In this document: positions 1 to 64,000 of the stretch, piece after piece
Layout of the letters: the number at the start of each line of letters is the position of its first letter
Numbering within the stretch: position 1 is the stretch's first letter
Assembly: GCF_000800455.1 (NCBI RefSeq)
Contig: NZ_CP007456.1
Location: forward strand, 1,798,001-1,862,000
Source of the DNA: Bifidobacterium catenulatum PV20-2
Lineage (GTDB): Bacteria > Actinomycetota > Actinomycetes > Actinomycetales > Bifidobacteriaceae
Direction of reading: 5' to 3'
DNA: 64,000 bases
Notes under the pieces: generated by a model
What the model was told of the DNA's origin: nothing
Seen by the model: only the letters and a program-made list of their open reading frames with translations
The model's database searches: none
Translations under genes and position numbers: made by a program

Positions 1-2882
1 GCCAATTTCACCCAATCGATGATTGGCATGCCAGACACGGTTTCCAAAGATACTAAAGGATCGAATACAGGAACATTGCCAATTATCGGCGCATTAAGCT
101 CCGCTGCTGCGTGAAGGGTACGGGCCAGACTCGCGTCAAGTATGACGGACCATTGAAAATCATGCGGTCCGATATCCTCTTTTGGATCCGGAAACACCGG
201 TGAGGATAGTAACGACAGTCGGAACATCGTACCGTTCACACGACCGGTAGATCCATTCGTGGCGATGGACGTCACATCGGAACCATATATGGAACCGTTG
301 GCAATCGCTACGGAATAGCCCGGCTCGTTAAAACGTACAAAACGACGCGTGCAGCTTTCGTATTTCGCTTCGTCGGAAGGAGTGTTGCGATGTATCGGCC
401 GCTCAATCAGACCATATTGGCAATCGTACTGCGCGATGGACGCAACAACAGACAACGGAAAACCGACTTTGAGGAAACGCTCCCGCTCGTGCCAGTCGAC
501 GTGAGCGGCAAAATCAAGCTGTTTGGCTTCACTACGCAACGTTATCGTAGTGTCGATACGGCTCTGACCAAATTTGGTGCGCACAACCACATAGGCCTCA
601 TCATCCCCTGTTTCCGTGGAAATGATGCAGCCACTCGCCAAAGTTTCATAACGAAGAAACGCATCGCGCTCAATCTCCCAAGCATCCCAAACGGACGGCT
701 CGTCTTTCAGCAATTCGTAAGAGCCAAACCTCATGCCATCGGGGACGATCTCACGGCCAGCCTGAACATCCTTCAAAGATGAAACGGTGCCGTCAGGCTC
801 GATGACGGTCTCGACAAGACCATTGGACAGGATGACACCTCCTGTAGCGGTATGGGTCAACGAAACTTGCGTACCAGCCACAGGTTCGGCGGGAACCGCT
901 CTCCATGCGTTGCCATCGACCCGATATTCTGCGATTCGCGCACGTTCCAGCACAGGAGCGTCCGGTCTGGCGCAACGCAGTACCGCACATGCCGAATCAG
1001 CAATCATTTCAAGTCGTTTGATATCACGCGCATAATCCGTACGGGCTTCACGATGCACCCATGCGATTGCGGAACCGGGAAGGATGTCATGGAACTGGTT
1101 GAGCAGCAGCGTTTTCCAAATATCGTCAAGTTCGTCGGTTGGATACATGTAGGATGAGTCGGCAATGGCCGCGGCGGCGCACAAATACTCCACCGCCCGT
1201 AGCCACGTTTCCTCGTTACGACATCCGCGCTTCATCTCTTGCTGGGAGGTAAGCGTGCCTCGATGCAGCTCCAGATAAAGCTCACCATGCCATATTGGAC
1301 TTTCTTCACCTGCCTCGTCTACAATCTGCTTGCGTATCATATCGAAAAGTTCGTCAGGCCCACTGGTTTCGACTTTAGGTAAACCTTCAAGATCATGAAA
1401 GCGTTTCAGACGGCCCAGCATCTCACGCGTGGGACCGCCGCCGCCATCACCATAACCGAACAACATAAGGGCGCAATCGGAAAGATCCTTATCACGGAAA
1501 TTGTGTTCCGTATACATAAGTTCTTCCGCAGTTACACAAGCCGAATAAGTATCAGAAGGCGGAAAATGCGTAAGGATACGCGTACCGTCGATGCCCTCCC
1601 ATTGGAAGGAGTGGTGTGGAAACTTAGTAGTATCGTTCCATGAAATTTTCTGCGTAAGAAACCAGTCGTATCCGGCCCTTCGCGCGATCTGAGGCCATGC
1701 ACCCGTATAACCGAAACTATCTGGCAACCAGATGCCATGTGGCTCAGCTCCCAGATGTTCACGGAAATACCGTTTGCCATAGGCAATCTGGCGAATCAAC
1801 GATTCTCCGGCTGGGAGATTGCCATCAGACTCAACCCACATGCCGCCCACGGGAATGAACCGTCCCTGTTTAATACGTTGCAGCATGCGGGCGAATAGGT
1901 CCGGATGGTCCTGTTCAAGCCAGGCGTACTGTTGCGCCGAACTCATCGCGTATGTGAAATCAGGATACTTATCCATCAATGCGAGCACATTCGATACGGT
2001 GCGTGCCACTTTGCGGCGGGTCTCACGCACCGGCCACAACCATGCGGAATCGATATGAGCATGTCCGACCGCACTGACGTGCAAAGCAGAAGCGTTAGCC
2101 GGCTTAGACAGCACTTCAGACAACGCTTCACGTGCTTCGACAACGGTATCCGGATGCTGTTCATCAAAGATGTTCAAAGAACGTTGCAAAGCCTTGGCTA
2201 GCTGGTAATAGCGTGTGGATTCCTTATCCAGCAAAGTTTTCATCAATCCTTGGATAGCATCTAAATCCAAGTGGTATTCTTCGAAGCGTTCATCGTATTC
2301 GGTTAGTTCAGCGGTTCGGAATACATATTGCGTCTCAGGTTTTCCAGTAGCATGATTCCCCAGCCCGGTTTCATCGAAAGTGGTGATACCGAGTATCAGC
2401 GGATTGCAGGCCGCTTCAACATACACGGTGAACATGTCATCGTTCCCGATTGCCATATGACACGTTCCATCGGCATCAATGAACGGCACCCAGCGATTGC
2501 GCGGATGCAATGCTTTGAGAACCGTGCCATCTGACCGATAGACCATGCCTTCAACATGTCCACCTACCGAATGATCAAGCCATCCTAAATCAATAGACAG
2601 TTCCAAGGGCTTGCTTTTCGGATATCCCGTTGGCAGTTTTCCTCTCAGCCGAAACCAAGTGGTGCCCCAAGTGGTTCCCCATACGGAACCTACAGCGAAC
2701 GGTCGGAATGGCACATCGCCTTTGGATTCATGTACGAAAAAATCTGTCGCAGGCATAGGCTCTCCGGGAATGTCAAAGGCTTCAATGGAGAGAGGCTCTA
2801 TGGTGCGATGAATATGTGGACGGACGCGTTGTCGAATAACTCGTTCACATCGTGCAAGCTGCTGATCGATGTTCAGGAACAT
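1..2882 (-). CDS. GH38 alpha-mannosidase, 3' end cut by window edge
   Basis: The minus-strand frame is open from 2882 to the left edge, giving about 960 residues of a family whose members usually have about 1000-1050, so only the extreme C-terminus is missing. The enzyme hydrolyses terminal alpha-mannosyl residues, probably from host N-glycans, in the cytoplasm (no signal peptide seen). Family hallmarks seen are WLPDSFGYTGAWPQ near nt 1720, with the Asp expected to be the nucleophile, then a Gly-rich FGYGDGGGGPTREM stretch, LLNQFHDILPGSAI, and the C-terminal beta region ending in VSLETVSGMPIIDWVKLA at the edge. I chose the ATG at 2882, with AAGGA eight bases upstream. An in-frame ATG at 2891 lies directly on that AAGGA and is less likely. 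No partner sugar genes are visible on this side. Confidence 0.93.
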   Translation of the reverse strand, partial: MFLNIDQQLARCERVIRQRVRPHIHRTIEPLSIEAFDIPGEPMPATDFFVHESKGDVPFRPFAVGSVWGTTWGTTWFRLRGKLPTGYPKSKPLELSIDLGWLDHSVGGHVEGMVYRSDGTVLKALHPRNRWVPFIDADGTCHMAIGNDDMFTVYVEAACNPLILGITTFDETGLGNHATGKPETQYVFRTAELTEYDERFEEYHLDLDAIQGLMKTLLDKESTRYYQLAKALQRSLNIFDEQHPDTVVEAREALSEVLSKPANASALHVSAVGHAHIDSAWLWPVRETRRKVARTVSNVLALMDKYPDFTYAMSSAQQYAWLEQDHPDLFARMLQRIKQGRFIPVGGMWVESDGNLPAGESLIRQIAYGKRYFREHLGAEPHGIWLPDSFGYTGAWPQIARRAGYDWFLTQKISWNDTTKFPHHSFQWEGIDGTRILTHFPPSDTYSACVTAEELMYTEHNFRDKDLSDCALMLFGYGDGGGGPTREMLGRLKRFHDLEGLPKVETSGPDELFDMIRKQIVDEAGEESPIWHGELYLELHRGTLTSQQEMKRGCRNEETWLRAVEYLCAAAAIADSSYMYPTDELDDIWKTLLLNQFHDILPGSAIAWVHREARTDYARDIKRLEMIADSACAVLRCARPDAPVLERARIAEYRVDGNAWRAVPAEPVAGTQVSLTHTATGGVILSNGLVETVIEPDGTVSSLKDVQAGREIVPDGMRFGSYELLKDEPSVWDAWEIERDAFLRYETLASGCIISTETGDDEAYVVVRTKFGQSRIDTTITLRSEAKQLDFAAHVDWHERERFLKVGFPLSVVASIAQYDCQYGLIERPIHRNTPSDEAKYESCTRRFVRFNEPGYSVAIANGSIYGSDVTSIATNGSTGRVNGTMFRLSLLSSPVFPDPKEDIGPHDFQWSVILDASLARTLHAAAELNAPIIGNVPVFDPLVSLETVSGMPIIDWVKL

Positions 2883-3093
2883 CGCTACCATCCTTACCGA
2901 TTCCGTTCCACAAACCGTATTCAGCAAACCGTATCATATACCGTGTCAAAAGCACGTTCCGAAAAAAGATCTGTTCACCAGAAGCCTTTGTGGAATAACA
3001 AAAATTCCCTTTGGAAACCCGAAACGGACCGAGCCGACCGGGAACAGGAAAAGCCTTCCGCGCGCCGCGGGAAGCGAACACCAAAAGGCAAAC

Positions 3094-3134
3094 AAAAAAG
3101 GGGGTTCCCGGAGCCGAAGCCCGACGGGAACCCC
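3094..3134 (-). terminator. Intrinsic terminator after the rRNA operon (distal)
   Basis: A 10-bp GC-rich stem pairs 3101-3110 with 3125-3134. An inner GGGC/GCTC helix is closed by a TTCG tetraloop. On the minus strand the stem is followed by six T (3094-3099). It lies 75 bases past the 5S gene and ends the rRNA transcript. The gap between 5S (3209) and the mannosidase start (2882) holds only this and the next hairpin, plus the untested mannosidase promoter region (a TTGACA lies at 2944-2949 on the minus strand, with no clear -10 at a normal spacing). Confidence 0.85.
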
Positions 3135-3142
3135 GTGCGAAT

Positions 3143-3197
3143 AAAAAAAAAGAGGACCCCCCGGGAATCCCGCCATGGGACTCGACCGGAGGATCCT
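3143..3197 (-). terminator. Second terminator-like structure, proximal to 5S
   Basis: On the minus strand GAGGATCC (about 3190-3197) can pair with GGGTCCTC (about 3153-3160) across a branched loop. A run of nine T follows (about 3143-3152). With the hairpin at 3094-3134 it makes a tandem terminator, which is common behind rRNA operons. The loop is long, so this one is less certain. Confidence 0.6.
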
Positions 3198-3208
3198 CCG
3201 ACGTTGAA

Positions 3209-3326
3209 TGCGGCGGCGTGCTACTCTCCCACACCCTCTCGAGTGCAGTACCATCGCCGCGACCAGGCCTTAGCTTCCGGGTTCGGAAAGGGACCGGGCG
3301 TCTCACCTGGGCCATGACCACCGCAA
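3209..3326 (-). rRNA. rrf: 5S ribosomal RNA
   Basis: The minus strand shows the 5S signature CCCGGTCCCTTTCCGAACCC followed by GGAAGCTAAG. The terminal helix forms between TGCGGTGG (3318-3325) and CCGCCGCA (3209-3216), which sets the ends to within a few bases and gives about 118 nt, the normal length. It is the last gene of the minus-strand 16S-23S-5S operon, about 200 bases after 23S. Confidence 0.95.
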
Positions 3327-3529
3327 AACCAAACACAACGGCCAACCACAAGGATCGGCCGGCAAACGGAACCAACCACGATTCCGATCGTGGCGGTCCG
3401 GGAACCGGACAACGGACGCGAACAAAACGCCTTACCAACATCATCATTGTGACCACAAGAAACAGCGTTCCCTGCCATCCAACGAGAAAAACCACCACAG
3501 GACGAGACCCAACCCACAAGGGTTGGAAA

Positions 3530-8569
<5,040 letters not shown>

Positions 8570-8757
8570 ACCTCGTGGAAAGACATCGAATAGATGACTC
8601 TCAAAAAAAGAAACCGACATCCGTTTATCAGGAAAACGGACTGTCCGCAAAACCCCGTCCCGTTTGACCGGCCTCCCGGCACCACGCCAAACGCGCGCGG
8701 GCCGTAAGACGGACTGGCAATCATTGACTATAAAGAAGTAGTACAAATACGCTCTTG

Positions 8758-8774
8758 AGTTCTCAAACCACCAC
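8758..8774 (-). promoter_or_regulatory. Antitermination-like box in the 16S leader (copy 1)
   Basis: This is identical over 17 bases to the copy at 6775-6791 in the 16S-23S spacer. It lies about 60 bases downstream of the rRNA promoter and about 190 upstream of 16S, where a leader boxA/nut signal is expected. Downstream of it in the leader, T-rich stretches such as the seven-T run near 8605 probably belong to the 16S processing stem. Confidence 0.55.
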
Positions 8775-8834
8775 CACTCACCCACCTCGAAGCACCCAGC
8801 CGGGGAACCACTCGCCGAGCGGCAGCGAAGAGTC

Positions 8835-8863
8835 AATCTACACGAAACCGGCCACCCACGCAA
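8835..8863 (-). promoter_or_regulatory. rRNA operon promoter
   Basis: On the minus strand TTGCGT (8858-8863) and TAGATT (8835-8840) are separated by exactly 17 bases. The site lies about 265 bases upstream of 16S and is the best sigma-70-like promoter in the region. rRNA operons often have additional promoters further upstream; I see none that is convincing. Confidence 0.7.
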
Positions 8864-9210
8864 CCCGGCCCATCATGAACGCCCCGTGAACCATTGGAAA
8901 ACAACGCATCCACCGGCGTGTCGAAAACACGGGAAAAACGGGCGGCCGACGCCACCGCGCAGCGAGAGGCCGTCGGAAAACCCCGAAAACACCCACCACA
9001 AACCAACATCCGGGCGTGTCGCAACTGCGGTGAGTGAATGCGCGTAGCTGAAGGACAAATACAAGACAACAAGCGGGCAAAACTTCCAGCGGGAAAACAA
9101 CACGACTACGCTTGGCACACATTCAGCAGCGTCAATTCGCCCATCCAGCCTGCATTATGCTATCCAGCTTGCGTCTTGCCGACCCATTTGCGAGAGACTC
9201 CACCTACCGC
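8864..9210. other. Intergenic region, no gene seen
   Basis: These 347 bases lie between the end of the exonuclease gene and the rRNA promoter. I see no ribosome binding site with a credible reading frame, no tRNA and no strong terminator. Upstream activating sequence for the rRNA promoter would lie here. Confidence 0.5.
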
Positions 9211-10773
9211 CTACCAACGCTTGCCACACCGTTTGCCGCCATTGCCGGGTCTGCCAGCTGCGCTCCAGGGGCCGCGCCCCTCGGCATGCAGCACACCAAG
9301 ATGATGCTTCATGGCGACCAGCATGATGTGCGTATCTTCCAAGCCTAGATGCCGTTCACTTTGGGAAGCGTCCAACGCACCCTGACGTTTGGCATACGCA
9401 TCCAACGTGTTATTGCCATACGGATGCTCATCATCGGGAATCGACCCCTCATCCCAACGACGGCTCATCGGCAACGTGTCAATGATCGTAATATTGCCGG
9501 CACGATAGCTTTCCGCATATCCGGCGACATTCAACATGAAAAAGCTGTGCTCGAACCGGGCGTTGTGTGCAACGTACGGCTGCTGTTCAAGCCGTTGCAG
9601 CAATCCGACCTGCGCTTCGGGCCATTCGTCAAACAAACGGAAGTCCGTGCCGGCACGATCGCGCACGTCGATACCGGTAAGGTCGAGGATCAAAGGGTTG
9701 CCGAGCAGCGCGTTCTGTGCAGGAACTCCGAAGGAAAGACGCGCCTGTCCGTACGCGTCGCCGGCCTCGTAATAGCCCTGTTCGTAGCAGTAGCCCAAGG
9801 GTTCGCCGGACGGACGCGGCGAAATCATGTTCATGAATTCGAACCCGGCGTCGATGATGTACACGCGAGCCGGATCCGTGCCTGTGGTTTCAATATCAAT
9901 GCCCATCACCGTGTCGAGGTCACGGCCAGGGAGGTAGGCATCACGCCAATCCGACTTTTTGTAATCCGCCAAACGTCGAGCTTGCGCAGCCTCCGCCGAG
10001 TCAGCGGAACTTCCAAAAGAGCCAAAAGAACCGCCTGCACCCGTGCCAGCAGAGTCAAGGGCCCCATAATCGAACACACGCGAACCTCCCGGACTCGTCA
10101 CCCCGCTCAAGTTCGCGCGCGACATGGCGTACTCGCTGGCACGTTTCTGCTCACGTTCTGCGGCACGACGTTCGGCACGACCATTGACGATCTGTGCGGT
10201 GCGATCCTGAATATCGTCGAGGTTCACACGGTTGTCCGCTCCGGCAACAGGCTGCAGCACGGGCACCGTCACTCGTTCCCGGCGTTCTTCGGCAATAGTC
10301 CACAAGCCCGTCGCAACGCCAATTCGACGCAACATGGCGATTTCGTCACACAACCGACGGTTCGCATATGCGAGCGCGCGAGGCAAACGGTAAGAAGCGA
10401 TCAAACGATCGAAATCCGTCATGAAAGCGGTGTTGCATTGCGCGATGATGGATTCGAGACGGTCGCGTACCGTCAGATCCTTTTTCAGCAGATTATGCAG
10501 CTGTTGGGCGGATAATGCCGAATCCTGCATGAAATCCGTTGTCTCCGGAGTCGGCAAAAGCGCGGTATCGGCGGCGTTCAATACGGCAATCAGGTCGATG
10601 CTTTGGTTTTGTGCGGCTCCAATGCCGTGTTCCAAGTCGAGGGATGCGATCCACTGCCAGTCGATAAGCTGGTTGTCGGCGTTTTTCGGCATCGATGCCG
10701 ACCATTGGTTGATGTCTTGCTTGGCTTCAGTAAGCCAGGAACGGCCCGTCTTTGCTTCGTTCATACTTTGCAT
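9211..10773 (-). CDS. DnaQ-like DEDDh 3'-5' exonuclease with a large N-terminal extension
   Basis: A 520-residue protein. The C-terminal half is a DEDDh exonuclease of the DNA polymerase III epsilon/DnaQ type. Exo I appears as MGIDIETTG (about residue 289), Exo II as HNARFEHSF (about 400), and Exo III as HLGLEDTH (about 470) with the His and Asp of the DEDDh class. It removes nucleotides from 3' ends of DNA or RNA. The first 250 residues are helical and unrecognised, followed by a charged Arg/Glu segment and a Gly/Ser-rich linker at about 230-265. No polymerase III partner is adjacent, so a repair or RNA-turnover role is as likely as proofreading. No good ribosome binding site precedes the ATG at 10773 or the next ATG at 10764, so the start is open. 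Confidence 0.85.
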   Translation of the reverse strand: MQSMNEAKTGRSWLTEAKQDINQWSASMPKNADNQLIDWQWIASLDLEHGIGAAQNQSIDLIAVLNAADTALLPTPETTDFMQDSALSAQQLHNLLKKDLTVRDRLESIIAQCNTAFMTDFDRLIASYRLPRALAYANRRLCDEIAMLRRIGVATGLWTIAEERRERVTVPVLQPVAGADNRVNLDDIQDRTAQIVNGRAERRAAEREQKRASEYAMSRANLSGVTSPGGSRVFDYGALDSAGTGAGGSFGSFGSSADSAEAAQARRLADYKKSDWRDAYLPGRDLDTVMGIDIETTGTDPARVYIIDAGFEFMNMISPRPSGEPLGYCYEQGYYEAGDAYGQARLSFGVPAQNALLGNPLILDLTGIDVRDRAGTDFRLFDEWPEAQVGLLQRLEQQPYVAHNARFEHSFFMLNVAGYAESYRAGNITIIDTLPMSRRWDEGSIPDDEHPYGNNTLDAYAKRQGALDASQSERHLGLEDTHIMLVAMKHHLGVLHAEGRGPWSAAGRPGNGGKRCGKRW

Positions 10774-11192
10774 GGTAGCCGAGAGGGGGCGCAGTACACG
10801 TCGACGCCCACGAAAAACATGCTGCTTCTCGGATAGCGCAATCTCCTTTTTTCAAGATTCGAAAGCGTATCTTTAATTCGTTTATTCCGCTGAATTCAAT
10901 ACAGGAAAGAAAATAATGTTGCGAAAAACGATTATGTTCACAAAAAATACCTTGCTTGACTGTGTCCATGCACGTTGCGCACGTAGTATGACGTCGCGTA
11001 CGAAATCGTTTCGCCATGATGATGACGCAGATGGTGCTGGAAATATCACGCGATATAACGCTGCGAAAGATAATCTTGCGAAATGCAAACATGGTTACGT
11101 GCATACGTGCGTGTGCCGTGGGGAATACGATGCGTGCGCGCATTACACGGGACATACAAACGATGGCATGACGAAAAAATGATGGCATAACG
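10774..11192. other. Intergenic region upstream of the exonuclease gene
   Basis: About 420 bases richer in A+T than the flanking genes. Frames here have odd Cys/His/Arg-rich composition and no convincing ribosome binding site. An AAAAAAGGAG at about 10850 on the minus strand precedes only short frames that run into the exonuclease start. I call no gene. The exonuclease promoter should lie here. Confidence 0.45.
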
Positions 11193-11222
11193 AAAAAAGG
11201 GAGAGGCTCGTAGGCCTCTCCC
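11193..11222 (-). terminator. Intrinsic terminator of the glmM-def unit
   Basis: A perfect 9-bp stem GGGAGAGGC/GCCTCTCCC (11199-11207 with 11214-11222) with a six-base loop is followed on the minus strand by six T (11193-11198). It lies about 120 bases past the def stop. Confidence 0.88.
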
Positions 11223-11344
11223 CCTTGTTAGGTATTCACGGATTTCCGCAACGATCGGATTCGTAACAACCGGATTCCGTGTTGATTGGATTCCGCAACG
11301 CCTTTGCCGCACATTATGCGCTTACAACGGCGCTTACCCCTAAG

Positions 11345-12001
11345 TTACAGTTCGAATCCGAGTTCGGCTGCGGCTTCGTTAGGAACCGGATCGTCGCACC
11401 AGAAATCCTCAAGATTCTCGTTGGTGGCGAGGCTGCGGATTTCCGCCTTGTCGATATACAGTTCGCCGCTTAAATGGTCGGTTTCGTGCTGGAAGATGCG
11501 GGCTGGCCAACCATGCAGATGCTCCTCATGCTGTTTGCCGTCTTCATCTTGCCAGCGGGCGGTGATGTCAAGCCAGCGCTTGCGTACCGCCTGATAGCCG
11601 TCGAAGCTCAGACAGCCTTCGTAGAAGCTGCGGGTTTCGGTGCCGATCGGCTCATAGCTGGGGTTGATGATGACATGGAACGGGAATTCGGCCGCTTCAC
11701 GCGGATCATCGTCATCGTCGTCACGCACATGGTCTTCCACCACGGCGAGGGCCAGTCCAAGACCGATCTGGGTTGCGGCGAGGCCCACACCCGGCGCTTC
11801 GATCATGGTGACGCGCATGGTTTCGATGAGTTTGTCGAGCGTTTTGCGGCTCAGCTGGCCTTCGTAGGCCGCGGTCTGCTGGCGCAGTACCGGTTCGCCT
11901 GCTTGCACGATGGGGAGCAGTTGTTCCTTGCCGCCGGTTTTTATGAGTTTTTCAACCTCGCGGTTGAGTTCGAGGTTGACTTTCGAATTGCGTCCAAACA
12001 T
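11345..12001 (-). CDS. def: Peptide deformylase
   Basis: A 218-residue cytoplasmic metalloenzyme that removes the formyl group from the N-terminal methionine of new proteins. All three deformylase motifs are intact: GVGLAATQ (71-78), EGCLS (128-132) with the metal-binding Cys, and HETDH (172-176) with the two metal-binding His and the catalytic Glu. An acidic insert (VRDDDDDDP, about 92-100) lies between motifs I and II. The ATG at 12001 follows a GAAGGAAACCC ribosome binding site. It lies 63 bases after glmM on the same strand, with a terminator only after def, so the two are probably cotranscribed. Confidence 0.96.
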   Translation of the reverse strand: MFGRNSKVNLELNREVEKLIKTGGKEQLLPIVQAGEPVLRQQTAAYEGQLSRKTLDKLIETMRVTMIEAPGVGLAATQIGLGLALAVVEDHVRDDDDDDPREAAEFPFHVIINPSYEPIGTETRSFYEGCLSFDGYQAVRKRWLDITARWQDEDGKQHEEHLHGWPARIFQHETDHLSGELYIDKAEIRSLATNENLEDFWCDDPVPNEAAAELGFEL

Positions 12002-12064
12002 GGGTTTCCTTCGCGTATTGGTTCAGGATTTTGGATTGCCGAATGATGTGTATCGGCAGTGTGG

Positions 12065-13447
12065 TTACAGGGCGAGTTCTTCGGCTACGACTTTGGCGAG
12101 ACGGTCGCAGACCTCGTCGGCCTGCTGTTGGGTTTCCGCTTCGGCCATAACGCGCACGAGCGGTTCGGTGCCGGACGGGCGCAATAGCACGCGGCCGGTG
12201 TCACCGAGCATTTTCTCTTCGCGTTCGACGGCCGCCTGCACTTTGGCATTGGTTTTAGCCGCGAGCTTGTCGACGTTCGGCACGTTGATGAGGGTTTGCG
12301 GCAGTTGCGGGAAGTCGGATGCGAGTTCTTTGAGGCTTTTGCCGGAGTTGACCACTTCGTTGCATAGGGTCAATGCTGTGAGGGTGCCGTCGCCGGTGGT
12401 GGCGAATTCGCGGTTGATCACGTGTCCGGACTGTTCGCCGCCGAGCGAATAGTCGCCGCGCAGCATTTCCTCAAGCACGTAACGGTCGCCCACGCCGGTT
12501 TGCACGGTTTTGATGCCCATGGAACGCAGGGCGAGTTTCAGGCCGAGGTTGCTCATCACGGTTACCACGAGGGTGTCATGGTTGAGCTTGCCCGCGTTCT
12601 TCTTGGCGCGTGCGAGAATGCCCATGATTTGATCGCCGTTGACCATGGTGCCGTCTTCGTCCACGGCGAGGCAACGGTCGGCGTCACCGTCGAAGGCCAC
12701 ACCCAGATCGGCGCCGGAAGCCTTGACCATGGCCTGCAGCTGTTCGGGGTGTGTGGATCCGGCGTTCTTGTTGATGTTGTAGCCATCTGGCGAAGCGTTG
12801 ATTACGATCACGTCTGCTCCGGCGCGGCGCAACGCTTCCGGCGCGACCACGGAGGTGGCGCCGTTGGCGCAGTCGGCCACGACTTTCAATCCTTTCAGCG
12901 GTGTCGGCTGGGACTTGTCGGGTCCGATGGGAGCGATGGTGGACACCAGATGGTCGATATACAGGTTGGTTGCGGTTGCCGTGTCGTGGCTGATGCGGCC
13001 CACGCCGGCACCGGTCGGGCGTTCCCAATCCTGGCCGAGCACGCTTTCGATTTCGTCTTCTTTGGTGTCAGGCAGTTTGAATCCGCCACGTGCGAAGAAT
13101 TTGATGCCGTTGTCGGGCATGGGATTGTGGGATGCGGAAATCACGGCACCCATTTCCACGTTCAGCACGGAAGTCAGGTATGCGACACCCGGAGTCGGAA
13201 TAATGCCCGCGTCGATCACGTCGAATCCGCCTGCGGACATGCCTGCGGACAGTGCTGCCGCAAGAAAATCGCCGGAAACGCGAGTATCACGGCCGACCAG
13301 TGCACGGCGACGACCGTCGAATTCGCTTTTGCCTTCGTCATCACCAAGCACACGCACTGCAGCATCGCCCAAATCCAACGCAAGCTGTGCGGTCAAAGCC
13401 CTATTCGCCAATCCTCGAACACCGTCTGTTCCGAACATACGTGGCAT
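12065..13447 (-). CDS. glmM: Phosphoglucosamine mutase
   Basis: A 460-residue enzyme that converts glucosamine-6-phosphate to glucosamine-1-phosphate on the way to UDP-GlcNAc and peptidoglycan. The active-site loop SASHNP carries the phosphoserine (Ser106). The metal loop DGDADRC, the sugar-binding GGEQSGH and the phosphate-binding PSGTEPLVRV are all present and in order. I chose ATG 13447 (MPRMFGTDG), preceded by GAGGA about ten bases away. A TTG three codons upstream (13456) is too close to that sequence, and ATG 13438 lacks one. The gene is upstream of def in the same transcript direction. Confidence 0.96.
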   Translation of the reverse strand: MPRMFGTDGVRGLANRALTAQLALDLGDAAVRVLGDDEGKSEFDGRRRALVGRDTRVSGDFLAAALSAGMSAGGFDVIDAGIIPTPGVAYLTSVLNVEMGAVISASHNPMPDNGIKFFARGGFKLPDTKEDEIESVLGQDWERPTGAGVGRISHDTATATNLYIDHLVSTIAPIGPDKSQPTPLKGLKVVADCANGATSVVAPEALRRAGADVIVINASPDGYNINKNAGSTHPEQLQAMVKASGADLGVAFDGDADRCLAVDEDGTMVNGDQIMGILARAKKNAGKLNHDTLVVTVMSNLGLKLALRSMGIKTVQTGVGDRYVLEEMLRGDYSLGGEQSGHVINREFATTGDGTLTALTLCNEVVNSGKSLKELASDFPQLPQTLINVPNVDKLAAKTNAKVQAAVEREEKMLGDTGRVLLRPSGTEPLVRVMAEAETQQQADEVCDRLAKVVAEELAL

Positions 13448-13602
13448 GAGTCTCAAGTCCTCGCTATCTCAAATTATATTGCCGTGCACCATCGTACTCA
13501 ACGGGTTCACCATTCAACGAAATAGTCGACAACATGTTGCGATACCTGCATACTGCAGCATGGGACCGGCCTTTGTTTGGGATGGCTTGTCTGGAAGCAA
13601 AC

Positions 13603-13648
13603 AAGCCCGGACTGGCAGCGAGATAAGTCACGCCGCCAGTCCGGGCTT
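13603..13648 (-). terminator. Terminator after pepN
   Basis: A perfect 14-bp stem (13603-13616 with 13635-13648) with an 18-base loop is followed on the minus strand by TTGTTTGCTT. It lies 75 bases past the pepN stop and separates it from glmM. Confidence 0.8.
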
Positions 13649-13721
13649 ATGATGCGATATCACAGAGTGATATCAAAAGTAGCTACTAAAAACAGCTACT
13701 GCAGTGGTATCAGGAACAGCA

Positions 13722-16331
13722 TCAGAGGGACGCGTTGAAATCGCGCACCTTGAGCGTGCGATGCGACGATTCAACATTGCCGCGCACAATGCGCTGCAAC
13801 GCGTTGTCGGCGTCCGCATGTGAAGCCAGCCAAGCATCACCGAGCTCCACCAGCGTGGCCGGATCGGCATAGCTCGGGTACAGGCCTTCCAGCAGAGCCT
13901 CAGCCATGTGGAAGGTCTTGTTCTTCCAAATCCAGTCGGCAACCTCGAAATACTTGGCCGCATAAGGTTCAGCCAAGTCGGCACGTGGAGTGGATGCAAA
14001 GCCGCGGGCCACGGATTCCAACTGCATGTTGGTCAGCTCGTCGTTGTGCAAAGCCTCGTTCCAAGCCCATTCCTTGGCTTCCGCAATGCCTGCGATCGCA
14101 CGTGCACCCAATGCGAACTCACGGTTCTCAGTGGTTTCACGCTTGGCAAGTTCCGCGTCGATGTCGCTCTGGCCGATGGCGTTGATCGTGCTCAACGCGT
14201 TGATGATGGTCCAACGGAAATTATTGTCGATTTCCAAGCCGTCAAGCTTCACGGAACCATCGAGCAGACCCTTCGCATTTGCTTCGAACGCAGCATCGCC
14301 CGGCTCACCATAACCCAGATAGGCGGTGATCAGCTGGAACTGCTCGTCGGAACCGGCTTCGGCAGCCTGAGCCAGTTTGAACAGTTCGGCAGCCACATGC
14401 TCCACCACTTCGGCACGGTCGGCCGGAGCGGTGTAATGCCATGCGGTAGTGCTGATCTGCGCCAAAGCGTAACGGAACGTGGTGGACTCATGTTCCGTGG
14501 CGAGCGCAGCCAAAGAGGTTTCGACGAACTGCTTTGCCGGCAATTCGCCGTCACGAGTCATATCCCAGAAGGCAAGCCAAATCACGGAACGAGCCAACGC
14601 ATCGTCGAAACGATACAGGTTCTCCGCAGCGAACTTGAGGCTCTTCTCATCGAAGCGCAGCTTCGTGTATGTCAGATCGTCGTCATTCACCAAAATCAGC
14701 GACGGACGTGCCTTGCCGGCAGCCGCTTCGACAATCGTCAGTTCTCCGTCAACATCAAGTTCGAACTGGTCGGTACGCACGATCTTGCCGGTTTCCGAAT
14801 CCTCATTGTAGAAGCCGACAGCCAAACGATGCGCGCGCAGCACCGGATGCTCAGCCGAAGCGGACTGGCGCAACGCAAGCTGGCGAATCGTACCATCCTC
14901 GTTTTCCTCAACTTCGGTGGCGATGGTGTTGATGCCGGACTGTTCAAGCCACTGGGCGCTCCACGCCTTGAGATCGCGTCCGGACGTCAGCTCGAGTTCG
15001 GCCAGCAGATCGGCGAGCGTAGCGTTGGAGTACGCATGCTTGTTCAAATAGTTGTTGATGCCCTTGAAGAACTTCTCACGCCCCACATAGAACACGAGCT
15101 GCTTCAACACGGAAGCGCCCTTGGCGTAGGTAATGCCGTCGAAGTTGACATACGTGTCGTTCAGATCGTTGATCGGCGCAACGATCGGATGGGTGGTGCT
15201 CAGCTGATCCTGGCGAAGTGCCCAGCTCTTTTCACCGGAGCTGAACGTGGCCCAAGCGTCCTTCCATTCCGTGGCTTCGGCAGTGGCAAGGGTGGACGTG
15301 AACTCAGCGAAAGACTCGTTAAGCCACAGGTCGTTCCACCACTTCATGGTCACGTAATCGCCGAACCACATGTGTGCAAGCTCGTGCAGCACGGTGACGA
15401 CGCGGCGCTCGGCATACGCGTCGGTGACCTTCGATTCGAACACGTACTGGTCGCGGATGGTGACCATGCCAATGTTCTCCATAGCGCCGGCATTGTATTC
15501 CGGCACGTAGATCTGGTCGTACTTGGCGTACGGGTATGGCACGCCCCAAGTCTTCGCATAGAAGGCAAAACCCTTCTTGGTGATATCGAACAGGTAGTCG
15601 ACATCCTTGGCGAACGCTTCGGCGAGCGCCTGACGGCAGTACATGGCCATCGGCACGGTGCGGCCGTCTTCGTTGGCGTATTCGGTATGCCATTCGGCGT
15701 ATGGGCCTGCGCAGATGGCGGTGAGATAGGAGCTCATGGTCGGCGTGGATTCGAACACCCACAGCTTGGTGGTTTCGGCTTCGTGCGTGCCGAGCGTGCC
15801 TTCTTCGGTAACGGTTTCGTTGTCGGTTACGGAGGCGGCGGGCATGTTGGAGGTGACGATCCATGACTTGGCTGCGAGCACGGAAAAGTCGAACACGGCC
15901 TTGATATCGGGCTGGTCGAACACGGCGTACACGCGGCGAGCATCCGGCACTTCGAACTGGGAATACAGGTAGATGTTGCCGTCGGACGGGTCGACGCTGC
16001 GGTGCAGGCCTTCACCAGTGTTGGAATACTGGCACAGCGCCTTGACGGTCACTTCGTTGTGCGCTTGGAGGTTCTTCAGTTCGATACGGCTGTCGGCGAA
16101 CGCTTCGGCCGGATCGAGAGTTGCGCCGTTGAGCACGATTTCGCTCACTTCGGTGGCGATCAGGTCAAGGAAGCTGGTAGCTCCCGGCTCAGCGTCGAAC
16201 GTGATGGTGGTTTCGGAACCGAAATTCTTAGCTCCACGGGTCAGATCAAGTTTGACCGTGTAATGAACCGGTGCTGCGATAACGCTTTTGCGTTCTTCCG
16301 CTTCGATTCGGGTGAGATTTGCTCCTGGCAT
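13722..16331 (-). CDS. pepN: Aminopeptidase N (M1 family)
   Basis: An 869-residue zinc aminopeptidase, normal length for actinobacterial PepN, acting in the cytoplasm on peptides with free N-termini. It shows the substrate-recognition motif GAMEN in NAGAMENIGMV (about residue 284) and the zinc motif HELAH (about 315), followed 18 residues later by the third zinc ligand in NESFAEF. The C-terminal half is the ERAP1-like helical domain typical of the family. The ATG at 16331 follows AAAAGGAGTGAC, a strong ribosome binding site. It appears to be a single-gene unit, with terminator hairpins on both sides. Confidence 0.96.
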   Translation of the reverse strand: MPGANLTRIEAEERKSVIAAPVHYTVKLDLTRGAKNFGSETTITFDAEPGATSFLDLIATEVSEIVLNGATLDPAEAFADSRIELKNLQAHNEVTVKALCQYSNTGEGLHRSVDPSDGNIYLYSQFEVPDARRVYAVFDQPDIKAVFDFSVLAAKSWIVTSNMPAASVTDNETVTEEGTLGTHEAETTKLWVFESTPTMSSYLTAICAGPYAEWHTEYANEDGRTVPMAMYCRQALAEAFAKDVDYLFDITKKGFAFYAKTWGVPYPYAKYDQIYVPEYNAGAMENIGMVTIRDQYVFESKVTDAYAERRVVTVLHELAHMWFGDYVTMKWWNDLWLNESFAEFTSTLATAEATEWKDAWATFSSGEKSWALRQDQLSTTHPIVAPINDLNDTYVNFDGITYAKGASVLKQLVFYVGREKFFKGINNYLNKHAYSNATLADLLAELELTSGRDLKAWSAQWLEQSGINTIATEVEENEDGTIRQLALRQSASAEHPVLRAHRLAVGFYNEDSETGKIVRTDQFELDVDGELTIVEAAAGKARPSLILVNDDDLTYTKLRFDEKSLKFAAENLYRFDDALARSVIWLAFWDMTRDGELPAKQFVETSLAALATEHESTTFRYALAQISTTAWHYTAPADRAEVVEHVAAELFKLAQAAEAGSDEQFQLITAYLGYGEPGDAAFEANAKGLLDGSVKLDGLEIDNNFRWTIINALSTINAIGQSDIDAELAKRETTENREFALGARAIAGIAEAKEWAWNEALHNDELTNMQLESVARGFASTPRADLAEPYAAKYFEVADWIWKNKTFHMAEALLEGLYPSYADPATLVELGDAWLASHADADNALQRIVRGNVESSHRTLKVRDFNASL

Positions 16332-16375
16332 GTCACTCCTTTTTTTATTGTGAAATTCCTATTTATGGAATAGGA

Positions 16376-16408
16376 GACGGCGCAACCGGTTGTGCCGGTT
16401 ACGCCGTC
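16376..16408 (-). terminator. Terminator-like hairpin after rnj
   Basis: The stem GACGGCG-c-AACCGG pairs with CCGGTT-a-CGCCGTC (13 pairs, one mismatch, five-base loop). It lies between the rnj stop and the pepN start. A second 7-bp hairpin (TCCTATT/AATAGGA, 16357-16375) abuts it. On the minus strand the following sequence is A+T rich but not a clean T-run; on the plus strand CTTCTTTTG follows. Confidence 0.6.
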
Positions 16409-16526
16409 CTTCTTTTGATTATGTAATCAACAATTATTGATGATCTGTCGATATTTCAATATTATTCCAATATTAATTTCACCGAAATCAGCGATATTGC
16501 GAAAATATTGACTATCTATCGATTCA

Positions 16527-18239
16527 TCATTGCGCTGCATTCAATCCCATCGCTTCGTCAACATCCTGCGCGATATCGGCAACGACCGGAACGATCATCG
16601 GCTTGCGATGCAGCTGACGTGCGACCCAGCTACCCAACGTACGACGCATGATTTGCTGAAGCTTGTACGTATCGTGCGTGCCAGTCATCATCGCATCCTG
16701 CAATTGCTCGACGATCTGATGACGGACCTTGTCGAATTCGCTCTCGTCTTCGGCAACCGCGTTGAGATAGATCTTCGGACCGGCGACAACGTCAGCCGTT
16801 TCCGTATCGACAACAACGAAGCTCGACACAAAACCTTCCGTGCCAAGAATACGACGCTTCTCAAGCTCTTCCTCAGTAAGTTCACCAACGGAATCGCCGT
16901 CAACGTACACGTAACCGCATGGCACAGAACCGACAACGGCAGCCTGGCCGTGGTACAAATCGACCACATCGCCGTCTTCAGCAAGCACCACGTTCTGCGG
17001 ATCGACACCCGTCTTAACCGCGATCATGCCGTTCGCCACCAGATGGCGGTTCTCACCATGAATCGGCATGGCGCACTTCGGCTTGACGATGTTGTACATG
17101 TACAGCAGTTCGCCCTCATTGCAGTGGCCGGACACATGCACGGCGGCATTGTCTCGATTGACCACGCGGGCACCAAGCTGCACCAGCTTGTTGATGATCT
17201 TGTACACGCCATGCTCGTTGCCTGGAATCAGGGAGCTCGCAAGAATGACCGTGTCGAATTCGTTGATGGTGATGTCGCGATGGTTGCCGTCGGCGATGCG
17301 GCCAAGCGCGGCCATCGGTTCGCCCTGGGAGCCAGTGCACATGTAGACGAGCTTATCGTCTTGCACGTCATGAGCCTTCTTCAGGTCGATGACCGTGTCT
17401 TCAGGAAGCCTCAAGTAGCCCAAATCCGCAGCAATGGACATGTTGCGGACCATGGAACGACCCACGAACACCACCTTGCGGCCATACTTATGAGCGGCAT
17501 CAACAACCTGCTGCACGCGGTGCACATGGCTGGAGAAGCTGGCCACGATGATCTTGCGCGTAGCTTGGGCAAACGCCTGATCAAGCGCTGGACCAATGGT
17601 GGTTTCCGGCTTGACAAAGCCCGGAACCTCAGCGTTGGTGGAATCCATCATCAGCAGATCCACGCCCTTTTCACCAAGCTTGCCGAACTCCACCAAATCG
17701 GTGATGCGATGGTCGAGCGGCAGCTGATCGAGCTTGATATCGCCGGTATCGATGAGGCTTCCGGCCGGAGTCTGCACAAACACAGCCAGAGCGTCCGGAA
17801 TGGAATGCGTGACGTTCACAAACTCAAGATTGAACGGACCAACCTTCAGCTTGTCGCGCCCCTTGACCTCAACCAGTCGCGGATTGATGCGATGCTCATT
17901 GCACTTGGCTTCAACGAAAGCCAACGTGAGTTTGGAACCGATCAGCGGAATATCAGGGCGAAGCTTCAGCAGGTACGGCACGCCGCCAATATGATCCTCG
18001 TGGCCGTGAGTGAGCACCAGAGCCTCGACCTTGTCGAGTCGATCCTTGATGTAATGGAAGTCAGGCAGGATCAAATCAACACCCGGCTGCTCCTCTTCAG
18101 GGAAAAGCACACCGCAGTCGATGAGCAGCAGGTGGCCGTTGTATTCGACCACGTTCATGTTGCGGCCGATCTCACCAAGGCCGCCAAGGGGCACGATACG
18201 CATGGAACCCTTGCGGTACTTCGGCGGAGCGATCAACAC
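16527..18239 (-). CDS. rnj: Ribonuclease J
   Basis: A 570-residue metallo-beta-lactamase/beta-CASP ribonuclease that matures and degrades RNA, with 5'-3' exonuclease and endonuclease activity in this family. Seen are the metal motif THGHEDHIGG (77-86), the later ligand region in LIDTGDIK, the CASP-type CTGSQGEPMAALGRIA, and VSGHCNEGEL followed by MPIHGENRHL. The conserved core starts at MRIVPLGGLGEIGRN, so the catalytic protein is complete. The first usable start in this frame is GTG 18239 with AGGA four bases upstream. This frame remains open upstream to a TAG at 18335 without any good start, while a basic Ser/Arg-rich frame overlaps it by seven bases (see 18233-18637). Neighbouring dapA/dapB linkage is typical of actinobacteria. 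Confidence 0.95.
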   Translation of the reverse strand: MLIAPPKYRKGSMRIVPLGGLGEIGRNMNVVEYNGHLLLIDCGVLFPEEEQPGVDLILPDFHYIKDRLDKVEALVLTHGHEDHIGGVPYLLKLRPDIPLIGSKLTLAFVEAKCNEHRINPRLVEVKGRDKLKVGPFNLEFVNVTHSIPDALAVFVQTPAGSLIDTGDIKLDQLPLDHRITDLVEFGKLGEKGVDLLMMDSTNAEVPGFVKPETTIGPALDQAFAQATRKIIVASFSSHVHRVQQVVDAAHKYGRKVVFVGRSMVRNMSIAADLGYLRLPEDTVIDLKKAHDVQDDKLVYMCTGSQGEPMAALGRIADGNHRDITINEFDTVILASSLIPGNEHGVYKIINKLVQLGARVVNRDNAAVHVSGHCNEGELLYMYNIVKPKCAMPIHGENRHLVANGMIAVKTGVDPQNVVLAEDGDVVDLYHGQAAVVGSVPCGYVYVDGDSVGELTEEELEKRRILGTEGFVSSFVVVDTETADVVAGPKIYLNAVAEDESEFDKVRHQIVEQLQDAMMTGTHDTYKLQQIMRRTLGSWVARQLHRKPMIVPVVADIAQDVDEAMGLNAAQ

Positions 18240-18637
18240 GTCATCCTGCTGGGGTGCGGTGGTCTGCGGGCAAGACGGGAATTGCGGCGGCTGCCGGCAG
18301 AAGAGCTTGCCGCATTGGAATTCTTGGAGTTCCTAGAAGTCCTGGCGCTTTTCACATTCTTGACGTTCTTCACGCTCTTCGTGCCCTTGGAGGAACCGCT
18401 GCCATTGCCGCGGGAACCGCCACGGGCGGAACCGGACGCATCGCCAGCGCGAGTGCCACGACCACCGCTACGGCTAGAAGACTTCGTCTTCTTGGAAGTC
18501 GTTTCGGCCTTGTTGGGCTTCTCGGAGCTCACAGACTTCGCGGATTTCACATCCGAGGTCTGGGGGTTTTCAGTGCGCTTGGCAGCTTTGCTGCCGCGCT
18601 TGTGCGTAGTCACTGTTTTGGTTTCTTCTATAGCCAT
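18233..18637 (-). CDS. Basic low-complexity N-terminal extension of RNase J, out of frame
   Basis: A 134-residue frame rich in Ser, Arg, Lys and Asn (for example SSSRSGGRGTRAGD and KSVKNVKNVKSARTSR). It starts at ATG 18637 just after AGGA and ends in a TGA that overlaps the GTG start of rnj. RNase J of high-GC Gram-positives often has a basic disordered N-terminal extension; I believe this is it. The frame would join rnj if one base were added at the CCCC run near 18251-18254 (minus strand), giving ...RPPHPQQDDVLIAPP. So this is either a one-base deletion (real or sequencing error), a slip site, or a separate small protein translationally coupled to rnj. It probably binds RNA through its charge. 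Confidence 0.6.
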   Translation of the reverse strand: MAIEETKTVTTHKRGSKAAKRTENPQTSDVKSAKSVSSEKPNKAETTSKKTKSSSRSGGRGTRAGDASGSARGGSRGNGSGSSKGTKSVKNVKNVKSARTSRNSKNSNAASSSAGSRRNSRLARRPPHPSRMTC

Positions 18638-18722
18638 TTCCTAGTTGGATTTCTATTACTAATTGTCTCCGCCTGTGCGGAAACGAGGAATTCAGTAGGT
18701 TTGCCGCATTACGACAAACGTA

Positions 18723-18757
18723 TTACGGCAAACCGGTAGTCGCAATGCTTGCCGTAA
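18723..18757. repeat. Inverted repeat between dapA and rnj
   Basis: TTACGGCAA (18723-18731) and TTGCCGTAA (18749-18757) form a perfect 9-base inverted repeat around a 17-base spacer. Partial copies (TTGCCGCATTACGACAA just left, GATTGCTGTAATCG to the right) surround it. It lies about 90 bases upstream of the rnj leader frame and after dapA. It could be an operator or a weak dapA terminator; no T-run follows. Confidence 0.4.
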
Positions 18758-18846
18758 TCGTCGAGATTGATCACCATGATTGCTGTAATCGCCATTGCAC
18801 ATCAGTGCTGTAAACATCGCTGCTGCAGGTATGGCAATAATCGCAA

Positions 18847-19806
18847 TCACAGCAAGCCGGAAGCGCGCATGCCATCCTCCGCGCGCTTAATCTCAGCTTC
18901 GCCCGGACCGACGTTCGGCAAACGCATCGTCGTGGAATCGAGAATGCCACGCACCTTCAGCGACGCCTTCGCCATAACAGCTTGGAAGCCGCTTCCATTC
19001 ATCGCTTCGACCAGCGGGGCAAGCTGCACGGCAATGCGCTGCGCCTCATGAATGTCGCCGCGATCGAACGCAGCAGCCAAATCACGCATCGGACCGGATG
19101 CGGCATGCGCGATCACGGAAATAATGCCGACCGCACCAACCGAAAGGAACGGCAGGAACAGGCCGTCATCGCCCGAATACCAAGTCAAACCGGTTTCCAT
19201 ACGCTTACGCACGGCACCTGCGATATCTCCGGTGGCATCCTTGACTGCCTTAACATGATCAAGTTCAGACAAACGACGGTATGTTTCCAACTGAATATGC
19301 AAACCGGTACGGCCAGGCACATCGTAAACGATAATCGGCTTGTCGGCGGAATCATTGACCGCCTTGTAGTGGCGGAACACGCCCTCCTGCGACGGGCGCG
19401 AATAATACGGAGCAACCACAAGCACCGCATCGGCGCCCGCCTCCTGGGTCTGCTCCACCATGCGCACGGTGTGGGCGGTATCGTTGGAACCCGCGCCGGA
19501 AATAACGGGAACGCTCACCACATCTTTGACGGCCTGAACCAGCTTGACCTTCTCCTCCATGTGGGTGGTGGGAGACTCGCCCGTGGTGCCATTGACCACA
19601 AGGCCATCGGCGCCATCGGCAACAAGCTGCTTCGCAAGCTTCTGCGCAGCCTCGAAATCAACGGAACCGTCGGCCTTCATAGGGGTGACCATGGCCGGAA
19701 GAATACGTCCGAAAGGAGCAGGATCAAGAAGATGCATAGTACCGTCAGTCATAGTGTTAACGGTACTTCCCGCCACGGACGCCGAAGCATTCACGTTCGT
19801 GACCAT
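18847..19806 (-). CDS. dapA: 4-hydroxy-tetrahydrodipicolinate synthase
   Basis: A 319-residue aldolase-family enzyme that condenses pyruvate with aspartate semialdehyde, the first committed step to diaminopimelate and lysine. Seen are NGTTGESPT (pyruvate-binding Thr pair), YYSRPSQEG with the catalytic Tyr, VYDVPGRTG, and the Schiff-base Lys in VKAVKDATGD. The family core begins at LLDPAPFGRILPAMVTP, so the first about 25 residues are extra. No start (19806, 19752 or 19737) has a good ribosome binding site; 19806 may be leaderless. The upstream region carries a palindrome-centred repeat. The neighbours rnj and dapB are conserved partners, but a copper ATPase lies between dapA and dapB here. 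Confidence 0.94.
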   Translation of the reverse strand: MVTNVNASASVAGSTVNTMTDGTMHLLDPAPFGRILPAMVTPMKADGSVDFEAAQKLAKQLVADGADGLVVNGTTGESPTTHMEEKVKLVQAVKDVVSVPVISGAGSNDTAHTVRMVEQTQEAGADAVLVVAPYYSRPSQEGVFRHYKAVNDSADKPIIVYDVPGRTGLHIQLETYRRLSELDHVKAVKDATGDIAGAVRKRMETGLTWYSGDDGLFLPFLSVGAVGIISVIAHAASGPMRDLAAAFDRGDIHEAQRIAVQLAPLVEAMNGSGFQAVMAKASLKVRGILDSTTMRLPNVGPGEAEIKRAEDGMRASGLL

Positions 19807-19843
19807 ACCGCAATATGAACTGCCTCACCGAGACCAAAATCCT

Positions 19844-19914
19844 CCAGTCACTGGAAGAATCCTCCCGCTGCCAAGCCTCCCACAGTCCAAAAACTCCCAG
19901 TCACTGGAAGAATC
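19844..19914. repeat. Two copies of an 18-base repeat with a perfect palindrome, upstream of dapA
   Basis: CCAGTCACTGGAAGAATC occurs at 19844-19861 and 19897-19914, spaced 53 bases start to start. Each copy holds the palindrome CCAGT-C-ACTGG. Both lie 40-110 bases upstream of the dapA start, an operator-like position, but they could also belong to an intergenic repeat family. Confidence 0.75.
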
Positions 19915-19974
19915 GGTACGCTTAGCCGCATACTCAGGCGGATTCAATCCAAATGACCTCACGACTTCGCTTTC

Positions 19975-20007
19975 CTGACCGCACAACACTCCAAACAGTG
20001 CGGCCAG
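19975..20007 (-). terminator. Hairpin after the copper ATPase gene
   Basis: CTGGCCGCAC and GTGCGGTCAG (minus strand) form a 10-bp stem with one G-U pair and a 13-base loop, 33 bases past the ATPase stop. No T-run follows, so termination is uncertain. Confidence 0.4.
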
Positions 20008-20039
20008 AAAGAGGGAAACGTGCGGCCGCCAGAACAAAC

Positions 20040-22922
20040 TCAGGCAAGGTATTGGGTGGGGTTCTGCTCGAACTTGGCAGCGCAGCCCGGATTGCAGAAG
20101 TAGTAGTCGGTGCCGTTGTATTCGCGGGTGGCCGCAGCGGTGGCCGGATCGACGCTCATGCCGCAGACCGGATCCTTGGCGAGCGCGCTCTGGTCGACAC
20201 CGGCGGTGTGGCCGCCACAGCAGGAGTGCGCTCCACCCATGCCTTCCATGCCCTCGTGCATACCTTCCTTCTTGGCCTTGTGATCACTGAACAGTCCCAT
20301 GATGAATCCTTTCTGGCTATGGTTGTTGTGATTATTATCGTTCGGGTTCGGCTGGCGAACCTGATACGTCTTATTTGCGGCACGCACCGCCTTGCCTGGA
20401 TCGAACAGGCGCAGTCGACTCGCATTCGTCACCACGCACAGCGACGAGAACGCCATGGCCGCGCCCGCAATCATCGGATTGAGCATCATGCCGGTGAACG
20501 GGTAGAGCACGCCCGCCGCAATGGAAATACCAATGCTGTTGTAGCCAAGGGCGAATCCAAGATTTTGCGCGATATTGCGCATGGTGGCATGGGTCAAATC
20601 AAGCGCATGCACCAAACCCATCAGCGAGCCATTCATTAATGTCACGTCCGCGGACTGGATCGCCACATCCGTGCCCGTTCCAATGGCGAATCCCACATTC
20701 GCACGGGCAAGCGCAGGAGCATCGTTGATACCGTCGCCCACCATCGCCACCGTATAGCCTTGCGCCTGCAGTTTTGCGATTTCGTCCGCCTTGTTTTCCG
20801 GTCGCACTCCAGCGATCACATTGCTGACGCCAACTTGATTTGCCACGGCATGTGCCGTCGTTTCGTTGTCTCCGGTGAGCATCACCACGTTGACGCCATG
20901 TGATTTCAAGGCTGCGATGGCCTGCTGCGAATCGGCTTTCACCGTATCCGCAACGGCCACGATTCCCGCAAGCTCGCCGTCGATCGCTGCAAGCATCGGC
21001 GTTTTCCCCTCCGCCGACAGCCGTTCCATAGTCTCGATAATGTCATCGAGATCCTCGTTGCCGACGCTCGGCATGGCCACGTCAAGATCGTCGATCAGAT
21101 CGGCATTGCCAACAGCGACACTATGTGACGCGACGTGCGCAGTGACTCCCTGCCCGGAAATCGCGCGGAATTGCGTTACCTCGCCTAACGTAAGATGCTT
21201 CTCTTGCGCGCCTGCAACGATCGCGGCGGCAAGAGGATGTTCGGAATCCCGTTCGGCACTGGCTGTGATCGCCAGCAAATCATCTGTCATTTCACGCCAT
21301 TTTCCAAGCGGAAGCACGTCGGTCAACGACGGTTTGCCAGCGGTGATCGTACCTGTTTTGTCAAGCACGACAGCATTGATTTTGCCACACGTCTCCAGCG
21401 CTTCGGCGGAACGAATCAGCACGCCCATTTGCGCGGCGCGACCGGTCGAAACCGTTACGGAAAGCGGTGTGGCAAGACCCAATGCGCATGGGCATGCGAT
21501 CAGAAGCACCGAAACCGCCGCCACCAGCGCATGCACCACGCGCGGTTCCGGCCCGAACGCGAACCACAATGCGCACGACCACACGGCGATCAGTACCACA
21601 ATCGGCACGAAAATACCGGAAATCTTATCCGCCATGCGCTGTACCGGAGCTTTGGAACTTTGCGCGGATTGCACCAATCCAATGATCTGCGCGAGCACCG
21701 TATCTTTGCCGACTTTTGTGGCACGATACCGCAACGATCCGGTACCGTTGATCGTGGCACCGGTCACACTGCTGCCAGCCTGCTTCAGCACCGGCATGGA
21801 TTCGCCGGTGATCATGGATTCGTCGACAGACGATGAACCGGAAATAACCGTGCCGTCAACGGGAAGTTGTTCGCCTGGACGAATCGCAATAATATCTCCG
21901 GCCAACACCTGATCGACCGGAATTTCCTCTTCGATTTCATTACGCACCACGCGAGCGGTTTTCGGCTGCAGTTTCGCCAATGCACGCATGGCTTCTCCCG
22001 TACCGACGCGAGCGCGCGCTTCAAGCAATTGCCCGACCAGCATCAGCGTGATGACCACACCAACCGCTTCAAAATACGGTTCTCGAGCATTCTCAGGCAG
22101 AATCTGAGGCACAAACGTGACCACACACGAGTAAGCAAACGCGAATACCGTACCCAAACTGACCAATGCGTTCATTTCCGGAGAGCGGTGAATGATCGCA
22201 GCGAAACCGCTACGGAAAATCGGTAATGCGGCATAGCACATCACCGGCAGCATCAGTATGAACTGCGCCCAATTCGGCATTGGATACAGCATCAACATCG
22301 TAGAAGCGAATACCGGAATCGTAACGATGGCAGACACAATAAGCCGCGTAATCAATGCTCGCATTTCACGAGATGCGTAAGAATCATCTGAAGAATTAGC
22401 AGAAATAGAAGAAAAATCAGAAGAAGTATCAACAGATTCATGCGATGTTTCATCAACAGCAGTCTGTTGCGATTGCGCAGGAACATGAGATTCTGCATTA
22501 TTCGGATTTTCTTCCGACGCTGAATGCTCGTCCTGCATTGCAGCATGATGTTTTCCCGGCAGCACACGTAACGTGCCATGCAGCATGTTCATACCGCATG
22601 CAAAACCGTACTCCCCCGGCTCATCAGGATGAATCGTCAACGTCGTCGTACGGAAAGGAGGCAGCGCAAGGTCGACGCCAAAATCGGAAAACACCACATG
22701 CGACGAGCATTCGCCATCTTCCTTGCGATCGAAAATCAATCGCAAAGGCAAGCCAGCCTCGGCTTCGATGACCGCCGGACTGTACCCGCCTTTGACTTCG
22801 ACGACCGCCTCTTGCACACCGTTGCCGACGCGGGCTCGGAACGCTTTGCGCGGCGCGAAAAAGAACCACAAAACGGCTGCCGTCACAGCCAATGCGACGA
22901 TGATGGCGATCAGAGCCTGCAT
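20040..22922 (-). CDS. Composite copper P1B-type ATPase: cupredoxin-like + ATPase + YHS domain
   Basis: A 960-residue membrane protein predicted to pump Cu(I) out of the cytoplasm. Order: an N-terminal membrane helix (about 3-22); a cupredoxin-like domain (about 25-130) with a copper-site-like [14 protein letters not shown]; an acidic Ser/Asn-rich linker (130-185); paired helices; the A domain; CPC in the membrane helix [10 protein letters not shown] (about 475); the phosphorylated Asp in DKTGT (521); [15 protein letters not shown]; last helices; then a His/Asn-rich joint ([13 protein letters not shown]) and a C-terminal YHS metal domain ([10 protein letters not shown] ... YYFCNPGC). No classical N-terminal HMA domain is present. 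The YHS part looks like a former separate gene, because an internal ATG (20300) keeps a ribosome binding site. A good promoter with a palindrome lies upstream. Confidence 0.93.
20298..20312 (-). promoter_or_regulatory. Internal ribosome binding site and ATG for a separate YHS protein
   Basis: On the minus strand AAAGGA (20307-20312) lies six bases before ATG 20300, inside the ATPase frame. Initiation here would give an 86-residue soluble protein (MGLFSDHK...) with a CCGGH motif and a complete YHS domain. The surroundings look like an intergenic joint that has become open frame: the preceding codons are low-complexity Asn/His/Pro. Confidence 0.65.
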
Positions 22923-22961
22923 GTTTCACCGGTTTCCATATTACATTCGTTTTCGATTCGG

Positions 22962-22974
22962 ACAGTCACACTGT
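22962..22974. promoter_or_regulatory. Candidate operator at the copper ATPase promoter
   Basis: ACAGT-3-ACTGT is a perfect inverted repeat. It overlaps the -10 box (22972-22977) and the expected transcription start of the copper ATPase gene, an ideal place for a repressor. Confidence 0.5.
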
Positions 22975-23000
22975 ATACCAGCATTTGAGCTGATTGCCAA
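22972..23000 (-). promoter_or_regulatory. Promoter of the copper ATPase gene
   Basis: TTGGCA (22995-23000) and TATACA (22972-22977) are 17 bases apart on the minus strand, and TG occupies the extended -10 position. The transcript would have a leader of about 40 bases before ATG 22922. Confidence 0.7.
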
Positions 23001-23047
23001 GAGTCAGCGCACAGCTTTATTACGTAGGTATACGACGATATGAATAA

Positions 23048-23097
23048 TCCCCAAATCGCCGATGCCTGAAATAAGCCAACATCAGCCGGTTTGGGGA
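23048..23097 (-). terminator. Terminator-like hairpin after dapB
   Basis: TCCCCAAA (23090-23097) pairs with TTTGGGGA (23048-23055) on the minus strand. A further imperfect helix (CCGGCTGATG with CATCGGCG) extends it inward, and TTATTCAT follows. It lies 25 bases past the dapB stop. Confidence 0.6.
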
Positions 23098-23122
23098 CTA
23101 TTTACCGTTCAACCGTAAGGAT

Positions 23123-24004
<882 letters not shown>

Positions 24005-24038
24005 TTAATTCGCATAGTATCTATGAATCACAGATCAT

Positions 24039-25403
24039 CTATGAATGTTGCGAAACACTTCGACGCGTGATCACCCAGCCGAGCAGGGCAAACGGAATCG
24101 AGGCGAGCACGAAAATCCATGGCAGCATCAGGCTCACGTCGGGTGTGGCGTGATCCAATATGATACCGGTGATCATCGAACCGAATGATGCGCCGACGGT
24201 TCCCGCAGTGCTCACCCAGGAAAGACCTTCGGTCAACGACTCTTCAGGAACGGTTTCCTTCATCACAAGGTTGCCCGATGCGAACACCGGCGAAACAGCC
24301 AGACCGGTGATAATTTCCATAATGCCCATTACGATCAGATTGCCTTGGCACAGGTGAATTACAAAGAAGCCGACGGTGATCATCGCGAGGAACATGATCA
24401 TGTAACGCCAACGGGACCCTTTGAGCTCGAGCGTTCCGAAAACCAGCGCGCCCATGCATGAACCGACCGCTAGCATCGCCAGCTGCACGCCGAGCACGGA
24501 ATCAAGATGCAACGATTTCATGACGGCCGTCATGGACGTGTCGAATGCGGTGAAACTCATATTGAATATGATGAAAACCAGCAACAACGGAATCACGCCA
24601 GCATAAGTGAATACGCTACGTTTCTTGGCTGCGTCGTTTGTTTTCAGCTGTGCGATGGTCAGCCTGTCGCGCGGTGCGGAACCCGAATCGCCAATATTGC
24701 TGGCATCGCCATCGATAGTCAATCGCACATCAGCATCGTCGGAAGAGGCCGAAACGACCTTGACTTCATGCACGACCGGCGGCTGCGTATCCTTCAATGT
24801 GAAGAAAATGGTACCGCCAAGGGCGCAGGCAATCGTTGGCACGAACAACTGCGAAACAGGGTGCACGGAAGCCGCAAGGAACGCTGCGAGAATCGGTCCG
24901 AAAATGAATACGATCTCATCGATGGCGGATTCCAGCGCGTATGCGGTGTTCAGCAGTTCGCCGTTGCCGGTGCGGTCGAGCACATACGCCCAGCGCGTAC
25001 GCACGAGCGCGCCGAACGAGAACTGCGTAAGCCCCATCACCACAGCCAGCGCAAACAGCAGCGGGATCGGCACGCGCACCAATGCGGAGAACGCGAAACC
25101 AAGCATGGTGATGATTTGCACGATAAGCACCATCGAACCGACCTTGCGCTGGCCGAATCGGTCGAACAGTCGCGCGTACAGTGGCGTGACCGCTGCGGTG
25201 GCGAGCACATACGCCGCGCTCATCACGCCCGCGATCGTCCAATTGTCGTACAGGTGGTTGAGTGCGAGAATAATGCCGAGGCCCATCATCGACATCGGCA
25301 GTCGCGCCAAAGCTCCGGAAGCGCAGAACGCTTTGGTTCCCGAAATGGAGAACAATACGGAATATGGCGACTTCGGGGTTTCGGTTGCGCTGGTGGCAGC
25401 CAT
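24039..25403 (-). CDS. Major facilitator superfamily transporter
   Basis: A 454-residue protein with about 12 hydrophobic helices in two halves. A long charged cytoplasmic loop (about 205-245, with VVSASSDDADVRLTIDGDAS) lies between helices 6 and 7. The short basic loop RLFDRFGQRKVGS (about 80) matches the family loop between helices 2 and 3. The substrate cannot be read from sequence; an efflux or sugar role is equally possible. The ATG at 25403 has TAAGGAG with good spacing. It is downstream of adnB on the same strand, with a structured 190-base gap between them. Confidence 0.85.
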   Translation of the reverse strand: MAATSATETPKSPYSVLFSISGTKAFCASGALARLPMSMMGLGIILALNHLYDNWTIAGVMSAAYVLATAAVTPLYARLFDRFGQRKVGSMVLIVQIITMLGFAFSALVRVPIPLLFALAVVMGLTQFSFGALVRTRWAYVLDRTGNGELLNTAYALESAIDEIVFIFGPILAAFLAASVHPVSQLFVPTIACALGGTIFFTLKDTQPPVVHEVKVVSASSDDADVRLTIDGDASNIGDSGSAPRDRLTIAQLKTNDAAKKRSVFTYAGVIPLLLVFIIFNMSFTAFDTSMTAVMKSLHLDSVLGVQLAMLAVGSCMGALVFGTLELKGSRWRYMIMFLAMITVGFFVIHLCQGNLIVMGIMEIITGLAVSPVFASGNLVMKETVPEESLTEGLSWVSTAGTVGASFGSMITGIILDHATPDVSLMLPWIFVLASIPFALLGWVITRRSVSQHS

Positions 25404-25469
25404 GATTATCGCTCCTTAACTTTCGTTGCGTCCGGCACGTGTGCCCGCCCACACATGCTGCACGAGGGT

Positions 25470-25534
25470 AGCGGCGCTCCTCCACAACGCTGCACGTAGT
25501 GCGTTACCCTACGAGCAGGCTGGAAAGCGCCGCT
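25470..25534. other. Long hairpin in the adnB-MFS gap
   Basis: AGCGGCGCT (25470-25478) pairs with AGCGCCGCT (25526-25534); TCCTCCA and TGGAA extend it with bulges. It lies about 70 bases upstream of the MFS start. No T-run follows on the minus strand, so it may be a leader structure rather than a terminator. Confidence 0.45.
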
Positions 25535-25592
25535 TTTCAACGATGATCAAGAACAAGCAGGATGCATACACGCGTCCTTTGGCGCACCAGCA

Positions 25593-28500
25593 CTAGTCGT
25601 TGTCGGATTGTTTCGGAATTCCGTAGCTCAACTCGGCAAGGATCTCTTCTTCTGTTTTGTCGGCGGCGTTCAGCTGCCGATTGCCCTCAACGGGCTCACT
25701 CAGATAGTAGAGGCAGGCGTCGATAGCATCAAGCGGTACGCCTTCCATTGCCGACAGCAGCAGCCGATACATATCCAACTGCACTAATTTTTCTTGTATT
25801 TCTTCTTTTTTTCTAGGTTTTTTTCCAGTTTTCCAATCAACTATCGTATATCGTTTCGATTGGTCCTTTTCATTGAGACCTCCGAAGAACACCGCGTCAA
25901 GCTTGCCGTTGACGATGGTGCCCAATTGCGGCACATTGACGACAATCTGCCGCTCCGCCCACGTGGGCTTACGTTGCGCCCATGCCGACGTAGCAAGACG
26001 CTGCTGCCAATCGAACAATGCATTGTTTTCCATCGCATTTTCGACCGTATTTTCGACTGCCGCATTATTTTCTTGAGATTGCATCCTATTGTTGCGTTCG
26101 ATTTCGGCAAGCATCGACGATCTCGATTCAGCTACGCGCATATTTCCGTTGCCTTCGGTACCGTCGACGATGCAATCAATATCCACGTCGGCCATAATGA
26201 ACCGTTCCGCCCACGCATGGAACTGCGTGCCCAGCTGCGCGGCCGGCGAGGCAACGTTCGGAATCGGACGCACAAGCCCACGCCAGTAGGTGCGGGCGCC
26301 ACGATCGTTCATCATGCCCGCGCGCGCCTGCAGGGAAGTGACGTTCTGACGGCCGGACGCAAGAATCTTCTCGCCTTGCGCACGCACCGAACGGTCGAAC
26401 GCGTCCTGCGATGCGTCGGTCAGCATGTCGGGCATGAGATTGTCATCATCGACCAGCAGCTGCGCGCAATGCAGCAGCGAACCGGCCGAACCGAGCGCAA
26501 CGTCATCAGCAACAGCATCCGCCCCCACGCCGGCATCCAAGTCCGCAGCGGTGGTGTCCATCGCATCACGCACCTGATCGGCGGACGAACGCAACATTTC
26601 GCAAGTCGCTTCAGTCAAATCGCACGGCCATGGCAGGAATCGCTCGCCTTCCAGAGGCTCAAGCGGCGCGTTCCAAGCATCGCCGACCACTGCATCCTCG
26701 AAATCGCAGGCATGCTCGCCCACGAAATATCCGTCTGGCAATGGCGCGCCAATCGAATGCAAGCTGGAAATGCCATTTTCGGAAAAATCATCTCCAGAAA
26801 AATCTACCCCCGTGGCGTCCTCAACTTCCGTAATATCGTCCAAATTGCTCGGTTCATTCGCCTTGGAAACGATATTGAGCATGGAGTCATACACTTCCTG
26901 CCAGAAATTCGACGATTTGGCCACTTGTCTGCGCTCACCCACGGCACGCGGATCACGGCTTTCCACATTCGTTTCGCTATAGGTGAGCAACGCCTCATGA
27001 CGGGCGCGGGTCAACGCCACGTATGCGAGACGACGCTCGTCGGCATGCAACCGGCGGCCATATTCCTCGCTCTGCGTCAAATACAGTCCATCAGGATCGA
27101 CGCCTTCCATGTCGTCGACATTCATGGTGCGCAGGGTGCCGAACACTTCATCGTCGATGATTTCCGCATCTTCCAAGGCTTCCAAGGCCTCCAACGGATT
27201 CCAGCCGACGAGCGCGTCATGGGGGAATCGCGGCAGAATATCCGCATCCACGCGCACAGGAACAGGCACCGCGGCGGGATTCGTCAGCCACGTTTTGGCG
27301 TTTTCATGGTATTCGGGAGGCGTCCATACGCCATCCCGGAAACCATTGAGATGCGTTTCATCAACGGCCACGCTCAGATTGTCGCCCTTGTTACTGGGAA
27401 ATCCGCCATCAGTCATGCCGACCACGGCCACGGCATCCCATTCAAGCCCCTTCGACTGGTGCACGGTCATCAACACCACGTCGACGGGCACATCGGGGGC
27501 CACCGCGTTCTCTTCGGAAGCGTCGCGCAGCGAATCCACCCATGAGATGAACGCGCGCAGACTCGGCACGCCTTGCGATGCGATCTCCTGCATATACGTG
27601 TCGACGAGTTTCATCACAGCGTCTATCGGCGACTTGGCGAGCGCCACGTGGGAGGCGTCAAGCGTGGCCTCGGCATGATCGGCATGCATATGCCGAGCCA
27701 GTAGCATGTCGATGTCAAGATTCAACGCCGTAATAGCTTCGCGAACCACCTCCGGCAGCGGGTGGCCGAGCACACGCTGTACTTGGCGGAGCATATCCGC
27801 GGCACGCAGCACCGCCTGCACTCCCCTGCGGCTCAGCCTGCCATCGATGAGTTGTTCAAGATCGTCGCGCAGCATGAGATCCACCAGAAAAACAGCATTT
27901 GGCACTTGGTCGCGGTATTCGCGCACAGTGGAGCGGATTTCAGCATTCGACAGACCAGAGTCGGAAATTGTTTCGCCATTTCCGAAATCACTGGTTTTCC
28001 CGGAAGTACCGGAATCACCGGAATTTATAGAATCACCGGAATTCCCAGCTTTCGTAGCATGCGCAGGAACAATTCCCGCCGATACGAGCGCACGATACCG
28101 GTACACCGTATTCACTCGCTCCGCCGTGTCCGCAAGCGCCTGCAGATCGTCGGCTTCAACGGCGAATCGTGGCGTCGCCAGCAGTCGCATAAGCGCCGCA
28201 CTGTCGGTATGGTCGCTGACTACGTGCAGCAGGGCGAACACATCCTGCACTTCCGGACGTTCCAGCAGGACCGCCTGCCCCACGACCAGCGTGGTCAGTC
28301 CGGCCTGCTCTAGCGCTTCCGCGTATTTCGGCATGGTTCCTTTGGATCGGAACAGCACCGCCACATGCGGGCGATTGTCTTTCGCACCATGGTCGAGGTC
28401 ACGCGCAGAGGGCGTATGCAGGGCGATCGCATGTTTGGCGAAACGCACGACCGCATCGACTTCCTGACCGAATGTGGCAAATCCGAGCACGCCAACCGTG

Positions 28501-29783
28501 CCTTCGGGTGCTTCTTCGATATTGGAGAGCGCAGGCACGTCGACTTCGCGCATCAGCGAGCTGCTGAGGCGTCTGGCTGGCAGACGCAACGGTTTAGTGA
28601 GATTGTTCGCCGCTTCGAGCACCATGCGCGAATTGCGCCGCGTCACCGTCAATGCGAACGGTTTGCTGGTGGCGTCCATGCCGAAATCGTGTTGCAGCAT
28701 ACGGAATGCGCCCGGACTTGCGCCTCGCCATGCGTAGATCGATTGGAAGGGGTCGCCGACCGCGTTGACCGCGCTGCGATGCGTATCGTCAACGTGGAAC
28801 AGCGCGCTCAGCAGTGCGGCCTGCGTGGTGGAGGTGTCTTGGTATTCGTCAAGAAGCACATGCGAGTAGCGTTTGCGGTACGTTGCGCCGATGGACGGGA
28901 ATCGGGAGACCAGTTGGAATGCCGCGATGGTGAAATCGCTGAATTCCGCCATATTGCAGGCGCGTTTTTCGGCATGATAATCAAGCACGAGGTCGAGCAG
29001 CAGATTGCGCTGCTTGGCGACGGATGCGAGTTGCGCACTGTTGTATACGCACATGCTGTGCCCAAGTTCGCGGTATTTCTCCAGTTTCTTTTCGTAATCC
29101 GCGTCGGAATCCTTTTTCAGCCGTTTTGGTGGTTTTTTGGATTTTGGCTGCTCAGTTGGCACGGTTTCACCGTCAAGCGCCTTGTCGACCTGTTTGATGA
29201 ACGCTTCGTCCCAGTCGCGCACGCGTTGCACCGCCTCGTCGAAGCTGGTGCAGTCGCCGCCGATCATAGCTCCGGAAATGGCGTTGGACAGGGCGAATAC
29301 GTTGCCCGCTATGGTGTTGAACGATTTCAGATCGCCGTCGAACGCCATGAGATCGCCCATATGCTTGTCGAGCACGGTGTGGATGAGCTGCATGGCTCCG
29401 GCTTCGCTCAATGGCTGCGTGTTTTGGTCGAAGCCGACAAGCAGTCCGTATTGACGCACGATGGATTGGAAGAAAGCATCGTACGTGGAGACTTCCGGTT
29501 TGAGGAACGCCATATTCGCCGATTTCAGCCCACGTTCACGCTGGTTGCAGCTCACGGCCGCGGACACGCGTGACAGCAGTTCCGAAGCCGCTTTGCGCGT
29601 GAAAGTCAGTCCGAGGATTTTTTCAGGGCTCACACCTTGTTCGATCAGTGTGATGATTCGCCTTGTCATTGTGTAGGTTTTGCCCGATCCGGCACCGGCG
29701 ACCACCACCACATCCCCATAGGAGGGCGCTTGGATAACGGCGGCCTGCTCCGGACTGTCGGTGAATTTCGTAGTTCCGCTCAT
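25593..29783 (-). CDS. adnB: UvrD-type helicase with C-terminal RecB-type nuclease, AdnB-like
   Basis: A protein of about 1396 residues, the second subunit of a heterodimeric helicase-nuclease that processes double-strand breaks for recombination. Motor motifs seen: Walker A in VAGAGSGKT (about 28-36), LGLTFTRKAASEL, the Walker B-type LLDEYQDTS, VHQSKGLEWDAV, and the motif VI-like YVALTRARHEAL. C-terminal nuclease motifs: GTQFHAWAE, GKLDAVFF, IVDWKTGKK, QLDMYRLLLS. The motor is therefore fully intact, as known for mycobacterial AdnB, which drives translocation. I chose ATG 29783 with AGGAG upstream; its ATGA overlaps the stop of the preceding subunit, so translation is coupled. The longer frame upstream lies inside that gene. 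Confidence 0.88.
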   Translation of the reverse strand: MSGTTKFTDSPEQAAVIQAPSYGDVVVVAGAGSGKTYTMTRRIITLIEQGVSPEKILGLTFTRKAASELLSRVSAAVSCNQRERGLKSANMAFLKPEVSTYDAFFQSIVRQYGLLVGFDQNTQPLSEAGAMQLIHTVLDKHMGDLMAFDGDLKSFNTIAGNVFALSNAISGAMIGGDCTSFDEAVQRVRDWDEAFIKQVDKALDGETVPTEQPKSKKPPKRLKKDSDADYEKKLEKYRELGHSMCVYNSAQLASVAKQRNLLLDLVLDYHAEKRACNMAEFSDFTIAAFQLVSRFPSIGATYRKRYSHVLLDEYQDTSTTQAALLSALFHVDDTHRSAVNAVGDPFQSIYAWRGASPGAFRMLQHDFGMDATSKPFALTVTRRNSRMVLEAANNLTKPLRLPARRLSSSLMREVDVPALSNIEEAPEGTVGVLGFATFGQEVDAVVRFAKHAIALHTPSARDLDHGAKDNRPHVAVLFRSKGTMPKYAEALEQAGLTTLVVGQAVLLERPEVQDVFALLHVVSDHTDSAALMRLLATPRFAVEADDLQALADTAERVNTVYRYRALVSAGIVPAHATKAGNSGDSINSGDSGTSGKTSDFGNGETISDSGLSNAEIRSTVREYRDQVPNAVFLVDLMLRDDLEQLIDGRLSRRGVQAVLRAADMLRQVQRVLGHPLPEVVREAITALNLDIDMLLARHMHADHAEATLDASHVALAKSPIDAVMKLVDTYMQEIASQGVPSLRAFISWVDSLRDASEENAVAPDVPVDVVLMTVHQSKGLEWDAVAVVGMTDGGFPSNKGDNLSVAVDETHLNGFRDGVWTPPEYHENAKTWLTNPAAVPVPVRVDADILPRFPHDALVGWNPLEALEALEDAEIIDDEVFGTLRTMNVDDMEGVDPDGLYLTQSEEYGRRLHADERRLAYVALTRARHEALLTYSETNVESRDPRAVGERRQVAKSSNFWQEVYDSMLNIVSKANEPSNLDDITEVEDATGVDFSGDDFSENGISSLHSIGAPLPDGYFVGEHACDFEDAVVGDAWNAPLEPLEGERFLPWPCDLTEATCEMLRSSADQVRDAMDTTAADLDAGVGADAVADDVALGSAGSLLHCAQLLVDDDNLMPDMLTDASQDAFDRSVRAQGEKILASGRQNVTSLQARAGMMNDRGARTYWRGLVRPIPNVASPAAQLGTQFHAWAERFIMADVDIDCIVDGTEGNGNMRVAESRSSMLAEIERNNRMQSQENNAAVENTVENAMENNALFDWQQRLATSAWAQRKPTWAERQIVVNVPQLGTIVNGKLDAVFFGGLNEKDQSKRYTIVDWKTGKKPRKKEEIQEKLVQLDMYRLLLSAMEGVPLDAIDACLYYLSEPVEGNRQLNAADKTEEEILAELSYGIPKQSDND

Positions 29784-32700
29784 GCCGTTCTCCTGTCGAA
29801 TACGGTGTTCTGTTCGCCCGCGCAGGCCGGGCAGACCGCAGTGTTCCTGCAATATTTCATATGTTCCAATGTTGGTCTTGCCGTAATTTCGCTTGCCCTG
29901 CTGGCTGCGGCAGCGTAGAAGACTCTGGCGATCATGGTGAGGGACCATACCGCCATGGTGTCTCGCAAACCGACGAACTCACTCCAATGCTCGTCGCTCA
30001 CTTCCAGCGGTGGAATCATCTCGTCAAGTCCGTCATGGAAATCCTTATCGAGTTGTTTGACGTAGTAGCGCGGCACGAATGCGCCCGTATTCAGGCTTCC
30101 GTTCGCAAACAACGACTGCTGCATATGCGATTCGGCGGCGGTGTTGCCATGTGGTGCCGGGAATGCATGATCCGCTACGTGAAACAGCGCGCTTTGCGTG
30201 ATGTTCGGCGCCGCAGCCACCGCCTGTGCCCCACGCAGGCCGCTTCCTTCGGGGAACACGAGTCCCAGTTGGTAGCAGACGAGCTGCAGATCGTTGAACA
30301 GGCCTTCGCCGTTCGGACTTGCACCGGTTTTGTAGTCGATCAGACGCACTTGCTGCGTACCGTCCGCCATGTCACGGCGTTCCAAACGGTCAATTCTGCC
30401 GGTCAAGCGCACGGTGAGATGCTCGCTCATGCCTGTTTGAGGCCATCCTCCGACCAACGTTCCCATAATGGCGATCAATTCGTTTCGTGAAATCGCATGA
30501 ATACCGTCCATCGCATTGTAGGCGGCGAGAATATCGTCGAAATCGAATTTTGCGGTGAATTTCAGTTCAGGTTCGACTTTCGTAAGTTTTCCAACGCTGA
30601 ACGCATCATTGTTTTTGATTGGATAATCACCATGATTCGATTGCACGAAATACGTGGCAATGTTACGCAACGCATCTCGCGCCTTTTTATCTTTTTTCAA
30701 TGCCTGATATCGTTGCGCGGGATCGGTGATACCGTTCAGATCGCCGCGTAGACGCTCATATTCGGCATACATTTGCTCGGTGATCGCGTCGATGTTGTCC
30801 ATATCGCTGATGGCGGTGTGCTGTTCCGGCATGTCAAGTCCGGCTTCGGTGGCCTTCTGCGCCACCATGTGGATCAGCGAACCGAAACTCGTGGCGGCGC
30901 TGCCCATGCGCGGGCCGGAGAAACGGTTTTCAAGCATCCAGCACACCGGGCACGCCCACAGATCGTCCACCGCGGACGGAGACAGGGTTACCACGTCGGA
31001 TTGCCGTGTCTTGCCATCCTGAATCGTTTTCCGCGCAGCGGACGAAACAGGTTCCTCCACGAACGGCCAACAATCGGGATTAGCCGCCCTAATGCCTCGC
31101 GAGGACAGCAATGCCAATGTTGCAGCGGCGTCACGCGCCTTCGGGCTGTCCGGCGGTTCCATCGCAAGCACACTTCGCGCGGCCGCGATCAAACCACGGG
31201 GATCGGATTCAAGTCCCGCATAATCGCCCTGACTGCCGATCGCCGCATATTCGCGCCGTTCCATATCGGCGTCTCTATCGCGGTCAAACCATTCCGGCAC
31301 ATATCCGTACAGAAAATCAGATGGCACGTGGTCGTCGTTCAGCACGGCGCTCATCACCGCACGCTCATCGGCACGGGTCAATGCCACCAGGAAGCTTTTC
31401 TGCTCGGATGCGAGCACGGCAGCCAATTGCGCATCCCGCTTGCCCGCCGAAGTGATGACGGTATCGGACAGTTCGCCATGCAACATCACATCGGCGAGTT
31501 CCTCACCGCCGAACAATGTGTTGCGTGGCGTAAGATTCGGCCATTGCCCTTGCTGCAAGGACGGCAGAAACACCAGGTTCCAATGCCTTCCCGCCGCGCC
31601 CGCGGGCGTGGTCAGCGTCACCGCCTGGTCGATGGGCGCGGTATGCGCCAACGAATCCGCCTCGATGGTCAGCGAGCGCACCTGTTCCATGAACGCTTCG
31701 ATGGTGTGCGCGGCGAACTCGCCGCTTGATTCGCCGCCGGAAGCGTAGTCGAACAAGCGCATCGCCGCATCAAGTCGGTCGTTTGCGGCACGGCCGGCCG
31801 CCGAATTTTCCAAGGCTACGCGCTGCCAGATTTCCGCTTTTCCACAGGCACGCCATGCGCAATCCAATACGTATTGCGGTTCGCGCAAAACCAGCTTGCG
31901 TTCCGCCTCGCACGTTTTGTCAAGCACCTTCCACAATGACGCGAAAGCCTTGACATGTGGATCCGAACCCGTCACGGAGGAGATCGTGTCGATCACACGA
32001 TCGGCGTTTCCTTCCAGAAGAAGCACGTACAGCGCGTCCATATCGAATACGGGATCATCATGGTCTCCATCATGTTGACCATCGTCGGCAATCGCATGGT
32101 ATTTCGCCATGTATTCATGCCAATCCGCCATCAAACGCGGCAGCGACGATTGCCGTTCAACGTCCGTCTTCGCCATGTTCGCAGAATCCTGCGCGCGAAT
32201 CTCATCATCGTCCACAATCTCAGCGAGCGAAGCCAACGCATGCATCGCGGATTCCACGGACGCGAGACGGGCCGGACGCCCTTCATGCCGCTTGTCGCCG
32301 CCGACCGTAATCAGTGGGGATGCCATGATCAACGCCACACGTGAGCGAATATAGGATCCGGCCGACTGCGGATCCATGCCCGAAGCCGCGATCGTCCGCT
32401 TCTTCAATTCCGCCAATTCGATCAGCGCGAACAGGCCTTGCACGAACGGTTCATCCTTCAACGGTCGTGTCACGCTCGAATAGCGCACGGGAACGCCGTC
32501 GGCACGCAAACGCTCGCCAAACGTGCGTACGGTGGCATTGTCGTGTGCAATCACAGCCATGTCGTTCCATTCGCGGGAACGCTGCAAATGCTCGGTTTTG
32601 ATCTTCCACACCACGTCGTCGAGCTCTTCGGATGCGGAACGGTACAGAGCTGTTTCCACGCTGCCATCAGCGGGCGTGATGCGAGCATCCGTATTGCCGG

Positions 32701-33829
32701 ACGACAACACTTCGATAGGCATCGCGCCCGGTATGTTCCGCATTTTGCCCGGACGCTCAGGCAGGGGCACGTCAGTCGGTTCCATGCTTGCAATCGACAG
32801 GCTTACGCGGGTCGCGACAAGCGTCCGATAGTCGTCATGCGCGTTTTGCCTGTTCGACGCGTTTTGCATGGTTTGCGCACTATCGTTTTCGCATGCAGCA
32901 TACAGGTTTTCGACGCGCTCCAATCGCGCTCCCATGCGCGCCTGTGCCTCGTCGAACAGATATTCCGGATACGATCCACGGAACGTCTGCACGGCTTCGT
33001 CGGGATTGCCCACCAACAGCAGACGCGTCCCGCGATTATGCAAAGCCTCAAGCAGAGCGAAACCAGCCAACGTCGCATCCTGGAAATCGTCGACGATCAG
33101 CATGTCTGGAATATCGGCATCCCATATGTCAGGCACGGCCTCGGTAGCGTCGATCATCAGTTGTGACGCATCAAGACGGTATTCGCCGGAATAGGCTGCG
33201 CGAATCGCCGCATTGTATTCCTCACGCAGCGCGAAAGCGAGACGCCACTGGGTACGCAGGCGTTCACGACGCGCGTCAAGCTCGCCATTCCTGCTGGCCG
33301 CACGGGCGATGAGCATGTCTTCAAGCTCCGGTTTCGCACCGATTTCATTCATGCGCGCAAGCATGTCTCGCAATTGGCTGGCGAATGCGTCGGTGGAATC
33401 GTCGGCCACCAGTCCGGACCATTCGGAAACAGCGAAATATACGCGCAGCAGATCGCAGATAGCGCACTCGTCGCCATGCTGCCTATGTTCCACATGTGAT
33501 GCAAGCACCTTGCGGATGATCACATCCTGTTCGGCGCCGTTCAACAGTTTCGGCAACGGTTTGCCCTGTGCGGATCTTGCGGCCGTCAGCAGGCGGAATG
33601 CGATGGCCGACAATGTGGTGACCGGTCGAGCCTGCGAAACCACAGACAATTCACGGATCGCGCGATCGCCCAACATGTCGGCGATCTGTCTGCCGGACAC
33701 CGTCATCACGGCATTCGCATCACCATACAGCTTCATCGCGGCGATCAGCATGTCCAACGCAAACTCGGTTTTTCCACTGCGTGGCGCTCCCGCAACCAAC
33801 GTGACGTGAGCCAGATCTTCCAAATCCAT
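29780..33829 (-). CDS. adnA: UvrD-like/AddB-like helicase-nuclease subunit, AdnA-like
   Basis: A protein of about 1349 residues, the first subunit of the pair. The Walker A-type site AGAPRSGKT is present. The Walker B region reads LIVDDFQDA instead of DEYQD, and the helicase motifs are generally weaker than in the downstream subunit, fitting the vestigial motor known for mycobacterial AdnA. The C-terminal nuclease shows FGSLIHMVAQ, LTGRIDRLE, LIDYKTGA and QLVCYQLGL, bracketed by cysteines (CPVC and YCRNTAVCPAC) that look like an iron-sulfur cluster as in AddB. Starts: ATG 33829 or 33832 after GGGAGG; ATG 33856 lies directly on another GGAGG. It overlaps the downstream gene by ATGA and is divergent from the kinase gene. 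Confidence 0.82.
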   Translation of the reverse strand: MDLEDLAHVTLVAGAPRSGKTEFALDMLIAAMKLYGDANAVMTVSGRQIADMLGDRAIRELSVVSQARPVTTLSAIAFRLLTAARSAQGKPLPKLLNGAEQDVIIRKVLASHVEHRQHGDECAICDLLRVYFAVSEWSGLVADDSTDAFASQLRDMLARMNEIGAKPELEDMLIARAASRNGELDARRERLRTQWRLAFALREEYNAAIRAAYSGEYRLDASQLMIDATEAVPDIWDADIPDMLIVDDFQDATLAGFALLEALHNRGTRLLLVGNPDEAVQTFRGSYPEYLFDEAQARMGARLERVENLYAACENDSAQTMQNASNRQNAHDDYRTLVATRVSLSIASMEPTDVPLPERPGKMRNIPGAMPIEVLSSGNTDARITPADGSVETALYRSASEELDDVVWKIKTEHLQRSREWNDMAVIAHDNATVRTFGERLRADGVPVRYSSVTRPLKDEPFVQGLFALIELAELKKRTIAASGMDPQSAGSYIRSRVALIMASPLITVGGDKRHEGRPARLASVESAMHALASLAEIVDDDEIRAQDSANMAKTDVERQSSLPRLMADWHEYMAKYHAIADDGQHDGDHDDPVFDMDALYVLLLEGNADRVIDTISSVTGSDPHVKAFASLWKVLDKTCEAERKLVLREPQYVLDCAWRACGKAEIWQRVALENSAAGRAANDRLDAAMRLFDYASGGESSGEFAAHTIEAFMEQVRSLTIEADSLAHTAPIDQAVTLTTPAGAAGRHWNLVFLPSLQQGQWPNLTPRNTLFGGEELADVMLHGELSDTVITSAGKRDAQLAAVLASEQKSFLVALTRADERAVMSAVLNDDHVPSDFLYGYVPEWFDRDRDADMERREYAAIGSQGDYAGLESDPRGLIAAARSVLAMEPPDSPKARDAAATLALLSSRGIRAANPDCWPFVEEPVSSAARKTIQDGKTRQSDVVTLSPSAVDDLWACPVCWMLENRFSGPRMGSAATSFGSLIHMVAQKATEAGLDMPEQHTAISDMDNIDAITEQMYAEYERLRGDLNGITDPAQRYQALKKDKKARDALRNIATYFVQSNHGDYPIKNNDAFSVGKLTKVEPELKFTAKFDFDDILAAYNAMDGIHAISRNELIAIMGTLVGGWPQTGMSEHLTVRLTGRIDRLERRDMADGTQQVRLIDYKTGASPNGEGLFNDLQLVCYQLGLVFPEGSGLRGAQAVAAAPNITQSALFHVADHAFPAPHGNTAAESHMQQSLFANGSLNTGAFVPRYYVKQLDKDFHDGLDEMIPPLEVSDEHWSEFVGLRDTMAVWSLTMIARVFYAAAASRASEITARPTLEHMKYCRNTAVCPACAGEQNTVFDRRTA

Positions 33830-34070
33830 CATGCCTCCCAACACTACTAGTCTCATCCTCCCTTACCTGACAGAATCCGGCAATGGGAAAACTTATGCCG
33901 GAAGGCTCGATGGCTGCGAAAGGGGCGGAAGACATGGGAACAGCCTCGAACGCCCGTCTTTGCATGCGAATATTCAACCCCTTACTGGTAGGTTTTTGGG
34001 TTGGTCTTCGGCTAACATGGCCTTTGGAGAGAGCGGCTGAAAACATACGCACTACGAGGAAAGAGAGCAT

Positions 34071-35498
34071 ATGGAAGCCATGGACGGCACTCCCCCTCAA
34101 ATCCCTGGGTACGCATTCGCCCAGAAGTTGGGTTCAGGTTCCGAAGCGAATGTGTACTTGTACCAGCAGCTTTCCCCCAGCCGTCAGGTGGCCATCAAAG
34201 TCAGCAGGGGAACGCTCGACCTGCGCGCGGCAGCAAGATTCCGTTCCGAGGCGAACTTCATGGGCAAGATCTCATCACACCCTTACATTCTTTCGGTGCA
34301 CGAAAGCGGAGTCACCACCACAGGCAACGGCTATACCGTGTTCGAATACGCTCCGGGAGGCAATTACAAGACCTTCCTGGAATCCAACCGTCTCAGCGCA
34401 GACCAGATGCTCACCGTCGGCATCAATCTGGCAAGCGCCCTTTTCACGGCGCACCGCGAAGGCATTATCCACCGCGACATCAAGCCCAGCAATATTCTTA
34501 TCAACGCGCATGGCATGCCCATGCTTTCCGATTTCGGCATCGCGGGAACGATTTACGGGCGCCCCGGCATCGGCTACACCATCGCGTGGGCTCCGCCGGA
34601 AGTGCTTGCGAAGAACGGCGGAGGCAACGAATCCTCTGACATCTATTCTCTGGGGGCGACGCTGTCCGCCATGCTGACGGGCCAGTCGCCGTACGAATAC
34701 GGCTATTCCGCAGCTCTTGGCGCAACCCGAGGCAAAAATCGCGGCGCTCTGCTGCGGAACATCATTCTCACCAATCCGCTGCCCAAGCTCAACAGGCCGG
34801 ATATTCCCCAGCAAGTGGAGCGGATCCTGCGTAAGGCGTTGAATAAAACTCCGGAGGACCGATATTATTCCGCATACGATTTCGCACGTGATATGCAGCG
34901 TGCGCAGCAGGAATTGTATGGCCATGCCACGCCGACCACAGTTGAGGGGGAACCGCCGTTCCCGCAGAACCTGTACACGCAGGCGCAGACGAACGTTCAG
35001 GTTTCGCCGACTGCCCCAAAGCAGCGCAGCACTTGGGCCAAGCCTCTTGCGATCGTTGTTTCGGTGGTCGTCGCGATTGCAGCCGTCGCGCTGGTGTTCA
35101 CGTATGCGATCATGCCGAATATGGATTCCGCTTCCGACAACAGCAGCGTGCAGATCAAGAATCCAGGAACACGCGATCAGGAGAACGATTCACCGGATTC
35201 GGCTATCACCACCGGCAGTGTGCCCAGTGTCGAGAATCTGACCGGGTCATATTCCGCCGATGGCAGCAGCGTGCAGTTCACTTGGGTGAACCCCGACCCT
35301 CAGGATGGGGATTCGTACGTGTGGTCACTGGTCGGCGATGCCGGCGTCGATTCGAACGCCCAGGGAACCACCACCACCGACACTCATATCAGTATCGAAC
35401 CCGCCAACGGCTCGCAGACCTGCATTCAGGTGAGCCTCATCCGGACCGACCGTCAGATGTCGCAGAATCCTACGATAGCGTGCGCAGCTAAACCATAA
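34071..35498 (+). CDS. pkb2: Membrane Ser/Thr protein kinase of the PFNA-type cluster
   Basis: A 475-residue Hanks-type kinase. Kinase domain about 14-285: glycine loop LGSGSEANV, Lys43 in VAIKV, HRDIKPSN with Asp136, and DFG with Asp154, all intact. A Gln/Pro linker leads to a membrane helix at about 324-347. The outside part (about 380-470) is one beta-sandwich domain resembling fibronectin III, with a possible Cys pair, instead of PASTA repeats. It probably senses a surface ligand and phosphorylates cytoplasmic partners. First gene of the plus-strand cluster and 105 bases before the giant Fn3 gene. The ATG at 34071 follows GAGGAAAGAGAG; ATG 34080 is a possible alternative. Bifidobacterial kinases in this setting are known as Pkb2. 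Confidence 0.88.
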   Translation: MEAMDGTPPQIPGYAFAQKLGSGSEANVYLYQQLSPSRQVAIKVSRGTLDLRAAARFRSEANFMGKISSHPYILSVHESGVTTTGNGYTVFEYAPGGNYKTFLESNRLSADQMLTVGINLASALFTAHREGIIHRDIKPSNILINAHGMPMLSDFGIAGTIYGRPGIGYTIAWAPPEVLAKNGGGNESSDIYSLGATLSAMLTGQSPYEYGYSAALGATRGKNRGALLRNIILTNPLPKLNRPDIPQQVERILRKALNKTPEDRYYSAYDFARDMQRAQQELYGHATPTTVEGEPPFPQNLYTQAQTNVQVSPTAPKQRSTWAKPLAIVVSVVVAIAAVALVFTYAIMPNMDSASDNSSVQIKNPGTRDQENDSPDSAITTGSVPSVENLTGSYSADGSSVQFTWVNPDPQDGDSYVWSLVGDAGVDSNAQGTTTTDTHISIEPANGSQTCIQVSLIRTDRQMSQNPTIACAAKP

Positions 35499-35603
35499 GC
35501 ATCGCAGCATTTCGCAACAGGGTCGGCCGACGGCATTATTCAATCGCAGGCGACGTCCGGAACGAACACAACGACAATCGGAACATTCAGGGAAGAACCG
35601 GAA

Positions 35604-38600
35604 ATGGGCAAACGCAAGAACGCAGCCAATCAGTCGGCACAATCGTATGAACGTCAATTGCACTTCGGATCGATGATGCGCAAACTACTGTTGCCGTCGG
35701 GAAGCAGACGGTGGATCACACCGATCGTCATGCTGCTTCTGTTGCTGGGCATCATCGCAGGCGCGTTCATCGTCCATTCGGTGACGCAACGGCATGTGCA
35801 ACTTGACGACGGCACCGTGTGGATCACTTCGCTGAAGGACCGCAAGGCCGCACGATTCAATGCGAAAAACAAGGATGTGAACGCTGGAGTCTCATCCGCG
35901 GCCTCCCGTTTCGACGTGGCCCAACATAATGGCAGCACCGTGATTTCCGAAGGTACGAAAGCCAGCAACATCGCGGCTTCCACCATCAGCGAAACCGGCA
36001 ACACCGCCATCAAAACGGATATCGAAACCATTGTCGGAGGCGACACCGCAGCGTTCATCAATGTCAAAACCGGCAATGTGTGGGTGGGATCCGCTTCCGA
36101 TGTGAAATCCGTCAATCCAACCACCGACAAGCCGAACATGAAGCTGGGATCCGGTGGAAAAATCGCGTTGACACACGACGGAACCGTATACGGATACCGT
36201 GCTTCCGATGGTGCGGTGCTGAGCCTCGACGGGCCGCAGGGCACGAACGAGCAAACAGACACAATCAAAGGCGCACCGCATGCCGAATCGTTCACCGTTA
36301 TCGGCGCAACCCCGGTCGTGGCGACGAAAAGCACCGTGTACTGGCCGCAGGGAAGCGCAGCCATCAATCTGCAGGGCGACATGACCTTGCAAGCCCCTTC
36401 CACGGACGGCAAACAGAACGGATGGGTGGCCGTGGCGACACCACGTGGACTCGCAACGGTGAACCTCAGCACCAAGAAAACCTCTGAAACCCCAAATTCC
36501 GGCAAAGGCGAGGCCGCCCAGCCGGTATCCACAGGAGGATGCGTATTCGCCGCATGGGCACAGAAAGCCAACAATTACGCCAAAGCATGCTCCGCCGACG
36601 GTTCGGACACGACATTCGACACCCTGACCAACATCAACGCCACTTCGGAACTGATATTCCGCACCAACCATCGTCTGGTCATACTCAACGACGTGGTCAA
36701 CGGCAACGTCTGGAATCCGCAGGAATCCACCAAAGTCATCAAAATCCAATGGAACAAGGTGGAAACCAAACAGTCGAAGCAGCAGGAACAGAACAACGAT
36801 AGTGCCAACAACCAGCATAATTTCAGCAAAACCTGTTCGTCGCAATCCGGGCAGATCAAAGCGGAAGACGATTTGCTCGGCGCGAGAACGGGATCGCAGC
36901 AGATTCTCGACGTGCTTCGCAACGACGAGCAGACCGACTGTTCCGTGCTGCGCATCACCTCGGTAAGCGCCCCGGACGGAGCCAACATCAGCGTCTCACC
37001 CGTATATGACGGACGATACCTGCAGCTCGACGCATCCGCGGCAGCCGAGGGATCGGTATCGTTCAGCTATGAGATTTCCGACGGACGCGGGCAGACATCC
37101 AACGCCAACGTGAACCTCACCTTGGTCGGAAACGACGACAACGCGCCCCAGCAAACCGATACGCCACCGGAAATCGACGTGGAGCAAGGAGCCACCTACA
37201 CCACCAACGCTTTGGGCAGCTTCTCCGACCCCGACGGCGATCCGCTCACGCTCGTATCCGCAACCCCGCAGAACACCGACCAGGTGACCGTCTCCACGCG
37301 AGCCGACGGGCAGCTCGTATTCAACGCGGGATCCATGTCTTCCGGCAGAGCCAGCATCGAAGTAACCGTTTCCGACGGACAGCAGACCGGCACCGGCATG
37401 GTGTATTTCTCAGTGAAACCGGCCAACACGTTGGCCGCGGTGATTGATCCGGTAGTCAAGCAGACCACGCCAGACGCACGCACCACCGTCTCGCTCAAAC
37501 AATACGTGCACGGCACCTCGGCCGAACCCACGCAGCTGACCGCCGTGGAAACCCCATCCGGCGCATCCACAGCCATGAACGCCACCGACATGTCGTTCAC
37601 CTTCAGCGCGGCCAACCCCGGCACCTACTACGTGCCCTACACCATCACGCAAGGAACCATTCCCACGACCGGCCTGGCCCGCATTGAAGTACAGGCCACG
37701 ACCGGAGACTCCGCCAAACCCATCGCCGCCAACGACGTGGCACTGCTCGGCGCCGACAACACCGCGATCGTGGAGCCCCTGGCCAACGACGTCGACCCGA
37801 TGGGCGGCGTATTGTCCGTGACCAACGTGACCGCCGACGCGGCAAGCGGCATCAAAACCGGCGTCGTGAGCAACAAGCGCGTCTACATCACCGCACGACA
37901 GGTGCCGACCGAACCCGTGCAAATCAAATACAGTGTAGCCAACGCAGCAGGCACGTCGACCGGCGTAATCGTACTGCAGCCGCCGGCGTTGACCACCTCC
38001 AACTCCATACCGAAAGCCGACAACATCACCACGCAGGTACGCACCGACGGCATCGTCTCCATCGACGTGCTCGACCACGTTACCTACTCCGACGGCACCA
38101 CGGTAAACCTGCAAAACGACCTGCAATACGACAAGAGCACGTTCAAAGGACTCGTATTCGTATCAGGCAACACCGTACGATACCAAGCATCCGACCAAAC
38201 CGGATCCTTCCCCGTAACGTACACGATCAAAGACAATCTCGGCAACGCGGCATCTGCCACAATCACCATCAACGTGCATCAAAAAGACGCCGAAAACAAG
38301 GCGGCGCCAACACCATCCGACGTTGAAGCACAGGTTGCGGCAGGGCAGAAAGTCCAAATCCCAATCACCTTGACCGGCATCGACGCCGATGGTGACGACG
38401 TGCAGCTGCTCGGCCTTGGCAACAAGGCTCCGACGCTCGGACGCATCAGCGAAGTCGGAGCCACCTACCTGGTATACGAGGCATATGCCGACTCCGCAGG
38501 AACCGACACCTTCTCATACGCCGTCGAAGACTGGACCGGCCAACGATCCCAAGCGCAAATCCGCGTGGGCGTGTTCACATCCGGCACCGACTCGGGCGTG

Positions 38601-41600
38601 TACGCGCGCGATGACGAAATCACATTGCGCCCCAACACTGCAGCAACCGTACCCGTGGCGCAAAACGACATTTCCGGAGACAGCACCGACCTGACCGTCA
38701 GCGAAGACGTCGAATCGCAAGACATCAGCAATGTGAACGTAGTGGATAATGCGCTCGCCTTCACCACACCGCAGCAGGCGGGCACCTATTACGTGGTGTA
38801 TACGGTCAAAGACAAAGCGGGATTGTCCGACACAGCAACGCTGACGGTGAACGTCGATGGCAACGCCACCATCGAACCGCCGACCGCATACGATTATCGT
38901 GTGCCTTCTTCGGCGACGATCGACAAGAAATCGGTCGACGTGGACGTTTCGCAATGGATCGCGAATCCTTCCGGCAGCGCCGACGAACTGCAGGTGGCCG
39001 TGGATGATTCGGCCACCGACCACGCACATGTCAAGGGCGGAGACAAATCCACGACCATTACCGTGGAATTGACGGACGAGGCGCGAGCAGTGCCATACAC
39101 CGTGACCAACACGACATACGGCATCATGTCCACGGCGTTCATCCAAGTGCCCGCATATGGCGTGTTCCCGCCGATTCTTCGACCGAAGGCACCAGCATTG
39201 AAAGTGAACGCGCGCGAGACGATCACCATCAATATCGCCGATTACGTGCGCGTGGGCGCAGGCAAGACCGCATATGTGGACGGCGCCGATTCGGTAAGCG
39301 CCACGAAAGCCGCGGACGGCGACCTGTATGTGAACGACCAGACGTTGAAGTTCACCGCGCCGAAGGACTACTCCGGCCCTGCATCCATCACCTTCACCGC
39401 GGTGGATGGCAAGCGCGACAAGAACAACAAGGTGAAAATAATCAATTCGGCGGTGTTGACGTTGCCGATCACCGTGATCGGGCGTGACGCGCCCGCGCCG
39501 ACGTTCTCTTCGCCCACCATCGACGTGGTCGCCGGCGAAAGCGCCACCACCATCGACCTGACCGCGTTGACCCATTCGGCGTCCGACCTATACGACGATG
39601 AAAAACAGTACACGTATTCTGGTGGCGCTGATTCCGACCAGGTGAGCGCCAAAGTGAGTTCTAACGGCAAACTGACCGTGTCCGCCGACAAAACCACGTC
39701 ACCGGGAACCACGGTGAGCGTGCCCATTTCAATCCAATATTCGAAGGGCACGGTGAACGCGGGCGTCACGGTTCGTGTGACGACCTCCAACAGGCCTTTG
39801 GCACGCATCAACGCGAAAACCGTGAAGGTCAAGGCGGGAAGCAGCGAGGAAGTGAACCTGCTTGCCGACGCGTACAATCCGTTCCCCGATTCCGCATTGA
39901 CCGTGACCGGATGTACGTCCGACGGCGCGTCGAAGCTGACCGTGGACTGCCCGTCCAACGGCGTAGTGTCGATCAGCGCAGCTTCCGACATCGGCTCGAG
40001 CATCAACAAGGTGATCGTCAACGTGCGTGATGCCACCAATACGAAGGAACGTGAGGTTACAGGCACCATCAGCGTTTCGGTAATGGACAAGCCGGATGCG
40101 CCTCTGCCCTCCCCCATCGCGGGAGACCCGCAGGATGGCGTGGTGAATCTGAGTTGGACGGCCGGTTCTTCGAACGGCAGCCCGATCAGCGAATACAAGG
40201 TGACGTGGAACGGCGACGGTTCCGGCGAGAAATTGTGCGGTTCCGTGACCTCCTGCCAGATTACCGGTTTGAAGAACGGCAAGACGTACTCGTTCAAGGT
40301 GCAGGCCAAGAATGAGGTCGGCTGGTCGAAGGAGTCGAACAGCGTGGAAGGCACGCCTGACAAGCTTCCGGACGCGCCGACCGATGTGAAGGCCGAAGCC
40401 GGCAGGAACACCGTCGTTGTCACATGGAAAGCTCCGGAAGGCAATTTCTCCGCCGTCGACGGCTATGAGGTGACGTTAAATGGATCCAATATAGCGAATC
40501 CGACGCAAAAGGTTGAAGGTACAAGCTTCACGTTCAAATTCGACGACAATGCGATTACCAATGGCGCATCCTATACCGCCACGGTCAAGGCGCATAACAA
40601 AATGAACTGGAGTCAGCCATCCGCCGTGTCCAATGCCGTTTCGCCTTGGGGTAAGCCTGACAAACCAACCATCTCCGCAGTGCAGAATGGCGACAAGATT
40701 GTGGTGAGCGGGCGGATCAATGACGCCCGTAACTCGAAATACCAGTCGATTACGGTAAGTATCAGAGACGAAGACAGATCCGTAGAGACCAATGCCACGG
40801 ACTATTCCGTCGAATTCGACATCAAGAACGAGTGGTATTACAAAGAGATTAAGCCAACGATTACCGTGGTCACGGAACGCAGTGGTTCGTCGAGCAGCGA
40901 AACATCCGTTTCGCCCTTCACAGCAGTCGACCCTCCAACCAATGTGAAGCTGGAACTCAGCAACAATACATGTGTGGCGACCTGGTCCAAAAAAGGGCGC
41001 GTCACAGGCTTTGTTGTAAGGGCCAAGGATTATTACAATGTTGATCTTCACGAGAACAGAGCAGAATGGCCGCTTTCCGGTAACTGGAGCACCTGCGATA
41101 CGGTAAATGTCCAGCAATACTTCATTGATACGTCACATATCAGCACCCCTGAAACTGCCAACAGCAATACCGTCGGCAACAAAATCAAAGCGGAAATCAC
41201 TACCATGCCGACCCTTTCCTGGGATGCCAATGACACGAATCTCATCAAGGTCGCCGGCGGATCGGTGAAAACATGGAATCAAATTGGCAGCTACTCTTTC
41301 GTATTCACCGGAGGTGGCAAAACATACGAAATCCCTTGGGCCCAAGGTACCAGTCAGTTGAACGCCGAAAAGCTACCAACGGGGGTTGACTACACATGGA
41401 AGTTTAAAGTCACCGGTCCAGACCCGGCACTCAACAACGAGGCAGACGGATCAACGATCAAAGACTCCGACCGCTATAACGGACCAACCCCCGATCCTAA
41501 GCCTGATTCCAATCCGGACCAGTCGGGATCAGGGCAAAGTGACGCCCCTACGGCTTCATCCGTAGCTCTTTCCACCATCGATGGAAAAAGCAAGCCGTGG

Positions 41601-41633
41601 GTGAGAGGCTTGGCCTATTACGCCAATCGCTAG
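35604..41633 (+). CDS. fn3: Giant membrane-anchored Ig-like/fibronectin type III surface protein
   Basis: 2009 residues. A basic N-terminus and one membrane helix (about 38-58, VMLLLLLGIIAGAFIVHSV) anchor it with the bulk outside. Residues 60-400 look like repeated beta-strand blades (GDTAAFINVKTGNVWVGSAS). From about 410 to 1490 there are roughly ten tandem Ig/cadherin-like modules, several with calcium-type motifs such as DPDGDPLTLVSA, IDADGDDVQLLG and ANDVDPMGG. Three fibronectin III domains follow (about 1495-1770), then a less regular C-terminus with no LPXTG signal. In bifidobacteria the Fn3 protein of this cluster is reported to bind host TNF-alpha. The ATG at 35604 has a GGGAAG-type ribosome binding site about nine bases away. 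The codon usage matches its neighbours. Confidence 0.88.
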   Translation: MGKRKNAANQSAQSYERQLHFGSMMRKLLLPSGSRRWITPIVMLLLLLGIIAGAFIVHSVTQRHVQLDDGTVWITSLKDRKAARFNAKNKDVNAGVSSAASRFDVAQHNGSTVISEGTKASNIAASTISETGNTAIKTDIETIVGGDTAAFINVKTGNVWVGSASDVKSVNPTTDKPNMKLGSGGKIALTHDGTVYGYRASDGAVLSLDGPQGTNEQTDTIKGAPHAESFTVIGATPVVATKSTVYWPQGSAAINLQGDMTLQAPSTDGKQNGWVAVATPRGLATVNLSTKKTSETPNSGKGEAAQPVSTGGCVFAAWAQKANNYAKACSADGSDTTFDTLTNINATSELIFRTNHRLVILNDVVNGNVWNPQESTKVIKIQWNKVETKQSKQQEQNNDSANNQHNFSKTCSSQSGQIKAEDDLLGARTGSQQILDVLRNDEQTDCSVLRITSVSAPDGANISVSPVYDGRYLQLDASAAAEGSVSFSYEISDGRGQTSNANVNLTLVGNDDNAPQQTDTPPEIDVEQGATYTTNALGSFSDPDGDPLTLVSATPQNTDQVTVSTRADGQLVFNAGSMSSGRASIEVTVSDGQQTGTGMVYFSVKPANTLAAVIDPVVKQTTPDARTTVSLKQYVHGTSAEPTQLTAVETPSGASTAMNATDMSFTFSAANPGTYYVPYTITQGTIPTTGLARIEVQATTGDSAKPIAANDVALLGADNTAIVEPLANDVDPMGGVLSVTNVTADAASGIKTGVVSNKRVYITARQVPTEPVQIKYSVANAAGTSTGVIVLQPPALTTSNSIPKADNITTQVRTDGIVSIDVLDHVTYSDGTTVNLQNDLQYDKSTFKGLVFVSGNTVRYQASDQTGSFPVTYTIKDNLGNAASATITINVHQKDAENKAAPTPSDVEAQVAAGQKVQIPITLTGIDADGDDVQLLGLGNKAPTLGRISEVGATYLVYEAYADSAGTDTFSYAVEDWTGQRSQAQIRVGVFTSGTDSGVYARDDEITLRPNTAATVPVAQNDISGDSTDLTVSEDVESQDISNVNVVDNALAFTTPQQAGTYYVVYTVKDKAGLSDTATLTVNVDGNATIEPPTAYDYRVPSSATIDKKSVDVDVSQWIANPSGSADELQVAVDDSATDHAHVKGGDKSTTITVELTDEARAVPYTVTNTTYGIMSTAFIQVPAYGVFPPILRPKAPALKVNARETITINIADYVRVGAGKTAYVDGADSVSATKAADGDLYVNDQTLKFTAPKDYSGPASITFTAVDGKRDKNNKVKIINSAVLTLPITVIGRDAPAPTFSSPTIDVVAGESATTIDLTALTHSASDLYDDEKQYTYSGGADSDQVSAKVSSNGKLTVSADKTTSPGTTVSVPISIQYSKGTVNAGVTVRVTTSNRPLARINAKTVKVKAGSSEEVNLLADAYNPFPDSALTVTGCTSDGASKLTVDCPSNGVVSISAASDIGSSINKVIVNVRDATNTKEREVTGTISVSVMDKPDAPLPSPIAGDPQDGVVNLSWTAGSSNGSPISEYKVTWNGDGSGEKLCGSVTSCQITGLKNGKTYSFKVQAKNEVGWSKESNSVEGTPDKLPDAPTDVKAEAGRNTVVVTWKAPEGNFSAVDGYEVTLNGSNIANPTQKVEGTSFTFKFDDNAITNGASYTATVKAHNKMNWSQPSAVSNAVSPWGKPDKPTISAVQNGDKIVVSGRINDARNSKYQSITVSIRDEDRSVETNATDYSVEFDIKNEWYYKEIKPTITVVTERSGSSSSETSVSPFTAVDPPTNVKLELSNNTCVATWSKKGRVTGFVVRAKDYYNVDLHENRAEWPLSGNWSTCDTVNVQQYFIDTSHISTPETANSNTVGNKIKAEITTMPTLSWDANDTNLIKVAGGSVKTWNQIGSYSFVFTGGGKTYEIPWAQGTSQLNAEKLPTGVDYTWKFKVTGPDPALNNEADGSTIKDSDRYNGPTPDPKPDSNPDQSGSGQSDAPTASSVALSTIDGKSKPWVRGLAYYANR

Positions 41634-41714
41634 CCGGTATGGCAATCTCGACGAACAATCCAATATCGACAACCAATCATCAATACGACCAATAGAAGCA
41701 AGCAAGGAGCACCC

Positions 41715-43055
41715 ATGAGCAACGAAAACGATGACGACGCCACCCAGCTGGGTTCCATCGGGCACCATATGAACAAGCCGCAACAGCCTGGCAATCCGCA
41801 GATGCGCCTCGCATTCCAAGCTCCAAGCCTGCCGACGCATCCGCAGAAGCAAAGCGGCGACGATGAAGACACCGTGCTCAGCGCATACAACGCAACGCCC
41901 TCCAGGCCTGCAATGCCTACGGTTCCAACAACGCACCCCATGAAGGCGCAACCGGCACAGCCGGTGCAGATGCAACAACCATTGCCGCAATCGCAGCCAA
42001 TTCCGACAGCGGCACCACGCCAATTCCCGCAGGCCACAACACCGCAAGCCAAGCCCGCGCAGCCAGCCGCAACCTCGTCCATGATGTCCGCGCCACAGGC
42101 CGACATCACCGAATTCTACAACCAGTTCGCCAAACTGGTCGACAGCGTCTCCCAGGTCGTGGTCGGCAAGGAACAACCGATCCGCCAATGCGCCACCGCC
42201 ATGATTGTCGGCGGCCACATTCTGCTTGAAGACAACCCCGGAACAGGCAAGACGCAGCTGGCCCGAGGCCTCGCCAACTCCATCGACATGTCGTTCAAGC
42301 GCATCCAGTTCACTCCGGATCTGCTGCCTTCCGACGTGGTCGGCGTAACCTACTACGACCAAAAGAACGGCGAATTCGAATACCGCGAAGGCCCGATTTT
42401 CGCATCCATCGTGCTTGCCGACGAAATCAACCGAGCCTCGCCGAAAACACAGTCCGCGCTGCTCGAGGTCATGGAAGAGCAGAAAGTCACCGTCGACGGC
42501 GAAACCCACGCGGTACCGCAGCCTTTCATGGTCATCGCCACCCAGAACCCCATCGAACAGCTCGGCACCTACAAACTACCGGAAGCGCAGATGGATCGTT
42601 TCCTCATCAAAACAACCATCGGCTATCCGAGCCATGACGTGAGCGTAAGCATTCTCAAGCAGGTCAACGTCACCGACCGTGCATCCACCGTACATGCGGT
42701 GCTCACCGGCAACGACGTGCTACGCATGCGTGCCATCAGCGAAACCGTTCATCTTGACGACGCGATCCTCGAGTACATCGTGCGCTTGGTGGAAGCGACG
42801 CGCCACAACGAACGCATCCAAGTCGGATCGTCCATGCGAGGCGCACTCGCGCTGACCCGATGCGCCCGCGCGTGGGCAGCGTCCAACAATCGCGGATATG
42901 CGGTACCCGACGATGTGAAGCAGCTGGCGGTCGCCGTGCTCGCGCACCGCATCACGCTCACCGCAGAGGCCACGTTCGCCGGATACACCCCCGAACAGAT
43001 GATCGAACAGATCCTCGAAAACGTACCTGCACCGACCGTAGGCGCCACCGTCTGA
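41715..43055 (+). CDS. MoxR-type AAA ATPase with a disordered Gln/Pro-rich N-terminus
   Basis: 446 residues. The first about 130 are acidic, then Gln/Pro/Ala-rich and probably disordered. The rest is a MoxR AAA+ ATPase: Walker A in EDNPGTGKTQLARG, Walker B in VLADEINRA, sensor 1 in VIATQNPIE, and the family signature YKLPEAQMDRF. MoxR proteins act as chaperones that activate partner proteins, commonly encoded with DUF58 and transglutaminase genes exactly as here. The Walker residues are intact. The ATG at 41715 follows AAGGAG with five bases spacing. It starts 81 bases after the Fn3 gene and ends 92 before the DUF58 gene, so it is probably in the same operon. Confidence 0.93.
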   Translation: MSNENDDDATQLGSIGHHMNKPQQPGNPQMRLAFQAPSLPTHPQKQSGDDEDTVLSAYNATPSRPAMPTVPTTHPMKAQPAQPVQMQQPLPQSQPIPTAAPRQFPQATTPQAKPAQPAATSSMMSAPQADITEFYNQFAKLVDSVSQVVVGKEQPIRQCATAMIVGGHILLEDNPGTGKTQLARGLANSIDMSFKRIQFTPDLLPSDVVGVTYYDQKNGEFEYREGPIFASIVLADEINRASPKTQSALLEVMEEQKVTVDGETHAVPQPFMVIATQNPIEQLGTYKLPEAQMDRFLIKTTIGYPSHDVSVSILKQVNVTDRASTVHAVLTGNDVLRMRAISETVHLDDAILEYIVRLVEATRHNERIQVGSSMRGALALTRCARAWAASNNRGYAVPDDVKQLAVAVLAHRITLTAEATFAGYTPEQMIEQILENVPAPTVGATV

Positions 43056-43147
43056 AACGTATACCCGACACAGCTGCACACTGCACGCGCAGCACGACAG
43101 AAGCGCACAACCGCACGAAACGTTCGCAAACCCCCGAAAGGTCAAGT

Positions 43148-44367
43148 ATGCGACAATCCAAAACCATGCAACGCAGGAGAACCATGCAACGATCCCTGCG
43201 ACGCATCAAGCATCGCATCAAACGACTGGTCACCTCATATGTGTCACCACTCGGATGGGCAGTAGCCGGACTCACCATCGCCTCGCTCATAGCGTTCACG
43301 ATCCTCGGATGGCATGAACTGCTGGCCATGGCGATCATATTCGTCTGCATGATGGTCGCCGCCATCATGCTGTCGCTCGGCAACACGTCGTTCACTGCCA
43401 CCATAGACGTGTCTAGAAGGCGAGTCACCGTGTCAGACACCGTGAAAGTCGACGTGTGCGTCGACAATCCGGGACACACGCCAACCACATCCGCACGAGG
43501 CGACCTGTCCATCGGCGACAATCACGAACGATTCTCCATCCCCATGCTCACCGCTGGCCAATCGCACCAAACAACCGTGGAATTCACCGCCGTCTCCCGC
43601 GCGGTGTTGCCGGTCGGACCGCTTTCCATACGCAAAGGTGACCCATTTGGACTCGTACGGCACGAAAAGAAACTCGCCGACCAAATCAACGTGTTCATCC
43701 ACCCGCAAACCGTCATGCTGAACACACTCAACGCCGGAATTCCGCGAGACTTCGAAGGTCAGCCCAGCGGCGAAATCGTCGACGACGACCTCGACTTCTA
43801 CGGACTGCGCGAATACGAGCCGGGCGACGACGTGCGCAACGTGCACTGGCTCAGCTCCGCAAAAACGGGAGCACTGATGATCCGCCAATACGAAGCAACC
43901 CGACGTACCAACACCGCATTGACCATCAGCGTGAACCCAGACGACTACCTCAGCTCCGACGAATTCGAACTGGCGGTATCCGTCCACGCATCCATCGGCG
44001 TGCAATGCCTGCTCCAAAACCGCCCGGTAACCTCCCATGCGGGAAACGAACACGCCACGCCATGCAACTCCACGGAATTCCTCGACGGATGCAGCGCCAT
44101 TACCCCCGACATCAACGACAATCCGAACCTCGCACAAACCACCCTCACCCACGCCCCGACTCATCGTTCTACTACATCACCGTCGGCAGGCTCAAAAGCA
44201 TCGACGAGATCAAACACATAGCGCTCGCGCTCCCCCGATCAGCAACCTGCGTGGTACTGCAAACCACCATCGGGCAACCACGCGCCATCAAACAATACGC
44301 CGACTTCACCCTGGCGACCGTAGGAAACCTAGACGATCTTCCAATGATCATGGGGGTACTGGCATGA
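43148..44367 (+). CDS. DUF58 membrane protein, interrupted by a one-base frameshift
   Basis: As read, the frame from ATG 43148 stops at 44221 with an abnormal Thr/Ser-rich tail. The natural C-terminus continues in the next frame (DSSFYYITVGRLKSIDEIK ... to MIMGVLA) and stops at 44367, where TGA overlaps the ATG of the next gene. Adding one C to the CCCC run at 44154-44157 restores a continuous protein of about 406 residues. Features: two membrane helices (about 35-75), a beta domain, and the DUF58 signature YGLREYEPGDDVRNVHW followed by GALMIRQYE. DUF58 proteins work with MoxR ATPases, possibly at the envelope. ATG 43184, after AGGAG, is an alternative start. It is either a real mutation or an assembly error. 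Confidence 0.85.
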
Positions 44368-46898
44368 GCACCGCAGGATTCAGCAAACACAGCATCAACG
44401 CCAATACCGGCGAAACCCGCGCCGACCACACCACCGGATTCGGCAACACCTTCACCGAATCATCCACCGGCACCTTCACGGAAACAGGCACCGGAACAGG
44501 CTCATGGGCCGACTCCACACACTCCGCCATCTGGATGTCACGAGACGGCAAATCGCAAGTCCTTCCCTACTTACACCGACCACGCGCCTCGCAATACGCA
44601 AGCTTGCTCGTAGCAGCCCTGCTCACCCTCGCCGCAGCCAGCAACCTCATCGACGTCTACGGATCAGCCGCATCCTGGGCCCTCGCCGCCATTCCAGCCA
44701 CCATCATCGGATCACTCGTGGCGCTCGCAGGCACGGTTCCCGCGCTCCGCCTCTGGTGGCAGATACTGTTCACGGCCGTCGCGCAACTGGTTGTCGGCCC
44801 GGTTCTGTTCCTCAACGACACCACCATCACACACTTCATCCCAACCCTGCGTACGCTTACGCAAGGTTGGATGCAGATGCTTGGCTCCTTCAAATTCATT
44901 CTGTCGGTCGAGCCTCCAACCGGTACCGCGGACGGCTGTCTGCTTGCCGTATGGACCATCTGCCTGTGGTTCGCGCTGCTCACCGGTATTTTCGCAGTGA
45001 CGGAAGATGGACGATTCACCATGATCGCCATCATTCCCGTCATCGCCAATCTTGCGATCTGTGCATTGCTCGGCTCATCTTCCGGCTATTACCGCATATT
45101 CGTCGGCATCGCGATGGCGCTTGTGCTCGTGATTTGGATCAGTGCACGTTGGAAATTACTGGAATTGGGACGTTGGATCAGTTCCGTGGTAATCGTGGTT
45201 GTTTCCATCGCATTGGCGATCGGAGGATGCCTTGCCGTCGGCCAGGACCGCACCATTCTGCGCGACCATTACGATCCGCCGCTCAGCCCGTACGATTACA
45301 CAAGCCCGTTGAGCGGCATGCGTTCGTACATCAAAAACAGCAAGGACGATGTGCTCCTCACCGTTCAAAACCTGCCCGCAGGATCGGGCGTGCGGCTAGC
45401 GGTCATGGACCGTTTCGACGGCAACGTATGGAACCTGTCCGATTCCGCCATGTCATCGGACTCCTCCAACTACCATCGTGTCGGCACCTCTATCACCAAC
45501 AACGCCGAAGGCAAGAAATTCACCGCAACATTCACCGTGAACAAAGGCCTGAGCGACTACTGGCTGCCCATGGCCGGAGCCGCATCGAGCGTGACCTTCG
45601 ACAACAGCGAAAACGCCGACTCGTTCTATTACAACAGCGACACCATGTCGGCCATCTACCCTTCACGCACTTCCGAAGGCCTCACCTACACGGAAACCGG
45701 CATCATGCCAACAGTTCCCACCGACAAGCAAATCGTCAAAGCCAATGCAGCCTCCATCAGCCAGCCAAAAGCCGAAGACGTGCCCGATTGTGTGGACAAA
45801 CTCGCCACAGCCATCGCCGGCGGCCAATCCAAAGGCGGCGAAGCAGCCCAGGCCATCGCCGAAAAACTCAAGGAATCAGGCTGGTTCTCGCACGGCTTGA
45901 GCGGCGATTACCCGTCTACCGCCGGCCACGGCAACTACCGTATCGACCAGCTGCTCGCCGGAACGGCCATGGTCGGAGACAGCGAACAATACGCCTCCGC
46001 AATGGCACTCATGGCACGCAGCCTGGGACTTCCAAGCCGAGTGGTGCTTGGATTCCTACCAAAAGACGATGAAGGCGACATCAGCGAAAACCGCACCGAA
46101 AAACAAGGGAAAAACACCGTCATCGAATTCACCGGCAACGACGTGACCGCATGGGTGGAAATCAAACTGGACGGCTACGGCTGGGTGGCGTTCTACCCGA
46201 CGCCAAAGGAAACCAAAGTCCCCGACGAAAACCAGAACCTCACCCCACCGAACCCGCAGAATCTGGTGCGTCAGCCCCCAGTACCCCTCACCGACCCGCT
46301 GCGCGACGATAACCAAGCCAAAGGCAGGTCCTCAATCGGCGGAAGCATGGCTGACGAAACGTCAACCAACCTCTTCTGGCAGCATTTCGGCAGAATCGCA
46401 AGAAAAGTAGCCATCTACGGAAGCCCCCTGTGGACGCTGCTCATCGTATGCGGCCTCCTGCTCGCTATCAAAGCGATCGCATTGGCACGGTCAAGAAAAC
46501 ACGGCAGCGCGCAACAGCGAGTGGCAGCAGGATGGCAATCCGTGGCGGCGCTCGCCCGGCAAAGCGGACTTGACATTCAAGGCACGCGCAGCGAACAGGC
46601 GGTCTCCATCGCAAGCCAGATGGATATTTCCAGTGAAACGTTGCTTGCCTTGAGCACACAAGCCGATTACGCGACCTTCTCCGGTAATACCGTCAACGAG
46701 GAGCATGTGCAGCAGTATTGGCGCGATATTGAGCAGGAACGCCAGTACATGCTCAAGTCATTGCCGACATTGCGCAGATGGCGTGCCAAGCTTTCGCTTG
46801 CCGACGTTTTCCATTTTCAAGGCAAACGCGGCGCGAGCGACGATTCAGCGAATAACGCAGCGGATACGGCAACCAATATTTCGGATGACAACGATTGA
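44364..46898 (+). CDS. tgm: Transglutaminase-like membrane protein, catalytic triad lost
   Basis: 844 residues. About 65 N-terminal residues (Thr/Gly-rich) precede six or so membrane helices (about 70-290), as in TgpA-type proteins. A long outside domain has a transglutaminase core, followed by a Pro-rich stretch, one more helix (about 680-710) and a cytoplasmic tail. In the core, the catalytic Cys position is Ser540 (GDSEQYASAMALMARSLG), the His position is Thr595 (DVTAWVEI) and the Asp position is Tyr611 (AFYPTP). It therefore very likely lacks enzymatic activity and may bind peptides or glycans instead. The start ATG 44364 overlaps the DUF58 stop as ATGA, so the two are translationally coupled. 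Confidence 0.88.
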   Translation: MSTAGFSKHSINANTGETRADHTTGFGNTFTESSTGTFTETGTGTGSWADSTHSAIWMSRDGKSQVLPYLHRPRASQYASLLVAALLTLAAASNLIDVYGSAASWALAAIPATIIGSLVALAGTVPALRLWWQILFTAVAQLVVGPVLFLNDTTITHFIPTLRTLTQGWMQMLGSFKFILSVEPPTGTADGCLLAVWTICLWFALLTGIFAVTEDGRFTMIAIIPVIANLAICALLGSSSGYYRIFVGIAMALVLVIWISARWKLLELGRWISSVVIVVVSIALAIGGCLAVGQDRTILRDHYDPPLSPYDYTSPLSGMRSYIKNSKDDVLLTVQNLPAGSGVRLAVMDRFDGNVWNLSDSAMSSDSSNYHRVGTSITNNAEGKKFTATFTVNKGLSDYWLPMAGAASSVTFDNSENADSFYYNSDTMSAIYPSRTSEGLTYTETGIMPTVPTDKQIVKANAASISQPKAEDVPDCVDKLATAIAGGQSKGGEAAQAIAEKLKESGWFSHGLSGDYPSTAGHGNYRIDQLLAGTAMVGDSEQYASAMALMARSLGLPSRVVLGFLPKDDEGDISENRTEKQGKNTVIEFTGNDVTAWVEIKLDGYGWVAFYPTPKETKVPDENQNLTPPNPQNLVRQPPVPLTDPLRDDNQAKGRSSIGGSMADETSTNLFWQHFGRIARKVAIYGSPLWTLLIVCGLLLAIKAIALARSRKHGSAQQRVAAGWQSVAALARQSGLDIQGTRSEQAVSIASQMDISSETLLALSTQADYATFSGNTVNEEHVQQYWRDIEQERQYMLKSLPTLRRWRAKLSLADVFHFQGKRGASDDSANNAADTATNISDDND

Positions 46899-47077
46899 AA
46901 CGTCAGCAAAATCGGAGATCATGAGGATATCGTCGATTTGCAGGAAGGCACATTGCAGACGTTGCGAACCGTTCAATAACGCGCATGTTCCCGCAATGGC
47001 AAGCGTCGATGATTAGATTGCCGCTTTGTTCTCAGCGCATTCAATACAATATTTACAGATCACGAGATAAGGAGACC

Positions 47078-47827
47078 ATGATGGTCGATTTCGATACCGC
47101 GGCCGCAGCTGTGCAGGATCCGAACGCAGATCCCGTGCTCTTGGCGAAAATCGCTTACGAAAATCCAGAATTCGGCGCGAATGTGGTTGCCAATCCGCGT
47201 GCGTACCCTGGTCTGAAACGTTGGGTCGCTCAATTCGGCGATGAACGCGCACGCCAGCAGCTGGTCGCATTGGGGTGGCCGGTTCCGCAGGAAGGCGTTA
47301 TGCAGAGGAATACCGAAACCGTTCCGGAACAGGCACAGCAATCCCAAACGCAAGCGCAGTATCAGCAGCCGCGGCAATCGTCGGACGTGCAGCATCAGAT
47401 GCAATACCAGCCGCCGGCAACCGACCAATACCAGCCTGAATCGTTCATGGAAGCGCCGGCATCGAATATGGCGAACGACGTTTCAACGGAATATGTCGAC
47501 CCGTACACTAATCCAGCGGATTTGTCGGAAGTAGCCGATTATTCTTCGGCCCAGCCGCAATATGACGGGCAGCAGTACGCGGAGCCGTACACGGACAACG
47601 CCCAGCACGCCATGCAGCCGCAGGAACCGGCCGCATCGAATAGCGGTTTTACCGCGGAATTGGCCATGACCACGCAAGACAAGCTGCTGATGGCCCAAAT
47701 CGCGAGCGAGGCTCCGGAGCTGCACCCCTTCCTCGCACGCAATCCGAATATCTACCCGGATCTGCTTGACTGGCTTGCCAATCTCAATGATTCCGCCGTC
47801 AACGCGGCCATCCGCCTGCGCCAGTAG
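47078..47827 (+). CDS. Protein with two variant leucine-rich repeat (LRV) domains
   Basis: 249 residues, no membrane segment. The N-terminal domain (about 5-60: DPNADPVLLAKIAYENPEF ... NPRAYPGLKRWVAQFGD) and the C-terminal domain (about 195-248: MAQIASEAPELHPFLARNPN ... LLDWLANLND) are two copies of one helical motif. They are separated by a disordered Gln/Pro/Tyr-rich linker. Such domains occur in actinobacterial proteins of unknown function, often fused to or near kinases. It is last in the kinase cluster, about 180 bases after tgm, and a terminator follows. Start: ATG 47078 or the adjacent ATG 47081, after AAGGAG. It could be a kinase substrate or scaffold; this is inference. Confidence 0.82.
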   Translation: MMVDFDTAAAAVQDPNADPVLLAKIAYENPEFGANVVANPRAYPGLKRWVAQFGDERARQQLVALGWPVPQEGVMQRNTETVPEQAQQSQTQAQYQQPRQSSDVQHQMQYQPPATDQYQPESFMEAPASNMANDVSTEYVDPYTNPADLSEVADYSSAQPQYDGQQYAEPYTDNAQHAMQPQEPAASNSGFTAELAMTTQDKLLMAQIASEAPELHPFLARNPNIYPDLLDWLANLNDSAVNAAIRLRQ

Positions 47828-47878
47828 CAAATAGCCGGTCAGCAAGCGCCAGTTGGCAGGTAGCGAATCGCAATAGTC

Positions 47879-47920
47879 AAGAAGGGCTGTATGCGCATCC
47901 TCACGTGTACAGCCCTTCTT
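47879..47920 (+). terminator. Terminator of the kinase cluster
   Basis: A perfect 13-bp stem (47879-47891 with 47908-47920) with a 16-base loop is followed by CTACTCTCG. It lies 51 bases past the LRV gene and faces the FHA gene ending at 48018, so it may serve both strands. Confidence 0.8.
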
Positions 47921-48017
47921 CTACTCTCGACATCGTTCATTGTCGCGCCGTCATTTCAGTCATCCCAAACCTTGCGGTTTGACGGCATACTTGGTGATGC
48001 GCAAAACAACGTTTCAA

Positions 48018-48587
48018 TCAGCGCTGCTCGAGCGTGAAGAACTGGTCTCCGATACGAACCGTGCAAGGTGCCTCAAACTTCATCGGCTTGTGCTCGACCT
48101 TGGTCTCCTCATTGTCTCGAATAAGGTACGTGCCATTAAGCGATCCATAATCCTCAATCCATAACGTGCCATCCTGATCGAAGCTGATCGCCGCATGATT
48201 ACGTGAAATCGTACGCGTCGAATCCTCCAATTTCACGGATTTAGCACCTTCCGGCACTTCAACGGACGGTTTGCGTCCCAGCAGCACGCCCATGTCGATA
48301 ATCACTTCCTGACCGGTCTGCTCATTGTAAAGCGTGTATTCCAGCTTCGGCTGCTTCATGGTGAATGCCGAAGACAGCACCGTGCCATCCCAATCGATAT
48401 CATCATCGTTGGCCGGTTCGTCATTGACCGACTCGTCATTGGTTGGTTCCAGCGAAACGGAAACCTGTTCCATCAGCTGAGATTGCGCCATTCCAGGCAT
48501 TGCAGAATCGGCGAAGGAAGACATTACGGTGGCGTCATCGTCGTACCAGCCTGGTTCGGGCGGCGGCGGATATGGAAGGAAGCTCAT
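48018..48587 (-). CDS. FHA-domain protein
   Basis: 189 residues. The first about 95 are acidic and Pro/Ser/Asp-rich (SFLPYPPPPEPGWYDDDAT, then NDEPANDDDIDWDG). The C-terminal forkhead-associated domain shows LLGRKPS, the SRNHA motif and the YGSLNGT motif, which together form the phosphothreonine pocket. It probably reads phosphorylation by the neighbouring Ser/Thr kinase; FHA genes are common companions of such kinases. ATG 48587 has AAGGG only one base away. TACAAT lies just upstream, so the message may be leaderless. The frame continues upstream without domain similarity. It is convergent with the kinase cluster and downstream of rpoC. Confidence 0.87.
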   Translation of the reverse strand: MSFLPYPPPPEPGWYDDDATVMSSFADSAMPGMAQSQLMEQVSVSLEPTNDESVNDEPANDDDIDWDGTVLSSAFTMKQPKLEYTLYNEQTGQEVIIDMGVLLGRKPSVEVPEGAKSVKLEDSTRTISRNHAAISFDQDGTLWIEDYGSLNGTYLIRDNEETKVEHKPMKFEAPCTVRIGDQFFTLEQR

Positions 48588-48705
48588 GCCCTTATTGTAA
48601 TTTGACGTTTGATTTTGCGATGGTGATATTCGCCCTGCAATACAGGCAGTTTCGTAATATGCCGACTGTTGGCATAATAATCGCAACAATCGTCTTTTTT
48701 GTATT

Positions 48706-48745
48706 AAAAATGGGGATCAGCTGTTTGAAGCCAATCCCCATTTTT
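48706..48745 (-). terminator. Terminator after rpoC
   Basis: A perfect 12-bp stem (48706-48717 with 48734-48745) with a 16-base loop ends in five T on either strand. It lies 53 bases past the rpoC stop and before the FHA start. Confidence 0.88.
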
Positions 48746-48797
48746 ATGTCTATCGGATGATTTCAGACGTTATGTCGTTCCATCATCGTCTTTCGGA

Positions 48798-51700
48798 TCA
48801 CAGGGTGTCGCCCAAATCCATCTGACCACCATTGTCGTCCAGGAAGTCATCCGGATTGAAGTCGTCGCCAAGCTTCAGATCGCCGAAATCGATGTTGGAG
48901 AAGTCGACTTCGGACAGATCCGCATCGCCGAAGGCAGCATCGGACTCGTCGCCACCCAAACCGAAGTTCGGGTAGATGGTGTCGCGAATGGCCTTGTCGG
49001 GCTCGACCACGGCGTTACGGTAACGGGCAAGACCGGTACCGGCCGGAATGAGCTTACCGATGATGACGTTCTCCTTGAGGCCCTTCAGGTCGTCGACCTT
49101 CTGGCTCAGGGCGGCTTCGGTGAGCACGCGGGTGGTCTCCTGGAAGGAAGCCGCGGACAGCCAGGAATCGGTTGCCAGCGAAGCCTTGGTGATGCCCATC
49201 AGCTCCGGACGACCGGCGGCAGGCTTGCCACCTTCCTTCACGGCCTTCATATTGGCGGCCTTGAAGCGGGCCTGATCCACCAGTTCACCCGGAAGCAGGT
49301 CGGTATCGCCGGAATCGATCACCGTGATACGACGCAGCATCTGGTGCACGATGACCTCGATGTGCTTGTCGTGGATATCCACGCCCTGGGAGCGGTACAC
49401 GGTGTGCACTTCCTCCACAATGTTCACTTGGGCGGCACGAGGGCCGAGGATGCGCAGGATCTTCTTAGGATCGACGGAGCCTTCGATCAGCTGGGTGCCA
49501 GCTTCGACATGCTCGCCGTCCTTGACCATCATCGGGGCGCGACGGGTTACCGGGTAGACGATCGGTTCGACGGATTCGTCGTCCGGCTTCAGCATGACCT
49601 GACGGCCGCGCTCGGTGTCTTCCACCTTGATCACGCCTGCGAACTCCGCGATCGGAGCCTCGCCCTTCGGGGTACGAGCTTCGAAAAGCTCGGTAACACG
49701 AGGAAGACCCTGGGTGATATCGGATGCGGAAGCGACGCCGCCGGAGTGGAAGGAACGCAGCGTCAGCTGGGTACCAGGCTCGCCGATGGACTGTGCTGCC
49801 ACGATGCCAACGGCCTCGCCGACGTCCACAAGCTTGTTGGTGGCCAGAGACCAGCCATAGCACTTGGCGCACACACCGCGCTTGGAATCGCAAGTGAGCA
49901 CGGAACGGGCCTTGACTTCTTCCACATCGTGGGCGACGAGATCGTTGAGCACGTCCATGGACAGCGCGTCGCCGGCCTTGTACAGCACGGTTTCGCCGTC
50001 GGCTGGATCGATCACGTCAGCTGCGAGCAGGCGGGAGTACGGACCACCGTCGGCAGCCTTGACGAGATGCAGGTTGCCTTCAGCGTCACGCTCGCCGACC
50101 TTCATCGTCAGGCCGCGCTTGGTGCCGCAATCCTCTTCGCGCACAATCACGTCCTGGGAGACGTCCACCAGACGACGGGTCAGGTAACCAGACTCTGCGG
50201 TACGCAGTGCGGTATCGGCCAGACCCTTACGCGCGCCGTGCTGGGAGATGAAGTATTCCAGCACGGACAGGCCGTCGCGGTAGTTGGACTTCACAGGTCG
50301 AGGAATGATCTCGCCCTTCGGGTTGGCCACGAGGCCTCGCATACCTGCGATCTGGTTGATCTGCATCATGTTTCCTCGTGCACCGGACTGCACGATGATA
50401 GCCAGATTGTTCTTGGAGTCGAAGTGTTTCTCGACAGCCTCGGAAACCTCACTGGTGCACTTGGTCCACAGGTCGATGAGTTCCTGGCGGCGCTCCTCTT
50501 CGGTAAGCATACCGATTTCGTAGTTCTCGTTGACCTTGTCGGCTTCGGCTTCGTACTTCTCGATGAACTCGTCGCGCTCGGACGGCTGGATAACGTCGGA
50601 GAACGCGAAGGACACACCGGACCACGGTGCGCGGGTGAAGCCCATATCCTTCAGAGCGTCCAGCGTTGCAGCCACCTGTGCAGTGGAGTAACGGGTTGCG
50701 ATGTCGTCGACGATCTTGCTCAGACGCTTCTTCGGAGCCTGATCATTCACGAACGGGTAGTCGACCGGCAGCGTGCTGTTGAACAGGATGCGGCCGTAGG
50801 AGGTCGCGAAAAGCACGGAACCATCGTGGAAGCGCTCTTCCTTCACTACCGCCGGGCTGCCCGGTTCAGGATCGATGACTTCGATTTCGCTCGGTTCCCA
50901 ACCCTTCGGAAGCACGAAGTCTTTCGGAAGGCGGATAAGCACCTTGGCCTGCATGTCGATCTCGTGCTTGTCGAGCGCCATTTCGGCCTCTTCGAGCGAG
51001 GAGAACACACGGCCCTGGCCCTTGGCTCCGTCGATGACGGTGGTCAGGTAGTACAGACCGAGGATCATGTCCTGGCTCGGCATGGTCACGGTGTGGCCGT
51101 CTGCCGGCTTCAGAATGTTGTCGGAAGCCATCATCAGGGAGCGGGCCTCGGCCTGGGCTTCAGCGGACAGCGGCAGGTGGACTGCCATCTGGTCGCCATC
51201 GAAGTCGGCATTGAATGCGGCACAGGCAAGCGGTGGCAGGTGGATGGCCTTGCCTTCCACCAGGATCGGCTCGAATGCCTGAATGCCCAGACGGTGCAGC
51301 GTAGGTGCACGGTTCAGAAGCACCGGATGTTCGGCGATGACCTCTTCGAGCACACCCCACACTTCGGAATCGCCACGGTCCACAAGACGCTTGGCGCTCT
51401 TCATGTTCTGCGCGTAGTTGAGGTCCACAAGACGCTTGATGACGAACGGCTTGAACAGCTCGAGGGCCATCGGCTTCGGCAGACCGCACTGGTGCATGCG
51501 CAGGGACGGACCGACCACGATCACGGAACGGCCGGAGTAGTCCACACGCTTACCAAGCAGGTTCTGACGGAAACGACCCTGCTTGCCCTTGAGCATGTCA
51601 CTCAGGGACTTCAGCGGGCGGTTCGAAGCGCCGGTGACCGGGCGTCCACGACGACCGTTGTCGAACAGGGAGTCGACGGCTTCCTGAAGCATACGCTTTT

Positions 51701-52811
51701 CGTTGTTGAGCATGATTTCAGGAGCGCCGAGCTCGATCAGTCGCTTCAGACGGTTGTTACGGTTGATCACACGACGATAGAGGTCGTTGAGATCGGAAGT
51801 GGCGAAACGGCCACCGTCGAGCTGCACCATCGGACGCAGATCCGGCGGAATGACCGGGATCACGTCGAGCACCATGGCTTCCGGCTTGTTGCCGGTGGTC
51901 AGGAAGGCGTTGACGACCTTCAGACGCTTCAGGGCGCGGGCCTTGCGCTGGCCGGTGCCGGTGTCGATTTCCTCACGCAGCTGCTTGGAAGCGGCCTCAA
52001 GATCGAAGTCCTGCAAGCGCTTCTTGATGGCTTCGGCGCCCATGCAGCCTTCGAAGTAGTCGCCGTAGCGGTCTTCCATTTCGCGCCACAGGTCGACGTC
52101 GCCTTCCATGTCGCCCGGCTTCAGGTTCTTGAAGCGGTCGAACACGGCGCTCAGACGCTGAATCTGCTCGTCGAAACGGATGCGGATCGCGGCCATTTCA
52201 CGCTCGGCGCTGTTGCGCAGCTTGGCGCGTGCGGAGCCCTTGGCTTCACCTTCGGCCTCAAGTTCGGCCAGATCGGATTCAACTTTCTTGGCACGCTCTT
52301 CGATTTCCGCGTTGCGACGCTTCTCCAGATTGGCGATGTCGTTGTCGAACTCATCCTGCAGACCCGGAAGATCCTCGTGACGCTGTTCCTCATCGACGCT
52401 GGTAACCATGTAGGCAGCGAAGTAGATGACCTTTTCCAGATCCTTCGGAGCGATGTCCAGCAGGTAGCCCAAACGGGACGGAACACCCTTGAAGAACCAG
52501 ATGTGGGTCACCGGAGCGGCAAGCTCGATATGGCCCATGCGCTCACGGCGCACACGGCTCTTGGTGACTTCCACACCGCAGCGTTCGCAGACGATGCCCT
52601 TGAAGCGCACGCGCTTGTACTTACCGCAGGCGCACTCCCAGTCACGGGTAGGTCCGAAGATCTGTTCGCCGAACAGACCGTCTTTCTCCGGCTTCAGGGT
52701 ACGGTAGTTAATGGTTTCAGGCTTCTTGACCTCGCCGTGGCTCCAATTACGGATGTCTTCGGCAGTGGCCAGGCCGATCCTCAGTTTGTCAAATGCGTTG
52801 ACGTCCAGCAC
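48798..52811 (-). CDS. rpoC: RNA polymerase subunit beta'
   Basis: 1337 residues, full length for an actinobacterial beta' subunit of the cytoplasmic RNA polymerase. Seen are the N-terminal zinc site CACGKYKRV ... CERCGVEV, the catalytic loop NADFDGDQM, the bridge helix/trigger loop region [19 protein letters not shown], and the second cysteine cluster in [13 protein letters not shown]. The GTG start at 52811 has AGGA seven bases upstream and gives the conserved [15 protein letters not shown]. It follows rpoB after 91 bases that hold a strong hairpin. Confidence 0.98.
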
Positions 52812-52858
52812 TCTATTGTCCTGTCTATCGATTCTTAATGCTTAATCACGTTTCGTCA

Positions 52859-52896
52859 GGCTGGTCGCGCCACGTTTTCATACGACGCGACCAGCC
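52859..52896 (-). other. Hairpin in the rpoB-rpoC gap
   Basis: A perfect 11-bp GC-rich stem (52859-52869 with 52886-52896) with a 16-base loop begins 6 bases after the rpoB stop. No T-run follows, so it looks like an RNA processing or stability element rather than a terminator. Confidence 0.65.
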
Positions 52897-52902
52897 ATGG
52901 GA

Positions 52903-55900
52903 TCACTGGAATTCAGGCTCTTCCGCAACCTGGTCAGCCTTGGCGACCGCGTCGGGGCGCGCGCCGATGTTGAAGCCAAGATCGTCGGAGGAAGCAGACG
53001 GATCGTCGTCCTCGTCCTTCATGTCGATGGCCACACCTTCCGCGTTGAGCACTTCGACGTTCAGGGACAGGGACTGCATTTCCTTGAGCAGCACCTTGAA
53101 GGATTCCGGAATGCCTGCCGGCGGCAGGTTGTCGCCCTTCACAATGGCGCCGTAGACACGCACGCGGCCGTCGACGTCATCGGACTTGGTGGTCATCATC
53201 TCGTGCAGCGTGTAGGCGGCACCGTAGGCCTCGAGGGCCCACACTTCCATTTCGCCGAAGCGCTGGCCACCGAACTGGGCCTTGCCACCCAACGGCTGCT
53301 GGGTGATCATGGAGTACGGGCCGGTGGAACGTGCGTGGATCTTGTCGTCGACCAGGTGGTGCAGCTTCAGCATGTACATGTAGCCAACGGAAATCGGCTT
53401 CGGGTACGGTTCGCCGGTACGACCGTCGAACAGCACGGCCTTGCCGTCGTCTCCGACCAGCTTGTTGCCGTCGCGATCCGGCAAGGTGCAGGAAAGCAGT
53501 CCCTTAATGGTTTCCGGACGAACGCCGTCGAACACCGGGGTTGCCACCGGGGTGCCCGGCTCGCCCTTTTCGGCGCCCTGCGGAATGTTCTTCTTCCAAG
53601 CGGCTTCGATATCCGGGTCGAGGGAAATGTCCCAGCCGGCATGTGCGATCCAGCCCAAGTGCAGTTCCAGCACCTGGCCGAGGTTCATTCGAGAAGGCAC
53701 GCCCAGCGGGTTCAGCATGATGTCGACCGGAGTACCATCCGCGAGGAACGGCATATCCTCTTCCGGCAGAATGCGGGAGATAACACCCTTGTTGCCATGT
53801 CGGCCGGAGAGCTTGTCGCCCTGGGTGATCTTACGATGCTGCGCAATGTAGACGCGAATCATCTGATTCACGCCGTTCGGCAGCTCGTCGCCGTCTTCTT
53901 CGGCGTCTTCGCGGGTGATCTCCTTGACGTCGATCACCGTACCGGTCTCGCCGTGAGGCACACGCAGCGAGGTGTCACGAACTTCGCGGCTCTTCTCACC
54001 GAAGATGGCGCGCAGCAGACGCTCTTCCGGAGTCAGCTCGGTTTCGCCCTTCGGGGTGACCTTACCCACCAGAATGTCGCCGGCTTCGACTTCGGCGCCG
54101 ATGCGGATAATGCCACGCTCGTCGAGGTTGGCCACCGCGTCTTCGCCGACGTTCGGCAGATCACGGGTGATCTCCTCAGCACCCAGCTTGGTTTCGCGGG
54201 CGTCGATCTCGTATTCCTCGATGTGGATGGAGCTCAGGGTGTCGTCCTGCACGAGACGCTGGGAGATGATCACAGCATCCTCGTAGTTATAGCCGTTCCA
54301 CGGCATGAAGGCGATGAGCAGGTTCTTGCCCAGAGCCATTTCACCCTTCTGGGTTGCCGGGCCGTCGGCCAGCACGGTGCCGGCTTCCACACGTTCGCCG
54401 TCGTGGATCAGCGGCACCTGGTTGTAACAGGTGGTCTGGTTGGAACGGCGGAACTTGGCCAGCTTGTAGGAGCTGGTGGTGCCATCGTCGTTCATTACAC
54501 GGATGATATCGGCGGAAACATAGGTCACCACGCCCGGCTTCTCAGCCAGAATCACATCACCGGAATCAACGGCTGCACGCCATTCGGCACCGGTGCCCAC
54601 CAGCGGGCGCTCGGATTCGATCAGCGGCACGGCCTGGCGCTGCATGTTGGTACCCATCAGTGCTCGGTGGCCCTCATCGTGTTCCAGGAACGGAATCAGG
54701 GATGCGCCGACGGAAACCATCTGGCGCGGGGAAACGTCCATGTAGTCAACGGAGCTGACCGGCACATCGACCGCTTCTTCCTCACCGACTCGGGCAAGGG
54801 CCTGCTTCTTGACGAAGTTGCCGTTCTCGTCGAGCTCCTGGTTGGCCTGTGCGATGACGTGCTCGGCATCGCGGTCTGCGGTCATGTATTCGACCTCGTC
54901 GGTCACATGGCCGTTGACGACCTTACGGTACGGGGTCTCGATGAAGCCGAACGGGTTGATGCGGCCGAAGGTTGCCAGAGAGCCGATAAGACCGATGTTC
55001 GGGCCTTCAGGAGACTCGATCGGGCACATACGGCCGAAGTGGGACGGGTGCACGTCTCGCACTTCCATGGATGCACGGTCGCGGGACAGACCGCCAGGAC
55101 CCAGAGCGGACAGACGACGCTTGTTGGTCACACCTGCCAGCGGGTTGTTCTGATCCATGAACTGCGACAGCTGGGAGGTTCCGAAGAACTCCTTGATGGT
55201 GGCGTTCACAGGGCGGATGTTGATCAGGGACTGCGGGGTGATGGCCTCCGGATCCTGAGTGGTCATACGCTCGCGGACCACGCGCTCCATACGGCTCAGA
55301 CCAGTGCGCAGCTGGTTCTGGATCAGCTCGCCGACCTGACGGATACGACGGTTGCCGAAGTGGTCGATATCGTCGACGTCCACGCGCAGATCCACATCCT
55401 GACCATCACGCTTGCCCGGGAACTTGGTGTCGCCGGCATGCAGAGTGACCAGATACTTGATGGTGGAGATGATGTCTTCGCGAGACAGGCTGCGATCGTT
55501 GATATCCTTCTCCAAGCCAAGCTTGCGGTTGATCTTGTAACGGCCGACGCGGGCCAGATCGTAACGCTTGGTGTTGAAGTAGAAGGAATCCAGCAGATTG
55601 CGGCCAGCTTCCGGCGTCGGGGTGTCGGCCGGGCGGATCTTGCGGTACAGATCGGTCAGAGCCTCGTCCTGGGTCTGCACGGTCTCCTTGGCGAGCGCGT
55701 CCATGACCAGCGGGTAATCCTTGAAGGCGTCGGCGATCTCGTCCTTGGTCATGCCGATGGCCATGAGGAACACGATGGCGGACTGCTTGCGCTTACGATC
55801 CACACGCACGCCGAGCACATCACGCTTGTCGATCTCGAACTCAAGCCATGCGCCACGGCTCGGAATGATCTTCGCGCCGAAGACTTCCTTGTCGGAAGTA

Positions 55901-56463
55901 CGATCCTGGCTACGGTCGAAGTACACGCCCGGAGAACGCACCAGCTGAGACACGATCACTCGCTCGGTACCGCCGATGATGAAGGTGCCGTGCGGGGTCT
56001 GCAGCGGGAAATCGCCCATGAACACGGTCTGGGATTTGATTTCGCCGGTGTCGCCGTTCTCGAACTCAGCGTTCACGTACAGCGGAGCGGAGTAGGTGTA
56101 ATCCTTCTCCTTGCACTCCTGCACGGTGTGGCGCGGTTCCTCGAAATATGGATCGGAGAAGGTCAGGCTCATGGTCTGAGCGAAGTTCTCGATCGGGGAG
56201 ATCTCCTGAAAGACCTCGTCAAGACCAGAGGTGTGGGACACGGTATTGGTGCCGTTCTCCAAATCCTCCTCGACACGCTTCTGCCAGCGCTCGTTGCCGA
56301 TGAGCCAGTCAAAGCTGTCAGTCTGTACACCCAACAGGTAGGGTACATCAATGGGCTCGCGGATGGAGCCGAAATTCACACGGTCCGACGCCTTGTGCAG
56401 ATCAATATCGTGCTGGTCGGCGCGTGCGATGATGGTGGTGGTGTTCGTCGTAGCCTCAGCCAA
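52903..56463 (-). CDS. rpoB: RNA polymerase subunit beta
   Basis: 1186 residues. All conserved beta regions are present, for example [16 protein letters not shown], the rifampicin region [35 protein letters not shown] and [18 protein letters not shown] chose TTG 56463 because AAGGAA lies six bases upstream and the protein then begins at the conserved AEATTN. ATG 56532 would add 23 residues of unrelated composition and lacks a good ribosome binding site. In the rifampicin pocket the residue equivalent to E. coli His526 is Asn (residue 447, codon 55123-55125). It is followed by rpoC in one operon. Confidence 0.96.
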
Positions 56464-56626
56464 TGGACGTTCCTTATCGCTCGCTAAATCGTTTCGATAT
56501 GTTTCCCCGGAAGCGCTCCCATTGGCCACCATATGCCTAGTACGCGGGCGCTTCTTCTTTGTCAGCGTGCCCGCTATATGACACGCATGTACGCAAAGTC
56601 ATGAGAATAACATATCCTGTAGATTT

Positions 56627-57271
56627 TTATTCGACAGTTATGCCGACCGGATCGGACTTGGCTTTGGGATGCCCTTCAAGTGAAAGCTGCGCCGAATACA
56701 CGCCCCGATCCGCCTTCGGTAGGGTGGATTCCTCCACACACTCACTGCCGATACGCGTTCCCGGCCAAGTAATCGTCTGCTTGACCTCGTCGCCCTTCGC
56801 CAAGAGACGATAATCAGCATCCACAGGACACACATTCGACTTCCAAATCACATCATCGCCCGATTTGATCGTCAACACAACGTTGGAAGCCGATATATCA
56901 ACCAAACAGCCGACCTTGCTGGAACCGTCATATTTGATATCCGTCGTAAAATCCATCGAACCGCCCACGCCGAAACTCGACGCCGCAGGAGTCAACGAAA
57001 GCGCAACATTCGTCGCGCCGCAATCCGGCACCCCGCTTTTCTTCTTCTTCGTCGGGGACGGCACTTCCTTACGGGAAATCGCATACACATCCGCATGATG
57101 AATCTCCCGATTCACCGCAACAATCCCCCTAGACAGGGAATACAGGCAAAACACCAGAAAAGAGACCAGCACCACCACCGCAATACCGAAGACAATGCGA
57201 CGACGACGAAATATCGTCTGCTGCTCTTTCGAACGCTTCTTGCCGGATTTCGAGGACGTCTTCTGTGCCAT
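56627..57271 (-). CDS. Small single-pass membrane protein, extracytoplasmic beta domain
   Basis: 214 residues from ATG 57271. A basic cytoplasmic N-terminus (KTSSKSGKKRSKEQQ) and one membrane helix (about 27-47, IAVVVLVSFLVFCLYSL) are followed by an outside domain of about 140 residues. This carries four cysteines (CGATN, GCLVD, NVCPVD, ECVEE) that could form disulfides, and Ig-like strand patterns as in actinobacterial DUF4232-type domains. Function unknown. It is upstream of rpoB and in the same direction, 94-160 bases away depending on the rpoB start. The extra start at 57301 has no better ribosome binding site. Confidence 0.75.
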   Translation of the reverse strand: MAQKTSSKSGKKRSKEQQTIFRRRRIVFGIAVVVLVSFLVFCLYSLSRGIVAVNREIHHADVYAISRKEVPSPTKKKKSGVPDCGATNVALSLTPAASSFGVGGSMDFTTDIKYDGSSKVGCLVDISASNVVLTIKSGDDVIWKSNVCPVDADYRLLAKGDEVKQTITWPGTRIGSECVEESTLPKADRGVYSAQLSLEGHPKAKSDPVGITVE

Positions 57272-57323
57272 GATTCCACAGTCTAGCGTGCACGCATCCA
57301 AAGAACGTCAGCACCCGCCTTTT

Positions 57324-58268
57324 TCATACCGGAAGACGCACATCCGCATTCGGCAGGATCTCAATAAGACCATCCTCGTCCAACGACGCGATGCAACGGT
57401 CAAGTTGGATATGATCATTCCACAATCGTTCAAGCGACTTACGGTCGACGGCAATCTCACCTTCCGGCAGATTACGCAACGCATTCAGCACCAGCCCACG
57501 CACCTGACGATCCGTACCTTGGAAACGCTGACGCGGCCTGGTGCGACGTTCCCCCAATCCCGGGCGTCCATCACGCAAAAACACACACCGCGAAGAAACC
57601 GGACACGCCTCACACAACGGCGATTTCGCCGTACACACAATCGCGCCCAATTCCATGACCGACTGATTCCACACCACCGAAGAACGGTCGAACCGCCTGC
57701 ATTTCGACTCACCATCTTGCGGCAACACTTGCTTCGCCAACGCACGCTCAGCAGGGCTCGCAGCACCACCAAGCGACTCCGCACCAAGGAAAACCCGCGA
57801 AAGCACCCTGCGAATATTCGTATCTACCACCGCGATGCGCTCTCCGAACGCGAAACTCATCACCGCGCTGGCCGTGTAATCGCCGATACCCGGCAGAGCC
57901 AACAGCTCATCGTATGTTTGCGGTAGCTCATTGCCATAGTCGGAAGCGACCACACGAGCGCATTCCTGCAATCGCAACGCACGCCGAGGGTACCCAAGCC
58001 TGCCCCAGGCAGTGATCACATCAGATTTCGCCGCACCTGCAAGCGCAGCCGCATCAGGCCAACGCTCCATCCAATCGTTCCAATACGGCACCACACGGCT
58101 CATCTGCGTCTGCTGGCTCATCACCTCGGAAACAAGCACACCCCATGGCGTGGCACGGCCGAATCGCCACGGCAGATCACGCGCCGAGGCATGCCACCAT
58201 TCGGCGAGCGCGACCGCCACAGCTTCGGCGTTTTCGATTTCAGCATTATTCCCATTCGTGTCGTTCAT
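57324..58268 (-). CDS. mutY: Adenine DNA glycosylase
   Basis: 314 residues. MutY removes adenine mispaired with 8-oxoguanine in base excision repair. Seen are catalytic Glu48 in SEVMSQQTQ, the helix-hairpin-helix LPGIGDY (125-131), catalytic Asp149 in VVDTN, and the iron-sulfur ligands Cys212, 219, 222 and 228 in the C-x6-C-x2-C-x5-C spacing. The C-terminal oxoguanine-recognition domain is shorter than in E. coli. The start is ATG 58268 (AGG four bases upstream) or 58289, which would overlap the divergent methyltransferase start at 58288. The two genes therefore share a very small promoter region. Confidence 0.93.
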   Translation of the reverse strand: MNDTNGNNAEIENAEAVAVALAEWWHASARDLPWRFGRATPWGVLVSEVMSQQTQMSRVVPYWNDWMERWPDAAALAGAAKSDVITAWGRLGYPRRALRLQECARVVASDYGNELPQTYDELLALPGIGDYTASAVMSFAFGERIAVVDTNIRRVLSRVFLGAESLGGAASPAERALAKQVLPQDGESKCRRFDRSSVVWNQSVMELGAIVCTAKSPLCEACPVSSRCVFLRDGRPGLGERRTRPRQRFQGTDRQVRGLVLNALRNLPEGEIAVDRKSLERLWNDHIQLDRCIASLDEDGLIEILPNADVRLPV

Positions 58269-58287
58269 CGTACCTATTCTTGCATTC

Positions 58288-58953
58288 ATGACGAACGAAG
58301 AGCATACCAATGACGCGCAAGGCGCAAACGCAGCGGAAGCCAAAGTCGAGAAAATGTTCGAATACGGCTACCGCAAATCGAATTACGGCCCGGACGAACT
58401 CGTGACCGATGCGCACGGCAATCCGATTTCCGTAGTCGACGCGATGCTGTCGGCCGAAGACGCGGCAAAAGCCGAAACCTCCACGCCCCACCTGTGCTAC
58501 TACTCCCCCCGAATTCCAGGCAACACCGGTTCGGCAATCCGCCTGTGCGCAGTGACCGGCACGATCCTGCATTTGGTGGAGCCGCTTGGATTCAATCTGC
58601 GCGATACGAAGCTGCGCCGCGCCGGATTGGATTATCACGACATGGCGCACGTGGTATTACACCCGAATTTTGAAAACCTAGTGGAATCCATGCCGAATTC
58701 TCGCATCATCGCGTTCACCGCACATGCCACCAAACTGTATACCGACATCGAATACAAACCGACCGACATTCTGCTGTTCGGCCCGGAGCCGGGCAATATT
58801 CCCGATCCGATGGATATTATGGCCGGGCCGCACGTGACCGAACAGGTGCGATTGCCAATGCGCCCAAGCCTGCGCTCCCTGAACCTCACCAACTGCGCGT
58901 CCATTGCCATCTATGAAGCTTGGCGCCAGCTAGGCTTCGCCGGCGGCCAGTGA
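58288..58953 (+). CDS. trmL: TrmL-like tRNA (cytidine/uridine-2'-O-)-methyltransferase (SPOUT)
   Basis: 221 residues. A SPOUT methyltransferase expected to methylate the ribose of the tRNA wobble base 34. Seen are the N-terminal family motif PRIPGNTGSAIRLCAVTG, the knot region LLFGPEPGNIP (normally GPET/S-rG) and VRLPM-x-PSLRSLNLTNCASIAIYEAWRQ. An extra about 55 residues precede the domain. The ATG at 58288 has no ribosome binding site, but TATTCT seven bases upstream suggests leaderless transcription. It is divergent from mutY. The transcript runs into the hairpin at 59016-59107. Confidence 0.88.
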   Translation: MTNEEHTNDAQGANAAEAKVEKMFEYGYRKSNYGPDELVTDAHGNPISVVDAMLSAEDAAKAETSTPHLCYYSPRIPGNTGSAIRLCAVTGTILHLVEPLGFNLRDTKLRRAGLDYHDMAHVVLHPNFENLVESMPNSRIIAFTAHATKLYTDIEYKPTDILLFGPEPGNIPDPMDIMAGPHVTEQVRLPMRPSLRSLNLTNCASIAIYEAWRQLGFAGGQ

Positions 58954-59015
58954 TTCCTCCCCTGCCTGCCAACTTCTAGGTTTTTCAATAATTTTGCTTT
59001 TGTATAGCAAGTTCC

Positions 59016-59107
59016 GCTGGAGAGGCGGCGGGGTCTATTCCCGACACGCTCCAGGCCGCTCAGGCCAAGTCTTTACGGTCTGAAACAGACCCCGCCGCCT
59101 CTCCAGC
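59016..59107 (+). repeat. Large hairpin A with conserved core, downstream of trmL
   Basis: A perfect 21-bp stem (59016-59036 with 59087-59107) encloses a 50-base core (59037-59086). The core, read on the plus strand, matches the core of hairpin B read on the minus strand at about 41 of 47 positions. It lies 62 bases after the trmL stop in the sense direction. The sequence after it is T-rich (59131-59145) only some 25 bases away, so it is not a simple terminator. Confidence 0.85.
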
Positions 59108-59176
59108 TGCGCTGAGTTCAACTTAAGTAAGTTTTCTTTTCTTTTATGCAAGACGCAACGAGATGTACGAAAGCGA

Positions 59177-59263
59177 GCAGAAGAGCGGGATATTCTGTTC
59201 GAGACCGTAAGCTTGGCCAAACGGCCTTGAGTGTGTCGCGAATAGAATATCCCGCTCTTCTGC
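59177..59263 (-). repeat. Large hairpin B with conserved core, downstream of the DUF711 gene
   Basis: A perfect 20-bp stem (59177-59196 with 59244-59263) encloses a 47-base core (59197-59243). It is an inverted relative of hairpin A: the same core, stem bases diverged but still fully paired. Its core orientation matches the minus-strand DUF711 transcript, whose stop is 100 bases upstream. The rest of the 58954-59362 gap shows nothing else I can name. Confidence 0.85.
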
Positions 59264-59362
59264 GACCTCCCCATTACAGCAGCTTATGCACCCAACGCAA
59301 GCACAGATCGCAAGAATGAATCGCACGCGACAAGCATGCATCGGGAAGAGGGAAGGGAGGGG

Positions 59363-60727
59363 CTAGTTTTTGAAGCTGTGGATTGGGGCAGGGATGCGAC
59401 CGCCTCGAGTCACGAAAGCTTCGCAGCTGGTCTGGTTGACTGGAATGATCGGCGCATATCCCATCAGGCCGCCGAAGTTGGCCATCTCCCCTACGCCTTT
59501 GCCTTCAACCGGAATCACGCGCACAGCCGTGGTCTTCTGGTTGACCATGCCGATCGCGGCCTCATCGGCGATGATGCCGGAAATGGTGGATGCGGTGGTG
59601 TCTCCCGGAATGGCGATCATGTCAAGTCCGACGGAGCACACGCAGGTCATGGCTTCAAGCTTTTCGATCTTCAGGCAGCCATTGGTTGCCGCATCGATCA
59701 TGTTCTTGTCTTCGGAGACAGGGATGAACGCGCCGGACAGTCCGCCGACGTAGGAGGACGCCATGATGCCGCCCTTCTTCACCTGATCGTTGAGCATGGC
59801 GAGCGCCGCGGTGGTGCCCGGTGCACCAACCTGTTCGAGGCCGATCTTCTCAAGCACTTCGCCGACGGAGTCGCCTACGGCCGGGGTCGGTGCGAGGGAA
59901 AGGTCGATGATGCCGAATGGAATGCCGAGGCGACGGGATGCCTCCTGTGCCACCAGCTGGCCGACGCGCGTAATCTTGAACGCAGTGCGCTTGATGGTTT
60001 CGCACAGGAATTCGAAGTCCTTGCCCTTGGCTTCGTCGAGCGCGCGGGAAACCACGCCGGGGCCGGAAACGCCGACGTTGATGACCGCGTCGCCTTCGGT
60101 TACGCCATGGAAGCCACCTGCCATGAACGGGTTGTCGTCGGGGGCATTGCAGAATGCCACGAATTTCACGCATCCGTAGGAATCGTTATCTGCGGTGGCA
60201 TGTGCGATGTCTTTGATGATGTGGCCGAGCAGTTCGACGGAGTTCATGTCGATGCCGGTCTTAGTGGATCCCACGTTGACGGACGAGCAGACAATGTCGG
60301 TTTCGCTCAGCGCCTTCGGCAGGGAGCGGATGAGCAGCTCTTCAGCAGGGGTCATGGACTTGGATACGAGAGCGGAGTAGCCGCCGATCAGGTCGACGCC
60401 GACCTTCTTCGCCGCCTTGTCAAGCGCATGCGCGATTTTCACGAAATCATCCGACGTTTTGCACGAGCTTGCGCCGACCAAGGAAATTGGGGTGACAGTG
60501 ATGCGCTTGTTGACGATCGGAATGCCGTAGTCGCGTTCGATGGCTTTGCCGGTGGATACGAGATCCTTGGCGTACGTGGTGATTTTGTTGTAGATGTTGT
60601 CGCAGACTTCGTCGACGCTGTCGGCCGCGCAGTCCAGCAGGCTGATGCCCATGGTGATGGTGCGTACGTCGAGCTTCTCCTGCTCGATCATCTTGTTGGT
60701 CTCGTGGACCTCCATGATATTCAGCAT
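59363..60727 (-). CDS. PFL family/DUF711 (UPF0210) protein
   Basis: 454 residues, the normal length for the family, cytoplasmic. Typical stretches are seen: [59 protein letters not shown] and [15 protein letters not shown]. The family is related in fold to pyruvate formate-lyase-like barrels, but the reaction is unknown. The gene is almost always paired with a small ACT-domain gene, as here, 39 bases upstream. The ATG at 60727 follows a GAAGGA ribosome binding site. Confidence 0.92.
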
Positions 60728-60766
60728 GATGTGTTCCTTCGCTCCTTACCGATGAACCCTGATGGA

Positions 60767-61039
60767 TCAGACGCGGTGCATCTTGGTGAAGATCTCTTCA
60801 CGCTGGCAGCGGATGCGCACGCCGATCTCTTCGCCGAGCTTGTCGAGATCGTCCACGACCTCGCCGAATTCCTTGTCGGTGTTGGAATAGTCCACAATCA
60901 TCATCATGTTGAAGAAACCGTCGATGATGGTCTGGGAAATGTCAAGCACGTTGACCTGATGTTCGGAAAGGTATGTGCAGACGCGTGCGATAATGCCGAC
61001 AGTATCCTGGCCGACGACGGTGATGATTGCCTTGTTCAT
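60767..61039 (-). CDS. ACT-domain protein (UPF0237)
   Basis: 90 residues forming one ACT domain (NKAIITVVGQDTVGIIARVC; ISQTIIDGFFNMMMIVDYS). ACT domains bind amino acids or similar small ligands and regulate partner enzymes. This one is predicted to sense a ligand for the DUF711 protein encoded 39 bases downstream. ATG 61039 follows AGGGAG with four bases spacing. A terminator hairpin separates it from the upstream GH32 gene, so the ACT-DUF711 pair is its own unit. Confidence 0.92.
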   Translation of the reverse strand: MNKAIITVVGQDTVGIIARVCTYLSEHQVNVLDISQTIIDGFFNMMMIVDYSNTDKEFGEVVDDLDKLGEEIGVRIRCQREEIFTKMHRV

Positions 61040-61113
61040 GGAACTCCCTAAACGTGAGGTGTGAATATCCAGTTACCGTCTCGGCAAATTGCCGGACGTG
61101 TGCTCAAGTATAG

Positions 61114-61143
61114 GAAAGACACGTGCCAAAACACGTGCCTTTC
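61114..61143 (-). terminator. Terminator after the GH32 gene
   Basis: GAAAGGCACGTG and CACGTGTCTTTC (minus strand) pair over 12 positions with one G-U and a six-base loop. It lies about 65 bases past the GH32 stop; the following TCCTATACTT is only moderately T-rich. Confidence 0.65.
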
Positions 61144-61206
61144 GTCTATTTGCCTTACATACTGAGATGACTGTCGGATATCACCTGCCTCTGCAGCAGC
61201 TGTATG

Positions 61207-63114
61207 TCACCGCCAGATGCCGTCAAGCACACGCACATCCACGCAATCGACCTTGCCGTCAGCAACAAAACGGAACTCGCCATCGCCGTCCGCACCTTGG
61301 AACAGCATGCTGCCGGCCGCTTCGCCGTTGTTAAGGAAGACTTCCACCACATTACGGTCGAAGAAGATTTCGACGCGACGAACATCGGCGATGCCGCTAT
61401 CGAAATCGATGTCGTCCACGACTGTTCCCTTCGTGACCAGTCGGGTCACGCCGTCGCGACGCTGCAGCTGCAATTCAGTCGAATCACCATTGGCGGGATT
61501 GGTACCGGTCGCGATGAGCATTGTGAAATCGTCATCGTCGGCCAGATGCATGTCCGTGTAATACGCGTTGTTCGGCACAATAAAGAAGGTCCCGTTTTCG
61601 TCTGCATGCGCTTCCAAACGATCGCCTAGCAGCTGCTCGTACGCTTCTTTGACAGGACGGCTGGTCAAGCGGCCGTCACGCACGTGCAGTTCACGTGGCA
61701 GCGACATCATGCCGTTGGCGATGCACGGCTTTTCCACACGCATCGCGGGAAAGTCGGTATACCAGCCGAACACGATACGACGCCCGTCGTCGGCAAAGCT
61801 TTGCGTGGCATAGTAGCCGGTACCGAAATCACACCAATCACTGTTCTCTACCTGCAAACGTGGACCTTCGGCGGTGTCCTTGAGATCACCAACATACCAA
61901 CGCACCTGCTGGAAACGACCTTGCTTGTCACGGTAGTGCATCAACGCGCCGATGGCGACTGTCTTGCCGTCGAGCTGGAACAGGTCAGGACATTCGTAGG
62001 TACGCGATAGCTGGTGGCCGAAATCGGCGAGCACCGGTCCTTCATACTGCCACGTCACGTTGCGCTTGAGTGGTTTCTTCGCGGAGAAGAGCGCCATGGC
62101 AGGCACCGTGTCCATATTGGGCTTGTCGGTGCCGGGCCTGCCTTGCGGACCGCATGTGAACCAGCCGTCTGTACCCTGTACGCTGATGCCAGGCGCCGCG
62201 GAGGACACAGCATCAGTATCGAATTCGGAGACCGGCAGATTCGTGGCGGTCACCATGTAAGCGCGTTCCGGATTGATAGCCTCGCCAGACATGCCGGTTT
62301 CCACCTTCGGATCACGGAAATCGAAGCCAAAACCATCGTTAACGCGCAACGCGACCGGAGATTCGACACTCACATGCACGCCATCCTCACACAAGCAGGT
62401 GGTCTGGTATTCAGTAACAGACGATTCGTCTCCGCGAGTCTCCAGGTGCCGGGTTAGATACAGGCGAATAGCGGCCGCATCATCACCCTTGCAGGGATTG
62501 TCACACGCATCCACCGTCACCGCGGATCCGGAGAACGCGCCACCAACGATGCGTTCGTCGATATGCAGCTCCGGCTGCGGTTCGAGGAAGATTGGCAGAT
62601 GCGTCCAATGCACCAGATCGCGGCTCACCGCATGCCCCCAGTGCATATTGTCCCAGCCAAAACCATACGGATTGAATTGGTAGAACAGATGGTAGCGTCC
62701 TTGGAAACGACACAGGCCGTTAGGATCATTCATCCAGCGAGCGAATGGCTCGAAATGCGCCGCAGGGCGAGCGAAGCGATCATAGATCTGCTCCAGCGTC
62801 GGCTGCGTATCCCATTCATTGTCGTACGGATTCATGCTGATGAAACGCACGCCTTCATCAAGGAGATTCTCACACTCGGACAAGTAGGCGAACCGTACGG
62901 TCAGTCGGTGCGCACTCACCGTAATACGCACGTTCGTCGGCACCGGAATCAAGAAATGGTGACGACGCTCGGCCACCGGCATGGCATGGCTGGCGATTTG
63001 ATGGCCGTCCCCGTCTGTAATGGTGACGGCAGCGTCATCGCCGCATCTTTCGGCGAACAATTCCAGCAGACGGTAGCCGCCGGTTTCGATGGCAACGGAA
63101 TAGTTGTCAGGCAT
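61207..63114 (-). CDS. GH32 beta-fructofuranosidase (sucrose/fructo-oligosaccharide hydrolase)
   Basis: 635 residues with no signal peptide, so it acts on imported sugar. The N-terminal about 115 residues form an extra beta domain. Then come the catalytic signatures: nucleophile Asp130 in WMNDPNGL, FRDPKV (about 262), and the acid/base Glu in YECPDLF (about 365). The C-terminal beta-sandwich is present (FFDRNVVEVFLNNGE). It hydrolyses the fructosyl bond in sucrose, sucrose phosphate or short fructans; sequence does not decide which. I chose ATG 63114 with GGAGGAG upstream. The LacI-type gene 95 bases upstream on the same strand is its likely regulator. Confidence 0.94.
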   Translation of the reverse strand: MPDNYSVAIETGGYRLLELFAERCGDDAAVTITDGDGHQIASHAMPVAERRHHFLIPVPTNVRITVSAHRLTVRFAYLSECENLLDEGVRFISMNPYDNEWDTQPTLEQIYDRFARPAAHFEPFARWMNDPNGLCRFQGRYHLFYQFNPYGFGWDNMHWGHAVSRDLVHWTHLPIFLEPQPELHIDERIVGGAFSGSAVTVDACDNPCKGDDAAAIRLYLTRHLETRGDESSVTEYQTTCLCEDGVHVSVESPVALRVNDGFGFDFRDPKVETGMSGEAINPERAYMVTATNLPVSEFDTDAVSSAAPGISVQGTDGWFTCGPQGRPGTDKPNMDTVPAMALFSAKKPLKRNVTWQYEGPVLADFGHQLSRTYECPDLFQLDGKTVAIGALMHYRDKQGRFQQVRWYVGDLKDTAEGPRLQVENSDWCDFGTGYYATQSFADDGRRIVFGWYTDFPAMRVEKPCIANGMMSLPRELHVRDGRLTSRPVKEAYEQLLGDRLEAHADENGTFFIVPNNAYYTDMHLADDDDFTMLIATGTNPANGDSTELQLQRRDGVTRLVTKGTVVDDIDFDSGIADVRRVEIFFDRNVVEVFLNNGEAAGSMLFQGADGDGEFRFVADGKVDCVDVRVLDGIWR

Positions 63115-63209
63115 AATGATCTCCTCCACAGCGCCACATGATCGGATAGCACGTGGCTACGCATTGAAAAACAGATAATTAGAAAAACAAATACGGAAAG
63201 AAACGTCCG

Positions 63210-64000
63210 TCACGACACGATGGAATCGCGTTCGATGATGCGGCAGCGCAATGCTGTTTTGCTGCCATCACGTTGCCTCTGCACCGCCATGCTACGATCG
63301 GACTCAAGATCGGCTACGGCCTTGTCGCCGTCAAGTATGGCGACAAGTTGCCGAACCGCTTCAAAACCCATCTCATAATGGGGTAGTTCCAGCGTAGTCA
63401 GTGATGGTTTGATCACATTAGTGATGAACGGCTGGTTATCGATGCTGATCACCGACACGTCAGCGCCGATGCGCACTCCGCGTTCGCGTGCGGCTTCGTA
63501 GATGAAAGTGGCGCGCACATCGTTGAAACAAAAGATGCCGTCCGGCTTGATTTCGTCGAACACCCGCGCCGCTTCATCGTCCGCGTTAGTAAATTCCGAT
63601 ACTTCGACAACCAAAGCGTCATCGAATGGAATGCCCGCTTCCGCAAGCGCACGTCGGTAACCAGTCAGACGTTGCTCTTGCGCGACGATGGAGGTTGCGG
63701 AACCGTAGTAGACGATGCGTCTGCATCCAGCTTGGATCAGACGGTTGGTGGCGTCATACCCCGCCAGTTCATCATCGGGGTAGACCGAGGGAACTCGCCC
63801 CGCTGCATCCTCACTGTCCACCACTACGGTCGGGCTACCTTCCAAGACTTCGGGAATGTCCACTTTGCGGTGGAACATCATGGCGTATAGGAAGCCATCC
63901 ACGTTGTATCGGAGCAGGGCGGATATTTCTTGGTTCTCAAGTTCGGCGTCATTATTGGTGTTCGTGGTAAGCAGTATGTATCCGAGCTTGCTCGCGGCAT
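63210..64000 (-). CDS. LacI-family transcriptional regulator, 5' end cut by window edge
   Basis: The frame is open from the right edge to the stop at 63210, about 263 residues. It shows the sugar-binding core of LacI regulators: SKLGYILLTTNTNNDAELEN, NVDGFLYAM, GCRRIVYYGS, RLTGYRRAL, DGIFCFNDVRATFIYEAARE and ISIDNQPFI. The DNA-binding helix-turn-helix lies outside the window, so the operator cannot be predicted from it. It probably represses the GH32 gene in the absence of a fructosyl sugar. The 95-base gap to GH32 is A+T rich on its upstream side (63160-63200) but shows no clear palindrome. Confidence 0.92.
   Translation of the reverse strand, partial: AASKLGYILLTTNTNNDAELENQEISALLRYNVDGFLYAMMFHRKVDIPEVLEGSPTVVVDSEDAAGRVPSVYPDDELAGYDATNRLIQAGCRRIVYYGSATSIVAQEQRLTGYRRALAEAGIPFDDALVVEVSEFTNADDEAARVFDEIKPDGIFCFNDVRATFIYEAARERGVRIGADVSVISIDNQPFITNVIKPSLTTLELPHYEMGFEAVRQLVAILDGDKAVADLESDRSMAVQRQRDGSKTALRCRIIERDSIVS

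Follow-up and report, generated by a model that had tools for sequence, protein, structure and literature searches.

The closest described systems are the REP, BIME and REPIN sequences. As excerpts of three papers describe them, these are dispersed intergenic palindromes that lie mostly in gaps between codirectional or convergent genes and occur as inverted doublets (PMC3733652, PMC3116915, PMC6006769). Alternative complementary bases, GT pairs and compensatory changes are reported in the excerpts for their stems, and the element presented here shares all of these traits. A REP is given there as a 20–40 bp palindrome (21–65 nt) with a loop of 2–5 nt (PMC3733652, PMC6006769), and its stem as mostly 6–9 bp in the excerpt of PMC3733652 and 7–20 bp in the search rule excerpted from PMC6006769. 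The Actinobacteridae sampled in PMC6006769 hold, according to its excerpted part, only subclass 1.1 Y1 transposases, a subclass taken to be the IS200 type.

The window, the 64,000-nucleotide stretch of Bifidobacterium catenulatum PV20-2 DNA that was analysed, contains an inverted pair of hairpins belonging to a family that resembles REPINs in layout yet falls outside the REPs on tag, size and RAYT partner. Doublets are inverted in 27 of 28 cases with their 3' sides facing (L241 is arranged the other way), and 93 of the 97 element-bearing gaps are codirectional or convergent. However, the hairpins measure 73–92 nt, with a stem of ~27 bp in an element of about 115 bp overall and a loop of mostly 35–38 nt that includes a crossing contact, a size beyond that given for REPs in the excerpts. 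The REP tag (GTAG/GTGG or CGTC at the hairpin foot) is present in a minority of copies only: GTRG lies 0–2 nt from the foot in 15 of 123 copies on the core strand, defined as the strand of the GACAC...GGTC core, and in 3 on the reverse strand, and CGTC in 2 on the core strand. Y1_Tnp matched only 7 of the 112 genus genomes, namely five of the 69 carriers and two non-carriers; the window's genome had no match, and 5 of 14 control genomes had one in the same search. This scarcity of Y1 transposases among carriers rules out a RAYT partner. REP-like repeats are associated with RAYT transposases that have been domesticated, and a bifidobacterial family with so few Y1 carriers raises the question of its mover. 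In a further difference from REP, BIME and REPIN sequences, the element was seen only in Bifidobacteriaceae among the genomes searched.

Other known classes share individual traits with the element. Like MITEs, it is small, non-coding and present in many copies, and some doublets have inverted ends (GTTCCAGCG). Unlike MITEs, it has a structured, strand-specific loop, and neither a parent transposon (Y1 being the type searched) nor a target duplication was found. Integron attC sites are structured single strands, and in this lies their likeness to the element, which, unlike them, keeps its loop and varies its stem. Intrinsic terminators follow stop codons and have G+C-rich stems, as does the element, and the copies are located where terminators sit. 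That they are ordinary terminators alike by chance is nevertheless hardly credible. Their long loop is conserved family-wide and common to more than 100 copies (132 matches at E<=1e-10 share it), which contradicts chance similarity as a full explanation; both orientations are equally common; and most copies lack a T tract: of 123, just 15 on the core strand and 3 on the reverse strand have TTTT no more than 12 nt from the stem. An earlier, sequence-only reading of the window had set the two hairpins apart from ordinary terminators because of their common loop, a distinction that extends to the whole family. A terminator pattern scan of 58900–59420 found none at either hairpin, both of which its loop limit of 3–8 excludes by design.

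The features of the locus are collected in Table 1. Both hairpins, first noticed in the sequence-only reading, are real: the fold of 59010–59110 (+) has a z score of −8.10 and that of 59165–59270 (−) a z score of −9.62, with none of 200 dinucleotide shuffles as good in either case. Pfam confirmed both neighbouring gene families as previously named. The cores are alike, as had been claimed, although the count is 40 identities over 47/50 nt and not about 41 of 47. The TCT/AGA described beside the core occurs in both window copies but is freely variable elsewhere, and what is conserved is the GAC...GTC loop, 35–38 nt long in 121 of 123 copies. The same two hairpins are present in Bifidobacterium sp. 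N4G05, B. catenulatum subsp. kashiwanohense has a near copy of the trmL–DUF711 locus, and genome G038 is 100% identical to the window across 951 bases.

Table 1 Features of the gap between the SpoU-methylase and DUF711 genes, in window coordinates.
Feature	Position	Strand	Remarks
SpoU-methylase gene (trmL in the sequence-only reading)	58288..58953	+	Pfam PF00588; end 62 nt upstream of copy 1
Element copy 1, long loop type, 92 nt	59016..59107	+ (strand of GACAC...GGTC core)	Perfect 21-bp outer arms
Conserved loop of copy 1, 38 nt	59043..59080	+	GACACGCTC...TTACGGTC
Spacer separating inverted copies 1 and 2	59108..59176	.	
Element copy 2, short loop type, 87 nt	59177..59263	-	Inverted relative to copy 1; perfect 20-bp outer arms
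Conserved loop of copy 2, 35 nt	59203..59237	-	GACACACTC...TTACGGTC
DUF711 gene	59363..60727	-	Pfam PF05167; 3' end 99 nt from copy 2

A covariance model, R1, was built from five copies including both window copies, which it scores at 98.5 bits (copy 1, 59019–59104) and 95.0 bits (copy 2, 59179–59261); copy 1, being a training copy, matches by construction, and copy 2 is a training copy as well. In the window's genome, the R1 search placed six strong copies and a seventh, weaker one. Of 112 Bifidobacterium genomes, 69 have a match (E<=0.01, 40 candidates per genome scored), as do 79 of the 189 Bifidobacteriaceae genomes, from 4 of 16 genera (E<=1e-4); the counts per genome are limited by the number of candidates scored and include weaker matches on the opposite strand. 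With a second covariance model, none of 393 genomes from elsewhere in the class matched in a shallow search scoring 11 candidates per genome. The sequence-only reading had recognised no known class, in agreement with the Rfam scan of the window, where three rRNAs alone exceed the gathering score and no such match covers the element. Across five element-bearing loci at E<=1, Rfam placed four microRNA-precursor models on hairpins, all far below gathering, and, outside the element, a weak match to SgrS. No published description of the element was found among the open-access PMC papers listed. Two typical loops gave no plasmid match at E<=0.01, and eight plasmid rows represent a chance-like match of 28–29 bases in Pseudomonas (E 0.8). 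The loop pattern had no exact match in viral contigs, and a 17-nt pattern scan of genome contigs yielded, among the matches listed, mostly chance ones in unrelated taxa. A phage origin was rejected, the viral contigs and plasmids being without a match and the sole phage match, MT837054.1, looking like a misfiled bifidobacterial chromosome. This entry (L128, 1–9190), labelled 'Bacteriophage sp.' in GenBank, has genes for proteins recognisable by eye as MurJ- and TrxB-like, and the element follows the TrxB-like gene.

The stem retains its pairing while its sequence drifts. An alignment of 132 copies (129 of its rows being distinct), which was fitted to the structure, shows changes on both sides in 26 of 26 stem pairs, and 96.0% of the stem cells are paired compared with 63.8% when shuffled and at most 46.3% in slid controls. 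In an ungapped count over 123 distinct copies, 2673 of the 2829 cells at positions 0–22 show Watson-Crick pairing; all four Watson-Crick types are used in most stem columns. The survey set consists of the best-scoring listed matches with orthologues included, and its numbers therefore do not represent independent samples. Seven hand-picked sets of orthologues (25 comparisons) gave 600 unchanged stem cells, 19 with one-sided and 6 with compensated changes, corresponding by eye to about 9 distinct one-sided and 3 distinct compensated events. The arms are non-random and by eye retain a consensus like GTGGGGCNGGGATAT, with flanks of roughly GTGACCGC before the element and GCTCCGTT after it.

The short-type loop reads, on the reverse strand, GACCGTAgGCTTGGCCGArCGGCCTTGAGyGTGTC and contains a GGCC/GGCC inner hairpin. 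Position 30 lies 3' of the inner hairpin, whose loop contains position 19. The bases at these two positions complement each other in 141 of the 143 survey copies (GC 91, AT 47, CG 3; 2 unparsed) and in 27 of 27 copies of genome G055 (CG 25, GC 2), together 168 of 170 and all that parsed, by way of A-T, G-C and C-G. An exception outside the counted sets is L333, the G019 orthologue at the L132 locus, with A against C. A weaker covariation links positions 4 and 17 (CG 60, TA 4, CA 2 of 66). Because both contacts cross the inner hairpin, we infer that the loop may form a pseudoknot or tertiary pairing. The covariation of stem and loop strongly supports the earlier proposal of selection on a single-stranded structure with compensating stem changes.

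The strand opposite the core of the earlier reading folds better in 112 of 123 copies with RNA parameters (mean −68.0 vs −62.9) and in 115 of 143 with DNA parameters. Mismatches on the core strand are A.C in 48 cells and G.T in 23, with two columns excluded, as expected if the reverse strand tolerates G-U or G-T. The 3' flank is T-richer on the core strand (3.9 vs 1.3 T per 10 nt), which hints at a strand preference for termination differing from the better-folding strand. This excess of A.C over G.T bears on a mutational account of the stem, in which template switching during replication of the palindrome copies one arm onto the other and selection on the stem is unneeded. A wholesale mirrored change of both arms among close species at the L132 locus and an exchange of G-C for C-G between orthologues at sufC-sufS are consistent with such copying. 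However, strand-blind repair predicts no such excess, one-sided changes persist in the close orthologues and in young G055 copies, and the crossing loop contact is left unexplained, which together make this account improbable.

Gene context was derived with our own ORF caller for 97 clusters with genes on both sides. The element-bearing gaps are codirectional in 70 cases, convergent in 23 and divergent in 4, compared with 91, 20 and 22 element-free gaps at the same loci (Fisher p 0.003, a value that overstates the significance because the copies are not independent). The element lies a median of 39 nt past the upstream stop and 94 nt ahead of the next start, and 69 of the 97 clusters hold a single copy. 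Single copies in codirectional gaps are sense in 24 cases and antisense in 26. The sequence-only reading had each core in the sense direction of the gene that it follows, which holds for the window pair, whereas a sense-orientation rule for the family is ruled out by these counts. It had also named dispersed copies with no orientation bias and unpaired arms as evidence against itself; the arms are in fact paired, while the copies are dispersed and lack an orientation bias.

The recurrent sites include the gap between a 260-aa and a 424-aa gene, which we take to be sufC and sufS. The element occurs there in 20 of the 30 loci examined, four times as a doublet; these loci are the best matches to an element-bearing query, so that the fraction is biased upwards and is not a genus-wide rate. 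The loci lacking the element have other gaps, mostly short. In a second sufC-sufS copy (L154 / L276), the loop is by eye split by an inserted hairpin of ~45 nt between its conserved halves, and the model match is 124 nt long; at sufC-sufS in G041 (L256), an intact element is, by eye, immediately preceded by a broken 5' half-copy. The trmL–DUF711 gap was readable in 16 of 30 loci, six with the pair and ten without it. A plain hairpin was seen by eye in place of the pair in G001, G051, G028 and G025, and the long and short loop types are swapped in the G060 pair.

These positions also fit a primarily cis-acting RNA element at mRNA 3' ends or within operons such as sufC-sufS, for which spread would be secondary. 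Its long perfect stem might serve RNase III cleavage, 3'-end protection or termination, and its knotted loop might bind a protein or ligand. Consistent with such a role are the strand that tolerates G-U, the sites after stop codons with divergent gaps avoided, the compensated changes in place between orthologues, the repeated use of the same sufC-sufS intercistronic spot (with the bias noted above) and, by eye, the ordinary terminator-like hairpin that replaces the pair in the trmL–DUF711 gap of some other species. On the other hand, single copies point about equally in both directions although loop and folding are strand-specific, and G055 shows recent amplification. This explanation appears rather doubtful.

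The amplification in G055, a draft rated 74% complete, comprises 27 copies in 763,916 bases, which form a few young subfamilies. One 73-nt hairpin is identical at 5 places, and near-identical ones occur at more. The earlier argument that differing arms speak against a mobile repeat is not supported, since young copies do share their arms and older ones have drifted. Near-identical non-orthologous copies also occur within other genomes (G003 L238/L239, arm identity 96%; G017 L150/L224, 91%; G068 L216/L218, 87%). Between species, L216 and L224 are near-identical at non-orthologous sites, and the similarity stops near the element borders. Arm identity averages 0.482 within genomes and 0.454 between them, a difference as large in 7 of 500 permutations (one locus counted twice). 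In the G003 doublets the local alignment spans both hairpins, of which the left one is close while the spacer and the right arms are much less alike. Inverted target duplication, by which arms would be made anew at each insertion, was ruled out by the shared arms of the young G055 copies and by the family arm consensus, and no clean empty site with a target duplication was found at the loci compared.

Judged by eye, the site at the L132 locus carries complete elements in several genomes, among them G019 and G020, where the arms are quite different; in G051, G069 and G001 it has a stem whose loop is decayed, and in G045, G059 and others a plain hairpin. The arms shared with plain hairpins suggest that the core was inserted into the loop of pre-existing terminators; loop loss fits as well, because the loops there also look decayed stepwise by eye.

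Further repeats were noted in these genomes. Seven G055 contigs begin 165–385 bases from a hairpin copy, as if the assembly broke at repeats. L373–L392 of G055 contain other intergenic repeats, for example TCATTTCGAGCGGAGGCGTAGCCGGAGTCGAGAAATCTC, and a similar palindrome is found in L175 (G041). In G030:C20 (L344, 6805–9958), three copies lie within 3.2 kb after a 1185-aa gene; two of these, whose arms are similar, are separated by 261 bp. A tandem duplication of 261 bp that seemed to be present there is an artefact of comparing overlapping stretches.

The analysis shows a palindromic element that is dispersed and has a covarying structure. The reading we favour, and hold to be somewhat more probable than its negation, is that this non-coding element spreads across Bifidobacteriaceae chromosomes through a putative machinery acting in trans and has a 3'-end role after stop codons. 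The reverse-strand hairpin, as single-stranded DNA (or RNA), would be bound through its knotted loop by this machinery, which would copy it to new sites. If the machinery needs only pairing in the stem, stem sequences are free to drift. Insertions after stop codons would be tolerated or favoured, and the stem could then act as an mRNA 3'-end or intercistronic hairpin, that is, as a barrier, a partial terminator or an RNase III-type substrate; at L132 it would, judged by eye, have outlived decayed loops. The inverted doublet may move as one REPIN-like unit, with single copies dispersing too; it may also not be the unit, because most clusters hold a single copy and the G003 doublets share mainly the left hairpin. 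Transposition alone would not need the compensated changes found in place between orthologues (3 distinct events vs about 9 one-sided), and these tell against a model limited to it. A more specific form is put forward tentatively, as one possibility: a REPIN-like system, evolved separately in Bifidobacteriaceae and co-opted to form mRNA 3'-end hairpins, in which a putative non-Y1 machinery (single-stranded DNA or RNA-templated) would take hold of a self-spreading hairpin by its conserved pseudoknotted loop, always on the same strand. The combination of a free stem and a fixed loop makes the element a ready bait for a binding partner. In many Bifidobacterium species the element also places long, perfectly paired hairpins within operons such as suf, which bears on gene expression and on genotyping.

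Two other features of the window were observed. A complete rRNA operon (16S, 23S, 5S) occupies 3208–8568 on the minus strand. Very long open frames at 52897–56487 (+) and 59336–61051 (+) run antisense to a 1209-aa gene, presumably rpoB-like, and to the DUF711 gene, and are probably by-products of codon bias.
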